A stretch of DNA of 50,259 bases from a virus: positions 1 through 50,259 of IMG/VR virus record IMGVR_UViG_3300031974_003055. One strand, written 5' to 3'. The notes under the pieces were generated by a model. The model saw only the letters and a list, made by a program, of their open reading frames with translations. It made no database searches and was not told where the DNA came from. How positions within the stretch are numbered: the first letter of the stretch is position 1; each line of letters begins with the position of its first letter. Shown piece after piece: positions 1 to 50,259 of the stretch. A program made the translations under genes and the position numbers.

Positions 1-32
1 CGGGAGGTGACTCACTCAAAACACACACCACC

Positions 33-167
33 ATGCAACACATCCGTATGCAAGCAATCGCCTCCATGTTCGAGGGGCTGACAATCGAACAAGCCACCAC
101 CACACACGAGTGGGACACACTCACCTGCGACGAGCAAATGCACGTCGAAAATGAAATTTTCGCATAA
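33..167 (+). CDS. small hypothetical early protein, 44 aa
   Basis: Begins with ATG seven bases after an ACTCAAAACACA leader element that precedes two other early genes. The acidic 44-residue product (MQHIRMQAIASMFEG at the N-terminus, VENEIFA at the C-terminus) has no motif I recognise. Its TAA overlaps the next ATG by one base (TAATG), which suggests translational coupling. It is the first gene of the plus-strand early arm. Small phage proteins in this position often modify host functions, but nothing in the sequence shows that here. Confidence 0.6.
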   Translation: MQHIRMQAIASMFEGLTIEQATTTHEWDTLTCDEQMHVENEIFA

Positions 168-274
168 TGGAAACAATCCAAACCATCTTCACATGGGCCG
201 CCTGCGGCATCTGCGGGGCCATCATTGTCCAACTCATCAGCGATTGGATGAACCTCAAAAACCCTTTCACATGA
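167..274 (+). CDS. tiny single-pass membrane protein, 35 aa
   Basis: A 35-residue ORF coupled to the previous gene by TAATG and to the next by ATGA. Residues 5-24 (TIFTWAACGICGAIIVQLIS) form one hydrophobic, Gly/Cys-containing segment long enough to span a membrane, followed by a polar tail (DWMNLKNPFT). Function unknown. The evidence for expression is the tight coupling on both sides and the absence of any alternative frame. Confidence 0.5.
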   Translation: METIQTIFTWAACGICGAIIVQLISDWMNLKNPFT

Positions 275-426
275 ACAAGCGCATCCACCCATTCCTGGGC
301 CTTGAGCGGCACGCTTATGCCCCTGAACTCAACAAGTTGCACTTCGCAGACGGGACACACGAACCCACACCCCAGTGCCAGAGCATTGCGGAAGCCGTTG
401 AATACTTGAAAAACAAGCAGAAATGA
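271..426 (+). CDS. hypothetical protein, 51 aa
   Basis: The ATG at 271 overlaps the TGA of the preceding gene. An upstream in-frame ATG at 151 is rejected because it would run through two other genes. The product is a basic, His-rich 51-residue protein (MNKRIHPFLGLERHAY) ending in a lysine-rich helix (AVEYLKNKQK). No recognised family. It is coupled to the next gene by ATGA. Confidence 0.6.
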   Translation: MNKRIHPFLGLERHAYAPELNKLHFADGTHEPTPQCQSIAEAVEYLKNKQK

Positions 427-608
427 ACGAAAACATCGTACTCGACCCCGCAGAGCGGGCGTACACGGACTTCCTCACGCAGAGGAACGACCTCATCGAA
501 GACACCAAGCGCGCCATCAAGGTGCAGGCAGACATTGCACGCAAGGCAGATGCCGCAGTGGCACGCCTTGAAATCCAACTCGACAACCTCCTAAACTTCT
601 CAAAATGA
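423..608 (+). CDS. hypothetical helical protein, 61 aa
   Basis: A 61-residue, predicted all-helical protein. Residues 15-58 carry heptad-like spacing (DFLTQRNDLIEDTKRAIKV, then ARLEIQLDNLLNF), so a short coiled coil is likely. It overlaps the genes on both sides by ATGA. Function unknown. Confidence 0.65.
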   Translation: MNENIVLDPAERAYTDFLTQRNDLIEDTKRAIKVQADIARKADAAVARLEIQLDNLLNFSK

Positions 609-961
609 AAGACAACACACCACAATTCCGCCTGTTCAAGGTGAAGTTCAACGGACCAACCAATCACAAGGGCGCGCGCATCACCATCACGGAGCCAAGC
701 GCACACAGGTTCGAAGGCATCAAGTCCCGCAGGACATTCAGCTACGACTACTTCACGGGAGACGTGCTGAAGCAGGGCATCAACACCCTCAAGCGCATGG
801 GGTTCAACGTCGAAGGTTACGCACCAACCGCGACAGGTGACGCATACATGATCATGTGCGATAATTGGGGCGAGTTTTGGCTCGACCTCAACGGGAGTTC
901 AGCATACCAAGCGGTTGAGCGCGCCGTGAAACAAAACGAAAAACGATTGGCAATCAAATGA
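605..961 (+). CDS. hypothetical protein, 118 aa
   Basis: A 118-residue soluble protein starting MKDNTPQFRLFKVKFNGP. The pattern of strands (FRLFKVKF, ARITITEP, RRTFSYDY) followed by a helix (VLKQGINTLKRMGFNVEGY) suggests a small alpha/beta fold. I do not recognise the family. It is coupled by ATGA to the genes on both sides and is one of the larger genes of the first early cluster. Confidence 0.75.
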   Translation: MKDNTPQFRLFKVKFNGPTNHKGARITITEPSAHRFEGIKSRRTFSYDYFTGDVLKQGINTLKRMGFNVEGYAPTATGDAYMIMCDNWGEFWLDLNGSSAYQAVERAVKQNEKRLAIK

Positions 962-1107
962 AGCGCACGCTCAAGTTCAACACATGGGACGGACGGGTGT
1001 GGTATGTGACCCGCGAGTTCGAGGACGAGCGGCACCTGCACAACTACGCCGCATACATGAAACGCAACAAGCGGATGACGTTAGACGAGGTCTACGAAAC
1101 CCGCTGA
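958..1107 (+). CDS. hypothetical basic protein, 49 aa
   Basis: The ATG at 958 overlaps the TGA of the previous gene. The 49-residue product is rich in Arg and Lys (MKRTLKFNTWDGRVWYVTRE, then YMKRNKRMTLDEVYETR). No known domain. It is the last gene before the early promoter at 1131, so it closes the first coupled cluster (33-1107). Confidence 0.6.
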   Translation: MKRTLKFNTWDGRVWYVTREFEDERHLHNYAAYMKRNKRMTLDEVYETR

Positions 1108-1130
1108 CAATCAGTGACTTACCAATTAAA

Positions 1131-1162
1131 TTTGGATTCTCGACAATTTGTTCATATCTTTG
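1131..1162 (+). promoter_or_regulatory. early promoter, Bacteroidota -33/-7 type
   Basis: TTTG at 1131-1134 and TATCTTTG at 1155-1162 are separated by 20 nt. This matches the known Bacteroidota primary-sigma consensus (-33 TTTG, -7 TAnnTTTG). It lies in the 89-bp gap between 1107 and 1197. Transcription would start near 1167, giving a leader of about 30 nt that contains the ACTCAAAACACA element just before the ATG at 1197. Confidence 0.8.
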
Positions 1163-1179
1163 CAGTGCCAACGACGGCA

Positions 1180-1192
1180 ACTCAAAACACAC
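1180..1192 (+). repeat. leader element ACTCAAAACACAC, copy 2
   Basis: The 12-mer ACTCAAAACACA occurs at 14-25, 1180-1191 and 2974-2985, each time 5-7 nt before an ATG (33, 1197, 2991). Bacteroidota initiate with little Shine-Dalgarno pairing and favour A-rich leaders, so this may be a translation enhancer or a regulator site. A partial copy (AAAACACAC) begins the minus strand at the right window end, 50251-50259. Confidence 0.6.
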
Positions 1193-1196
1193 CAAC

Positions 1197-1460
1197 ATGC
1201 AGAACACACAGGACATGACGAACGGGGAGTTCATGCAACACCTCATGGAGGGCTACTCCAAGCACGGCGCACTTGTGCAGATGGTCGTACTCGACTGCTT
1301 GCAACGTGGCCTTGACCACTACATCTCACAGAAAGACGAAATCCTCGAAGACGAGCGCAAGCGACGTGAGGACGGAGGCGCAATCTCGCTCATCAATATG
1401 CAAGCATGGGTAGAGTGCTGTGAGGAAACTCAACAACGAATCGACAAAAAATACAGCTAA
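1197..1460 (+). CDS. hypothetical early protein, 87 aa
   Basis: First gene after the promoter at 1131. The ATG at 1197 is preferred over an in-frame ATG at 984, which would run through the promoter and the preceding gene. The 87-residue product is helical and charged (MTNGEFMQHLMEGYSKHGAL, then ISQKDEILEDERKRREDGG). No family recognised. It is followed two bases later by the next gene. Confidence 0.75.
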   Translation: MQNTQDMTNGEFMQHLMEGYSKHGALVQMVVLDCLQRGLDHYISQKDEILEDERKRREDGGAISLINMQAWVECCEETQQRIDKKYS

Positions 1461-1462
1461 TC

Positions 1463-1798
1463 ATGGCAACACGAGCAACCATCATTGTGGAGGGACAGCC
1501 CTCCGTGAAAGCATACAAGCACTGGGACGGGTACGAAGAAGCCACCCTCCCTTGGCTTGAGGAGTTCAACAAAAACTTTGCAAGGGCGCGAGGCGACGAC
1601 CCTGAATACAAACTCGCCCAACTCCTGCGGTCAAGCGCACGGGATGCAGACAGGTTCAACCTCGACCCGTCACGGGACACGGGGTGGGGCATTGTGCCTA
1701 TCGACGCAGACATGTGGGAGGAGTACGAGTACCACCTGCATGCAGACGGAAGCGTTTCCGTCAAGACAGGCAAGGACATCAACCGCAAAGCACACTGA
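1463..1798 (+). CDS. conserved phage hypothetical protein, 111 aa
   Basis: A 111-residue protein with N-terminus MATRATIIVEG and central motifs YKHWDGYEEATLPWLEEF and DDPEYKLAQLLRSS. I recall this combination from hypothetical proteins spread across phages and bacteria, always with a strand-rich start and the KHWDGY signature. No biochemical role is known to me. It begins two bases after the preceding stop, in the cluster driven from 1131. Confidence 0.8.
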   Translation: MATRATIIVEGQPSVKAYKHWDGYEEATLPWLEEFNKNFARARGDDPEYKLAQLLRSSARDADRFNLDPSRDTGWGIVPIDADMWEEYEYHLHADGSVSVKTGKDINRKAH

Positions 1799-1799
1799 C

Positions 1800-1910
1800 A
1801 TGAAACCTTGTTCAATATGCGGGACGCACTTCTTTCCAACAGACGAGACGGCAGAAACACGCCAATGCTGTCAGGAGTGCATCGACCTAAACGAAAACGA
1901 ATTGACATGA
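1800..1910 (+). CDS. tiny zinc-finger-like protein, 36 aa
   Basis: A 36-residue ORF with two cysteine pairs, CSIC at residues 4-7 and CCQEC at residues 24-28. They are spaced as in a single zinc ribbon or knuckle. The ATG follows the previous TGA by one base and the TGA overlaps the next ATG. Metal binding is inferred from spacing only. Such peptides may bind nucleic acid or a host protein. Confidence 0.6.
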   Translation: MKPCSICGTHFFPTDETAETRQCCQECIDLNENELT

Positions 1911-2128
1911 AATACGCAAGACAATGTGACGTCACAGGCAAGGGCATGAACAAGGGGTTCTGCATCTGCGATGGCGAGTACTACGTCTCTGAAGAAGTGG
2001 GTATTGAGTGGTGGCTCAAGGAGCACACATCATACAAGACCGCACAGGAGGCATACGACGACGAATACTACTACTACACGGAGTGGGAGGACGAGGACGA
2101 CTACCAATTTGAAACTCAAGACACATGA
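1907..2128 (+). CDS. Cys-containing acidic hypothetical protein, 73 aa
   Basis: The start at 1907 (ATGA overlap) is chosen over an earlier in-frame ATG at 1808, which lies inside the zinc-finger gene. The N-terminus (RQCDVTGKGMNKGFCICDGE) carries three cysteines that could bind metal. The C-terminus is a very acidic aromatic tail (residues 56-73, Tyr/Asp/Glu). It resembles small phage proteins with a CDVTGKGMN start, but function is unknown. Confidence 0.7.
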   Translation: MKYARQCDVTGKGMNKGFCICDGEYYVSEEVGIEWWLKEHTSYKTAQEAYDDEYYYYTEWEDEDDYQFETQDT

Positions 2129-2328
2129 ACAAGTCCACACTACAAGATGCCCTCGCAATGTTCGAGCGGCTCGACATCCACGCTGAAATCGACGACATCG
2201 CTCAAGAGGCAGGCGATGACACCATCCTCGTACAAACCGTCAACCCTGACATCTACGTTCAAATCTCCAAGCAGGAAATCCTTTGGAGGGCGGACCAATA
2301 CCTCCAAACCAAAAAGCAAGAAGCATGA
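2125..2328 (+). CDS. hypothetical protein, 67 aa
   Basis: A 67-residue acidic protein (MNKSTLQDALAMFERLDIHA) predicted as helix, two strands, helix. It is coupled by ATGA on both sides. No recognised motif. Confidence 0.65.
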   Translation: MNKSTLQDALAMFERLDIHAEIDDIAQEAGDDTILVQTVNPDIYVQISKQEILWRADQYLQTKKQEA

Positions 2329-2501
2329 CTCTATACGCAATCTCACACAAGACCACAGGCAACCCTGCGTCTGAAGACATCTTCAGTTCGTACACCTTCT
2401 TCGAGAGGGAGGGGCGTGCCCAAGCAGTACTCGACAGCTACAAGGAGGAGTACCAGAAGTTCTACGAAGTACGAGCATTTGAAATCACACCACAATCATG
2501 A
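2325..2501 (+). CDS. hypothetical protein, 58 aa
   Basis: The ATG at 2325 overlaps the previous TGA. An in-frame ATG at 2283 inside the previous gene is rejected. The product starts MTLYAISHKTTG and has a helical centre (AQAVLDSYKEEYQKFYEV). Function unknown. Confidence 0.65.
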   Translation: MTLYAISHKTTGNPASEDIFSSYTFFEREGRAQAVLDSYKEEYQKFYEVRAFEITPQS

Positions 2502-2644
2502 CACAGAACGAAAAACTTGAGCAGCGACAGAAGACCTGCGGTGGCTTCATGTATCGACTCATCGACGCATGGTATCATGCAGACAGCAACAACAAACTCA
2601 TCCTCGAAAACGCCTTCAAGGGCACAGCATTTGATCTCACATGA
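2498..2644 (+). CDS. hypothetical protein, 48 aa
   Basis: A 48-residue ORF coupled by ATGA on both sides, mostly helical (FMYRLIDAWYHADSNNKLIL). No motif recognised. The competing frame in the same stretch breaks the coupling pattern and is treated as a shadow. Confidence 0.6.
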   Translation: MTQNEKLEQRQKTCGGFMYRLIDAWYHADSNNKLILENAFKGTAFDLT

Positions 2645-2769
2645 GCGCAGACAACAAACAATTCAACCTCGTAAAAGAGCTTGCAGACATGCAGGAGAAA
2701 GCACTCAAGAAGCACAACATTCACTTCGTGACCATCCCAAAGCCTAAACCCAAACCCAAAAAAAAATGA
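2641..2769 (+). CDS. hypothetical protein with Lys-Pro tail, 42 aa
   Basis: A 42-residue ORF whose last ten residues are a PKPKPKPKKK tail encoded by a low-complexity A/C-rich run. The first 30 residues form an amphipathic helix. The basic Pro-Lys tail could touch nucleic acid. Coupled by ATGA on both sides. Confidence 0.55.
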   Translation: MSADNKQFNLVKELADMQEKALKKHNIHFVTIPKPKPKPKKK

Positions 2770-2969
2770 GCGACGACATCAACCTTTGCAAGGACGGCCT
2801 GTGGAACGAAGAAGGGTGGGCAGAGGAGTACGTTCTGTTCATGGCCAAGCAAGACCCAGACGTAATCGCATCAGAATTGCGTACCCTTCTCACATACCTC
2901 TCACGTAAAGAATTGAGTCAAGTTCGAGACACCTACGAAAACTTCTACCTCGACGGACTTTTCCCTTAA
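2766..2969 (+). CDS. hypothetical acidic protein, 67 aa
   Basis: A 67-residue acidic, helical protein (YVLFMAKQDPDVIASELRTL, then LSRKELSQVRDTYENFYLDG). No known family. It ends the second coupled cluster, before a 21-bp gap that contains the third leader element. Confidence 0.65.
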   Translation: MSDDINLCKDGLWNEEGWAEEYVLFMAKQDPDVIASELRTLLTYLSRKELSQVRDTYENFYLDGLFP

Positions 2970-2990
2970 TCACACTCAAAACACAACACT

Positions 2991-3401
2991 ATGCTTTCAT
3001 TCATCGACAACCTCATCCGCCCCAAGTCAAAGCCAACCAACGCCATATACACCCTCGACGCATACCGCCATGCAGGTATGTGGGTGTTTGACGACGACTC
3101 TGTAGGCCTTGTCAAAGAACCTTTCGTAGCAGGCGCAGACATCCTGTTCGACCACCTTTCAGGCCGCCACATTGACGGCACAAATACCAATGTGTCAATC
3201 GCCTTCAGCACTACCCCTATCCCAGAGCACGACGTACACGCTGTATTGACGGGGGCAGACGGGTACGACGGACACTTCTACAAGGTTGCAAAGTTCGAGG
3301 GTGACGACGACATGGTGGCCTTCCCTTTCTGGTTGTGCCCTGCGTTGCTCAAGTACTACGACACCGCGCCATCAGACATCTACATCAAGATTGCGCAATG
3401 A
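2991..3401 (+). CDS. conserved hypothetical protein (WVFDD/EPFVAGAD type), 136 aa
   Basis: Starts 5 nt after the ACTCAAAACACA leader. The 136-residue product has GMWVFDDDSVGLVKEPFVAG in the N-terminal half and FPFWLCPALLKYY near the C-terminus. I recall this WVFDD / EPFVAGA / WLCPALL pattern from a family of unknown function in bacteria (possibly DUF6717, to be verified). That suggests a gene acquired from bacteria. No catalytic residues can be assigned. Confidence 0.75.
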   Translation: MLSFIDNLIRPKSKPTNAIYTLDAYRHAGMWVFDDDSVGLVKEPFVAGADILFDHLSGRHIDGTNTNVSIAFSTTPIPEHDVHAVLTGADGYDGHFYKVAKFEGDDDMVAFPFWLCPALLKYYDTAPSDIYIKIAQ

Positions 3402-3493
3402 CAACGTTCGACATCTACTGCCTGTCAGGACTATGCTTGTACCTGACGGCACTGGGAATCCTATGCATCATCAGATACATCCAAGACAAATGA
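3398..3493 (+). CDS. tiny membrane protein, 31 aa
   Basis: A 31-residue ORF between two ATGA junctions. Residues 8-26 (CLSGLCLYLTALGILCIIR) are one hydrophobic Leu/Cys-rich helix, followed by a short polar tail. Function unknown. The coupling on both sides supports translation. Confidence 0.5.
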   Translation: MTTFDIYCLSGLCLYLTALGILCIIRYIQDK

Positions 3494-3618
3494 CACGACA
3501 CGAAATCATCGAAGACCTCTGCCACAAGGTGGCGGACATCAAGTATGACCTGCAACAGGTTCTGGACACCCTTTACCAACTCGAAAACGAATACCATGAC
3601 GAAGAAACAACTGGCTGA
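3490..3618 (+). CDS. hypothetical coiled-coil peptide, 42 aa
   Basis: A 42-residue acidic helical peptide (EIIEDLCHKVADIKYDLQQV, then LDTLYQLENEYHDEE) with heptad-like hydrophobics. It overlaps the following gene by 23 bases, more than the usual four. Confidence 0.55.
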   Translation: MTRHEIIEDLCHKVADIKYDLQQVLDTLYQLENEYHDEETTG

Positions 3619-3793
3619 CCTCATCGCAGAATATCCTGACGATGCAGAGGTAGTAATCGAGGTGCATGACACCGCACTTTACGAAGACCTGTACGACTTC
3701 ACGTTTGACCCCATCTCATGGACACGCATCGACGGTAATCAAATGACAAAAATGCACGAGCTACGGCTCTGCCCAATCAAGAACGAGCAATGA
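3596..3793 (+). CDS. hypothetical protein, 65 aa, tandem paralogue A
   Basis: A 65-residue protein starting MTKKQLADLIAEYPDDAEVV. The next gene starts MTKAELIDALYEYPDDALIT, so the two appear to be tandem duplicates with divergent C-terminal halves. The pattern helix, YPDDA, strand resembles many small phage proteins of the type L-x-x-YPDDAEV. Function unknown. Coupled to its paralogue by ATGA. Confidence 0.7.
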   Translation: MTKKQLADLIAEYPDDAEVVIEVHDTALYEDLYDFTFDPISWTRIDGNQMTKMHELRLCPIKNEQ

Positions 3794-3969
3794 CAAAAGC
3801 TGAACTCATCGACGCCTTGTACGAATACCCAGACGACGCGCTCATCACACTCGATGTGCGTGGCGTGATCGTGACAGACGACACCTACGACTTCTTTGTG
3901 CAGAGCCTCCCGTTCTCCAACGAAGTACACCTCACAACAATCAATCATAACGCAGAAATCGACTGGTAA
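3790..3969 (+). CDS. hypothetical protein, 59 aa, tandem paralogue B
   Basis: A 59-residue paralogue of the preceding protein, sharing the helix and YPDDA turn at residues 12-17. Its C-terminal half differs. Its TAA overlaps the next ATG by one base. Confidence 0.65.
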   Translation: MTKAELIDALYEYPDDALITLDVRGVIVTDDTYDFFVQSLPFSNEVHLTTINHNAEIDW

Positions 3970-4343
3970 TGCACACATACAAAGTAAACACAGGACATGA
4001 AGTCGCCCTCGAACGTGAGGTGGCACGACTCAAGAGTGAAGTCGATGAGCTTGAACACGCATACAACAACATGAAGCAATACGCTGACAAGCTACTCGAC
4101 GAGAACGTAGAGGTGGGCGAGCGCAACGAGGAACTCAAGACCAACATGGCCCTGATGTCAGACGAGATTGCTGAACTCAATAGCCAACTCAAACACATGT
4201 CCAAGGCGTACAATGAGGAGTATCACGAGACGCAGGTGTACAAGAAGGCGTGGCGTGAGCAGCGTGAAATCGTAGCCCTGCGTGACGACCAGGTTGCTAT
4301 GCTTGAACGCAAGCTCACCAAACGCGTAAGTGAAAATGACTAA
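3969..4343 (+). CDS. long coiled-coil protein, 124 aa
   Basis: Residues 10-118 are almost continuous heptad-patterned, highly charged helix (LEREVARLKSEVDELEHAYN through VALRDDQVAMLERKLTKR). The product probably forms an extended dimeric coiled coil. No enzymatic motif. It lies among early genes just upstream of the DnaA-like gene. A scaffold or a host-interaction rod are both possible. Confidence 0.75.
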   Translation: MHTYKVNTGHEVALEREVARLKSEVDELEHAYNNMKQYADKLLDENVEVGERNEELKTNMALMSDEIAELNSQLKHMSKAYNEEYHETQVYKKAWREQREIVALRDDQVAMLERKLTKRVSEND

Positions 4344-4524
4344 CGAGTACCTCGATCAGAAGTGGGCGGAGATAGAGGCCCGCATGAGGCGATTTGAATT
4401 GACCGCATCCCCGCAAGACAAGATGATGCTCGACTGCATGGTCCGCGATTGGGAAGCCAAAATGAAACTAAAACTACAAGATGAAAAGATACAGAGTGAG
4501 ATTCCACCTCGCGAACGGGGATAA
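4336..4524 (+). CDS. hypothetical protein, 62 aa
   Basis: The ATG at 4336 is preferred to a GTG at 4330. The 62-residue helical product contains EYLDQKWAEIEARMRRFELT. Its 3' end overlaps the next gene by 44 bases, the longest same-strand overlap in the early arm. Confidence 0.6.
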   Translation: MTNEYLDQKWAEIEARMRRFELTASPQDKMMLDCMVRDWEAKMKLKLQDEKIQSEIPPRERG

Positions 4525-4864
4525 CTACATGAAGTGGCAGGTGTTCGACAAGAAGCGCGGCACCAAGAAATACCTAGACCCTGAAACCAATTCAATAATC
4601 ATGTTCAACTGCGAGCTTGGGAATCGCGAAGGCAGGGCAAGAAAGATATTCGAGGGTGCAAACAAGAACGTATGCGCATGGGTCGCGTGCGAGGATGTCG
4701 AGGTCAGAGACAGAGGCAAGGTCATCCCGCCCCCAGTCAACGGCATGACGCAGTACAAGTACAACCCGCGCAAAAATCCTCACTGGTTCACTGACACCAA
4801 CCCCAACATGGACGGCAAGAAGTTCAGTGTCATGATGACTCACGACAGAAAAATTTACGCATGA
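4481..4864 (+). CDS. conserved hypothetical protein, 127 aa
   Basis: A 127-residue strand-rich basic protein starting MKRYRVRFHLANGDNYMKWQ. Later segments include NVCAWVACEDVEV and YKYNPRKNPHWF. I recall this layout from phage proteins of unknown function. It ends at the ATGA junction with the DnaA-like gene. A nucleic-acid contact is plausible given its charge but not shown. Confidence 0.7.
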   Translation: MKRYRVRFHLANGDNYMKWQVFDKKRGTKKYLDPETNSIIMFNCELGNREGRARKIFEGANKNVCAWVACEDVEVRDRGKVIPPPVNGMTQYKYNPRKNPHWFTDTNPNMDGKKFSVMMTHDRKIYA

Positions 4865-5274
4865 ATTACGGAGACAAACTAACGCCAGGGGCATGGGTCT
4901 ATGTTGGCCTACACGAAGGCAAGAAGTACAGGGTGAAGCAACGAGCTGAACAACAGACAGACATCCCAAACATTGCGATGCGAGCAGTTTGCAACTCGTT
5001 TGACGTAGACCCAGACGAGATGAAAAGCAAGTCGCGGGTGCAGACACTGGCCTTTGCGCGGCACGCATACTGCTCCATGGTCAGGAAGTTCACACGCCTT
5101 ACGCTCAAGGAGATTGGGCAGACACTGGGTGGGCGTGATCATGCGACCGTTGTGAATAGTTGCCGCGTATCGAACAACCTGCTTGAGTACGACGACGTGT
5201 ACAGGCAGATGTATGAGGAGGCCTTGGACTTGCTCATCAGTGAATGTGGAATGCTTGCACACATGGCGCGATGA
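4861..5274 (+). CDS. stand-alone DnaA domain IV-like DNA-binding protein, 137 aa
   Basis: Residues 38-105 match the helix-turn-helix of DnaA domain IV: an arginine-bearing helix (ARHAYCSMVRKF), TLKEIGQTLGG, and the signature GGRDHATV at residues 90-97, close to bacterial GGRDHTTV. In DnaA this domain binds DnaA boxes. There is no AAA+ domain here, so the protein cannot act as a full initiator. It may mark the phage origin, recruit host factors, or block host DnaA boxes. The N-terminal 35 residues are basic and lack known motifs. It lies upstream of the recombination and primase-helicase genes, coupled by ATGA on both sides. Confidence 0.88.
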   Translation: MNYGDKLTPGAWVYVGLHEGKKYRVKQRAEQQTDIPNIAMRAVCNSFDVDPDEMKSKSRVQTLAFARHAYCSMVRKFTRLTLKEIGQTLGGRDHATVVNSCRVSNNLLEYDDVYRQMYEEALDLLISECGMLAHMAR

Positions 5275-5402
5275 AGAAGGACGACAACACAGAGAAGTTT
5301 CTCAAGCATCTGCTTGGGAATAGGAACGAACACTCTCCACGCGCCAGACGCAGGAAGATGGAGAGAGCACTAAAGAAATTCAAAAAGAAAAATGATGACT
5401 GA
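5271..5402 (+). CDS. small very basic protein, 43 aa
   Basis: A 43-residue peptide, Lys/Arg-rich in its second half (RARRRKMERALKKFKKKNDD). It is probably nucleic-acid binding by charge. It begins on the ATGA of the DnaA-like gene and overlaps the next gene by about ten bases. Confidence 0.6.
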   Translation: MKKDDNTEKFLKHLLGNRNEHSPRARRRKMERALKKFKKKNDD

Positions 5403-5832
5403 ACAAGAATGGCAAGACGAGATGGCATCGTATGACCTCGATGTAAACACAAGGAATGCGGTGGAGAAGCTGAGGCCGTACATGAACAGCGACATGAGGC
5501 ATGTTGCTAGTGCGACGGACATTGCCGTGGCTGACCTCATCGAAAACACATACGGCAAATGGTGTCAATGGGATAGCGACAGGGTCGTTGAGTCTGTGCG
5601 CCTTGTAGCAGAGAAATTCACGCAAGAAGTAATTGACGACACCAAGAGTCTGCTTGAGATGGAGCTGATGATTGACGGCATGGTAGACAGCGAGAATGCG
5701 CTCATTCTATGCAAGGATTTGCACAACGCACTACAGATCATGCGCAACGGGATGCTCGACATGATGTCTGTGGCAGAACACTACCTAATCCTGCATGAAG
5801 AAGTCATTGCCGCTTGTTCTTTCGAGGACTAA
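5392..5832 (+). CDS. hypothetical helical acidic protein, 146 aa
   Basis: ATG codons at 5392 and 5395 are both possible starts. The product is acidic and helical, with repeated Met-rich helices (LLEMELMIDGMVDSENALIL, then MRNGMLDMMSVAEHYLIL). No family recognised. It is the last gene before the gap carrying the candidate promoter for the recombination module. Confidence 0.7.
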   Translation: MMTEQEWQDEMASYDLDVNTRNAVEKLRPYMNSDMRHVASATDIAVADLIENTYGKWCQWDSDRVVESVRLVAEKFTQEVIDDTKSLLEMELMIDGMVDSENALILCKDLHNALQIMRNGMLDMMSVAEHYLILHEEVIAACSFED

Positions 5833-5844
5833 ATCGTAACTTTC
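5814..5844 (+). promoter_or_regulatory. candidate early promoter for recombination module
   Basis: TTG at 5814-5816 and TAACTTTC at 5837-5844 have the same 20-nt spacing as the promoter at 1131. The -7 box differs from TAnnTTTG only at the last base. The -33 part lies inside the end of the previous gene. It would give a leader of about 20 nt before the ATG at 5869. Confidence 0.45.
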
Positions 5845-5868
5845 CACACCCAATTTAATTTATTGACA

Positions 5869-6423
5869 ATGTCAAATTACAAGTTCAAGACCACGAACAT
5901 TCGTGGCAAGCAGTACGTTGAAGTCAACGAACGCATCAAGTTCTTCCGCCAGGAGGAGCAGTACAAGAACTGGACTCTGATGTCAGAGTTCACGCACCTC
6001 GACGCTGACGTCGCAGTGTGCAAGGCCACCATCGCAGACGACAAGGGGCGTGTGGTAAGCACGGGTCACGCACATGAAGAGCGAGGGTCTAGCAACATCA
6101 ACAAGACAAGCTTCGTAGAGAACTGCGAAACATCAGCGATTGGACGTGCTCTTGCCATGTTGGGTATTGGCATTGACACATCCATCGCTTCAGCCAACGA
6201 GGTTGAGGAGGCGATTGCCAAGCAACAAGCCATGATTGATGACCCAAAGGTTCAGAAGTTGAGCAAGGCTCTCGACGCACCCGTGGAGAACATCATGGAC
6301 AAGGCAGTCAGCTACATCAAAGGCCAGACGGACAAGCAAAAAGCGTTTGATAGTATCGTCAAGAAGTATGGTGATCAGCTGACGGACAAGCAGCAGGCAG
6401 GGCTCAAGAAGTTCGTGCGATGA
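5869..6423 (+). CDS. erf: ERF/Rad52-like single-strand annealing protein, 184 aa
   Basis: The key signature is NCETSAIGRALAMLGIG at residues 85-101, the conserved core of phage ERF-family annealing proteins (typically N-x-E-T-S-A-I-G-R-A-L). A strand-rich N-terminal half precedes it (YVEVNERIKFF, CKATIADDKGRVVSTG). Such proteins anneal complementary single strands during recombination-dependent replication and end repair. The ATG at 5869 is preferred to an in-frame TTG at 5863. It is followed through an ATGA junction by a RecE-like nuclease, the usual two-gene recombinase pair. The charged C-terminal 60 residues are variable in this family. Confidence 0.85.
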   Translation: MSNYKFKTTNIRGKQYVEVNERIKFFRQEEQYKNWTLMSEFTHLDADVAVCKATIADDKGRVVSTGHAHEERGSSNINKTSFVENCETSAIGRALAMLGIGIDTSIASANEVEEAIAKQQAMIDDPKVQKLSKALDAPVENIMDKAVSYIKGQTDKQKAFDSIVKKYGDQLTDKQQAGLKKFVR

Positions 6424-7187
6424 CGATGCGCGAACAACTAACAGAGAGGTTCGACAAGGGCCACCTGTCCTACTCAAGCATCAAGCATGCACTTGGTGAC
6501 ATGAAGGTGTGGGAGATGTACATGAAGGGTGAGCTATACAAAGAGAGCGAGGCCTTGCGCTTTGGCACCTTGTACGACATGCTCTTGTTTGAGCGGGAGA
6601 AGGCGATGAACCACTACAGAGTGCTGAATGACGAGGACCTTGCGCGTGGCATCAACTCTTCGCGGCCCAAGCTTACGACCAAGTACAAGGAGCGACTGGC
6701 TGCTGCTACTGCTGAAGCGTTGGAGGCAGGACAGGAAGTTGTCACGGGCGAGGACTGGAAGAAGGCCGCCGCCATGATCGACAGGCTTGGCATCTGCGGA
6801 CTCAGGTCAGAGCTGTTGAGTGGTCAGTTTCAGGTGGAGTTCAACGAGGACATCGACGGCATCCCAGTCAAGGGGTTCCTCGACTGCTTGAATGAAGACA
6901 ACATCGTAGACTCCAAGTCATCGAGGGGTATCGACAAGTTCAAGTACGATGTGCGGTCGTTCAGCTACGACATTCAGGCCTACATTTACACCAAGGTGTT
7001 TGGCATCAAGGATTTCTACTGGGTGGTGCAAGAGAAGACGTACCCCTACCTCCCTGCTAAGGTGAAGTGCTCAGACGAGACCCTGTTCTCAGGTGAGATG
7101 AAGTTCCACCAGGGTGTAGAGAACATCAAGAACTGGCTCGATGGAAACTCCAGCACAGAGACTTACTATGCAGATTTTATCGTCTAA
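6420..7187 (+). CDS. RecE-like PD-(D/E)XK exonuclease, 255 aa
   Basis: The motifs of the phage exonuclease (DUF3799/RecE C-terminal) type are in order: RFGTLYDMLLFE at 47-58, GFLDCL with Asp155, VDSKSS with Asp164 and Lys166, and SYDIQAYIY with Gln186. Asp155, Asp164 and Lys166 form the expected metal-binding D-(D/E)-x-K core, and Gln186 sits in motif IV. In many relatives the first motif has His where this protein has Tyr52. It probably resects double-stranded ends to give single strands for the annealing protein encoded upstream, to which it is coupled by ATGA. Confidence 0.85.
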   Translation: MTMREQLTERFDKGHLSYSSIKHALGDMKVWEMYMKGELYKESEALRFGTLYDMLLFEREKAMNHYRVLNDEDLARGINSSRPKLTTKYKERLAAATAEALEAGQEVVTGEDWKKAAAMIDRLGICGLRSELLSGQFQVEFNEDIDGIPVKGFLDCLNEDNIVDSKSSRGIDKFKYDVRSFSYDIQAYIYTKVFGIKDFYWVVQEKTYPYLPAKVKCSDETLFSGEMKFHQGVENIKNWLDGNSSTETYYADFIV

Positions 7188-7210
7188 AGAAGAGATTGCT
7201 TTCGCAACCA

Positions 7211-7240
7211 TTTGTTTTATAATCATTTTAATTATCTAAT
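7211..7240 (+). promoter_or_regulatory. weak candidate promoter in AT-rich gap
   Basis: The 62-bp gap 7188-7249 is AT-rich. It has TTTG at 7211-7214 and TATCTAAT at 7233-7240 (18-nt spacing). The -7 box is a poor match to TAnnTTTG. It could drive the SSB-tip gene and the primase-helicase. Confidence 0.3.
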
Positions 7241-7249
7241 CTATACGTC

Positions 7250-7552
7250 ATGAGTGACAAAAAGTATGATTCCGTACTCGTTGGGTACGCAGAAGAGCCC
7301 GTCTACTACGAGGGCGAGTTGTCCCGTTGGTCTGGTCGATTCAAAGACCATGAACTGAAGGAGATGATTGACAAGTACGCCACCTCTCGAAACGAAGAGG
7401 GCCAGGGCGGCAACATCTACATCACCTTCTTCATGTCCAAGAACGGCAAGCCTTGCATCCGTGTGTTCGATCCAAACAGCGAAGCTGCAAAGGAGAAACG
7501 CGCAGAGAAGAAGAAGGCGCAGCCACAGAAGGAGGATGACCTCCCCTTCTGA
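7250..7552 (+). CDS. small protein with SSB-type acidic C-terminal tip, 100 aa
   Basis: The last six residues are EDDLPF, a near match to the DDDIPF tip of bacterial SSB that binds many replication and repair enzymes. A lysine/glutamate-rich linker (residues 79-93) separates it from a compact domain (residues 1-78: SVLVGYAEEPVYYEGELSRW, then NIYITFFMSKNGKPCIRVF). I cannot recognise an OB fold in that domain by eye, although its strand pattern allows one. Its place between the annealase-nuclease pair and the primase-helicase fits a phage ssDNA-binding protein or an adaptor that presents an SSB tip to the replisome. Confidence 0.65.
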   Translation: MSDKKYDSVLVGYAEEPVYYEGELSRWSGRFKDHELKEMIDKYATSRNEEGQGGNIYITFFMSKNGKPCIRVFDPNSEAAKEKRAEKKKAQPQKEDDLPF

Positions 7553-7571
7553 TAAGGCAACTATCTATCAC

Positions 7572-7832
7572 ATGACCGCTCGTGTAGCCTTCAAGAAACA
7601 GAAGAGGGTGCACGAGCGTGTTGTGTGGATAGTATCCGTGTACGATAACCCAAACGACATTCGCAACTACGACGGCAAGACCATGTCGAGGCTGGGCCAA
7701 GAGCTTTACGGCAAGAATGCGAAGTCAGAAAAGATGATCATCATCAGGGAGATACTTGACAAGAACCCCATCGCCAAATCCAACTTGACTCTTGAAGAAC
7801 ACAAACACCAACAGCACCTTGCAACAACATGA
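7572..7832 (+). CDS. hypothetical basic protein, 86 aa
   Basis: The ATG at 7572 is the first start outside the preceding gene. The 86-residue product is basic (VAFKKQKRVHERVVWIVSVY) with a helical C-terminus. No recognised family. Its ATGA overlap with the primase-helicase gene suggests a role beside it. Confidence 0.7.
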   Translation: MTARVAFKKQKRVHERVVWIVSVYDNPNDIRNYDGKTMSRLGQELYGKNAKSEKMIIIREILDKNPIAKSNLTLEEHKHQQHLATT

Positions 7833-9646
7833 AAGTCACGATATTTAAGAATGTCTTTGACAAGACTCAACCACACTACCTTGACCTACACAAAGCGCTC
7901 GAAAGGATACAGAGCGGGCGGTCGAGCGGCATTGTAGACAAAGTAAGAGAGGGGAACAAAGAGAAAAAGTTAGAGCTGCCTGTCGTTTGTTTCAGCGGAG
8001 AGTTTGCTTCGCGCTCAGACGATGCCTTGTTTGAGCACTCTGGTTTCATTGTGCTTGACTTCGACCACGTCGATGTGGACGCAACCAAGAAGGCCCTGGG
8101 TACGGACGACTTCATCTACTCGTGTTGGACATCTCCCAGTGGGAATGGTGTGAAGGCCTTGGTTCAGATCACCAATCCTGAAAGACATCGCGATCACTTC
8201 CGTGCGTTGATCAAGTACTTCGAGAGGACCCACGGTCTGGAGCTTGACGAGTCAGGCATCAACGAATCACGCGCCTGCTTTGAGTCTTACGACCCAGACC
8301 TTATTGTCAAGGAGGACTACAAGAAGTTTGGTCACTTCACCACGGAGCACGCTGAAGCGCAGACGCCCACCAACGAGGCCTACGACTACACAGACTATAT
8401 GAAGCTCAACCTTGCGTGTCGTATGATTCGACTGGCCAAGGACGGGGAGAAGTGGATTACACTGAATCGAGCAGCCATCTTGTGCGGAGGATACATCTCC
8501 GCAGGCAGGATGGAGGAGGAGGAAGTAGTGAGGGTTCTCTTCCGTGAGATAGGGAAGCGTGACCTGGACAACGAGGAGCATGCCAAGCAGACCATTATCG
8601 CTGGCATTGAGAAGGGCAAGCAGATGCCCATCCGTGACATCATCGACGAGGAGAAGTCAGCGCAGCGTGAGATGTTGCTCAACGACGGGGACATGTCCTT
8701 CATCTCCTCAGATGACGAGGACTTCCGTTGGATTGACGACTACTCCCAAGGTAAGATTCCTATTGGGCTAGACACGGGCGACCCCAAGCTTGACGACTAC
8801 TTCAGATACAAGAAGGAGTTCCTAATCATCAACGGCCACTCCAATGTGGGTAAGACCACGACCGCCCTGTACCTGATGGTCAACTCTGCGATCAGGCACG
8901 GGTGGCGATGGGTCATATACTCAAGCGAGAACCGCACAGCATCTGTAAAGATGTCGCTTATGCAGTTCGCCATGGACATGGCCATTGGCAGCATGAACTA
9001 CGCGCAGAAGAAGCAGGCGTACAAGTGGGTGCAGGACCACTTCATTGTGATCAGCAACAAGCAGGTGTATAGCTACAGCGACATCATCCTGTTCATCGAG
9101 AAGGTAATGAGGCAGACACCCATTGATGCGGTGTTTGTAGATCCGTACAACTCACTGAAGCTGGACATGAAAAACAGCAGCATAGGTGTGCACGACTACC
9201 ACTACGAGGCAGCGTCAGAGTTCCTAACGTTCAGCAAAGCGCACGACGTAGCCGTGTGGTTGAACATGCACGCTGTTACAGAGGCGCAAAGACGCAAAGG
9301 CCCAGATGGATTGCCTGTGGCACCATACGCTGAGGACACGGAAGGTGGGGGTAAGTTCGTGAACAGGGCAGATTGCTTCGTTACTCTTCATCGAAAGGTT
9401 CAATCAAGCGACCCCATGATTCGTAAGATGAGTGAGTTGCATGTGCGTAAGGTGCGAGAGGTAGAGACTGGGGGCCAGCCAACCCCGCTGGAGGACCCGT
9501 ACTGCATCGTCATGAATCTTTCCCACACAGGGTTTACAACTCGAATTGGACAACGAGCTTTGTTCCAACCAATTAGGGAGAAGATTAAGAAGCCCATGCC
9601 CATCAACTTTGATTTCTCACTTGAATCCCAAAAAAAGGAGACGTAA
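7829..9646 (+). CDS. VirE_N-type primase fused to RecA-fold helicase, 605 aa
   Basis: Two replication domains. Residues 50-165 match the VirE N-terminal/BT4734-like primase fold: IVLDFDH with the acidic pair Asp77 and Asp79, then the phosphate-contacting SPSGNGVKALVQ at 102-113, then NESRACFESYDPDLIV. Residues 325-560 are a RecA/DnaB-type ATPase with Walker A GHSNVGKTT at 336-344 and a Walker B-like IDAVFVDPYN. The fusion would prime and unwind at the phage fork. With no DNA polymerase gene in view, synthesis probably relies on the host enzyme. Related primase-helicase fusions are known in Bacteroidota phages and mobile elements. The substrate-contacting HIS motif of classic AEP primases is not obvious. 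Confidence 0.85.
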   Translation: MKVTIFKNVFDKTQPHYLDLHKALERIQSGRSSGIVDKVREGNKEKKLELPVVCFSGEFASRSDDALFEHSGFIVLDFDHVDVDATKKALGTDDFIYSCWTSPSGNGVKALVQITNPERHRDHFRALIKYFERTHGLELDESGINESRACFESYDPDLIVKEDYKKFGHFTTEHAEAQTPTNEAYDYTDYMKLNLACRMIRLAKDGEKWITLNRAAILCGGYISAGRMEEEEVVRVLFREIGKRDLDNEEHAKQTIIAGIEKGKQMPIRDIIDEEKSAQREMLLNDGDMSFISSDDEDFRWIDDYSQGKIPIGLDTGDPKLDDYFRYKKEFLIINGHSNVGKTTTALYLMVNSAIRHGWRWVIYSSENRTASVKMSLMQFAMDMAIGSMNYAQKKQAYKWVQDHFIVISNKQVYSYSDIILFIEKVMRQTPIDAVFVDPYNSLKLDMKNSSIGVHDYHYEAASEFLTFSKAHDVAVWLNMHAVTEAQRRKGPDGLPVAPYAEDTEGGGKFVNRADCFVTLHRKVQSSDPMIRKMSELHVRKVREVETGGQPTPLEDPYCIVMNLSHTGFTTRIGQRALFQPIREKIKKPMPINFDFSLESQKKET

Positions 9647-9656
9647 CTTCACATAC

Positions 9657-10100
9657 GTGAGGAAGAAAAGAACGAGGACTCGCAAGTCCTCAAAAAAAAA
9701 ATCAAACGGGAAGTTTGCGTCCTCTCTAGAAAAGTATTGTTCAGAACAACTACGTGCTTCGCGGGTGGATCATGTCTATGAGGGACACCAGTTCACCCTC
9801 CTCGAATCCTTTCGATATGAGAATAGGTACATGAGGATGACACCCAAGAAGAAAGAGATGATTGACAAGACGGGGAAGGTGGTGCTGCCTATCAAGTACA
9901 CCCCTGACTTTGTGGCCAAGGACATGTCGTGGATCATTGAGACAAAAGGATTCCTTCCTTCTCATCATGACTTCAACATGCGATGGAAGCTCTTCCTGAA
10001 TTACCTAGTTGAAAACGAAATAGATTGTGATGTTTACATACCAAGAAACAGAGGTCAAGTTGACCAAGCCATTCAAGACATTTTAAAAAACCACTACTGA
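9657..10100 (+). CDS. DUF1064-like PD-(D/E)XK endonuclease, 147 aa
   Basis: Start chosen at GTG 9657, just after the preceding stop; an in-frame ATG at 9546 lies inside the primase-helicase gene. A basic N-terminus (RKKRTRTRKSSKKKSNGKF) leads to a nuclease core: Glu25, YTPDF with Asp84, and IIETKGF with Glu95 and Lys97. That is the PD-(D/E)XK layout of the phage DUF1064 family, proposed to act like Holliday junction or flap endonucleases. It probably cuts branched intermediates made during recombination-driven replication. The GTG start and length are less certain than the core. Confidence 0.75.
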   Translation: MRKKRTRTRKSSKKKSNGKFASSLEKYCSEQLRASRVDHVYEGHQFTLLESFRYENRYMRMTPKKKEMIDKTGKVVLPIKYTPDFVAKDMSWIIETKGFLPSHHDFNMRWKLFLNYLVENEIDCDVYIPRNRGQVDQAIQDILKNHY

Positions 10101-10103
10101 CTC

Positions 10104-10658
10104 ATGACACAACCACGAAAAATAACCAAGCAACGAAAGAACCGCACGAGAGAAACTGATCGCATCGCGGTGAAGCGATACAGAAAGGTCTGGCCTGACG
10201 CTAAAAAATCTACAGACGAGGAGGACATGTTTGATCATGTTGACTTCTGGCACGTCAGAAAAGGGGAGAAGTTTGGTGTGGATCTCAAAGGGAACAAGTG
10301 TCCTGATCAACTTTGGGTTGAGTTCAAGAACGTCAACGGAGACAAGGGCTGGATTGACGGCAAGGCCAAGTGGATTGTGTACGAGATCCCAGAGATGGGT
10401 GGATTTGCAGGCGTAGAGAGAGTCAAGCTTCGCGAATGGTGCGTAGAAAATGTAGAGACTAAGCGCGTTCAGAATGCACGGGATGCATACAAGATGATTT
10501 ACTCACGAAGCGCTTGGGCAAAGGGAAACGGAGAACCTCAGGAGGATTTGATAACCTACATTACCATACATGACCTCAAGGAGATTGAAACATATTGGTT
10601 TCAGCCGTACAAAAGAGAGTACCGCCATCCAATAAAAAAGGTTTCAATAAATTTTTGA
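10104..10658 (+). CDS. putative PD-(D/E)XK nuclease-fold protein, 184 aa
   Basis: After a very basic N-terminus (residues 5-27) come FGVDLKG at 57-63 and WVEFKNVNGDKGWI at 71-84. The D...E-x-K arrangement and the GWIDGKAKWIVYE strand suggest a restriction-endonuclease-like fold seen in small phage proteins of unknown role. It is the last gene of the plus-strand arm, four bases after the DUF1064-like gene. Activity is not proven, and the acidic and lysine residues could be structural. Confidence 0.6.
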   Translation: MTQPRKITKQRKNRTRETDRIAVKRYRKVWPDAKKSTDEEDMFDHVDFWHVRKGEKFGVDLKGNKCPDQLWVEFKNVNGDKGWIDGKAKWIVYEIPEMGGFAGVERVKLREWCVENVETKRVQNARDAYKMIYSRSAWAKGNGEPQEDLITYITIHDLKEIETYWFQPYKREYRHPIKKVSINF

Positions 10659-10708
10659 TTACCTTTGAAGAATCAGTTGCTGCTATAGTGATTGTGTTTT
10701 GAGTCGAG

Positions 10709-10742
10709 GAGAGGGGGGTGGTGCCCCCTCTCTTTATTTTTT
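10709..10742 (+). terminator. factor-independent terminator of early arm
   Basis: A nine-base-pair, G/C-rich stem (10709-10717 with 10724-10732) and a 6-nt loop are followed by TTTATTTTTT. It works on the plus strand only: on the minus strand the hairpin is followed by CCTCGACTC, with no U-tract. The stop codon of the convergent gene at 10734 lies in the U-tract. Confidence 0.9.
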
Positions 10743-12935
10743 GACTCTCATGCCGTAGGCAGCCTTTTTCTTTTTGGATTTAAATCCTGGATTCTTTATG
10801 TAGGCACCTGTTTGTGCCCTGATTTTTTGAATCCTAGGTACGGGGACCATCAGTGTATTGAGGGTTTCATCATACCTAGCCTTAGGCAATGGTACGAACT
10901 CATTCATTACCTTGATTTCAGCCTGTTGTAGACTGATGTTGGAGGCCCTTGCTTCTTCGCGGATAAGCGCATCCAGGGCGTCCTCATTAGTCCTAGATAT
11001 TTGGTCATTTGCAAATCGCTCAAAGCTTTTCCCAATCGCGTGAGATTGATCTGTGGTTACGTTACTCCCCCCCCTCATCATAGAGGCTGTCATTGGATTT
11101 GTATCAGCTGCTTCCATCAATTCCTGTACCGTTGCTTGGTGTTGAGCAAGCTGCTCGTTCTTGGCGGTGCGAGCTCTACCCTTCATCAACGTATCAAATC
11201 TTTTCTTTATGTTTGAAGCAATGACAGGGTCGTTCAATACATCATCTAGAACTTGTGGGTCGATGTAATCCTCAAAATTCATTGATTTAAAAAAGCCTCC
11301 TTGCCCCATGGTGTTAAGACCAGCAATAGATATATCTGAGGTGCCAAAGCCTACATCAGTAAGATCGTCAGCTACGGTCTTGTATTTGCCCCTTGCCAGC
11401 TGCCTAAGCATCAGCGGATATGAATCTGTGCTATAGCTTCTCGTGGTGACAAAATCCCCCACGGGAACCTCAGCAAACATGGCGCTTAAGGTTTTTGAAA
11501 TTGCAGCATCAGCTTCCGTCCTTACCTGAGCCGCAGCGATGTCAGCTGTAGCGCCTTGTCGTAGCAGTTCAGCGTACCTGTCTTGATACAACTGTGACTG
11601 GTCGATTCTGGTTGACTGAAGAAGAAAGTCGTGATCCACTCCACCATCCCCAGGATTTAGCTGGGCTTTCATCCTAACGGTGAAGCCTGACGTAGGAAAA
11701 GTTTCCATCCTTGTCAATACCTCACCAGGTTTTGGTTTATTTCTATTTACTATGTAAGAAGCAGACACGCCCTTACCATACGTCTTTACATTAACCGTCT
11801 CAGTAAGTGGTTTGCCTGACGCTGTTGTCGCACCAGGCCTTTGCCTAACGCTGGTAATTTGATACTCACTGCCAGCAACAGATGGGCTTTGAACAGTTGA
11901 GGGTAGGTTGCCTGATCGCTGACCCAGCTGACGAGCTGAACCACCAGGAAGGTTCTCTGTAAGACCATCAATTAGACCTTGATAGTACTCTCTCTGATCA
12001 GGATGGAGCTGCGCAAGGCCAGGCGAGTTTATAAAGTTATTGATGATGTCTCTGGTTTGCTGAAGCTCTAGGTCAGTAAGGTTTGAGTTCCTCACGCCCA
12101 ATGCATCTGCTAAGCTTCTGCCTGATTGATAAGAGAAATCAGTAACCCCTCCTCCCGCTTGATTAACTACATGCTGCGATTGAGGCCTGTCAAAAAAGTC
12201 TCTCAAATACCCGCTGTTGGGCAAAGAGCTTACTCCAATCTGAGGCTCTGTCCAAGCACGCTGCCCTCCGCCCAGGGCGCTAGACCTTGTTCTGCCAAAA
12301 CTAATGTTGCCCATTGTCGCTGCCTCTTGGATGTATTCAATTACATCTGGCACCTTATTGCTTATGACACCCTGCTGTGCGGTTCTAGTGGCCAACGTTC
12401 TTATCTGATCGTCCGCCATAGCGTGAGCAGGGTTTATTGTGCCTGGCAAAAAGATTGAGGCAGTAGCCAGCCCTCCAGTTACTCCTGCTGCACCATATTC
12501 TCCTTGCATAGCGAGACGAGCAGCGTCACCCAGCGCCATAATGTCCCCAACTGGAGACAAAAACTCCATAACTGGCGCGACAGGAGTGGCCGTGCCCAAC
12601 ATTTTAGACTGTTCAATGTGTTCTTCAGCAGCCTCTCTCGTAAAACCGCTTTGCATCAACCTCTGAATCTTTTGTTGATGTTCTGCTTCGACAAAAGCAT
12701 CTCGCTGCAACTCATCTCTTAGCGTTTGATTCCTAAGAGATGGTCCGTCAAGACCCAAACGTGTTAAATTTTCGTCGCGTCTTTTTTCTACATACCCTGA
12801 GGGCTGATTTAAAAGCTGAGATGTAAGAAATGTAAGCTGGGGTGCAGCTACAGATGTATTATCAGAAGCCATGACCTCTGTACCAGGGGGCCAGTTATGG
12901 ATGCCACCATGGTTGTATTTCTTTTTTACTTGCAT
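10734..12935 (-). CDS. large virion/internal-protein candidate, 733 aa
   Basis: Last gene of the late arm. The N-terminus MQVKKKYNHGGIHNWPPG and C-terminus KSKKKKAAYGMRVKK are short basic tags. Between them lie helical segments (EEHIEQSKMLG), a Gly/Ala-rich hydrophobic patch near residues 125-165 (GAAGVTGGLATASIFLPG) and long Gln/Arg-rich stretches. The make-up is like internal virion or ejection proteins of Bacteroidota phages, with no enzyme motif. It overlaps the upstream thioredoxin-like gene by one base (TGATG). A cargo protein packed in the head or injected with DNA is an inference. Confidence 0.6.
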   Translation of the reverse strand: MQVKKKYNHGGIHNWPPGTEVMASDNTSVAAPQLTFLTSQLLNQPSGYVEKRRDENLTRLGLDGPSLRNQTLRDELQRDAFVEAEHQQKIQRLMQSGFTREAAEEHIEQSKMLGTATPVAPVMEFLSPVGDIMALGDAARLAMQGEYGAAGVTGGLATASIFLPGTINPAHAMADDQIRTLATRTAQQGVISNKVPDVIEYIQEAATMGNISFGRTRSSALGGGQRAWTEPQIGVSSLPNSGYLRDFFDRPQSQHVVNQAGGGVTDFSYQSGRSLADALGVRNSNLTDLELQQTRDIINNFINSPGLAQLHPDQREYYQGLIDGLTENLPGGSARQLGQRSGNLPSTVQSPSVAGSEYQITSVRQRPGATTASGKPLTETVNVKTYGKGVSASYIVNRNKPKPGEVLTRMETFPTSGFTVRMKAQLNPGDGGVDHDFLLQSTRIDQSQLYQDRYAELLRQGATADIAAAQVRTEADAAISKTLSAMFAEVPVGDFVTTRSYSTDSYPLMLRQLARGKYKTVADDLTDVGFGTSDISIAGLNTMGQGGFFKSMNFEDYIDPQVLDDVLNDPVIASNIKKRFDTLMKGRARTAKNEQLAQHQATVQELMEAADTNPMTASMMRGGSNVTTDQSHAIGKSFERFANDQISRTNEDALDALIREEARASNISLQQAEIKVMNEFVPLPKARYDETLNTLMVPVPRIQKIRAQTGAYIKNPGFKSKKKKAAYGMRVKK

Positions 12936-13300
12936 CAGAAGTCGCTCATCATGATTTCATCAACCGCCCCTTGGACATCGTCCTTACTGGCCTCCATCGT
13001 CATCATGATGTTGGCCTGAAACCTTTTCACTTCCTCGCCCTCGCTGAATACAACGATGGTTGGAACCACGACAATCTTGTGCTCCTTCTGTAGGGATGGA
13101 GCAGACACAATGTCTACACGGCTTGTTTCGCAATCGTTCAGTTTTTCTATCCATTCCACACTATTTTGGGAATTGAAAGATGCGTTGAACTCTACTACGC
13201 AGATGCCGCTGTCACATATTTTGTCATCCACTACATCTGCCACAGAGGCAGGTGCCAAGGATAGAACAGAGAATGCAAACAGGAGAGGTAAGGTCTTCAT
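12935..13300 (-). CDS. exported thioredoxin-fold protein lacking CxxC, 121 aa
   Basis: A Sec signal peptide (MKTLPLLFAFSVLSLAPASVA) precedes a compact domain. ICVVEFNASF matches the thioredoxin strand before the active site, but the CGPC position reads FNSQ, so the redox pair is missing. VVVPTIVVFSEGEEVKRF contains the conserved cis-proline and following strand. Two cysteines sit earlier (CDSGIC) and one later. A periplasmic, non-catalytic thioredoxin fold is inferred, perhaps a chaperone or binding partner of the secreted Cys-rich protein encoded three genes upstream. It lies between the TM/coiled-coil gene and the last virion gene. Confidence 0.65.
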   Translation of the reverse strand: MKTLPLLFAFSVLSLAPASVADVVDDKICDSGICVVEFNASFNSQNSVEWIEKLNDCETSRVDIVSAPSLQKEHKIVVVPTIVVFSEGEEVKRFQANIMMTMEASKDDVQGAVDEIMMSDF

Positions 13301-13303
13301 GTC

Positions 13304-13588
13304 TCATCTTAGTTGATCTATTTTTTCTTCAATACGCTTGATATCCTCCTTAATCTCAGTGATATCTTCTTGTGTGCTCATGATTGTCTGACGGACAAGC
13401 TGGTCCTTCATGTCAAACTCCATGCGCGTGATGTCTGGGTCTGGTGGCACGGGCAACTCCTTTGCCTCAGCGATGTCTGCCTGTAAGGCAAACCACATGG
13501 CCACGATTGTACCAATCCCCGCAGCCAGCATGCCTATTGTCTTTAGGTCTAGCGTAATCTTAGTGTCCTCCCCAATCTGCTGAGCCAT
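13304..13588 (-). CDS. TM plus coiled-coil protein (holin or spanin-like candidate), 94 aa
   Basis: Residues 18-35 (IGMLAAGIGTIVAMWFAL) form one membrane helix. A proline-rich hinge (ELPVPPDPD) and a strong coiled coil (residues 58-94: EDITEIKEDIKRIEEKIDQL) follow. An N-in membrane anchor with a periplasmic coiled coil resembles i-spanins (Rz-like) and some small holins. It lies within the lysis and envelope cluster, three bases after the beta-barrel gene. No outer-membrane lipoprotein partner is seen. Confidence 0.6.
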   Translation of the reverse strand: MAQQIGEDTKITLDLKTIGMLAAGIGTIVAMWFALQADIAEAKELPVPPDPDITRMEFDMKDQLVRQTIMSTQEDITEIKEDIKRIEEKIDQLR

Positions 13589-13589
13589 A

Positions 13590-14624
13590 TCAAATAATTA
13601 CATAGTTGATTCCCAGAGAGAAGTCATGCCATGACCTGTCCCAATACTTGTGGTATTTACCCTCTGCGAATACACCAAAACTTTTGTTGAATCTTTTACC
13701 AAAGATAAGGCCTCCAGAATAGTCGAGCCACTGCCCGCTATTCACGAACCTGTGGTACGAGTATTCGCCGTCTGTGTCCAAGTGGTAGGGGATCAGGTTG
13801 GCCCAGCTATGCACCCAAAAGTCCTTTGTAAAGTGGTAGTAGTCAAAGCCAACTACCACAGAATGAACCCATTGATTGTCCAGTTCTCCACGTTTTTTGC
13901 TCACATAATCTTCGAGCGCCTGGGGGATGACAACTTCCTCCCACACCTCGTAGCTGCTGGCCACGAGCGTTCCGCCTGGGCTGAAGAACTCACCCGTGTT
14001 CACGTCAATGTTATACCCCTCCTGCAGAGCGAGTGAAGTAAAGTGAAGTTGATTGTTGTCTAGCAACCACTCGTTCAATGGGTCGTATCCGTATGGCTCT
14101 GACAGGCGCTGCATAAGCCCAGCGTTGAGCGAGAGTTTGCCAAGCTTAACTCTCCCCCTCTGTGATGCCTCGAAGTATCTTACATCTGCGAAACCATCCT
14201 GCAGGAACTCCACCTTGGCGATCCACTTGTCCGCCACATATCTGAGGAAATAGTCCTGGTCCAGGTAGTTGACACCCTGCTGTCTCCTGTAGTCTCCCTC
14301 GAACAGGAACTCAAAGCCACTCACCTTGCCAATGGTGGCGGCATCGCCGTAAGACTTTTCTGTTCCGTTGTAGAATGTGTTGGCTCTGTTCTCGTATCCA
14401 AAACGAGCAATCTTGCGAACGCCTGCAGTCAAGGAGTAATCGAAAGGAGTTTGGATCACGTCTGTCTCAAGACCATTGGCCACGGAGAATACCTCCCTGT
14501 CTGACAACGAGTTACCTCCACTGAATGCTGTGTAGAAGGTGGCAAACTTAAAGGCCTTTTTTAGACCCTGGCCTGATGCGTTAAAGCATAGCAGCAGCAG
14601 CAGTGTGGTTGCGATATATCTCAT
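13590..14624 (-). CDS. putative outer-membrane beta-barrel protein, 344 aa
   Basis: A signal peptide (MRYIATTLLLLLCFNASGQG) is followed by some 320 residues rich in aromatic amphipathic strands: FDYSLTAGVRKIARFGYENR, HSVVVGFDYYHFTKDFWVHS, SGGLIFGKRFNKSFGVFAEG. The end is a strand, WHDFSLGINYVII. There is no plug, TonB box or enzyme motif. This is the layout of a bacterial outer-membrane barrel, unusual in a phage. It is coupled by ATGA to the T9SS-secreted protein encoded just upstream. Possible roles: receptor masking or superinfection exclusion, an outer-membrane step in lysis, or a partner for the secreted protein. Confidence 0.7.
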   Translation of the reverse strand: MRYIATTLLLLLCFNASGQGLKKAFKFATFYTAFSGGNSLSDREVFSVANGLETDVIQTPFDYSLTAGVRKIARFGYENRANTFYNGTEKSYGDAATIGKVSGFEFLFEGDYRRQQGVNYLDQDYFLRYVADKWIAKVEFLQDGFADVRYFEASQRGRVKLGKLSLNAGLMQRLSEPYGYDPLNEWLLDNNQLHFTSLALQEGYNIDVNTGEFFSPGGTLVASSYEVWEEVVIPQALEDYVSKKRGELDNQWVHSVVVGFDYYHFTKDFWVHSWANLIPYHLDTDGEYSYHRFVNSGQWLDYSGGLIFGKRFNKSFGVFAEGKYHKYWDRSWHDFSLGINYVII

Positions 14625-16762
14625 TGCTTCACGATTCTTTCGACTCTAACTCTACCCTTGTAATTGATTACAACTTCATACAATCCATTAGGAAGCGCTC
14701 TGAGGTCGATCTCTCTGCCTCCCTGCCATGACATTACAAGCTGCCCAGAGTGGCTGTAAACGTCTGCAAACGCCTCTGCAGGGGCCTGGAAGTTGAGCAC
14801 ACCAGACGTTGGGTTGGGCCACATCTGAATTGAGTTATAGTCCAGCGCCTCTACACTAGTCACGCCCTGGCTGCAGTAGTCATACATCTCGATGCACACC
14901 GCATCCCAACCAACCTCACAGCAGTAGGGGTCAACCTCGATGACCCATGAGTAGCAGTAGTCGTTCGCCCAGTATGGTTCACCAGGGCCAGTGATGCATC
15001 CCGCATCGTAGAGGCATTCCTCATTGGCTGGCACGTTGGCGTACACGTTGTAGTTAGCCGCGTCAGGGTCCATGCACCCTGGCATAGGCAGCTCGCAGCT
15101 ACCGTTGTTGGTGTTGGCCATGGGGTCGTAGTTGATGGCCTCTGGGATCGTGCATCCGTAGATGAACGGAATGCAGCTATTGTTCTCTGTGTTGGCCAGC
15201 TCGTTGTAGTTGAACATGGTGGGATCAGTGCACCCAAACACAACCTCTTCACAATCTGCTGGGTCTGTAGCAGCTTCGTTGTAGTTGTAGGCTGTTGGGT
15301 CTTGGCATCCAGCCACTTCCAGCTCGTCACACACACCGTCGCCGTCCGCATCGTTGATGCACTCGTTGTCGCATCCGTAGTACTCGATGGGAAAAGTGCA
15401 GTCGCCATCCACGTTGGCTGCGGGGTCGTAGTTGCAGGCAAAGCTGAGCGTACATCCCTCAATGGCAGGCACACAGAAGTCTCCGCATACAGGGATACCA
15501 CTGTACTTGAATGGGAACTTCTTGATGGCGTCAGACCAGGGGTTAGTTCCGCCCTCCATAAACACACCGTTGGGTCCATCAAAGTAGAACCCACATTGAT
15601 TAGCTGTAGTTTCTGCGTTGCCCTGCGTAAAGAACATGACCTTAACCCCCTCTCCAGAATACAAGGGGATCTGAACCTCTTTCTCAAACCCATCACTGGG
15701 GTGCATAGTAAGTGGCCCCCAGATCTCGTCGCCCTGTTGAACTCCAATCCAGCTACCAAACCAACCGTCACCTGCTCCATCTGTAAGTGTCAGAGTAAAG
15801 TCACAGTTATCTTCTGTCTCCAGAGTATTGGCATCCTCGTTGAAGTTAATTGACTGAGGATCAGTGCATCCTAGGATTACTTCTGTCTGGCAGGTGCCGT
15901 CGTCTAGCACAGCAGACGGATCGTACTCTGTAAACCATGGATCCGTACACCCCTGAGGCACTGGTGGCACGCATGCGTCTACAGCAATGATGTCGCTGCC
16001 AATGCTCTCGTACTGAGTGGTGTCACCAACGTAGTAAAGCTCATCGCCACACAGGTTGGACACCAGGATGTTTCCATCGACGCCGCCGTAGCAGCTACCA
16101 CACATGCCGTCGCCAAAGGTGTCGTACACGTTGACCTTAAACTCTGAGCCCACGGGTAGACACACCGCCTCTACAACAGGGGCACCCACAATAGAATAGC
16201 CTGATCCCTCAGCAACAATCTCACCATCTGGGAACGTCATCAAGTCCCAGCTGATCTCAGCTGCATAAGTGTCAGGCGTAACGGTGACAAGGACGTTGCT
16301 GTATCCTTCTTCGCATTGTGCTGGTGGGAAGTCGCAAGGGGCAGGCGCGTTCGCCCAAGGGTGATAGTTGATGGCGCCAACCTGCATACACCCAAAGATG
16401 GGGGGCGGACACGCAAGCACCTCGAAGGGGACGGTCATCTCTGACGTGCTGAAGTCGTACACCGTGGTGTCCAGGACGCAGGTGTTGATAGAGAACCATC
16501 CCTCTCCAAATCCGCAACAGATGCCATCACCAAACGAATCGTAGATAGTAAAGGTGTAGTCGCCTTCAGGAAGAGGAAGAAAGGCCTCAACGTAAGGATA
16601 CTCCCCCTGGAGGGGAGCAGACCCCGCGACAATGGCGTCGCTGGAGTCTCGAACTAGCCATGTAGTTTCGTTGCCGTATGCATCACCCTGTATAGAGATA
16701 GAGACCCAGCCTGTCTGAGCAGTAGCAAACAGGGGTAAAAACATCAGCAACAAAAATCTCAT
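14621..16762 (-). CDS. T9SS-secreted Cys-repeat protein with C-terminal sorting domain, 713 aa
   Basis: Four parts are visible. A signal peptide (MRFLLLMFLPLFATAQ). Two related beta domains of the marine Bacteroidota type, with FTIYDSFGDGICCGFGEGWF and VNVYDTFGDGMCGSCYGG. Then about eight repeats of the form GC-x-DP-x(2-3)-NY-x(2)-xAN-x(4-6)-C. Last, residues 636-713 match a type A T9SS sorting domain: MWPNPTSGVLNF, YSHSGQLV, IDLRALPNGLYEVVI and RVERIVKQ. The product should cross the inner membrane by Sec and the outer membrane by the host T9SS, to be displayed on or released from the cell. A calcium-type DADGDGVCDELE segment lies mid-protein. It is coupled by ATGA to the holin (upstream) and the beta-barrel (downstream). 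Confidence 0.9.
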   Translation of the reverse strand: MRFLLLMFLPLFATAQTGWVSISIQGDAYGNETTWLVRDSSDAIVAGSAPLQGEYPYVEAFLPLPEGDYTFTIYDSFGDGICCGFGEGWFSINTCVLDTTVYDFSTSEMTVPFEVLACPPPIFGCMQVGAINYHPWANAPAPCDFPPAQCEEGYSNVLVTVTPDTYAAEISWDLMTFPDGEIVAEGSGYSIVGAPVVEAVCLPVGSEFKVNVYDTFGDGMCGSCYGGVDGNILVSNLCGDELYYVGDTTQYESIGSDIIAVDACVPPVPQGCTDPWFTEYDPSAVLDDGTCQTEVILGCTDPQSINFNEDANTLETEDNCDFTLTLTDGAGDGWFGSWIGVQQGDEIWGPLTMHPSDGFEKEVQIPLYSGEGVKVMFFTQGNAETTANQCGFYFDGPNGVFMEGGTNPWSDAIKKFPFKYSGIPVCGDFCVPAIEGCTLSFACNYDPAANVDGDCTFPIEYYGCDNECINDADGDGVCDELEVAGCQDPTAYNYNEAATDPADCEEVVFGCTDPTMFNYNELANTENNSCIPFIYGCTIPEAINYDPMANTNNGSCELPMPGCMDPDAANYNVYANVPANEECLYDAGCITGPGEPYWANDYCYSWVIEVDPYCCEVGWDAVCIEMYDYCSQGVTSVEALDYNSIQMWPNPTSGVLNFQAPAEAFADVYSHSGQLVMSWQGGREIDLRALPNGLYEVVINYKGRVRVERIVKQ

Positions 16763-17196
16763 TTCTTAGCTTTCTCAATGGTTCTACCAGCGAAGTATGC
16801 ACCAAATGCTGTTAGCATTAATATTTGCAACAAATCTACGTATGAATCCTTTACGTTAAAGGGCCAGTTGTCCATGCTGTCCGCCACCATAGTGACCATG
16901 AACATCGTCATCAAGGCGATCAAAGTTACTGGTCTGATGAGCTTTGCAAGCTTTACATCGCTGCCCATGTCTGCCTTCCAGCGCTCAGTCACGTTGTTCT
17001 GAAACTGAATCTCTGCGTCCACAGCGGCAATGCCTTCGTCTGTGTTTACGTCTGGATCTTTTTCAATAAGATTCTTTACAATGCCCAACCCTCCCTGGTC
17101 TGGGAGAAGGTCTCCTACCACATCGAGCACGTTGGGTGCTTTTGACTTCAGCCATTTCCCAAGCCCTGTGTCTTTGATTTTTTTGTTCTGTTCCAT
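16759..17196 (-). CDS. holin, 3TM-holin family type, 145 aa
   Basis: A charged N-terminal half is followed by ERWKADMGSDVKLAKLIRPV, then membrane helices at about 88-106 (RPVTLIALMTMFMVTMVA) and 121-137. The end is FGAYFAGRTIEKAKK. The RW...RP start and the G-x-Y-x-x-G-R-x-x-E-K ending match the Holin_3TMs family (PF11351 as I recall it). Such holins open the inner membrane at lysis. It begins the envelope module and overlaps the secreted-protein gene by ATGA. No endolysin can be recognised beside it. Confidence 0.8.
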   Translation of the reverse strand: MEQNKKIKDTGLGKWLKSKAPNVLDVVGDLLPDQGGLGIVKNLIEKDPDVNTDEGIAAVDAEIQFQNNVTERWKADMGSDVKLAKLIRPVTLIALMTMFMVTMVADSMDNWPFNVKDSYVDLLQILMLTAFGAYFAGRTIEKAKK

Positions 17197-17198
17197 AG

Positions 17199-20100
17199 TT
17201 ATCTTCCTACTCTAATACGGTACCTATCGTCGTTATTGATTCTTGCTTTTTGCATTGATTCTATGAGTGCATCTGTGTCAACACCAAGCCTCACCGCAGC
17301 CATGTAGTAATCTGATAACCCCATGAGGGCCTCTTCATAAACCTGCCTGTTGCCTTCATTGGTCCACGTGTTGGTGTCTCTGTCATATCCAACGCGCTTG
17401 GCATCGCTGATTATTTTCCCAGCGTCATAGGCCCTGTACTTAAACTGCTCGTTAAAATCAACCTTGTAAGGACGCTGACCAATCGACATGAGCATTCCAG
17501 TTACAATCTTATTGTCTGCTTTAGCAAGCGTTTCCATAGATGTGATTGCGCCAGGCTTAAAGAGGTCGTAAACCTCCTCGATTATAGCCTCACCTTTTTG
17601 AACATCAGTCATGCCCTCAGTGTACAGAGGGGCTCCGCTTGATTTTGTTCCGTTGATGAGGTTGTTAAATGTTTGAGCAACCATCTCTGGATCAGAAAAC
17701 GGTGCGACAGTTTGTCTTAAGGACTCTATAAGGCTTTCTTGCAGATTGTCTCCATTAAGAAAAGCGTTTTGTATTCTGTCAATATTTCCAAATGGATCTG
17801 AAGCATTCGCATCAATGTATGTCATTGAGCCTGGCTCTATGTTCGTGTAGTACACCTCTGAATTTTCTGACCAAAAAGGAAGGAACATTTTAAGGTCTGC
17901 TTCTTTTTGTTTTACTTCTTGTGTCTTTTTGTCATCACCAAATCCTGCATACCCCAATCCAACCATCAGAGCAGTTCCTTCTATCGTGCTGCGACGGAAC
18001 AAATTATATCCCATAGCCCCAGAAAGCCTTGAGACTCCTGCGTTTATCATCTCCTGGTTGTTTGTCTTCTTTCCCTCTGATATTTCTTTGGCCGCAAGGG
18101 CGAAAATGTTGTACTGTGTTCTGTACGCCTCCGCCTGAAATGTTACAAAGTTTCCAATAGGGGCAAACCTAAGAGCCTTAATTAGTTCAGGCGCTCTTCC
18201 ATAGTTGGGGTAGGTGTTTTTTACATTCTCAACAGCTGTGTCCATAACCCTGTCAAGCTCTGCGTCTGTAAGTTGATCAGAAGACTTGCCGTAATAAATT
18301 TTAGCGTATCTATTAATCTCGTTGTTTGCTCCAAAAATCTTCCAAACATCGTCCTCCGCCTGATAGAGTCTCTCAGGCTTGGACTTTCCTTTTGCAACAG
18401 CGTTGGAAACCTTTTGTCTTCTTGTTAGATTAGATTCTGAAGCTCTGTTTTCAAGAAGAGCCTGAACATTACCGTCCTCAAACAGAGCCTTTACTTCGTT
18501 CAATGCGGGGGACTGCGCGATCAAGCCTCTTTTTACCAGCTCATCAAAGTAGTTTGTGAGTTCAACATCATCTATAAGCCCAATGTCTGCGCCCAAAACT
18601 TTAAAAGGATTGTGACCTGATGAAGTATCAAAGTGGCCGTTTGAAGCAGCAATTACAGCGTTCCCAACAAAGTTTACGCTGTGAGTGACAGGAGACAAAA
18701 TGGTCTTTGAGTATTTAGCTGATGCCACCAATGTTCTGTAGGTCTTAGCAAAAACGCCGTACTGCCGCTGTGCCTTTTCCAATGCCGCGCCAATCTCTGG
18801 TGTGGTATACATACCACCCAATGGATCAAAAGTTTTAGTGTTATCTCCAGCTAACTTGTAAGAGAATTGCTGAGACCTGTTTGGATCGTTAGCCTCAAAC
18901 ATCCAGCCGTTCTTTGTGCCAGCCTCATACATATCATTCAAGAACCTGGTGTTAGTAACCATGTTACTAAGGGTCTGAATGGTCCTCGCATAGTTAAGTG
19001 TTGGATCAGTGTACAGACCCATAAACGCCTGGATATCTGGGTCTATATTCTTTTTAGGTTTAAGGCTTCCAATGTCCTTACTTCCAAACTTGCCTGATCT
19101 GTAAGCTGAGGATTGTTGTTCAGTGGCAATGATGTCCGCCAGCTCCCTGTCAATATGGCGATTAATTACTTCCTCAACATCTTCGCCAGTTCTTTCAGCA
19201 TGGTTTCGAGCAGCCTCCTCTACCTGGCCTCTCAAAATAAGCCTAGCTCTTTCTCTAATAAAGTCGCTTGGCTTATAGTTTGGATCATCAAACATGCGGT
19301 AAGACACACGCATGTATTCTCCAATGTTAGCCTCGATTGATTCCGCTATTTCTTTAGGCAGCCCTCCAAGTGCAAGCAATTCCTGAGAGAGTCCGTCTAT
19401 TTGAGCTCGCATCTCTGATGCAAGAGCTTTAAGTTCAGCAGGAAGCGGTTGATTCATATCGCCTCTAACCGCTGCGTCGAACGCCTGATTGAGCTGATTA
19501 GTTTGTTCTTTGCTCAGACCTTTGCTCGCCTTCTTAAACTCTCTGTTTACCTTACGTACAGTCCTGTCAACCAAGTTGTTGTAGAAGGACATTTGTCCCT
19601 CTTGCTTTTCCATCAAATCCCTAAAAGACCTAGTGCGGAAAGACCTGCTGCTAAATCCTTTTCTTCTAATGAAGTTGCCAAAGTCTTTGAAGCTACTTAC
19701 TGGGATGCCAAACACAGTTCTTCCGCCTTCCTTAGGCAGGAATACGTCGTCTTCTTTCTGGCGCTTAGCCAGCTCCTCACGAGTTATTGGTCTGGGTTCG
19801 AGGGGCTCGACTGGCCTTGGCTCGATGGGCTCTGGGGTTGGCTCTGGTTCAACAGATGCTTCTTCAGATACTTCATCTGCAACGGGCGTGGCAGCTCCAG
19901 GAGTTTCTCCATCGAGCTCTTTTTGTTTGCGGTTGACATATTGGTCATGGTCTCTTTGAAATTCTTCGTCTTGATCTAGTTCTTGGTTTACTCTCTCGAC
20001 TTGCGATTCAGTCTGCGCCTGCTGCAACAGGATCTGATACGCAAGGTCTTCAGCAACGTCCCCCTCAAACATCTTAGGCTGGCCGTTGGCTCGCTTTACG

Positions 20101-22100
20101 CTCACGGCTCTTACGTTGCCGCTCTCGTCGTACTCTATGCCAAGTGTTGGCAGCTCTGACTGAGAGCTAAACACATCCCCCTGCACAACGAACTCACCGT
20201 CAGGAGTGACAGTCACCTCTGACTTGATCGCTGTGATATTCAGGTCAGACACAGGCTTGTCCATCAGGTCCTGGGCATTGCCCAAATCCATGATTTGATT
20301 CTCTGTTTCAAAGACTATCCTGTCTCCGTACTCCTTGTCTCTTCTGATAACACCTTTAGTGCCATCTTGCATGGTTGCCTGAGAATCAAGGGCATCGCCA
20401 AACGTGGGAACAACCTGGTCCGCTGGTGCGATCTCTGGGTCAGTGTCGTACTTGTTTTGAATCGCCTCAATCTTGGCGTCAATCTGGCCTAGCTTCCGCT
20501 TCGCGCTACGCAAAGGAGAGCCCTCATATTTAGCACGCTCTTTCTCAAGGGCCACAAGCTTGGCTCTATCCTCACCCTGAATCTCTGGGTCAATGCCTCT
20601 CTGAATCTCTGCTCCCCTAACAAGATCATCTACAAGTCCAGCAGTTTGATCGTCGTTCGCCACGGACAGTGACATGTTTTGAATCTCGTCTGGGCTCATT
20701 TTCTGCACCATGTCAACAAACATGTCCTTGTCCATCTGCTCCCCATCTATGGAGTACACGGGTGTGTCAAGACCAATAGGGTTTTTAGGAAGCACAACGG
20801 CTGGCTTGTCGAGATTTCTCTGGCGCATCTGGTCCATTCTTGCAGAGGCGATGGTTACGGGAGTACCTGTCTGACCTGCAAGCGCCTCGAAGCCAACATC
20901 TGCGGCGCTATACTCCATGCCCGCAAGCTCAGAGCCAGCAACCTCCCCAACTCCTCCGCCTACGCTTTCTGTGGTGGCGGCAACCAGCGGTGCTGCAACC
21001 CTCTTTCCTTGCTTTTGCAAGCGGGCAAACGCTCCAATACCAACCTTGGCCGTAAAGGCGTCAATAGCACCAATTGTGTAGCCCTTTGTTTTTGCTTTGC
21101 GGACAATCTCCCCATACTTCTCCTCGTTGTTAAGAAGGTTGTAGACGTTCTCCGCGTTGAACTCGTTGTCTCCAAGTTCTTCTTGGACAAGCTCTGTAAA
21201 GGCGGCAGCAATCTCTAGCTGTGATCCCGCAGCAGCAAAAGCAAATGGGATAGAGGCGACAGCGCCTACCCCTGCTCCTGCTGGGCCTGCAGCAGCCGCC
21301 CCGCCAGCCGTTCCTCCAACTAGCGTAGCAAGAAAGGCCTCACCAGACTGCTGATTGAGCATGGATGCGCCGCTTTCAAGAAACACTTCTGGAAGAAGAC
21401 TTGGATTGGCTGCGATACCCTGAACAAACCCCCATGCATTGGGGTCTTCTGCGTAGATAGCCTCGAACTCAAGCATCTCTTTGCTCTTGCCTATCTCAGC
21501 AACCTGATCTTGATACTTTTGAACAGACTCAACGTAGGATGTAATATCATCCATGTTAAAGTTCCCATTCTTTGTAATGATATTGTGAGTCTCCGCAATA
21601 GATTCTTTTCTTTTATTGCCTTTAGACACGGATCTAAAAGAGTCGTCAATCAAGTCTCCAATAATAGGAATGCTGTTGACCAAGTCTCCAAAAGGACCTG
21701 TCAAAAAGTTGGGTTCTTCTGGAGTCTGTACAAACTCTAACCCAGGCGCCATGCCAAAACCACCAGGCGCCAGCTTTGTCTCAAACCCTGCTACTGGAGT
21801 CTCTGTAGAAACCGCATCTCCACTCTGTGGTTGAGCCTGCGGAGCTGTACCTGAGGTAGGCACCGTAGAATCCATCCCCAAAACTGAGTCCTGCTGCGAA
21901 GCAGCGTCTTTTTTTTTTACACCCATCAGGGTGCTGAAGTCCTCAAACCCTTTGCTGTAGCCTGTTTCAGTAAACAAAGTGTAGGCATCTTGGAGGGCCT
22001 CATCATTTGTGTTTATAAGAGTTACAAACTCATCAAAAGACTTTGTATATCCACCCTGCTGGAACAGAGTATAGGCGTCTTGTAGTGCCTCTTCATTCAT
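17199..22100 (-). CDS. very large internal virion/ejection protein candidate, 1633 aa
   Basis: The N-terminus holds two tandem copies of a motif of about 31 residues (EALQDAYTLFQQGGYTKSFD, then EALQDAYTLFTETGYSKGFE). I recall such repeats at the start of large polyvalent proteins of Bacteroidota phages. Further on are a Gly/Ala-rich hydrophobic stretch near residues 257-295 (GGTAGGAAAAGPAGAGVGAV), an acidic Pro-rich linker near 730-770 (EPEPTPEPIEPRPVEPLEPR), long charged helices, and a second hydrophobic patch near 1140. No protease, lysozyme or polymerase motif is visible. Size, position after the tail genes and membrane-interacting patches fit a protein ejected into the host envelope. Confidence 0.65.
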   Translation of the reverse strand: MNEEALQDAYTLFQQGGYTKSFDEFVTLINTNDEALQDAYTLFTETGYSKGFEDFSTLMGVKKKDAASQQDSVLGMDSTVPTSGTAPQAQPQSGDAVSTETPVAGFETKLAPGGFGMAPGLEFVQTPEEPNFLTGPFGDLVNSIPIIGDLIDDSFRSVSKGNKRKESIAETHNIITKNGNFNMDDITSYVESVQKYQDQVAEIGKSKEMLEFEAIYAEDPNAWGFVQGIAANPSLLPEVFLESGASMLNQQSGEAFLATLVGGTAGGAAAAGPAGAGVGAVASIPFAFAAAGSQLEIAAAFTELVQEELGDNEFNAENVYNLLNNEEKYGEIVRKAKTKGYTIGAIDAFTAKVGIGAFARLQKQGKRVAAPLVAATTESVGGGVGEVAGSELAGMEYSAADVGFEALAGQTGTPVTIASARMDQMRQRNLDKPAVVLPKNPIGLDTPVYSIDGEQMDKDMFVDMVQKMSPDEIQNMSLSVANDDQTAGLVDDLVRGAEIQRGIDPEIQGEDRAKLVALEKERAKYEGSPLRSAKRKLGQIDAKIEAIQNKYDTDPEIAPADQVVPTFGDALDSQATMQDGTKGVIRRDKEYGDRIVFETENQIMDLGNAQDLMDKPVSDLNITAIKSEVTVTPDGEFVVQGDVFSSQSELPTLGIEYDESGNVRAVSVKRANGQPKMFEGDVAEDLAYQILLQQAQTESQVERVNQELDQDEEFQRDHDQYVNRKQKELDGETPGAATPVADEVSEEASVEPEPTPEPIEPRPVEPLEPRPITREELAKRQKEDDVFLPKEGGRTVFGIPVSSFKDFGNFIRRKGFSSRSFRTRSFRDLMEKQEGQMSFYNNLVDRTVRKVNREFKKASKGLSKEQTNQLNQAFDAAVRGDMNQPLPAELKALASEMRAQIDGLSQELLALGGLPKEIAESIEANIGEYMRVSYRMFDDPNYKPSDFIRERARLILRGQVEEAARNHAERTGEDVEEVINRHIDRELADIIATEQQSSAYRSGKFGSKDIGSLKPKKNIDPDIQAFMGLYTDPTLNYARTIQTLSNMVTNTRFLNDMYEAGTKNGWMFEANDPNRSQQFSYKLAGDNTKTFDPLGGMYTTPEIGAALEKAQRQYGVFAKTYRTLVASAKYSKTILSPVTHSVNFVGNAVIAASNGHFDTSSGHNPFKVLGADIGLIDDVELTNYFDELVKRGLIAQSPALNEVKALFEDGNVQALLENRASESNLTRRQKVSNAVAKGKSKPERLYQAEDDVWKIFGANNEINRYAKIYYGKSSDQLTDAELDRVMDTAVENVKNTYPNYGRAPELIKALRFAPIGNFVTFQAEAYRTQYNIFALAAKEISEGKKTNNQEMINAGVSRLSGAMGYNLFRRSTIEGTALMVGLGYAGFGDDKKTQEVKQKEADLKMFLPFWSENSEVYYTNIEPGSMTYIDANASDPFGNIDRIQNAFLNGDNLQESLIESLRQTVAPFSDPEMVAQTFNNLINGTKSSGAPLYTEGMTDVQKGEAIIEEVYDLFKPGAITSMETLAKADNKIVTGMLMSIGQRPYKVDFNEQFKYRAYDAGKIISDAKRVGYDRDTNTWTNEGNRQVYEEALMGLSDYYMAAVRLGVDTDALIESMQKARINNDDRYRIRVGR

Positions 22101-22112
22101 TCTGCTAAGGTA

Positions 22113-23708
22113 TTAGTATCTTGATGTATCTGGTCTGCCTGTTTGAGCAGGAGGAGCTCCTTGCTGCTGGGCCTGCTCCATTGCATTGTACTTCTGATAA
22201 GCTCTTTCTACAAGCTTGTCTATGCTCATGTGACCATCATAGCTGTCCTTTAAGTAGAAGTCAATCTTCTTAATGACGTCAATGTCTTGCTCACCATCTA
22301 GAATGGCCATACTGTATGGCGATCCATCAACTGAAATGTTGTTTATTACAACCTGATACTTGCCGTCACCAGTTGGGGCAATGGCCAAGTCTGTTGGCGC
22401 AATCTGAATGACTGGGTCAACGTCAGGATAAACCTCTTCGCCTGCTGCATTTACCGTAGGAACATACGATGGGTTTTCAATATCAACCTTTACCCTGTCC
22501 TTTGTAAGTCTTTCGAGGGTGTAGTGCTCTGCAAATGCCAGGCCTTCTCCTCTCCGCAGTGCGTCAACGTTGCCAAACATCATGCTTGGGTCTCCACTAA
22601 TTTGACGGAAAGCAGCGGGGCTGCTGTCAAACACCTCTGCCTCCACTTCTTGAAGCGTCAGCCCGTTGGTGTTATTTCCAGATTCGTCATCTTGTCTTTT
22701 ACCCTCGAACGCAGCCTGCCTTACAAGGTCCTGTATTGCTTGGCTTTCATACCTAAAGATTGCCTCTTGATATGTCTTGGCGTTCTCACCAATAAAGTTG
22801 CCCGCGTTGTCTCTTTCGTTTGCAATGTATTCGTTTACAAGTTGAGTGTTCCCAAGCATTGCATCAGGGAAGTAATCTTCAATGATTCGCATGCGAGTCT
22901 CCAATCCATCATTAGTTTGATTCAACTTGATGATTGATGTAGCTTTTTCAAGCGCTTTATTAGGGTCATACTCTTTATCCAGGGTGGTTGCTGCCTCTTG
23001 AACAACTCCTGTGGCAATTTCAAGCATCGTCTTGGTAGCCTTGCTACCTAGAAATTGCATGGGATCATAAATGCTGGCATTCGTCCAGGCCTCCATTTCA
23101 TAGATAGGCATCTCGCCTTGGTCTCCTCCAGCAGGCAGGGCGTAGACAACACCGTTCTCACCAAGCCTGTAGTTAGTCGCAAAGCCACCTCGATAGTACA
23201 TCTCTCTTTCAGCAAACTTGTTGATATCCAGGTCCAGCTGAGCAATAGGTGACTTCTCTTTTGCGTAATCGTTTCTTTTCCCAGGGTCACTGGCAAGCTC
23301 AAAAAGCTGATCGTGCAAACCCACAACTGACTCATCCTGAGTGTGAGCGGTGTGCTTTACATACCAATCTTGTATGTCATCGAGAGCCTGTTCAACCACA
23401 GCAGTGTCTGCGGTGAAGTAGTTTGTTTCTTCTAGCTTTTGTTGCCTGTACTCATTGAACAGAGGGCGCAATGGTGGAATAAGTTTGCTAGAATCATATC
23501 CGTCCGCGCGAGCTGCATTCGTAGCCGCTATTTTTTTAGCATTGGCCAGCTCTCTTGCCTGCTGAACCTGCTGAGCATTTTTGAGCGCCTGGTCCCTTTC
23601 AATGGCTCTCTGAAACCTAGCGTTACGAACCTGAATAGACTGGTTGATATCCTCAAACCCAGGAGTTTGGGTTGGGGCTGGCGTGGTGTAAAGGAATCCG
23701 TTAGACAT
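22113..23708 (-). CDS. virion/internal protein candidate, 531 aa
   Basis: A 531-residue protein with a disordered N-terminus (MSNGFLYTTPAPTQTPGFED), a Gln/Ala-rich helix (residues 38-68), an alpha/beta middle and a Gln/Pro-rich end (YNAMEQAQQQGAPPAQTGRP). No known domain. It lies between two other large candidates for the internal virion set, overlaps the upstream gene by 8 bases and precedes the 1633-residue gene by 12 bases. Confidence 0.6.
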   Translation of the reverse strand: MSNGFLYTTPAPTQTPGFEDINQSIQVRNARFQRAIERDQALKNAQQVQQARELANAKKIAATNAARADGYDSSKLIPPLRPLFNEYRQQKLEETNYFTADTAVVEQALDDIQDWYVKHTAHTQDESVVGLHDQLFELASDPGKRNDYAKEKSPIAQLDLDINKFAEREMYYRGGFATNYRLGENGVVYALPAGGDQGEMPIYEMEAWTNASIYDPMQFLGSKATKTMLEIATGVVQEAATTLDKEYDPNKALEKATSIIKLNQTNDGLETRMRIIEDYFPDAMLGNTQLVNEYIANERDNAGNFIGENAKTYQEAIFRYESQAIQDLVRQAAFEGKRQDDESGNNTNGLTLQEVEAEVFDSSPAAFRQISGDPSMMFGNVDALRRGEGLAFAEHYTLERLTKDRVKVDIENPSYVPTVNAAGEEVYPDVDPVIQIAPTDLAIAPTGDGKYQVVINNISVDGSPYSMAILDGEQDIDVIKKIDFYLKDSYDGHMSIDKLVERAYQKYNAMEQAQQQGAPPAQTGRPDTSRY

Positions 23709-24723
23709 TTTCCTCTCGCATTTGCTCTTTTTTAGCCTCGTGCTCTGCTTGCTCTAGCTCAAACCTTTTAAGAAGATTTTTCCAGAACTTAAACACGCCC
23801 TCTTTGTCTCCCTTCTCTGTCATTTCTTTAAGAGAAACCGCATCCGTTGGTGCCACGACGTACATTCCTTCTTCCTTGCCGTCTTCTGTGATGACAATCT
23901 CCCCTCCTGTAAACTCAGCAACGTCTTCCCCTTTTTTATTTTCAAGGATCATTTTCCCGTCTTCTGCCCTCACATTCTGAGGATTGGTTTCGTGGCTGAA
24001 CTCGCCTGGAGTCATGATTGCAGAACCGCTCTTAGCCTTTACTATACCCCCATCTTCCTCTGTGGGGACTGGAGTATCCTGAAGATTTCCATACGCTGTA
24101 AATGCATCAGGAAGTGTGTCGATCAACAAGTTTTCCGCATCAATTCTCTGCTGTCTGGCAGCCTCAGCAGATCCCGTTGCCCTTTGAAGTTCGCTCCCGT
24201 AAAGAAAGCTCTCCATGTCAAACAAACGCTGAAAATTTTCGTCAGCTACCTTTTGCTCTTGGGCCAGGGTAGCGGCTTGAGCATTTATATCGCCCTGCAT
24301 AGTGCCCAACAAAGCCTGATCGCGGCCTACAGAAATATTTTTAAGAGCTTCGTTTACATTGGCAGCCGCTCTTGGATTGTTGACGTTACGAAGCAAGGTT
24401 GCCTCAGCCCTGTTGGATGCATTTTCAATTTCCTGCCTTCGAGCCTCATTCATCTTGCGAATGTTCTGCTCTAGGTCATAAACCCCCTGATCTACAGATC
24501 GCTGTTGCTTGCCAATGTCAAGCAGCTTTTTGCTGTACTCGTCGTAGGCTTCTTCGCCCTTTTGTTGAATCTCCTCTGCTTCTTCTTTGTCTCTGAAGCC
24601 CTTGATTCCACTGCCTACTGCCTGAGCTATGATGGCAAGGGTGAACGGGTCAATCCCCGCTGTCACCAGGTGTGGCAGGTCATGCCCAAAGATTAGTGTG
24701 TGTATAATGTCAAATGCAGGCAT
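23701..24723 (-). CDS. virion/internal protein candidate, helical, 340 aa
   Basis: A short hydrophobic segment near the start (PFTLAIIAQAVGSGIKGF, residues 26-43) is followed by a long helical, Ala/Gln/Glu-rich body. A beta-rich end contains SGSAIMTPGEFSHETNPQNV and GGEIVITEDG. The layout resembles internal-core proteins of podoviruses, with a membrane-seeking N-terminus. A TAAATTTG box lies five bases before its ATG. Confidence 0.6.
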   Translation of the reverse strand: MPAFDIIHTLIFGHDLPHLVTAGIDPFTLAIIAQAVGSGIKGFRDKEEAEEIQQKGEEAYDEYSKKLLDIGKQQRSVDQGVYDLEQNIRKMNEARRQEIENASNRAEATLLRNVNNPRAAANVNEALKNISVGRDQALLGTMQGDINAQAATLAQEQKVADENFQRLFDMESFLYGSELQRATGSAEAARQQRIDAENLLIDTLPDAFTAYGNLQDTPVPTEEDGGIVKAKSGSAIMTPGEFSHETNPQNVRAEDGKMILENKKGEDVAEFTGGEIVITEDGKEEGMYVVAPTDAVSLKEMTEKGDKEGVFKFWKNLLKRFELEQAEHEAKKEQMREENV

Positions 24724-24728
24724 AGCTA

Positions 24729-24736
24729 CAAATTTA
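24729..24736 (-). promoter_or_regulatory. late -7-like box TAAATTTG
   Basis: On the minus strand TAAATTTG lies in the 21-bp gap before the gene starting at 24723, five bases from its ATG. It fits TAnnTTTG. No TTG lies at the -33 position 20 nt upstream. A transcript from here would be nearly leaderless. Confidence 0.4.
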
Positions 24737-24744
24737 AGTATTTA

Positions 24745-25755
24745 TCATTTATCGTGAGCGAGCTGGATTGGCTCGTACTGGAGGTTGAGGCTGCTGATCT
24801 CAAAATAACCCTTTGATACAGGGATTTGAATAGAGGCTTCAGCAAACTTGCCACGTGCTGGCTCCCCAACCAAAGACGGATGGGCCACACCAATAAGATA
24901 CACGTCTGTATTTGGCTGTTCTAGTTGAAAATCAATTACCCGCTGCAAGTTGTTGTTGGGTGAGGTGTAATTAAATGCCATGTTTTGCGGATCAAAGGCA
25001 GCGTATTCATTCGCAAAAGACCCATCATTAAATGCGGCAACATCCTGGGTAAGAGATGATATGGTTGAGTAGGTCTGATCAACCATTTGTGTGACGCCTA
25101 GTTGCTGACCGTTTGGGAATAAATATCTAGTCCCCTGAGAGTTTGACTGATTGACTGTCAAGATGCAGATCTTCATCTGCAATGACGCTGTCTGAAATAC
25201 TTGAGGTGAGATGCCTGTGTTTGGATCTAAAAACACCTTGTAGTGCGATGGGATAGGACTCTGACCAGGAGTAAAGGGGGAAAACCTTACCCCTGTAATC
25301 CTGCCCAGGTTAAAGACGTTCTTACCAGGAAACAATCCATTTTCTTGAGCTATTGGTCCGTAAGTGGTACCGTTGATGGTCCTTAAAAAGTCAATCGAAA
25401 CAGACTGATTTGGGGCGTTAACGTCCCTGACGTCTATGTGATTGTTGGTTTTCATTACAGACAAAGACCCTTCAAGATTGCCACTCCCTTCAATAGAAAA
25501 GGTCTTAAAGATCTTGTTGTTAGATGACTTTTCGTTAAACGAAACCACCAAAGAACTTGGGGTGGCACTACCATAAAATGTATTGTATTGCTCCCCTGAG
25601 TTGTGCAGCCATATAGGGCTTTCGTATTGAGCATTGACAAGAGGAGAGCTAGGCGAAGACATAAATTTACTCCTCACCCTACTAAAGTCTGAGGAGGCAT
25701 AGCTGTACCTGCTTGTCCATTGATTTGTCTTGTTGCTAAATCCTATTGTTGGCAT
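24745..25755 (-). CDS. nozzle/muzzle C-terminal module as a separate protein, 336 aa
   Basis: The first 110 residues (NQWTSRYSYASSDF, ESPIWLHNSGEQYNTFYGSA, KIFKTFSIEGSGN) match the segment I recall from the end of tail nozzle/muzzle proteins of crAss-like and related podoviruses: W-x-S-x-Y-x-Y, then LYxHN, FYG, pS-x-V and KvFKTxSxEG. Here it is a separate gene, six bases after the 2779-residue protein that carries the preceding nozzle segments. The remaining residues are beta-rich. It is probably assembled into the tail tip beside the giant protein. Confidence 0.65.
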   Translation of the reverse strand: MPTIGFSNKTNQWTSRYSYASSDFSRVRSKFMSSPSSPLVNAQYESPIWLHNSGEQYNTFYGSATPSSLVVSFNEKSSNNKIFKTFSIEGSGNLEGSLSVMKTNNHIDVRDVNAPNQSVSIDFLRTINGTTYGPIAQENGLFPGKNVFNLGRITGVRFSPFTPGQSPIPSHYKVFLDPNTGISPQVFQTASLQMKICILTVNQSNSQGTRYLFPNGQQLGVTQMVDQTYSTISSLTQDVAAFNDGSFANEYAAFDPQNMAFNYTSPNNNLQRVIDFQLEQPNTDVYLIGVAHPSLVGEPARGKFAEASIQIPVSKGYFEISSLNLQYEPIQLAHDK

Positions 25756-25761
25756 GACTTT

Positions 25762-28700
25762 TTATTCCTCTGTGAATTGATCGTAGAATGAAGCATCGCT
25801 AGACCCCTGGAATGGAGTGCCAGAAGTAACAGAGGCGATAGCTTGAAGAGCATCTAAAGTCCCTCCTGGAAGAGTGAATTGGTCAGGCAGCTCCACGAAG
25901 TTAACGGTACCATAAATCTGCAGATTCGACGCGCTGTGCTCATTTATCATAACAAACATAAGATCAGTTAGGTCATTAAATGAAGCAATGCCGTCTTGAT
26001 TAAAGTCACCTGTTTGTTGAGACTCATTACTCGAATATCCAAGGCTAAACGTTGGACGGATAAGAGCATTAACGACACTGTCTGCGAAGTCTGCGTTGTA
26101 AAACTCACTTTCAGTATTCAATGCATTAGAGACAAAGTTTGCTACATCTTGTGTTGTAAATGCCAGTGATGGGTCTACGAAAGCACCCTGTAAGTCATTG
26201 ATAACGTCACCAGTGCCAACGCCAGCTCCATTTATTACTGCATACAAATTGCGCTGATTTTCTGGTAGAGTTGCCCAGGTTTGAGCTGTAAGACTAGTAA
26301 CGTTGCTTGTCTCCCCAGCACCAAGGGAGAAAGAAAACATGTCATCTAGATTAAGGTCTGTGCTTTGGTCCAGCAAAATCTTTATGTTTTGATTGACCTT
26401 GCTCAACACAGAAGACAAGCCCAGCCATCCGCTAAAGCCTGGGACGACAACAGACCCGTCCCCAACAAGGTCTATCATGATGTTTTCTCCGCTCAAAATA
26501 TTTTCAGCTTGGACGCCGCGCAGTCCAATAGGAGAGAAATTAGCCCAGTATCCCCCAATGTTTTCTTCAAGGTTGTCGATCTGTGTTGACACCTCTCCAT
26601 CCAAATACGATGTACTTGTTGACTGATTCAATTCGTTTGGTACTTGAGCAGAAAAAAGGTTTTGCCAATTACGAAGATGGGATATGGCCATCCCAACATC
26701 TCTAGCAACTGCCTCAACAGCATTATGCCAAACACCTCTGTATACCTCTGATTGAATATCAGCCGTCAAATCCCCTTGATACAGGCTATAACCAAGGTTA
26801 TTTGTTATAGTGGATATTTGCTGGAACGTGCTCTCCAACTCTTCATAGATAGATATCAAAGAGGCCTGGCTTTCAGCTTTTCCTTGAACTATGCGAATAG
26901 CCTCGTCTACAGTTTCAGAGATAAACGCTTCATCCCCTTCAGACCACAGAGGATCTTGTAAGCGCGCTCTCAAAAACTCAAGCGTCTCAACGTCAGATAC
27001 GTCAAACCCTTCTTGGAAATCATCTGATGGGCCAGTAAGACCCATGCTTTCTGCAAGATTAAACACCCCTTCAAGAAGTCCGCTAATGTCTGATTTAACT
27101 CCCTCCCAAGTTTGGCTGCCTCCAAGAGATCCAAAAGCAAGGCTGAGTGCTCCAGTTGGCAATGCGGCTTCAACCTCTTCAGCTGTTATAATGCCATCGC
27201 CGTCTGTGTCAAAACTGTTTACAATTCCAGCAAATGCAGCGCCCGTAGATCCGTAGCTGCTTGTTATGGCTGCCGCCAACGTTGCATTTATACCGCCATC
27301 AATTAAGGCTTGCAGGAACTGATTGTCTGTCGAAACATCTATTGAATTAAGAATACGAGCCAAGGCAAAAGCAAGAGAATCTCTGGTGGTGACGACATTC
27401 ACTATCTGTTGATCTTTTGCTTCAAACTGTTCAATCGCAGGAACTGTCACATTGCTATGTATTCCTAACGAGATGTAATTAGAAATCATTTGGGAAAAAC
27501 CAATGTTTTCTTGACCATAGCTTTCTAGCACTGCAAACACAGATAAAGGATCTCCGTTTGTCGCTAGAATATCATTTATAAAGGACAGTGACAAGAATCC
27601 AAATGCATTAGACGGATCAATATCTTCAGCACTAACATTTACTGGATCTGAATAATCTAATTCTGATTCAGGAAGCTCTTCCTTGGACAAGTCAGGTACA
27701 AGGAATGTAGAAGCTCCAAGAACAATTTCATAAATCTGAGAAAGAACACTGAGAAAACTCTCTTCAGCAAATGCCTGGGCCGCTTGTGCTTCCAGTGTAG
27801 CAGCCTCTAGCTCCTCAAGAACATTTTCAGAAATGTAAGCACTTCCAACCGCAAACAACTCAAAGTAAAGTTCAATCTGCTGATTTAGCTTAGCTCGCGG
27901 ATCCAATGCCCCCACGACGCCGCCCAGGGCATCGTCTCCAGCCGCATCACCCCCTACAATATCAGTATTAATGCTAAGGTAATTAAATGAGCCTTCCTTT
28001 GGGAAAACACCTACGCCATATCCTGTGGTGAAAGTATCTGCAATATCTTCTTCAGTAAAAGGCTCCACTGCCCCTCTACCATAGAGTATAGTTTCGCTCT
28101 CGTCATACCAATCGACTAAGTACTGACAAAGTTGCATGATGGATGCACATCGCTCTGCAGCAAGCCATGGAGGTATTGTTAGTATTTGTCCATTTGCCCC
28201 AAACGGAAAGTCTATAAACTCTTGTTCATCTGAAACTATTGGACTACCCCCCACAAAGGCAGTTTGAACTTCCAAGACGGGGTTGGATGGGAAGGAGCCT
28301 GGATTTAGCAGGTTTAGGCCTGAATCATCTATATCATATTCAAAGCCTAGAAGATCAAGGATTCGTGCGTAAACATCTCTAGTCTGCGCAAAAAGAGCTC
28401 TCGTGTTCGACTGCAAACTCTCCTCTACGCTCATCGTCCCAACCTGAGAATCAAAAAATGCTTGAGCTTCATTATCAGCATCAGCTGCCTGCTGAATCAA
28501 ATCTGATATTGCCGCATTTAAATCACTAATATTTCCTGAACCTCCGCCCGTATTAGCAAGAGCTAGTTCTTGTTGAAGCACAGCAATTTGAGCTGTAAGA
28601 GATTCTACTTCAGCCTCTGCTTCACTAAGATTATTTTCTAAGTTAAGATATACCTGTAGGTCTAGCTGAGCTTGCTCTAAATCAGCAATCAAACCAGCCT

Positions 28701-31700
28701 CTTCCTCCAAAGTAAGGTCTCCCTGCTGCGTGGTGAAATCAATAAATTCATCTTCTGCAGTATCAGACGGGAATGCATCGTCCTGGAATACAAAAATAGA
28801 CCCTGTAAAGTCAAGAATATTTTGGTTGTAGGCAGAAATGATATACTCGTCGTGTTCTGCATCATACCCTCCAGCAACTCTCGTTTTTCCAGGAGAGTTT
28901 AAAAGAGTAGAAAACATATCTCTGAAATAAGACTTCATGCCCCTGTCAGAAATAATCGAAACACCTGAAGAAAGATTAAACTTATATACTTCTCCTCTTT
29001 GCTTATTCGCCCAGAATATTGTGTTGCCGTACATAGCAACAGATTCTGGATTTGTGTCACAGCCGTTCTCGCCAGCGTAAAACCTTTGAACGCCAAGAAC
29101 TTTTGATGTAGCAAGAACCGTTTCAGATCCAGAGGCATCAGAAACAATCGTTCTGTTCACTGGAACTGAACTAACCTTTGTGTTTTGCAGAACAAATAGG
29201 CTATCATTATAATCCAATATGCAAGCAATAGAACCGTATGAATTGGGGAGATCTTTAAAAGGCTGCTTTGTGGCGTCATACGAATTAAGCCTCAGTTGTA
29301 CATCTGTGTAGTCGTCTTGATCTGAGAAAATTATGCTTGCATACCTTCTAACCTCAGCAGCGTTAGGATCCACCAATTTTGCCCTACCGTAACTATACTG
29401 ATTTGCTCTTAGAATTGTGTCGCTAAATGTTTCTGACTCTAAATAAAAGTTGAAAAACGCTGGAATGGACGATCCAATGGGTTGGACAATGCTTTGAAAT
29501 TGCCCATCAGAAAGAGGCGCGAGGTTTACAGCGTGTCTTCTAAAGTACACATCTCCATCTTTGAGGGTGAGAGGATTATACTGGTGACTCAATACAGCTG
29601 ATCCAATAGGACCGTTAGGGTCTGGCCCCCTCAAAACCTTGTAAGACTCGCCTATTTCTCTATACGCCACCTCATCGCTATCTCTCAACAAGGAAGGCGT
29701 ATAAATCTCAACTACACACCTGTTGTTCCAGAGTGAAGAGGAATTGGGAAGAATGTTTGTTTGAATTGAGTTGACGCTAAAACCGCTGGCGGTAGGATTG
29801 TTTTTTAGCACCACAAAAGTACCCGTAAGATACTTTGGTATCTCCTCCTGGTTTACAGGCGAGTACAGAGGGTTCTGATCAGTGTCACTCCCAAGTGTGA
29901 CTACGTCAACAATGTCAAACTCCACGTTGTTCGCGTAAATTCTAGCACCGCCCTCGTTGTAAGAAATAACTCTTAGCTTATCGCCTGGTCTATACTGATA
30001 AAACGTATCGCTGCCATCAGCAGGCCTTGCACCAAATGCGTCTACATAAGAGACATCACTGTTGCCTTGAAGGTAATTTAAAGAAACATAGATGTTTCCT
30101 GTAGAAACTACACCCAAGTCATCGTTTAAATCAAACTCTGTGTCCGTTACAAACCCTCCTCCAACGCTATATTGTATAAACTTATCGTATGATGTGTTGC
30201 CAGCATACACAATTTGATAAGAATAAGCCCAAGATGGAGGCTCATTATTAATCTGAATACTGATATCCACTGGGCCTCCAAGCCCCACATTCCCCTCTTG
30301 CTCAGCCATGGGCGGAACAAACGTTGTGCCTAGTGGGAAAACGCTACTTTGTCTCCCATAAAAATCAGAGTACACAATCCCAAAATCGTGAAAAGCGTTG
30401 GCCTTAAACGTTTTTCTATCCGCTGAGTCCCCCCCAACCGCAACAAATGACAACTGTGATGTGATTTCAATATGTGGAATTAATTGCCTATACCATCCAA
30501 GCGGATCCGTAATCGTATAAGAGGGGACATTTTCTGTGCCAGAAAACTCTATCTGATCTTGTTCTATAAAGCTGGTGAAGTTTATGTTGACGTACCCAGT
30601 ATTTTTAATTTCCTTGTTAAGCTTTCCATCAAAAGCATTTAGAGTTTGGACGTCATTAAGGCTATATGGCAAATCATGTACTGACTGTCCATCTGAAGTA
30701 CCTGTAGATACATATCCCATGTAGTATTCAAACGGGTTAATCCAATATCCAAGCGCCAAGCCATTTGGGCTTCCAACAAAACCATCAACCAACAGCTCTC
30801 CATTGGCTGTCATATTAGGAGTTCTGTCAAACACTAAGTCTCCTGCGAGATCACCACTTTCATAATTATAAAGAGAATCGCTTCTCATCGTCTCAAAGTG
30901 CGATCTCAAGGCATTAGGGTTGTTGTACGTGGGGCTAACGTCTGACTCTCCCCCAGCAAAGTAATACAATATCCCATCCCTAAGGGTAGTGGCGTTGACA
31001 CTGCCAATGTCAGCATTTGACCCTGGACCAGCCTCACCATCAACAAGGGTGTAACCTAAGACTCGCCTCAAAATATCCTCTGCATGATCATACTCATTCA
31101 GAAGATTTTCTGAATCCAGAATTTGAGCATTTAATTCATTAACAACTCTTCGTCTAGTGCAAACCAAAGTGCCTGAAGGGTTAGTGTCAGAGGCAGGTCG
31201 TCCTCCATCTAGCGCTGGGTCCACACCACCGCCACTACCCACAGCCCTACCAGGAAGGTCCATGTATCCTAACAGGCGAGTTATAAAACTAAGCTGGAAA
31301 ACTGTAGGCTCGACTCCGTATGACAACGAGGAGGGCATGCTCGCCCCTCCAAGAAAATCTTCTGTGCCAATAGGATACTGAAGTATTCCAAGACTTCCAG
31401 TAATTCCTGTAGCAAAGTTATTATTAATGGGTGGCTCTGAACGATACTGACGCATAACGCCCCCACTATAGGTTCCATTATAGATATTTTTTACATCTAC
31501 TTTTGTGGCCACAGATGTCAACAAATTCGTTAATTCAGAGATGTCTGTAGCCCCATTAATAAGACTTGCCACAGCAGACTTTCTCAAGCAAACCCACCCG
31601 CTGATACGGTTGCTTATCGTTTCAAAGTATTCTGATTCTTTAAATTCAAAGATTTGATCTTGAAATACACCTCCAGCGAGGAGATCACTATCAGGATCAC

Positions 31701-34101
31701 CAGGATTAATCTGAGCAACATACTCGACATGATTGTCAATTAGTGCTTGGTATCTACAGCTAGCGGTGTTTTGGTATCCTCCCTTAATGTCTGGGATGCA
31801 TGTTAAAACTTCTTCGTTTTGTATATCAAGCAAATCCAATGCAAGAAATACATCATCTGTTTGAACATTATTGACTCCAATTAGATCGTAGTATGACCCA
31901 TCTTCATACTTTTTATTGGGATTAAAAATAGTAGGGTGGATACAATCAATAAGACCAAAGGTTACATCAGCCTTGTTGACAATAAAATAGCCGCAGGGAG
32001 GTTGATTAACTGGCTCTGAGTTTTCAGACAAAGTTCGATCCGTAACAAAACACACCTTTTGACCTGATGGGCTTTGAGATGAAAAATAATCGTAGCTGTT
32101 TAGACCTAAATCAATAGAATAACTAGACGTACTCTTTACGTCAATTATGGTAACATCTGATGAAACTAATTGTCCAGGACCCGCTGGACCCTGAGATGGG
32201 AGTATGATTTCAGCTCCTGTGAGAACAGCCCCAATAAATCCTTTTAGTTCTGACCTAGTAATGCTGTTGTTTACCAGCAACCTTACATTAAAAGTCATGA
32301 CCCTTCCGCTTAAGATCAAAGGATTAGACGCAGATGTGCCGTAACAAACCTCTGCAGAGCTCTCGTTAGGAGAGCTGCTATTCCAAACGGCAGAGGGTCT
32401 GTTTTGATAGGTTTCCTCTAGGTTTGCTATAGGATCCCAGCCCAAATCTTTAACAGTAAGATTAGGCATCCCAGAAAAAAGTGATGGAGATTGAACGCTA
32501 CTTACTTTTCCATGCGCTTGTTGGATGGGATTGAATCCCTTGCTCAAAAGCGTGTTCTCAAAAACAGCTCCGCCATCTTCTTGAACCTTGTCTTTGAGGT
32601 CGCTAGATCCGCCTGGGTCGTGAGTGACAAAAATGCTTGAGTGAAAACTGTCTTGAGCCTGATATAGGTGAATGTTTTTATCAGGGTTGCAAGTAATGCT
32701 AATGTTTAATGTTGTGCCAGGGTCAAAAACTTCTGGAGCGCCTGACATGTCTAGCCTAAATCCGCTAACCCTATTGCGCACAAGATCTGTAAATTCACCA
32801 GTCTCAAGATTGAAGTTTGTTTTTTGTGGTAAGGCCCTTACCTCTGGGACAAGCTTTAGATCTACCTCCTGAAAATCGTCAGGTCTTGGCCTAGAAACGT
32901 AAGAGATGTTTGCATCAATAGCGACCTTGTCAAATCCCTCGACATAGTTTCCAAAAAACGACCTGTCATTGCAGATGTCAAATGCCTCCGCAAGTTTGGG
33001 CACGCTATCAAACTGCTTGAAAGTAATGTCTTCAGGAACGTAAGAAATCAATCTATCTCCATAGTATCTATAAGCGTAGTATACGTATGGTATAATTCCC
33101 TCATTGTTTGCATTGACAGCCAGATCACCGTTATGAGGTCCCGTCCACTCTGAACCTGCAGCAGCTTCTGACGACCTTAAGTCATCTATGTAAAACCAGG
33201 CGCCGTCATTCCCCTCCCTGCCGTAAAGTTTAATGTAATCTACGTTCTTGCTTTGCTCTGGGATTCTAACACTAATAAAATTGTACCCCTCAACGTCAGG
33301 AGTAGGGTCAGCACCTTGTCCTAGATAAGCAGGGTTTACAGCAAGTTTAGAGTATATTGAAAACGCACTAACAGTGCCATTGTTGTAAACATTTTGATAA
33401 GCAAATTGGAGACCCCTAGAGTTTCTAAATGCGCTCGATGTTCTAACTGGATCATATCCCCAAACGGGCACGATAGACCTAAGCGGTGTGATTGGGCACA
33501 TTGAGATAAACTCAACAAGCTCCGCATCATTGTACCCAATGTAGTCGCCCCTCAAGCAGGCCAATATGTCTAGACACCTAGGCTCATTATAGTTGTCTGT
33601 GAAATACAAAAATGTTTTTTCACCAACACCCTGACCAGACTCAACGCTTGAAACGTGCGTGACAGAACCCTGAACTACTGAATTGTAGTAGAAGTTAAAA
33701 AATCTGTTTTGAAAAACTATCTGAACATTTCCAACTGCGTCGTCATACATCAACACCCCGTGCTTGCTGGGATTCTGATGCCACATAAAAAAATACACTA
33801 CGCCCTTTGCCTCATCAGTAACGCTTCCAATAATGCTGTATTGAGACTGAGCATCTACGATTCCGTCTCCTGAACCCTCAACACCAATGATCGTGTTGCC
33901 AAGCACAGGCTTTACAACCCCCATGTTTCCAGAGTTGGAGATTTCGTTTCCAGCATCTCCGCTCTCGTCTAGTCCTTTTTTAAATGCGTCAAGACTTTCT
34001 GTTGCCCTTACATTAAGGGCATCGCTCATCTCTGTCTTCTTTCTAACCCTTGTGTCTTTAGACTTAGAAAGGACTCTGGGGAATACTTTGTTTACAGCCA
34101 T
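25762..34101 (-). CDS. giant tail nozzle/muzzle-like protein with EF-hand-like insert, 2779 aa
   Basis: N-terminal features (GLQFAYQNVYNNGTVSAFSI; VDYIKLYGREGN) and the segment near residues 1670-1760 (SVAMYGNTIFWANKQRGEVY; IISDRGMKSYFRDMF; VAGGYDAEHDEYIISAYN) follow the order of nozzle/muzzle (stabilisation) proteins of crAss-like phages. About 1000 further residues follow: a coiled coil near 1804-1852, long acidic helices, an EF-hand-like loop FDTDGDGIITAEEVEA near 2297 and a dockerin-like loop GDFNQDGIASFNDLTDLM near 2694. The product is far longer than usual nozzle proteins. It overlaps the adaptor gene by one base (TAATG). It probably closes the tail and may bind Ca2+ and the cell surface. 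Confidence 0.75.
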   Translation of the reverse strand: MAVNKVFPRVLSKSKDTRVRKKTEMSDALNVRATESLDAFKKGLDESGDAGNEISNSGNMGVVKPVLGNTIIGVEGSGDGIVDAQSQYSIIGSVTDEAKGVVYFFMWHQNPSKHGVLMYDDAVGNVQIVFQNRFFNFYYNSVVQGSVTHVSSVESGQGVGEKTFLYFTDNYNEPRCLDILACLRGDYIGYNDAELVEFISMCPITPLRSIVPVWGYDPVRTSSAFRNSRGLQFAYQNVYNNGTVSAFSIYSKLAVNPAYLGQGADPTPDVEGYNFISVRIPEQSKNVDYIKLYGREGNDGAWFYIDDLRSSEAAAGSEWTGPHNGDLAVNANNEGIIPYVYYAYRYYGDRLISYVPEDITFKQFDSVPKLAEAFDICNDRSFFGNYVEGFDKVAIDANISYVSRPRPDDFQEVDLKLVPEVRALPQKTNFNLETGEFTDLVRNRVSGFRLDMSGAPEVFDPGTTLNISITCNPDKNIHLYQAQDSFHSSIFVTHDPGGSSDLKDKVQEDGGAVFENTLLSKGFNPIQQAHGKVSSVQSPSLFSGMPNLTVKDLGWDPIANLEETYQNRPSAVWNSSSPNESSAEVCYGTSASNPLILSGRVMTFNVRLLVNNSITRSELKGFIGAVLTGAEIILPSQGPAGPGQLVSSDVTIIDVKSTSSYSIDLGLNSYDYFSSQSPSGQKVCFVTDRTLSENSEPVNQPPCGYFIVNKADVTFGLIDCIHPTIFNPNKKYEDGSYYDLIGVNNVQTDDVFLALDLLDIQNEEVLTCIPDIKGGYQNTASCRYQALIDNHVEYVAQINPGDPDSDLLAGGVFQDQIFEFKESEYFETISNRISGWVCLRKSAVASLINGATDISELTNLLTSVATKVDVKNIYNGTYSGGVMRQYRSEPPINNNFATGITGSLGILQYPIGTEDFLGGASMPSSLSYGVEPTVFQLSFITRLLGYMDLPGRAVGSGGGVDPALDGGRPASDTNPSGTLVCTRRRVVNELNAQILDSENLLNEYDHAEDILRRVLGYTLVDGEAGPGSNADIGSVNATTLRDGILYYFAGGESDVSPTYNNPNALRSHFETMRSDSLYNYESGDLAGDLVFDRTPNMTANGELLVDGFVGSPNGLALGYWINPFEYYMGYVSTGTSDGQSVHDLPYSLNDVQTLNAFDGKLNKEIKNTGYVNINFTSFIEQDQIEFSGTENVPSYTITDPLGWYRQLIPHIEITSQLSFVAVGGDSADRKTFKANAFHDFGIVYSDFYGRQSSVFPLGTTFVPPMAEQEGNVGLGGPVDISIQINNEPPSWAYSYQIVYAGNTSYDKFIQYSVGGGFVTDTEFDLNDDLGVVSTGNIYVSLNYLQGNSDVSYVDAFGARPADGSDTFYQYRPGDKLRVISYNEGGARIYANNVEFDIVDVVTLGSDTDQNPLYSPVNQEEIPKYLTGTFVVLKNNPTASGFSVNSIQTNILPNSSSLWNNRCVVEIYTPSLLRDSDEVAYREIGESYKVLRGPDPNGPIGSAVLSHQYNPLTLKDGDVYFRRHAVNLAPLSDGQFQSIVQPIGSSIPAFFNFYLESETFSDTILRANQYSYGRAKLVDPNAAEVRRYASIIFSDQDDYTDVQLRLNSYDATKQPFKDLPNSYGSIACILDYNDSLFVLQNTKVSSVPVNRTIVSDASGSETVLATSKVLGVQRFYAGENGCDTNPESVAMYGNTIFWANKQRGEVYKFNLSSGVSIISDRGMKSYFRDMFSTLLNSPGKTRVAGGYDAEHDEYIISAYNQNILDFTGSIFVFQDDAFPSDTAEDEFIDFTTQQGDLTLEEEAGLIADLEQAQLDLQVYLNLENNLSEAEAEVESLTAQIAVLQQELALANTGGGSGNISDLNAAISDLIQQAADADNEAQAFFDSQVGTMSVEESLQSNTRALFAQTRDVYARILDLLGFEYDIDDSGLNLLNPGSFPSNPVLEVQTAFVGGSPIVSDEQEFIDFPFGANGQILTIPPWLAAERCASIMQLCQYLVDWYDESETILYGRGAVEPFTEEDIADTFTTGYGVGVFPKEGSFNYLSINTDIVGGDAAGDDALGGVVGALDPRAKLNQQIELYFELFAVGSAYISENVLEELEAATLEAQAAQAFAEESFLSVLSQIYEIVLGASTFLVPDLSKEELPESELDYSDPVNVSAEDIDPSNAFGFLSLSFINDILATNGDPLSVFAVLESYGQENIGFSQMISNYISLGIHSNVTVPAIEQFEAKDQQIVNVVTTRDSLAFALARILNSIDVSTDNQFLQALIDGGINATLAAAITSSYGSTGAAFAGIVNSFDTDGDGIITAEEVEAALPTGALSLAFGSLGGSQTWEGVKSDISGLLEGVFNLAESMGLTGPSDDFQEGFDVSDVETLEFLRARLQDPLWSEGDEAFISETVDEAIRIVQGKAESQASLISIYEELESTFQQISTITNNLGYSLYQGDLTADIQSEVYRGVWHNAVEAVARDVGMAISHLRNWQNLFSAQVPNELNQSTSTSYLDGEVSTQIDNLEENIGGYWANFSPIGLRGVQAENILSGENIMIDLVGDGSVVVPGFSGWLGLSSVLSKVNQNIKILLDQSTDLNLDDMFSFSLGAGETSNVTSLTAQTWATLPENQRNLYAVINGAGVGTGDVINDLQGAFVDPSLAFTTQDVANFVSNALNTESEFYNADFADSVVNALIRPTFSLGYSSNESQQTGDFNQDGIASFNDLTDLMFVMINEHSASNLQIYGTVNFVELPDQFTLPGGTLDALQAIASVTSGTPFQGSSDASFYDQFTEE

Positions 34102-35003
34102 TAGTACTTAGGTGCCTGCTTGAAGTTTTTTCTGATCACACCAAGGACATCATCTTTAGAGAATGAGTTAATGCGTGCCCTCGCCTTTCTTCTTTCGTTG
34201 TAATACTCTGCCCGTGCTCTGCCTTTTTCAGCAAGAGAGACATTGCGCTTACGCTCACATACCTTGTAATAAATATAGCAGCGCAGAGCTTCCTCTGCAT
34301 ATACATGCACCAAGGGATTGGTGCTACGCGCTTCATCTGAAATATACTCAAGAACAATCTCTGTTGTGTTGGAGTTTGTTGCAAGCTCCAATCTAAACTG
34401 ATCGAGATTCAATCTGTATTCGCCCGCACCAACACCCCCACCTAATCCATACAATGCACCTAAAGTATTTTCATACAAGTAGTTTCTGAAAACATCCTCC
34501 CTTAGCTCTACAGAGCTGCTACCCGCCTGTCCAGCCGTGGCGCCCTTGCTGTCCTCTTTGTTTGGAATAAGGTCAGCATTTTGCTGAATCATAAGGGGCG
34601 GCGTAGCGTCGCCTGCGGGTGTTCCTGTGTACCCCTCTGAATCTTGAAGAGTTCCGCCAGTTCTGTCAGCTACAATCTTTTGCGAAAAGTTAAGGTTTTT
34701 GTTTTGGCGCATCACACGGATGACGCCGTCTTCATCCACTACACCCACTTTGGTTAGGTCAACAAAGTCTTCAGGCAAAGCGACTGTATCGTTTGTAGAG
34801 TCAATACTAAGCTTTACAGATTTGATTCTGGTGGTTACATCAAAGCCAAACTCTCTTATACCGCGCAAAGCAATGTTGCGGACAGTAACGTCAGAAGCGT
34901 TTGAAATATGATCATCCTCGTCAAGCGTAATAAGAAAATCATCAATAATCTGACGAAGGGGTACATACGTCATCCCCTTTGTTGAATAGTCTACGTATGC
35001 CAT
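34101..35003 (-). CDS. head-tail ring/adaptor protein, 300 aa
   Basis: The N-terminus (YVPLRQIIDDFLITLDEDDH; IRNIALRG-like helix) and the helical C-terminus (AEEALRCYIYYKVCERKRNV; RARAEYYNERRKARARI) match the pattern of P22 gp4/tail-tubular-type adaptors and crAss-like ring proteins: helix, beta domain, then a long Arg/Tyr helix. It would sit under the portal and dock the tail. It lies between the second ring candidate and the nozzle gene, with TAATG overlaps on both sides. Confidence 0.7.
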   Translation of the reverse strand: MAYVDYSTKGMTYVPLRQIIDDFLITLDEDDHISNASDVTVRNIALRGIREFGFDVTTRIKSVKLSIDSTNDTVALPEDFVDLTKVGVVDEDGVIRVMRQNKNLNFSQKIVADRTGGTLQDSEGYTGTPAGDATPPLMIQQNADLIPNKEDSKGATAGQAGSSSVELREDVFRNYLYENTLGALYGLGGGVGAGEYRLNLDQFRLELATNSNTTEIVLEYISDEARSTNPLVHVYAEEALRCYIYYKVCERKRNVSLAEKGRARAEYYNERRKARARINSFSKDDVLGVIRKNFKQAPKY

Positions 35004-35803
35004 TACTTCTTAACTACTTTAGGAGCGACCTTTATCATAAAGGGATCTCTAAGATTGATTCCAATCATAGATGTAATTTCTTCCATCAGCTCAGGAAACA
35101 TGTCAAGAGGAAGATCGAAGTTTCTACTGTTTCTCAAATCAACACCAGCAGATTGAACTTGATTACTTAGGATAGATATGTTTGGGCTTGAAAAAGTATC
35201 AACTGAATTTGCAGCAAGCGTACCTGCCATAATGGTTCTAGAGGAAGGAGTCCTATAGTAAGTAAGCCTAACGTTATCAGACACCTCATCCATTTCAGGA
35301 AACAGCTCTATGTTGTTTGAAATAAGTGCAACAGGAAACTCTTTTGTAGGAGCAGAAAGACTACTTCTTAGAATCCTTGCCATATCTCTGGAGTTGTACA
35401 CAAGCTCAAAGTTCTTGACTCCAGCCTTATCCTCTGTGTCAAATATGGATATGACAGAGTAACAATCAGCAGGCTTTCTAATTGCCTGAGTGTCAATGTC
35501 ACTTCCAGAGGATGTAAATACAGGCTGGTCTAACTGATCTCCTTCTCTTGATACCAGTCGAATTGTTTTTTCATAATTCGACATAAAGTTTTTGTACTTT
35601 ACCAACAGTGAGTCTGACTCTGCAAGATCAATACCTCTCATCCTTGCATTCTTTGCTGCAATCATCTTGTCAGCAATCTTTACGAACACATTGTTCTGTG
35701 CTGCGGCAGCAAAGGAGTTAAACACCTGTGGAGTTACAAAGCCCTTTTGGTCCTGGTTCGACAAATCGCGAACAGCATTGTACACTTCTACTACAGATAT
35801 CAT
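35003..35803 (-). CDS. second head-tail ring/adaptor protein, 266 aa
   Basis: The ATG at 35803 gives MISVVEVYNAVRDLSNQDQK. The longer TTG start at 35824 is rejected because it would lie in the terminator. The fold pattern (N-terminal helices, beta core with LTYYRTPSSRTI, C-terminal PELMEEITSMIGINLRD) resembles ring proteins found between capsid and tail genes of crAss-like phages. It is downstream of its own terminator and -7 box pair. Function is by position and pattern. Confidence 0.65.
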   Translation of the reverse strand: MISVVEVYNAVRDLSNQDQKGFVTPQVFNSFAAAAQNNVFVKIADKMIAAKNARMRGIDLAESDSLLVKYKNFMSNYEKTIRLVSREGDQLDQPVFTSSGSDIDTQAIRKPADCYSVISIFDTEDKAGVKNFELVYNSRDMARILRSSLSAPTKEFPVALISNNIELFPEMDEVSDNVRLTYYRTPSSRTIMAGTLAANSVDTFSSPNISILSNQVQSAGVDLRNSRNFDLPLDMFPELMEEITSMIGINLRDPFMIKVAPKVVKK

Positions 35804-35807
35804 ATAG

Positions 35808-35815
35808 CAAATATA
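35808..35815 (-). promoter_or_regulatory. late -7-like box TATATTTG
   Basis: TATATTTG on the minus strand lies four bases before the ATG at 35803 and directly after the terminator of the upstream gene. No -33 TTG is present at the proper distance. The transcript would be nearly leaderless. Confidence 0.45.
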
Positions 35816-35845
35816 CAAAAACAAAAGAGGCCCCTAAGGGCCTCT
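35812..35845 (-). terminator. late-arm terminator after 284-aa gene
   Basis: On the minus strand the stem AGAGGCCC / GGGCCTCT with loop TTAG (35826-35845) is followed by TTTGTTTTTGT. It ends the transcript of the gene at 35849-36703 just before the promoter-like box at 35808. Confidence 0.85.
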
Positions 35846-35848
35846 CTT

Positions 35849-36703
35849 TTACAGCTTTGCAAGCTCTGATTCTATTCGATCTAAAACAAGAGATCCCTTT
35901 TCTGTTAGACAAAATCGAGTCATAACATCTAGTGTGTCCATGCCTGCAGGAGTACTTACAATCAACTTATTGCTGTCGTGCCAGTAGCACCCATTAGATT
36001 TTGACGTTAGTATTTGATAGTCAAAACACTGCTGCACCATTGCTCGCGTCTTGACTTGAGGGGAGTCAAAGGCCTCGATAAAATTTTGCGGAGACCTTTT
36101 TGCAATACGCAACAAGTTGTGACGAATCTCACTAGACTTAGCGCTTGTGTTTACGCCAAAGAACATTGCCACTGGAATAAGGTCTGTAATATCTGTGTCT
36201 CTGACTTTTGATACAGCATCGTAAACCTCAAACTCCTTGACCAGCTCTTCTTCTGCGTCTTTTGTTTTGTCAACGATTCTAAACACATTTCCTCCGTTCA
36301 GCTCATTGTCTGGATGAAGCTCCATAAACTTTCTCAAGTTGGGCTGCTCAGCTCTTACAAAAAGTCTGCCTGATCTAAACACAATGGATCCACGGACAGC
36401 GTTAGAGCTTTGTTCGTCCATCCAAATAGACGGCTCATTAGGGCAGTACCTCATGGTTCTTACAGTGTCCCGTTCTTTGTCATACACGGTGACATTTGTC
36501 TGCTTCACCAAGTAAGCAATACCTGCTTTGCGATCAATAATGTATTCAACATTTTTGTTGTCACGCTCTTTTTCCTCCCACTTTACAAAGCTCGAATCTT
36601 TTTTCTTTACGGGAGCTGGTGGTTCAAGAACTGAAGTGTCCTCCATCTGAGGTGCCTGGGCTTTTTTAGGTCTTCCAGGAGACCGTCTAGTTTGTTGTGC
36701 CAT
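35849..36703 (-). CDS. hypothetical structural protein, 284 aa
   Basis: A basic, Pro-rich N-terminal tail (RRSPGRPKKAQAPQ) leads to a mixed fold with YIIDRKAGIAYLVKQTNVTV, SGRLFVRAEQPNLRKFMELH and a helical C-terminus (LTEKGSLVLDRIESELAKL). No domain recognised. It lies between the lectin-like head protein and the ring proteins and is closed by its own terminator. A head-completion or DNA-contacting role is possible, the basic tail being the only hint. Confidence 0.6.
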   Translation of the reverse strand: MAQQTRRSPGRPKKAQAPQMEDTSVLEPPAPVKKKDSSFVKWEEKERDNKNVEYIIDRKAGIAYLVKQTNVTVYDKERDTVRTMRYCPNEPSIWMDEQSSNAVRGSIVFRSGRLFVRAEQPNLRKFMELHPDNELNGGNVFRIVDKTKDAEEELVKEFEVYDAVSKVRDTDITDLIPVAMFFGVNTSAKSSEIRHNLLRIAKRSPQNFIEAFDSPQVKTRAMVQQCFDYQILTSKSNGCYWHDSNKLIVSTPAGMDTLDVMTRFCLTEKGSLVLDRIESELAKL

Positions 36704-36715
36704 AATTAAATAGAA

Positions 36716-38065
36716 TTAAGAAATTGGTTTGTATAAATCATGCAGATCCTGGGCAAGAGAAGCTGCATTTTCTGTTCCTATGTCTTTTTGAATAACGCCA
36801 AATCTGGCGATGTGGCCTGTGAATTTAGGAGACGGAGCATTGGGTGCACCACCAAAATTCTTGATAGCAAGAACCCCATCCAACCTTCCAGATTCATTCA
36901 GCGATCTAGATGCACTTTCCTCATCTAAAGTTGTTGGGGGCGGTGCAGACACTAACCCGTACTCAGACGTAACTGTTCTTGTGGTTGGGGATGTTTCTTC
37001 TTTTTCAAGCGTAGAAATAATTTGACCAGAAGCATCGTGGATAAAGATCACATTGTCTTTAGCCCTTCTTACTACAAGAACTTGCATTGTTTCCACGTCA
37101 GCTTCATCAGTCACAGACTGAGGCGGATTGCCTGGCGCTTTGGCGGGATCTCCCGTGAAAGTGTCGAATCTAATCGCAAACAAATTTTCAGATGCGTCTG
37201 ACTCACTTCCGCCTAAACCAAATGACGTAGCGTCATCACCACCAAACACATTCCCCCTTGCGATCCTGCCATTGTTTAAAGTAAGAATGTCTGATGGCGT
37301 GTTGGACAAAACCATGTACATCGTGAAGTCATCACCAACCTCAAGCTGATTGGCCAGAATAAAGTACTGAGTGGTAGTCACATCAGCAGCCACAGTAGCA
37401 ACACCGCTTCCTTCCCTTCCAACGGTTGTAAGCTTTGTTGGCGTTCCATTTACAGATGCGTTGTAAGTGCTACCGCCCGTACCAGAGTTTGTCCAACCAT
37501 TAATGCTGACACCTGCACTTACTGTAATACCTGACTCGTTGAAGTCAACTATGGGCTTGTTTTCAGATGACTCAAAGTCAATCCCTTGTATAGTGTTGGG
37601 CGTTCCAAACGCTGTAGCAGCGGTTCCACCAATGAATGTCTTGGTTGACTTCTTACCCGTAGCTCTTTCCACTGGGTTTTTTCTGACCTGAGAGACAACG
37701 TCAGAAATAGAATCTAGATTGAGGTTACTCAGGTTTGAAAAGCCTTCAACCGCATCAAACTTTAAGATGTTGTACTTGTTGTCTGATCCCACAAACCTCA
37801 TGATGTTTTCAATAACATCCATCTCCTTCCCTTCTTCACAAGACACAGTGACGCTAGACTTCTGCATAGAGTCTCCGTCCACAAGGTTGTTGTCCTCGTA
37901 AGGCGTGGCGTTGTTGAACACCATTCTAATGCCACCTTGTTCTGCTGTCATAAATGCAAGGAGATCAGCAGCAACCCCAAAAATATCAACCCCCTCACCT
38001 GTGTCAGATGCGAAGGTGCTGGCCTTGCTCACTTCTTTTCTTCTAAATAGGAAGAACTTTTTCAT
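36716..38065 (-). CDS. head fibre/decoration protein with lectin-like domain, 449 aa
   Basis: Residues 1-120 (MKKFFLFRRKEVSKASTFAS, then SVTVSCEEGKEMDVIENIMR) form an N-terminal domain I recall from marine phage structural proteins. Residues 160-449 look like a concanavalin A/LamG lectin fold: ILANQLEVGDDFTMYMVLSN, LFAIRFD, VIFIHDASGQIIST and the typical ending KFTGHIARFGVIQ...LAQDLHDLYKPI. Such domains bind sugars and decorate heads or fibres. It has its own TATATTTG box and lies two genes after the capsid protein, so a head-surface fibre is likely. Confidence 0.65.
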   Translation of the reverse strand: MKKFFLFRRKEVSKASTFASDTGEGVDIFGVAADLLAFMTAEQGGIRMVFNNATPYEDNNLVDGDSMQKSSVTVSCEEGKEMDVIENIMRFVGSDNKYNILKFDAVEGFSNLSNLNLDSISDVVSQVRKNPVERATGKKSTKTFIGGTAATAFGTPNTIQGIDFESSENKPIVDFNESGITVSAGVSINGWTNSGTGGSTYNASVNGTPTKLTTVGREGSGVATVAADVTTTQYFILANQLEVGDDFTMYMVLSNTPSDILTLNNGRIARGNVFGGDDATSFGLGGSESDASENLFAIRFDTFTGDPAKAPGNPPQSVTDEADVETMQVLVVRRAKDNVIFIHDASGQIISTLEKEETSPTTRTVTSEYGLVSAPPPTTLDEESASRSLNESGRLDGVLAIKNFGGAPNAPSPKFTGHIARFGVIQKDIGTENAASLAQDLHDLYKPIS

Positions 38066-38081
38066 TGCATTTTATTCCTTA

Positions 38082-38089
38082 CAAATATA
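38082..38089 (-). promoter_or_regulatory. late -7-like box TATATTTG
   Basis: TATATTTG on the minus strand, 16 bases before the ATG at 38065 and right after the terminator at 38088-38121. It is followed by TAAGGAAT, a possible weak ribosome site. No -33 element. Confidence 0.45.
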
Positions 38090-38121
38090 GTAAAAAGAAA
38101 AAGGCCCCCGTAGGAGCCTTT
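38088..38121 (-). terminator. late-arm terminator after 370-aa gene
   Basis: On the minus strand AAGGCTCC / GGGGCCTT (one G-U pair, loop TACG) at 38101-38120 is followed by TTTCTTTTTA. It closes the gene ending at 38142. Confidence 0.8.
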
Positions 38122-38141
38122 CTCGTATCATGCATCTACAA

Positions 38142-39254
38142 TCAGTTTACCTTACGGCTAATCTTTTCGTAGTGAACTCTAATTGCTTTAGCAGACCCAG
38201 TCAAAGCCTGAACCCCCACGAAAGGCTTCAGGGCAACGTTGTCTGTGATTGCTGCGCTACGAGTAGTTCCTGCAGTTACAGCAACACCTCCAGCAGTAGT
38301 TTCAGTTGTGATGTTGTACTGAACCCCATCCACAAATACAGCAGCTTTTCTTGCAGAATCAATTTGAATCCTCAAATCGTACTTCGTATTTGCAGCGACA
38401 GCAATACCAAGGTCACTAATTCTATCAGCGCCTCCCCTGCTAAAAGCAACATGCAAGTTGGCATTGGTGGTCAAAGCCCCCATGTCGTCGTTTGAAGAGT
38501 ACAAGAAGTAAATTGAATCAGCATCAGTTGCATAAACAGGAGTGTTTGTCAGCTTCAGTCCAGCAAAAAATGCAGTGTCAGCAATAGACGCCCCAGTAGT
38601 AATGCTTGCAGCAAAGTCAACTTCGTTCTGAGAATCAAATACGCCAGCGACACCAAGATAGCTTTGATTTGAATCTTCATGAGGCTGGATAATCGCCGCA
38701 TCATTGTCAGCACCCGCAGTAGTCAAAGTAACACCCCCGTACTCGTGGTCAAACGTGCAAAGAGCTGTGGTCATGTTTGTTCCAGCAACCTCAAAGTTTC
38801 TGTTGGCTGCTCTAGCAACTTCAACTGTATAAGCTGCATCAAAGTCAGCATTCAAGGCGGGACGCTGCAAGAAGTATTCTTCATGAATCCATCTGTCAGT
38901 ACCCTTCTTGATGTCATTTGTCATTCCACCTTCAGCCTGGTTAAAGACTCTCCAGCTGACGTCGTTCCAAAACAGAGTGCACATTTCGCCGTCTTCAGAC
39001 AACGTAATGGACCCCTGATCTGAATCAAAGTCTGTGGTAGCGTCCACCAGGATTTCATTTGCGGAACCCTTTTTGATCACGGTAACGAGTGATCCAGGAA
39101 CGGTGCCATTGCCAATCGTGATGGTTTCACCAGCAGCAGAAGAATCAACTTCAATGTAGCTCGTCAATCCATCCCAAGCCGTGCTGCTGCCAGCGCCAGT
39201 CACTGACTGCTGAGCACCCTCCAGAACTATTGGGAAAATATGTTTAGTAGACAT
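38142..39254 (-). CDS. putative head decoration/fibre protein, 370 aa
   Basis: Residues 1-110 are beta-rich and resemble a virion-anchoring domain (TSYIEVDSSAAGETITIGNG, MCTLFWNDVSWRVFNQ). The remainder is a single beta-sandwich with an embedded-ligand look (FFAGLKLTNTPVYATDADSI, YDLRIQIDSARKAAVFVDGV). It ends HYEKISRKVN. It follows the major capsid gene, separated by a weak terminator, so it is probably a head decoration or fibre protein. Confidence 0.6.
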   Translation of the reverse strand: MSTKHIFPIVLEGAQQSVTGAGSSTAWDGLTSYIEVDSSAAGETITIGNGTVPGSLVTVIKKGSANEILVDATTDFDSDQGSITLSEDGEMCTLFWNDVSWRVFNQAEGGMTNDIKKGTDRWIHEEYFLQRPALNADFDAAYTVEVARAANRNFEVAGTNMTTALCTFDHEYGGVTLTTAGADNDAAIIQPHEDSNQSYLGVAGVFDSQNEVDFAASITTGASIADTAFFAGLKLTNTPVYATDADSIYFLYSSNDDMGALTTNANLHVAFSRGGADRISDLGIAVAANTKYDLRIQIDSARKAAVFVDGVQYNITTETTAGGVAVTAGTTRSAAITDNVALKPFVGVQALTGSAKAIRVHYEKISRKVN

Positions 39255-39261
39255 TCTTTCT

Positions 39262-39300
39262 TTTTTAAAAAGTTAGGGGCAGGGGCAAAGCCCCCACCCT
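39262..39300 (-). terminator. weak terminator after major capsid gene
   Basis: On the minus strand GGGGC-TTT-GCCCC (39282-39294), with further G/C pairing outside, is followed by CCTAACTTTTTAAAAAAG. It would lower transcription past the highly expressed capsid gene without stopping it fully. Confidence 0.55.
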
Positions 39301-39313
39301 TCACTTTGGATTA

Positions 39314-40771
39314 TTACGATCTGATAAGGACGTGCTGGTTAGCAGCGCGAGTCAACAAGCACACTTCAGAACGGTAGTGGAAGGTCATCACATCGCGACC
39401 AGCGTCACCGTTAGTGTGACCCATGATTCCGCCACCAGTCACCCAGTGCTCCATCTCACGGCTGTAACCATTAGAGGCCTTGTACTTCATCTCCAAGGCA
39501 GGAGCAGACACGCCAGTGCGGGCATCAGCAACGCTAGTCAATGGGCACATGACACCTTTGAACTTACCGCTGTTAGGAGCTCCCAACAAAGAAGGATCGT
39601 TCAAGAGCTTGAAGTCGTGCTTGTGGAAGGTGTATCCGCCACGAGTAAAGGACTTGAAGCCCAACTTGACAGCCATGTCAGCATCGTTGTTAAAGGCACC
39701 AAACTGACCAGGCAAGCCTGCAGTCACCTGTGTAGCAACACCTGAAGCCAACATGTCGTCAATAGCCAAATCTTGTGATCTGTTGACGTACATAGCGTAT
39801 TCAGACACGGCTCCGTTTGCGTCAAGCTCAGCAATCAAAGCGTCAAAGTCAGCCAATGCTTGCATTTCACCCGCCACTTGAATACCTCTGTCCTGCAATG
39901 CAGTGATGTATCCTTCAGTGCCTGCAAAGTTTGAGTTTTTTCCAGTGGTGTTTGCAGTGGTCTCAACAATGTTGACTCCAGCATTTTGCTCACCAAACAA
40001 CAAGATCATTTCACGACGATCCTCAAAGCGCTTACGAGCTTCTTGCTCACCGTACATGAACCAGCGGTAGTCGCCATTGCCAATGTTCACGTATCCAACG
40101 TTGGTGGCTTGAGAGCCATTCACCTGGAAACGATCCTTGACGATAGCGTAGCTGTTGATGCGACGCTTCACATTTGGCTCCATGAAGTTGGCAGGCTGCT
40201 CTGAACCCTGAGAGTACATGTTTCCAATGTGGATCAAAGTACCGCCATTGGTGTTGTCAACGTCACCAATCACAACGTTAGTTCCGTCGAGTCTTGCAAA
40301 GGTGTGACCTGTCTGAGAGTCAGCGTCCAGTCCTCTGTACACCAAACGCACACCAGTTTCTGGCTCCAAGAAGATATCACCCTTCTCGAAGTCTGCGGAA
40401 CCAACATCAGTAGTGCCATCTTCGATTTCAAGGTTGGCCTCAGTAATTACCAAAATGTCTGGAGTGGTGCCCGTGACGACGGAGAACCCAGAAGAATTGT
40501 AGTTCAAGCGTCTGTGACGACGACCCACTTCGTAAAATTCAACCTGATCAGAAGCGCCAGCTGAAGAGACAGCACCAGTCAGTTTCAAAAAGCCAGTGAT
40601 GCCCTGATCACCGTAAGTTTCAACGAGAAGCTCTGACACATCAGGCTTACCCAATTCATTCACACCAGACGCAGCAGCGTTCAAGAGTTCACCAATCGCA
40701 GAGTATTTTTCTGGATTTGTAGCGATGCTTTGAACCGCCTCGTTATATGTAGCACCAGTTATAGTTGCCAT
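39314..40771 (-). CDS. major capsid protein, 485 aa
   Basis: A 485-residue protein directly after the scaffold gene, as in crAss-like phages, whose capsid proteins are near 490 residues. Features include N-terminal helix EKYSAIGELLNAAASGVNEL, YRWFMYGEQEARKRFEDRRE, ADMAVKLGFKSFTRGGYTFH and the C-terminal strand FHYRSEVCLLTRAANQHVLI. That last motif (Y-R-S-E...R-A-A-N-x-x-V-L) recurs in capsid proteins of this group. An HK97-type fold is inferred. A terminator-like hairpin follows. Confidence 0.85.
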   Translation of the reverse strand: MATITGATYNEAVQSIATNPEKYSAIGELLNAAASGVNELGKPDVSELLVETYGDQGITGFLKLTGAVSSAGASDQVEFYEVGRRHRRLNYNSSGFSVVTGTTPDILVITEANLEIEDGTTDVGSADFEKGDIFLEPETGVRLVYRGLDADSQTGHTFARLDGTNVVIGDVDNTNGGTLIHIGNMYSQGSEQPANFMEPNVKRRINSYAIVKDRFQVNGSQATNVGYVNIGNGDYRWFMYGEQEARKRFEDRREMILLFGEQNAGVNIVETTANTTGKNSNFAGTEGYITALQDRGIQVAGEMQALADFDALIAELDANGAVSEYAMYVNRSQDLAIDDMLASGVATQVTAGLPGQFGAFNNDADMAVKLGFKSFTRGGYTFHKHDFKLLNDPSLLGAPNSGKFKGVMCPLTSVADARTGVSAPALEMKYKASNGYSREMEHWVTGGGIMGHTNGDAGRDVMTFHYRSEVCLLTRAANQHVLIRS

Positions 40772-40783
40772 AATTTTTTAGTT

Positions 40784-41914
40784 TTAGATTTTAAAAGACA
40801 TCTTATTTGACTGGCCTTTAATTATTTGTTTTAGGCCAGCAACAAGTGGAGAAACTTCTTGACCTGTATTTCCTGTTTGAGGAGTATCCATAGATACGTT
40901 GGCTGCTGTAGTAACCACGTTGCGCTGACCATCGCTCATGCCTTGTTTGTACGCGGACTGAATAATTTTGTCTACGTTATCAATCAAAGCCCTGTGCGAA
41001 GACAGAGTATCGTAATCCCAGCTTCCGTCCTCACGGACATACGGGTCAAAGAATTGCTCTAGACGAGCGTTTTTGCTCTTGAGCTCTGACTTGTAAGAAT
41101 CGTCAAGAGAAAAAGTAAAGGACTTTTCGTTACCCAGGTCGAACTCCAACCCAGTAAGCGAATCTACTTCTCTTTCCATCTTGCTGATCCATTCATCGTC
41201 GATGAAGCCCTCAACATCTCCCGTGGGTTGCTCTTCAGCCTGAGGGGCTGCGTAAGAATCGCGAAGAGAACTAATCCCTTGCTTTGCTTCCGCTCCATCA
41301 ATCTTCAGTTGCAACTGAGACATGCGAACTTCCTCGTCTGAGTACATGTCAGAATCGAGCTTGTATTTGCTCTGAACCAACAAGCCTACTTCGTCTTGCG
41401 TAAGGTTGGGATACTTAGAGGCCATGTTGATTCTAACAGCGGTTAAATCGTCCATCTCAGACGGATTCAACGACTGGTATGCGAACCAATCTTCTGGCTT
41501 TCTACCTGTTTCCTCAACGAACTTAGCAATAGCTTCAACTCGTTCATCCAAAGCGCGTTGCGGCTCCGCCTGGTAAGTCAAGTCATCAAATGAGCTCACG
41601 TCTCTACCCAGCCTCTCGCTGAGAAATGAGAAGACAGCGCCTTCGATTTCTTGATCTGAATACTGCGGCGAAGCAGCGGGGGTTTCTTGTACAGGTGCAG
41701 GTTCTGGATCTACATAAGGCGTAGACTCCATTGGCTGCTCAGGCTGTGGGGCCTGTGGTTGATTGTCTGGCGTAGGCTCTGGTTGAGGGACAGCTGGCGG
41801 GACGTTGTCCTGCACAGGTGCTGTCTCTTGAACTGGTGCAGCGGCCTCTGACGCCATAGACTGTTGCAACGCCTCTGGGCTGTCAACAATCTCAAACTTT
41901 GAAATATTTTCCAT
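40784..41914 (-). CDS. scaffolding protein candidate, 376 aa
   Basis: An acidic, Pro/Gln/Glu-rich low-complexity region (residues 20-105, e.g. PAVPQPEPTPDNQPQAPQPE) is followed by charged helices (EGAVFSFLSERLGRDVSSF; VGLLVQSKYKLDSDMYSDEE) and a basic C-terminal end (IKGQSNKMSFKI). Composition and place just before the capsid gene match scaffolding proteins of crAss-like and other podoviruses. No protease domain is seen. Confidence 0.75.
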   Translation of the reverse strand: MENISKFEIVDSPEALQQSMASEAAAPVQETAPVQDNVPPAVPQPEPTPDNQPQAPQPEQPMESTPYVDPEPAPVQETPAASPQYSDQEIEGAVFSFLSERLGRDVSSFDDLTYQAEPQRALDERVEAIAKFVEETGRKPEDWFAYQSLNPSEMDDLTAVRINMASKYPNLTQDEVGLLVQSKYKLDSDMYSDEEVRMSQLQLKIDGAEAKQGISSLRDSYAAPQAEEQPTGDVEGFIDDEWISKMEREVDSLTGLEFDLGNEKSFTFSLDDSYKSELKSKNARLEQFFDPYVREDGSWDYDTLSSHRALIDNVDKIIQSAYKQGMSDGQRNVVTTAANVSMDTPQTGNTGQEVSPLVAGLKQIIKGQSNKMSFKI

Positions 41915-41939
41915 TTAAATTAAATTTTGTTTTTCTATA

Positions 41940-42533
41940 TCAGGGACCAAAGTAGCAGATTATGCCTGCAGCTGATGCACTAGAAGCAATAGATGCTGAA
42001 GTCCATCTTCCATAGATGGTCATGCCCTTTGGGAACACTTGGCTTGTGTCAATCACTTGGCCCCCAGCTCCCTCACCGCCGTTGGTGTCTGGATTAATAA
42101 ACACAAAAAACTCGTTATTCGTTACGAGGCTAGTTTCACTAACTTGAATTTCATTTGCGTTATCACCATCAGGGTCGAGTGCTGTGACAGTACCATGCGA
42201 AACGCCAGTTGTTTTTTGAAAAACTTTATCTCCAATCTTAACGCCAGAGGCAGCATTCGTGTCGTCAAATATTATTTTGTTTGTGCTGCCTGTGCCCTGA
42301 TTTACGCTTCTTTCAAACTGCCCTCCGTCGTTTGCTGCGGAAGCGAAGTTGAACACTTTGCCAGGATCCTCCGCTACAAGAGTATCAAATGAGCTGTCAG
42401 CAAGAAATGCTATTGCAACAATAACCAAACCTTCAGGAGGAGTAATTACATTACTGTCTGTATCGTGAAACGCAGATCCATACTGCCCAAATGCAACCTG
42501 ACTGGCCGCGCCTTGATTTGAAATATTAGCCAT
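41940..42533 (-). CDS. putative capsid decoration protein, 197 aa
   Basis: A beta-rich 197-residue protein (SNVITPPEGLVIVAIAFLAD, KIGDKVFQKTTGVSHGTV) ending MTIYGRWTSASIASSASAAG. I recall the TPPEG...TIYGRW layout from head proteins of marine phages. It lies just before the scaffold gene and directly after two paralogous small beta proteins. Confidence 0.6.
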   Translation of the reverse strand: MANISNQGAASQVAFGQYGSAFHDTDSNVITPPEGLVIVAIAFLADSSFDTLVAEDPGKVFNFASAANDGGQFERSVNQGTGSTNKIIFDDTNAASGVKIGDKVFQKTTGVSHGTVTALDPDGDNANEIQVSETSLVTNNEFFVFINPDTNGGEGAGGQVIDTSQVFPKGMTIYGRWTSASIASSASAAGIICYFGP

Positions 42534-42934
42534 TATCCAAGAGTTGTATCAGGGTCGTCCGCTCCAAAGACAACAAACTCAACCAGTTGGTTGACTTTAG
42601 TTCCGTATGCCTTATATGTTTTATTGTGGGGGACGGGAATGTAACAAAATTCACCACCGCCAATCTTAGCTACATCGCCTGTATCTGTAGAGTTGTGAAT
42701 GTAGATGTAGTCTTCTAAGTCTGTAGCCAAGTTTCTAAGGTAGAGATATGCAGCGATTGTCTTATCGCCAGCCTTATAGATCGTAATGTCGTCAGAACCA
42801 GCTGATGTGCCTTTAATTTTAGCCCTTATAACTACGCCAGAATCAGCGCTAAAATTTTTATTCGCGGTAACATTTACTGGAGTCGCTAGGACATCAGCAG
42901 ACGATACAGTCAAAGTTGCCCTAACAGTTCCCAT
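42533..42934 (-). CDS. small beta structural protein, 133 aa, tandem paralogue B
   Basis: This 133-residue protein aligns along its length with the gene just upstream: LTVSSADV, YLYLRNLATD, GGGEFCYIPVPHNKTYKAYG, LVEFVVFGAD against the same strand order there. It is a small beta-sandwich-like decoration or tail-chaperone candidate. The two genes overlap by one base. Confidence 0.6.
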   Translation of the reverse strand: MGTVRATLTVSSADVLATPVNVTANKNFSADSGVVIRAKIKGTSAGSDDITIYKAGDKTIAAYLYLRNLATDLEDYIYIHNSTDTGDVAKIGGGEFCYIPVPHNKTYKAYGTKVNQLVEFVVFGADDPDTTLG

Positions 42935-43326
42935 TACGCTTCGTAAATCAAAAGAAACTCAACGACCATATTGGCAGTGTTTGCAGCAACCTTCAAGTCA
43001 GCGCTGCCCTCCCAAGGGATAAAAATAAAATCACCCCCAAAAAGCTTACCAATATCTTGAGACCCAACAGTAACTGTAATACTTTCAGAAGCGCTGCTGC
43101 TGATGTTTCTCACAAACACCTTGTGAGCTTTGTTGCTGGTATACTCAGAGGCTGTGAGCAAAGTCACAACGCCCGTAGTGGTCAAAATTTTTCGAGCGAC
43201 ACCAGTGGTCTGGTCAAGGCCCGTGGACACCCCTGCTTTTTTCAGCTGGGTGCTTGTGCTCAGCGAAAGAGCGTCACCAGTCAAGTCTCCACTAGAAATG
43301 GTGATGGATGCGGTTGTAGTTGCCAT
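42934..43326 (-). CDS. small beta structural protein, 130 aa, tandem paralogue A
   Basis: A 130-residue paralogue of the following gene: ITISSGDL, VFVRNISSSASESITVTVGS, FGGDFIFIPWEGSADLKVAA, MVVEFLLIYEA. The repeating strand pattern suggests a beta-sandwich. A TATATTTG box lies 19 bases before the ATG, so this gene may start a late transcript covering decoration, scaffold and capsid genes. Confidence 0.6.
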   Translation of the reverse strand: MATTTASITISSGDLTGDALSLSTSTQLKKAGVSTGLDQTTGVARKILTTTGVVTLLTASEYTSNKAHKVFVRNISSSASESITVTVGSQDIGKLFGGDFIFIPWEGSADLKVAANTANMVVEFLLIYEA

Positions 43327-43345
43327 TTTAGTTTGTTTGTTTGGA

Positions 43346-43353
43346 CAAATATA
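43346..43353 (-). promoter_or_regulatory. late -7-like box TATATTTG
   Basis: On the minus strand TATATTTG lies 19 bases before the ATG at 43326, in a 34-bp gap. No TTG at the -33 position. It is well placed to drive the decoration, scaffold and capsid genes. Confidence 0.5.
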
Positions 43354-43360
43354 CTAATTA

Positions 43361-43873
43361 TTATTTCTTCTTTTTCTTGCCCTTGCCAGCTCTAATCTTA
43401 GCCGCCTCGCGCTTTCCAAAGGCAGATCTAACACGAGCCATAGCCCAGGCGTGTTGCGAAACCTTGGGGCGATTCCCTGAGCTCATGTATGCAGCCAACC
43501 CTCTTTTGTAGACTTGCTTCTGAGCAGGACTTAGACTAGCATATCCCTTACCCTTACCTTTCTTTTTCTTTCGCTTGACTTTTGCGCCTCGTTTTGCTTC
43601 TTGAATAATCTCGCCACCCTTTGTGATTCTAATTACAACATCCTCTTCGCCAGTATCCAAGGCATCTGAAGGAACATCTTCTTCAAATTGCTCCTCAAAC
43701 AATCTTTGATTTGCACCTTTGCCATAAAGAAGTCTATTGACTGCAGCTTCACCAAGACCAGCTCCTGCTGCTTTTGCAAATGCACCAAGACCCGTAGTCG
43801 CAGCAGCCCCAAGCATGCCGCCAACAACCATTTGTTTTTTGGGGGGTCGTGAATTGTTTTTTACAAGAATCAT
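43361..43873 (-). CDS. basic virion-associated protein candidate, 170 aa
   Basis: A glycine-zipper-like hydrophobic stretch (MVVGGMLGAAATTGLGAFAK) is followed by an acidic centre and two strongly basic blocks (RGAKVKRKKKKGKGKGYASL and the C-terminal RAGKGKKKKK). It may bind DNA in the head or the membrane. It lies in a run of four small basic proteins between portal and capsid genes. No family recognised. Confidence 0.6.
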   Translation of the reverse strand: MILVKNNSRPPKKQMVVGGMLGAAATTGLGAFAKAAGAGLGEAAVNRLLYGKGANQRLFEEQFEEDVPSDALDTGEEDVVIRITKGGEIIQEAKRGAKVKRKKKKGKGKGYASLSPAQKQVYKRGLAAYMSSGNRPKVSQHAWAMARVRSAFGKREAAKIRAGKGKKKKK

Positions 43874-44061
43874 ATCTTATCTCTTTCTGCCATAAGCTTC
43901 TTAAGCCTTGCTGCTACAGCTGGTGGGAATCCTTTCTTTTTTCTTTTGGCTTTTGTGCCTCTATATTTTTTGTAGATGGCTGATATTTCCGCCATCAACT
44001 TTTTTCTTTTGGCTACATTAGAACTACCCTTTGTGTATTTAGGATTGAACTTCTTAGCCAT
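43870..44061 (-). CDS. small basic protein, 63 aa
   Basis: The ATG at 44061 (MAKKFNPKYTKGSSNVAKRK) is preferred to a TTG at 44070. The product is very basic with a Lys/Arg-rich helix (YKKYRGTKAKRKKKGFPP). It is probably nucleic-acid binding. ATGA overlap with the next gene. Confidence 0.6.
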   Translation of the reverse strand: MAKKFNPKYTKGSSNVAKRKKLMAEISAIYKKYRGTKAKRKKKGFPPAVAARLKKLMAERDKI

Positions 44062-44371
44062 GACTTGCAAGTCTGAATCTAGCCTGCTTTACCGCCCCTG
44101 GGTGAGGCTTGTATTCTCCCCTCATAAGAAAATATCTACCATTTTCTTCCATCCAGTGGAAGCCTGCAGGAGGGTCAACAGCTCTTGTTTTTGTAGAAAC
44201 TTTAAGCTTGCCGCCTCTGTTGAGTTTAACAGCATTCATTCCAGTAGCGTTTGATCTCCTTGTTCTAGATAGTTGAGGGCGAGGAGTTGGGCGCGAGGGT
44301 CTACGACGTCCAGACGCAGATGAAGATGGGGTAGATCTTCTTGACCCTCCTGATGATCCGTGATACGACAT
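44054..44371 (-). CDS. basic low-complexity protein with short C-terminal domain, 105 aa
   Basis: Residues 1-40 are Ser/Arg/Pro-rich (GSSGGSRRSTPSSSASGRRR), probably disordered and DNA-binding. The C-terminal part contains VDPPAGFHWMEENGRYFLMR and looks like a small beta domain of a type seen in phage proteins. Overlaps the following gene by 8 bases. Confidence 0.6.
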   Translation of the reverse strand: MSYHGSSGGSRRSTPSSSASGRRRPSRPTPRPQLSRTRRSNATGMNAVKLNRGGKLKVSTKTRAVDPPAGFHWMEENGRYFLMRGEYKPHPGAVKQARFRLASHG

Positions 44372-44375
44372 TATC

Positions 44376-44681
44376 TTACCATTTTGTTTTGTTAGCCCAG
44401 TAAGCAGCGCTCATCTTACCCTTAGCAATGTTTTTAGCATGACGAGCCTTAAAAGACTTGCGCTTTGCTTTCATGCGATCAGACTCACCTGGTTTAGGCT
44501 TACCTGCTGTTTTTGCACCCTTTTCACCAAAGCGAATAAGTTTAACCTTATCCCCTTGTTTTGCCAAAACAATGTGAGACTTTTTGGGGTGGCCTGGAGT
44601 CCTCTTAGCTTTATTTACACCGCTAAGACCATGCTTTTTTAGCATGCGCTTTATACGAGATCTCAAGGCTTCTTTACTCAT
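44376..44681 (-). CDS. conserved basic marine-phage protein, 101 aa
   Basis: A 101-residue, strongly basic protein. RTPGHPKKSHIVLAKQGDKV, IRFGEKGAKTAGK and the C-terminal KSFKARHAKNIAKGKMSAAY form a pattern I recall from many marine phage hypothetical proteins. Charge and placement among structural genes suggest packaged-DNA or capsid-interior contact. The ATG overlaps the previous TAA (TAATG), and TATATTTG lies four bases upstream. Confidence 0.7.
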   Translation of the reverse strand: MSKEALRSRIKRMLKKHGLSGVNKAKRTPGHPKKSHIVLAKQGDKVKLIRFGEKGAKTAGKPKPGESDRMKAKRKSFKARHAKNIAKGKMSAAYWANKTKW

Positions 44682-44851
44682 TACACAAATATAACTATTG
44701 AATCCTGCGCAACTTCTATGACTTCTGTTGCCGCCTGATCTTGTTCAGTTAAAGTAATTGCATTTGTTTTTTGCTGAAACAAAAATGTAGAGCCATTACT
44801 TAAAACAATGCTCATAGAATCCTGATTAGATGCTGTTACCTCAACAATCAT
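44681..44851 (-). CDS. small hypothetical protein, 56 aa
   Basis: A 56-residue ORF bounded by ATGA with the upstream gene and TAATG with the downstream one. The product (MIVEVTASNQDSMSIVLSNG through VIEVAQDSIVIFV) is beta-patterned with no basic cluster. The 3' end carries the TATATTTG box, so coding and promoter-like sequence overlap. Confidence 0.65.
   Translation of the reverse strand: MIVEVTASNQDSMSIVLSNGSTFLFQQKTNAITLTEQDQAATEVIEVAQDSIVIFV
44686..44693 (-). promoter_or_regulatory. late -7-like box TATATTTG
   Basis: TATATTTG on the minus strand, four bases before the ATG at 44681 and inside the 3' end of the 56-aa gene. A TTG lies 16 nt upstream, short of the 20-nt spacing of early promoters. 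Confidence 0.4.
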
Positions 44852-45318
44852 CGCGTAGCGGGGGTTGGGGTTGCATCACTAATATCTTCATTTACATTAA
44901 AAGCTCCTCGCAAAATTGTTTTGTGATCGTCTACGCCTGTAGATGAATTGGGTTTAATTTGCTGAAGATCATAGATGTAGTTTCCCGCAGGCACAAACCT
45001 CATTGTTTCTGCAGTTGCTGATATCGTCAAGTTACCACTATTGTCAAGAACAAATTCTTCAAAAGCCATTTCTACGCCGTTAGACCTCACTGCTTTTGGG
45101 CCAATGTCAACAGTAGAAAGCACAAGGCCCGCTGTGCCTTTTGCGCTTGCAGACCGCAAAGAATCTCGAACCTGCATCACAAAAGAGTACTCGTCTGTGA
45201 CAAGAGGAAGAGCAGTGCCTGAGGAATCCTTTAGAGTTATTGTCATGGAAAACGAGTCTCCTCTGCGACACGTGATGTCAAGCTTTTGGCTTTGATCAAA
45301 GTTTACTTTTTTCGCCAT
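44848..45318 (-). CDS. beta-sandwich structural protein candidate, 156 aa
   Basis: A 156-residue protein with the pattern DITCRRGDSFSMTITLKDSS, YSFVMQVRDS, GNLTISATAETMRFVPAGNY and IYDLQQIKPNS. It is reminiscent of small Ig-like or baseplate-upper-type domains in phage structural proteins (TCRRGDSFS, strand, then AGxYxYDLQ). It follows the portal gene by one base. A head-surface or adaptor role is likely by position. Confidence 0.6.
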   Translation of the reverse strand: MAKKVNFDQSQKLDITCRRGDSFSMTITLKDSSGTALPLVTDEYSFVMQVRDSLRSASAKGTAGLVLSTVDIGPKAVRSNGVEMAFEEFVLDNSGNLTISATAETMRFVPAGNYIYDLQQIKPNSSTGVDDHKTILRGAFNVNEDISDATPTPATR

Positions 45319-45319
45319 C

Positions 45320-47749
45320 TTAAAGAAGGTCTGCTAGATTTACTGATTGTTCTGGTTCGTCTCGAAGCTCTGGTCTCTGCCCCCTTCTTTGAGATATTAG
45401 CTTACTCTGCTCAACTGCCTGCTTCTTGACTCTTGTGTCCTTGCGATCCTCCTTCAAGACCTCAAGCTTTTCTTTAAACTCTTGCTCCTCAGTTCTAAAT
45501 CCAAGGGTTGCCTGAGCTCTAATGATTTCAATCTCTTTGCGGAACTGATGCTTGACCTGCTCTAGTTGCGCCTCAAGCTGATTCTTAAGCTGCATCTCCT
45601 GAGCCTTCATCTGTGCTTCTAGTTGCATCTCCTGCATGCGGCCCTGAGAGGCAGCCTGTGCGGCAGCCTGTGCTTGCTGAGCTTGCATCTGAGCATTCTC
45701 AGCTGCTTGCTTTTGCACTCTCTCAATACGCTTCTTTCTCCTCAGGATCAAAAGGCGCTCCGCCTGGTTGATGTCCTTGATTGTTCTGATCGCAATCGCG
45801 TCTTCGAGATCAATCTCCTTTTGTGCCAAGGACTGCTGGATGCTTTGCTCAAGATAAATCTTGTCTTGATCCTCCATGTCCTTAACAACCGTGACTCCAA
45901 AGTTGTACATAGGAAGGTCTCCAAAAGAAGACAGCACACCCATGTTTGTTTTGCCTATGGCGTTTTCATAGGCCTTGAATATGACAGACTCCATAGGAAG
46001 AATCTGCAAACACTTGACAATGTCATGGCAGGTCTTCTTGTAAAGAATCATTGCAGCATTGGTGATGTCGTAGATGGCGTTGTTGCCAGCTGCGATAGCA
46101 TTTTGTTGAACTCCAACCAAGGTGTCTCCCTTGGGAGTCGATGCATCCATCATTTCATTGATACCAGTGGTATCTCGAATCATTCGCAAGTAATGGTTGT
46201 ACAAACCAATAAGCTCATTAATATTTCGAATGCTATTACCAATCTCGCGAACTGGTGGGTTCTGGAATCCACCTTCTGGATTTTTACTCCTGTAATAGAA
46301 GACACCCGTCTGCTCGTAGATATCATGCAGATCAAGTGGTTGAAGCTCTCCCGCGTTTCCAAGCTGGACATTCTCCAGTCCTTCGACGTCAATAATCAAT
46401 CCGTCTGGCTTGGCTTTAGCTATGGCTTGCTGAATCTTGAGGTGTGTAAGCTGAAGCATATCAGCAAACCCAATGCAGCTGTTAACCATAGACTTGGGAA
46501 TCATACGTCTAATGTTTGTACAAACAGCAGAGTATGAAAGATTGCACTTTGAAATGTCGTGGACATTTCTAGGTACGTTTGTTTTCATGCCGTAATCAAA
46601 CAGCATTTTAGTTCCTGTGATGTAGCTGCCTCCGTAAACAGTGGCAATTTCCATCTTGTGTGGGGTCCTTTCGTAAACGCTACCTGCCCTTTCCTTATAG
46701 GTAAAGCCCTGGTGAAAAAACCCCGTGTTGCCGTGACGATTTTGTTTTTCCTCGTAGTAGACGCAGTCCACAGACATGAACTCAAAGTCAAGCACTTCGA
46801 CCATATAGTCGTCATACTCATACTTCATTTTGTTCATGTAAGAATCAAAGTACCCTTTGTTGCTTGATCCAGCAGAATAACGTGTGGACTTTTTAGCAAT
46901 CTCTTCATAATCCTCTTCCGTAAACTGATCGCCCGCAAGGCGCTTAAGTTCAGCAATAGATATTCTTTTGATATGACCTGCGTAAATCAAGTCATTCATT
47001 CCAGGATCTTCCGTGTAACTGTGGACAAAGTCAATAGGATCAACGTAATCAACCTTAATGCCATAGTTGGGATCGTTGCTTCTTTTCACAACAGACATTC
47101 CCAGAGAGGTCAGATCATTAACAGCCCTTCTGTAGGTGTTGTCATTGAAGTCATTCCAATTTAAAGTCAGGTTTGTGGCAACCTGGGCAGCCACCTCTGC
47201 ATCAGTTTTGACGTTTGTCTCAATAAGGATTTCAGCCTCCTCCAAAGTATCTGGAAGCTTCTCTGGATCTTCGTCAAGAACTAGACCTCCTGTTATCTCC
47301 TTGAGCTCAAGCAACTTATCCTTGAGAAGGACTTGATTTCTAATCCTGCTCTTTTCATTGTTCTTTTCTGAAGAAGAAACGGGGTCGATAGCCTCAAGAT
47401 TGGGGTATGGGTTGCGAGACAGGATCTTGTTTGAAACAACCTTAGCAAACTTGGGGAGGATAGGGACGGGAGTGTAGTCAAGGTTTATGAGAGATCCATC
47501 CCCGTTGTTAGGATCGAGAGAATTAAGAAGCTGCTTGTAAATGGAAGTGTCTTGAGTTCCGTTCGCATACTCTCTGTTTTTCTCGAATATTTTATTTCTT
47601 TTTCTGTATAGCGATTCTGTATTTGCAAAATCTCCCCACTGACTTTCAACAGCTTTTGCATATTTAAGCCCGTATTCTTTTGCGGCCTTTATCTCTTGAC
47701 TAACAAGTGGGTCAGGAAAATTAGCGCTGTTTTTGTTTTTGCTATACAT
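45320..47749 (-). CDS. portal protein, 809 aa
   Basis: It follows terL, as expected. The N-terminal half has EYANGTQDTSIYKQLL and NLDYTPVPILPKFAKVVSNK, the conserved LDYTPVPILPKF pattern of crAss-like portals, which also have about 800 residues. The middle includes IRRMIPKSMVNSCIGFADML. The C-terminus is a long Gln/Ala-rich coiled coil (residues 675-770) typical of large portals, forming a crown inside the head. The dodecameric portal carries DNA during packaging by TerL. The start at 47749 follows a TATATTTG box by 22 bases. Confidence 0.88.
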   Translation of the reverse strand: MYSKNKNSANFPDPLVSQEIKAAKEYGLKYAKAVESQWGDFANTESLYRKRNKIFEKNREYANGTQDTSIYKQLLNSLDPNNGDGSLINLDYTPVPILPKFAKVVSNKILSRNPYPNLEAIDPVSSSEKNNEKSRIRNQVLLKDKLLELKEITGGLVLDEDPEKLPDTLEEAEILIETNVKTDAEVAAQVATNLTLNWNDFNDNTYRRAVNDLTSLGMSVVKRSNDPNYGIKVDYVDPIDFVHSYTEDPGMNDLIYAGHIKRISIAELKRLAGDQFTEEDYEEIAKKSTRYSAGSSNKGYFDSYMNKMKYEYDDYMVEVLDFEFMSVDCVYYEEKQNRHGNTGFFHQGFTYKERAGSVYERTPHKMEIATVYGGSYITGTKMLFDYGMKTNVPRNVHDISKCNLSYSAVCTNIRRMIPKSMVNSCIGFADMLQLTHLKIQQAIAKAKPDGLIIDVEGLENVQLGNAGELQPLDLHDIYEQTGVFYYRSKNPEGGFQNPPVREIGNSIRNINELIGLYNHYLRMIRDTTGINEMMDASTPKGDTLVGVQQNAIAAGNNAIYDITNAAMILYKKTCHDIVKCLQILPMESVIFKAYENAIGKTNMGVLSSFGDLPMYNFGVTVVKDMEDQDKIYLEQSIQQSLAQKEIDLEDAIAIRTIKDINQAERLLILRRKKRIERVQKQAAENAQMQAQQAQAAAQAASQGRMQEMQLEAQMKAQEMQLKNQLEAQLEQVKHQFRKEIEIIRAQATLGFRTEEQEFKEKLEVLKEDRKDTRVKKQAVEQSKLISQRRGQRPELRDEPEQSVNLADLL

Positions 47750-47771
47750 TATGCAAGCTTAGTCATTTATG

Positions 47772-47779
47772 CAAATATA
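47772..47779 (-). promoter_or_regulatory. late -7-like box TATATTTG before portal
   Basis: TATATTTG on the minus strand, 22 bases before the portal ATG. It lies just downstream of a perfect 6-bp inverted repeat (AGTCAG-AATA-CTGACT on the minus strand, 47784-47799) that covers the terL stop codon. No -33 element. Confidence 0.45.
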
Positions 47780-47783
47780 AGAA

Positions 47784-47799
47784 AGTCAGTATTCTGACT
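47784..47799 (-). repeat. short inverted repeat at terL stop
   Basis: AGTCAG and CTGACT separated by AATA form a 16-bp hairpin covering the TGA of terL. The minus-strand continuation TTCTTATATTTG is only weakly U-rich. It may be a leaky terminator or an operator next to the -7 box. Confidence 0.45.
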
Positions 47800-49918
47800 G
47801 GATGGGCTTGTATCGCCTGAAAAATTTTCTTTCTAGATCAGGGCTAGACTTCTTCTTTTGATTGACTTTTTGAGCCGCCAACAAACAAAGACCAGAGCTA
47901 ATCGTCAAGTCAAACTTTGTCCTGTTGTCGATCTTAAATCCAATCCAGTCCTCCAAGGTTTCATTAAAGTACATGTTACCAGCCGCCCCTGTTTCTGGGT
48001 TATATCCAACGTAGTTGTGTATGTATGCCTCGATGGCCTGAGCGTGGGCCTGAATAACTTCTTGTGAGTTTGATGGGATGCCTTTTGTTTTAACATTCAC
48101 CTTGGCGTTGGGGGCTGAAAGGTGTTTTGGCCTGGCCATTAAGTAGCCGTCGTAACCTCTTGATTCAAAGTACCTTGCAATACCGTACTTGTTGTTTTCA
48201 ATTAACAGTGGGTAGCCAAAATAAAAGGCAGCCATCAAAACATCTTCGTAAAATATTTTAGCCAAAGGCGGACGGGACGCATACTCTACCACAAACATGT
48301 TTGATGGATACTCCATGTGAAACTTGTTGTATAGATGAAGCGCTCCCTTCGATCCCCGTCCATCGACGGTGGCGTCAAGATCGTAGGAGTCAACCCCGCC
48401 TACCCCCAGCTCTGCATTTGGTGCCATAAGTTTTCCGCCTTCGTATAACTTTTTGTTTCTCAGTTCTTTAGGTGGCAACCATGAAACATTAAATTTACCT
48501 CTAGGGTCAGGAGAAAATACTACCTCTGTATCCTGGACCCCATCCTTCCATATAAAGTTTCCTGTCACCACGGGGTCTGGGTACAGCTCCTCATTGTGGT
48601 CCATTTGCTCGTAGATCTTGCCTACGTTGAACACACTCCCATCAATGCTGTCTCTGAATGCTTCTTCTTCGCTAAATGGGAATTGACGAACAACCTCGTT
48701 TAGCTCAGACGCATCATGCTTAAGGCTGTCTCTTTCGTTTTTTAAATACACCTTTGCCCCCTGGTAGATCATGTCTCCGTCTACCCCCTCTACTGCTGAC
48801 TCTGGCTGAGAAATCACTGGGTTGCCATAAAGGTCAAAGAACCCCTCAAGGGATTCGTAGGCAGGAATAAATAACCTGTAAAGCCCAGATCGAGTGCGAC
48901 CGTTTGCGTTTCTGTCAAATGGATCTGAGTCTGCCCAAAGGTCTTTGTACTCTTTACCGCCCTTGTCCATGGGGTTGACGGTACTTCCTACCATAGCCTT
49001 GCCCACAATCTTCCTGCCTACGATAAGGCATGTACGCTGAATCCTCCAGGCATCACGGATGTCCGTGGGCTTCTCCCATTTACCTGCCTCGTCTAAATAC
49101 AGCAGGTGAAGCTTTTCACCATCGTATGCATTGTTGGTAGTGTTCTTCCAGTTAATTACCGTATTAAGAGCCTCGCCCTTCTGCGCAGTCTTATTGTTCT
49201 TCGTGATTCTTTTAGAGGGCTCGCGAAAAGCCAGCTCCATGCGTGGGTTTGTGGTACCATCCTGAATGGGTTTAAAAAAGAAGGGGTAATGCCTAAACAT
49301 CTGCACAACCTTCTTCATGAATATATTCTCTTGGGCATCCTTACCAGTCTTAGACTGTATCCCCAAAAGCTTGTCTTTGACTTGTGTGGCTTCGTCAAGC
49401 AAAACGGCAGAGCAGATGTTAGTGTATCCGCTCCGCCTGCATTTGGTATACAGCTGACCTATACACCTAGGGTCCGCCTCACACGCAGCTAAATGTAAGA
49501 AGATTTCTCTTTGGAAGTTCAGGAAGCTAGGATAGCCTATATCCATCCTAGTCCACTGCAGCATCATGTAATGCCTACCCGTAATATACGTAGGGACACC
49601 GTTGTTATAGAACCAAAAGCCCTCACGCCTACGTCTAAACTCCTCCTCGATATACGGAGAAAACTTCTGTCTAAACTCCCTTGGCATTTCGAGCCACTCA
49701 TCCATAGAGCGAACCCTAGACAGTTCCTGAGGCATATCGTTCCTCTGCCACATCTGCAAGCGCTTTGCGCTTCCATATCCCGCAATTTCTTTTTTGGGCG
49801 GCTGAGTGGGAAGAACAATGACCAGCCCACCAAGTTCAAGACTTTCACCTTGCGTACCGTTGGGACAAATCTTGATGCCTGGCTCATCGTACTCCTCTAT
49901 ATCTACTAGAACGCTCAT
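47786..49918 (-). CDS. terL: terminase large subunit (ATPase-nuclease), 710 aa
   Basis: The N-terminal ATPase has a deviant Walker A (KCRRSGYT at 159-166, without the usual GK[ST]) and a clear Walker B LLYLDEAGKWE from residue 273. The C-terminal RNase H-like nuclease region has GVDSYDLDAT, a candidate first metal-binding Asp, and YPLLIENNKYGIARYFESRG, a second acidic position. TerL powers DNA packaging into the prohead through the portal and cuts the concatemer. The size agrees with terminases of crAss-like podoviruses. No separate small terminase is recognised. A small basic gene overlaps its start by ATGA. Confidence 0.9.
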   Translation of the reverse strand: MSVLVDIEEYDEPGIKICPNGTQGESLELGGLVIVLPTQPPKKEIAGYGSAKRLQMWQRNDMPQELSRVRSMDEWLEMPREFRQKFSPYIEEEFRRRREGFWFYNNGVPTYITGRHYMMLQWTRMDIGYPSFLNFQREIFLHLAACEADPRCIGQLYTKCRRSGYTNICSAVLLDEATQVKDKLLGIQSKTGKDAQENIFMKKVVQMFRHYPFFFKPIQDGTTNPRMELAFREPSKRITKNNKTAQKGEALNTVINWKNTTNNAYDGEKLHLLYLDEAGKWEKPTDIRDAWRIQRTCLIVGRKIVGKAMVGSTVNPMDKGGKEYKDLWADSDPFDRNANGRTRSGLYRLFIPAYESLEGFFDLYGNPVISQPESAVEGVDGDMIYQGAKVYLKNERDSLKHDASELNEVVRQFPFSEEEAFRDSIDGSVFNVGKIYEQMDHNEELYPDPVVTGNFIWKDGVQDTEVVFSPDPRGKFNVSWLPPKELRNKKLYEGGKLMAPNAELGVGGVDSYDLDATVDGRGSKGALHLYNKFHMEYPSNMFVVEYASRPPLAKIFYEDVLMAAFYFGYPLLIENNKYGIARYFESRGYDGYLMARPKHLSAPNAKVNVKTKGIPSNSQEVIQAHAQAIEAYIHNYVGYNPETGAAGNMYFNETLEDWIGFKIDNRTKFDLTISSGLCLLAAQKVNQKKKSSPDLERKFFRRYKPIQSEY

Positions 49919-50046
49919 CGTCCCTGAGAGGCATAACGCTTCTTGTAGTTTTTAGAGTTCTTGTTCTTAGACTGTTTGGTCTTTGCGTGCACACCCTTTC
50001 TTCTGACGCGCCGCTTCTCGTAAACTGGAGTTAGTTGTTTTGCCAT
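49915..50046 (-). CDS. small basic protein before terL, 43 aa
   Basis: A 43-residue peptide, Lys/Arg-rich throughout (MAKQLTPVYEKRRVRRKGVH and on to KNYKKRYASQGR). The ATGA overlap with terL suggests coupled translation and possibly a DNA-binding packaging helper. It is too short to be a standard small terminase. Confidence 0.6.
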   Translation of the reverse strand: MAKQLTPVYEKRRVRRKGVHAKTKQSKNKNSKNYKKRYASQGR

Positions 50047-50060
50047 TGTATTTAATTTCG

Positions 50061-50134
50061 TACCCCTGTCAGGACTCGAACCTGAAACCTACGCATTAGA
50101 AGTGCGTTGCTCTATCCTGTTGAGCTACAGGGGC
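50061..50134 (-). tRNA. tRNA-Arg (anticodon UCU)
   Basis: A 74-nt cloverleaf on the minus strand: acceptor GCCCCTG with CAGGGGT (one G-U at the end), D-arm GCTC/GAGC, anticodon stem ACGCA/TGCGT with loop CTTCTAA, T-arm TCAGG-TTCGAGT-CCTGA. The anticodon UCU reads AGA and AGG. CCA is not encoded. A TAAATTTG box lies six bases upstream. Phage tRNAs often offset codon bias or host tRNA cleavage. Confidence 0.93.
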
Positions 50135-50140
50135 GTGGTA

Positions 50141-50148
50141 CAAATTTA
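50141..50148 (-). promoter_or_regulatory. late -7-like box TAAATTTG before tRNA-Arg
   Basis: TAAATTTG on the minus strand, six bases before the 5' end of tRNA-Arg. It is the first such box of the late arm and may also drive terL. No TTG at -33. Confidence 0.4.
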
Positions 50149-50155
50149 ATTAAAG

Positions 50156-50232
50156 TCCGCGAGGTGGGGCTTGAACCCACATGTAACCAATTACTCTTTC
50201 AACAAGGTATAAGCTTGAGGAGATACTCGCGG
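50156..50232 (-). tRNA. non-canonical tRNA-like element, possible D-armless tRNA-Ile (UAU)
   Basis: A 77-nt element on the minus strand. The acceptor CCGCGAG pairs perfectly with CTCGCGG, and the T-arm is canonical (GTGGG-TTCAAGC-CCCAC). No normal D-arm or anticodon stem fits at the standard place. CAAG/CTTG closes a 7-nt loop CTTATAC with U33 and purine 37, which would give anticodon UAU. A second hairpin, GTAA-TTGG-TTAC, lies before the T-arm. It may be a D-armless tRNA, a decayed tRNA or a tRNA mimic. Confidence 0.55.
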
Positions 50233-50259
50233 TTATTTATTTCTTCGTTCGTGTGTTTT

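Follow-up and report, generated by a model that had tools for sequence, protein, structure and literature searches.

The window, meaning the whole stretch of DNA analysed here, spans 50,259 bp and makes up an entire IMG/VR virus record. Four genes lie together on its minus strand: a 713-aa cargo protein with a type IX secretion system (T9SS) tag (14621..16762), an outer-membrane β-barrel of 344 aa with a signal peptide (13590..14624), a 94-aa membrane protein (13304..13588) and a secreted thioredoxin-fold protein (12935..13300). The cargo gene belongs to a late minus-strand block, in which it is flanked by a holin gene (16759..17196, minus strand; phrog_3427, E 1e-21) and by further secreted or membrane proteins. 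Its stop codon overlaps the start codon of the barrel gene by 4 nt (ATGA, 14621..14624, minus strand), and exactly the same overlap is seen in 100 of about 135 homologous barrel loci with a readable upstream gene, a count in which some contigs appear twice.

The terminase, portal and major virion genes of the record match PHROGs phage families. The terminase is 48% identical to that of an uncultured podovirus, and the closest cultured-phage terminases are those of the Flavobacterium elemo phages (41%), Maribacter phage Panino (40%) and Cellulophaga podoviruses (34-37%). Two tail-region proteins (window 25762-34101 and 24745-25755) carry crAss muzzle protein domains (PF25731, 46.5 bits, and PF25729, 38.5 bits; gathering score 27 each). 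Thus, the phage is crass-like and falls near Crassvirales. The cargo is a genuine phage gene, as the initial annotation had it, and in this crAss-like podovirus it has the holin on one side and more late genes on the other; the label "lytic" given to the phage at that stage is not supported. Neither the barrel nor a TIGR04183 protein was found in seven terminase relatives (elemo, Panino, phi46:3, phi19:3, phi38:1, Gundel_1 and the Manatee Spring podovirus). The host of the cassette phages is therefore a presumed one, since neither barrel nor tag occurs in the cultured phages whose terminases are related. A tRNA-Arg (TCT) gene is located at the end of the record (window 50060-50134).

The T9SS type A sorting domain occupies the very C-terminus of the cargo (residues 648-713 of 713; 14624..14821, minus strand). 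It was recovered by the HMM search that had been named beforehand as the check, with TIGR04183 matching over profile positions 2-72 of 72 (29.9 bits against a cut-off of 23, E 4e-7), and no other protein of the 50,259-bp record matches this model. Pfam PF18962 matches the same end with 26.3 bits, just below its gathering score of 27. TIGR04183 is also matched by 34 of 37 diverse cargo homologues, and a profile of these 37 searched against the PDB retrieved the T9SS C-terminal domains (CTDs) 8glk and 8glj and the CTD of 7pzj. In the AlphaFold2 model of the cargo (mean pLDDT 77; the pTM of the full-length protein is low, 0.40), the tag superimposes with Foldseek on 8glk_D (TM 0.82, rmsd 1.9 Å), which shows a CTD in its T9SS-bound state, and on 8glj_D (TM 0.78). 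A chance origin of the tag is ruled out by the homologue matches, the modelled CTD fold and the PDB profile search together. The N-terminus, MRFLLLMFLPLFATA-QTG, is by inspection a Sec signal peptide (about residues 1-16; 16715..16762, minus strand), and N-termini of this kind are conserved across the homologues. The sorting domain and signal peptide first noted on this protein are thus both borne out. Use of the host T9SS, proposed along with them, is presumably correct. The translocon protein SprA is encoded in 3/4 of the metagenome-assembled genomes (MAGs) that hold a cassette contig, a count that concerns these MAGs and not the host of the window.

The cargo could instead be a virion protein with an incidental C-terminal resemblance, and similar CTDP repeats do occur in cyanophage proteins, one of them annotated as virion structural. 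However, the signal peptide, the above-threshold tag with its matching fold and the coupling to a barrel that itself has a signal peptide make this reading very improbable.

Between signal peptide and tag, the model strand pattern shows three β-sandwich domains and a short Cys-rich repeat, which form a variable tip (residues 17-410; 15533..16714, minus strand). The tip is followed by a stalk of Cys-rich "GCTDPxxxNYNxxAN" repeats (residues 430-583; 15014..15475, minus strand) and by a helical Cys-rich base domain that adjoins the tag (residues 584-632; 14867..15013, minus strand). Among homologues, mean pairwise identity climbs from about 36-39% in the β-sandwich tip to 57% in the stalk and 68% in the base, and drops to 32% in the tag. 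The first reading of the protein was right about the tag, and missed that conservation among the folded parts of the cargo is lowest in the tag and highest in the domain before it. Such a gradient would be expected of a tag that serves export and nothing else, a base with a conserved binding partner and a tip exposed to variable surroundings. The type A tag is carried by 84/95 cargos, and the other 11/95 retain the base and end in a different conserved tail, VTDLLGRPxK...ILFFIYSDGTVEKKL (fuller form VTDLLGRPxKxxxNKILFFIYSDGTVEKKLxK). This replacement tail, which is found in about one cargo in nine (L039-L045, L048, L064-L066, L068 and L071), may be a shortened or second sorting signal.

The early description of the cargo as adhesin-like is plausible: it has three β-sandwich domains and a stalk of Cys-rich repeats, and one homologue contains a MAM domain. 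Together with the variable tip, this architecture would also suit a role in adhesion, in which cargo exposed on infected cells would stick them to neighbouring cells or to particles and so help progeny to find hosts. A Pfam search of the cargo of the window revealed no lectin or adhesin family, however, and adhesion would leave the conserved inner-membrane and periplasmic partners unexplained, so that it is considered unlikely as the purpose of the cassette. A structure search with the AlphaFold2 model gave no trustworthy fold match for the tip domains.

The partner encoded downstream is modelled by AlphaFold2 as a closed antiparallel barrel preceded by a signal peptide (pLDDT 75, pTM 0.71), with residues 75-95 being unreliable. 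Among the best folds found for it with VIA-align are Tsx, NalP, KdgM and NanC (Z 11-12), of which Tsx, NalP and NanC are 12-stranded. As these are generic outer-membrane barrels, the matches name no function. The barrel has no convincing Pfam, NCBIfam or PHROGs family and no match to PDB sequences, and no known T9SS barrel profile of the PorP/SprF type was detected in 54 barrels at E 0.1 with NCBIfam and Pfam. Judged from sequence comparisons, it appears to represent a previously unnamed protein family and a dedicated, virus-only partner of the T9SS cargo. Some relatives (L064, L068, L061, L044, L033, L038 and L105) carry a lipobox-like SCAAPKxCC just before a signal-peptidase-like AQ site, and these barrels may therefore be lipidated.

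The 94-aa protein is well conserved (75% mean column identity in alignment A3) and consists of one transmembrane helix followed by a charged coiled-coil segment. This layout, an N-terminal transmembrane segment and a coiled coil, matches that of an i-spanin, with topology and orientation uncertain. In the thioredoxin-fold protein, the CxxC active site is absent in 19/19 homologues and replaced in all of them by NxxN, with N43 and N46 invariant and the cis-Pro loop VPT kept. PF00085 is matched by 16 of the 19 at E <= 0.01, the copy in the window scoring below the gathering threshold. A conserved 60-aa protein (MINWINSWKxGNKKEKY...IRIGKLTVLE..FCPC) recurs beside the cassette in L010, L061, L108, L113 and L135.

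Loci were drawn from IMG/VR with the cargo, the barrel and each small gene in turn as query, and linkage was counted over distinct loci with enough flank after removal of duplicates and short contigs (109 and 95 loci). Both small genes are near the barrel in 109/109 distinct loci, and a cargo with the Cys-rich base, its most conserved part, accompanies the barrel in 95/95. When the 94-aa gene is taken as the anchor, the full set is present in 38/40 cases, and with the thioredoxin gene as the anchor in 40/42. Searches of whole records gave one barrel per genome in 41/41 phages and a single TIGR04183 protein in 35/40. Contigs of 50 kb or more chosen by their terminase provide a sample that is independent of the cassette itself, and the 94-aa gene and exactly one tagged cargo were found in 7/7 of these. 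Gene order is variable, the cargo following the thioredoxin gene instead of preceding the barrel in several phages, yet the four genes remain together. In an 89-kb contig (L355, 8001-8674), the genes for the 94-aa protein and the thioredoxin are present, but no barrel was found within 8 kb. The initial annotation had thus picked out the tagged cargo correctly but overlooked the strictly conserved, phage-only cassette of four genes to which it belongs, with its apparently dedicated outer-membrane barrel.

Barrel relatives number at least 582 in viral contigs, as against four loci in 84,980 prokaryote species genomes. Of these four, L157 holds the full cargo-barrel pair among phage genes and L159 has the same cassette order, and both are on these grounds interpreted as phage contigs in MAGs; the remaining two are a 3.8-kb contig (L158) and a fragment (L160). 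A profile search of 395 genomes from the class of one of these MAGs recovered the barrel from the known MAG and from none of the 394 others, and the four-gene set has so far not been found as an ordinary bacterial chromosomal operon. When the cargo, the barrel and the two small proteins were compared by tblastn with 50,697 annotated phage records, no real homologue emerged; the matches were limited to fragments of repeats or CTDs and to Streptomyces thioredoxins at E > 0.01. Purifying selection on the cassette is strong, with dN/dS values of 0.02-0.03 for the barrel, 0.06-0.07 for the cargo and 0.08-0.18 for the CTD alone (two closest pairs). Flavobacterial proteins often contain CTDP-like repeats and type A tags, which would suit the acquisition by chance of a bacterial T9SS protein as a host-derived moron with no dedicated phage role. 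However, this reading was rejected as highly improbable, given the overwhelmingly viral distribution, the lack of the barrel in the 394 other genomes, the strict four-gene linkage and the low dN/dS of the barrel.

Phages with terminases only about 20% identical to that of the window can have barrels that are 63% identical to its barrel. In the maximum-likelihood barrel tree, the distant-terminase phages G006, G008 and G038 nest with two phages of the window clade with strong support (100/99 and 100/97), and G029 and G037 nest inside the second terminase clade (support 100/98). Set against the terminase distances, this nesting indicates that the barrel has moved between phage lineages, and as linkage is strict, the cassette presumably moved with it. 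A second barrel type (L298, L409, L437, L328 and L439-L445) shares 69 of the conserved positions of the main type and differs at 34. It keeps both small genes, but TIGR04183 is found in 0/9 of its records, two of which are of 66 and 85 kb. Thus, the cargo and the main-type barrel go together, and the barrel and the two small proteins, being kept when the cargo is missing, are the core of the cassette. The changes in the second type fall at 11/23 conserved positions in the large loop 176-250 compared with 23/80 elsewhere, a difference that is only suggestive.

As the largest protein of the set bears a host export tag and is matched with a virus-only outer-membrane channel, the cassette viruses probably assemble a structure that spans the envelope of the infected cell and extends onto its outer face. 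The products would come together as an envelope complex late in infection. Sec would carry the cargo through the inner membrane, and the host T9SS, which would read and normally remove its CTD, would take it through the outer one. The Cys-rich base, now the new C-terminus, would then dock on the translationally coupled phage β-barrel. In this way the barrel would retain the cargo at the cell surface with the variable β-sandwich tip outward, and the periplasmic NxxN thioredoxin and the 94-aa membrane protein may connect or assemble the barrel from inside. The genes, tag, fold classes, linkage, conservation gradient and transfer between phages are established; export, cleavage, the complex and the docking of the base on the barrel are inferred, the docking from linkage and conservation in the sequences. 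This export-and-docking architecture, in which the cargo travels via the host T9SS and its base sits on the phage barrel in a late envelope complex, is considered reasonably probable. A probability of about 0.5 is given to the fuller reading, in which the cassette is a phage-only, laterally spread envelope machine of marine Bacteroidota phages that uses the T9SS to put a surface subunit on a viral barrel, with a redox-dead thioredoxin and an inner-membrane protein connected to that barrel, and so either closes the cell to competitors or breaches the outer membrane.

The most likely purpose is tentatively taken to be superinfection exclusion, the host surface being remodelled to prevent adsorption of additional phages. 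Gliding adhesins exported by the T9SS are among the candidate receptors of flavophages, and mutations in the T9SS confer phage resistance (PMC13288928); these points, together with the variation of the tip, favour this purpose.

Breach of the outer membrane at lysis is a close rival, and is regarded as possible rather than likely. Here the 94-aa protein, the NxxN thioredoxin and the barrel would act in the manner of spanins to break or open the outer membrane, with the cargo as a surface subunit or trigger. Judged from sequence, the cassette stands amid holin and endolysin-like genes in unrelated gene orders. A holin homologue is present in 57/109 cassette loci and precedes the cargo in the window, L010 and L091, and the thioredoxin gene is followed by an M15-peptidase-like gene in L104, L149 and L155 and by an amidase-like one in L177. 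A lysis role is also suggested by the i-spanin-like layout of the 94-aa protein, by a crude ORF scan of the late region that revealed no lipobox ORF as a candidate for another spanin, and by the status of the cassette as core in its clade, with the trio persisting where the cargo is missing. However, a large cargo with a variable tip would be superfluous for lysis, the 56 residues that follow the transmembrane helix are short for spanning the periplasm, and the barrel of the window has no lipobox. In addition, only single-protein spanins are reported for Bacteroidetes phages (PMC12596118). An essential late step would explain a cassette that is universal in its clade and has holin and endolysin genes as neighbours no less well than exclusion would.

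Several known systems resemble parts of the cassette. Ordinary type A cargo of Bacteroidota, which is released or anchored through A-LPS, has the same signal peptide and TIGR04183 sorting domain with CTD fold, but the phage cargo is encoded by a virus and coupled to a dedicated barrel. In the type B system of PorP/SprF and SprB, a surface cargo is likewise paired with its own neighbouring outer-membrane barrel gene; however, the phage cargo bears a type A rather than a type B tag, and its barrel matches no NCBIfam barrel model. Phage spanins share with the cassette a small transmembrane and coiled-coil protein near the holin and partners across the envelope, but here the outer-membrane partner is a β-barrel and not a lipoprotein, and the thioredoxin and the T9SS cargo are extra. 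Among phages, Cryophage encodes type A T9SS-tagged proteins for which secretion by the host is presumed and a role in competition or superinfection exclusion has been suggested (Bellas et al. 2020, PMC7468147). Export of a tagged protein by a phage, initially held to be unexpected, therefore has a precedent. It differs in that three flexible variable genes of one phage are concerned (an endoglucanase, a GH39 and a PA14 protein), with no barrel, cassette or strict linkage described in the parts of that report consulted. Crass-like phages with a T9SS tag near the head genes are also on record, although these are BACON repeat proteins and the portions of the account consulted describe no barrel, thioredoxin or 94-aa partner (PMC6949934).

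No description of the cassette was found in the literature covered, subscription journals being mostly outside that coverage. Phage-encoded T9SS cargo is thus a phenomenon already known. The novelty lies in the cassette of four genes, dedicated and mobile, which is a new form of this phenomenon and may even be a system of a new kind. A single curious protein thereby becomes a defined and testable four-gene system in hundreds of marine phages, bearing on how Bacteroidota phages handle the outer membrane and on how infected marine flavobacteria alter their surface. If the proposed reading is true, a secretion system specific to Bacteroidota is exploited within the phages' own infection programme, a previously unnamed family of phage outer-membrane proteins gains a partner and a mechanism, and phages have a new route for shutting out competitors or breaching the outer membrane. 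The second barrel type, being without cargo, offers a natural control for mapping the docking surface. Beyond the cassette phages, a TIGR04183 protein (49 bits) is encoded by a 642-kb uncultured phage (L283; LR756502.1 325937-326140), and T9SS tags therefore appear to occur in huge phages too.
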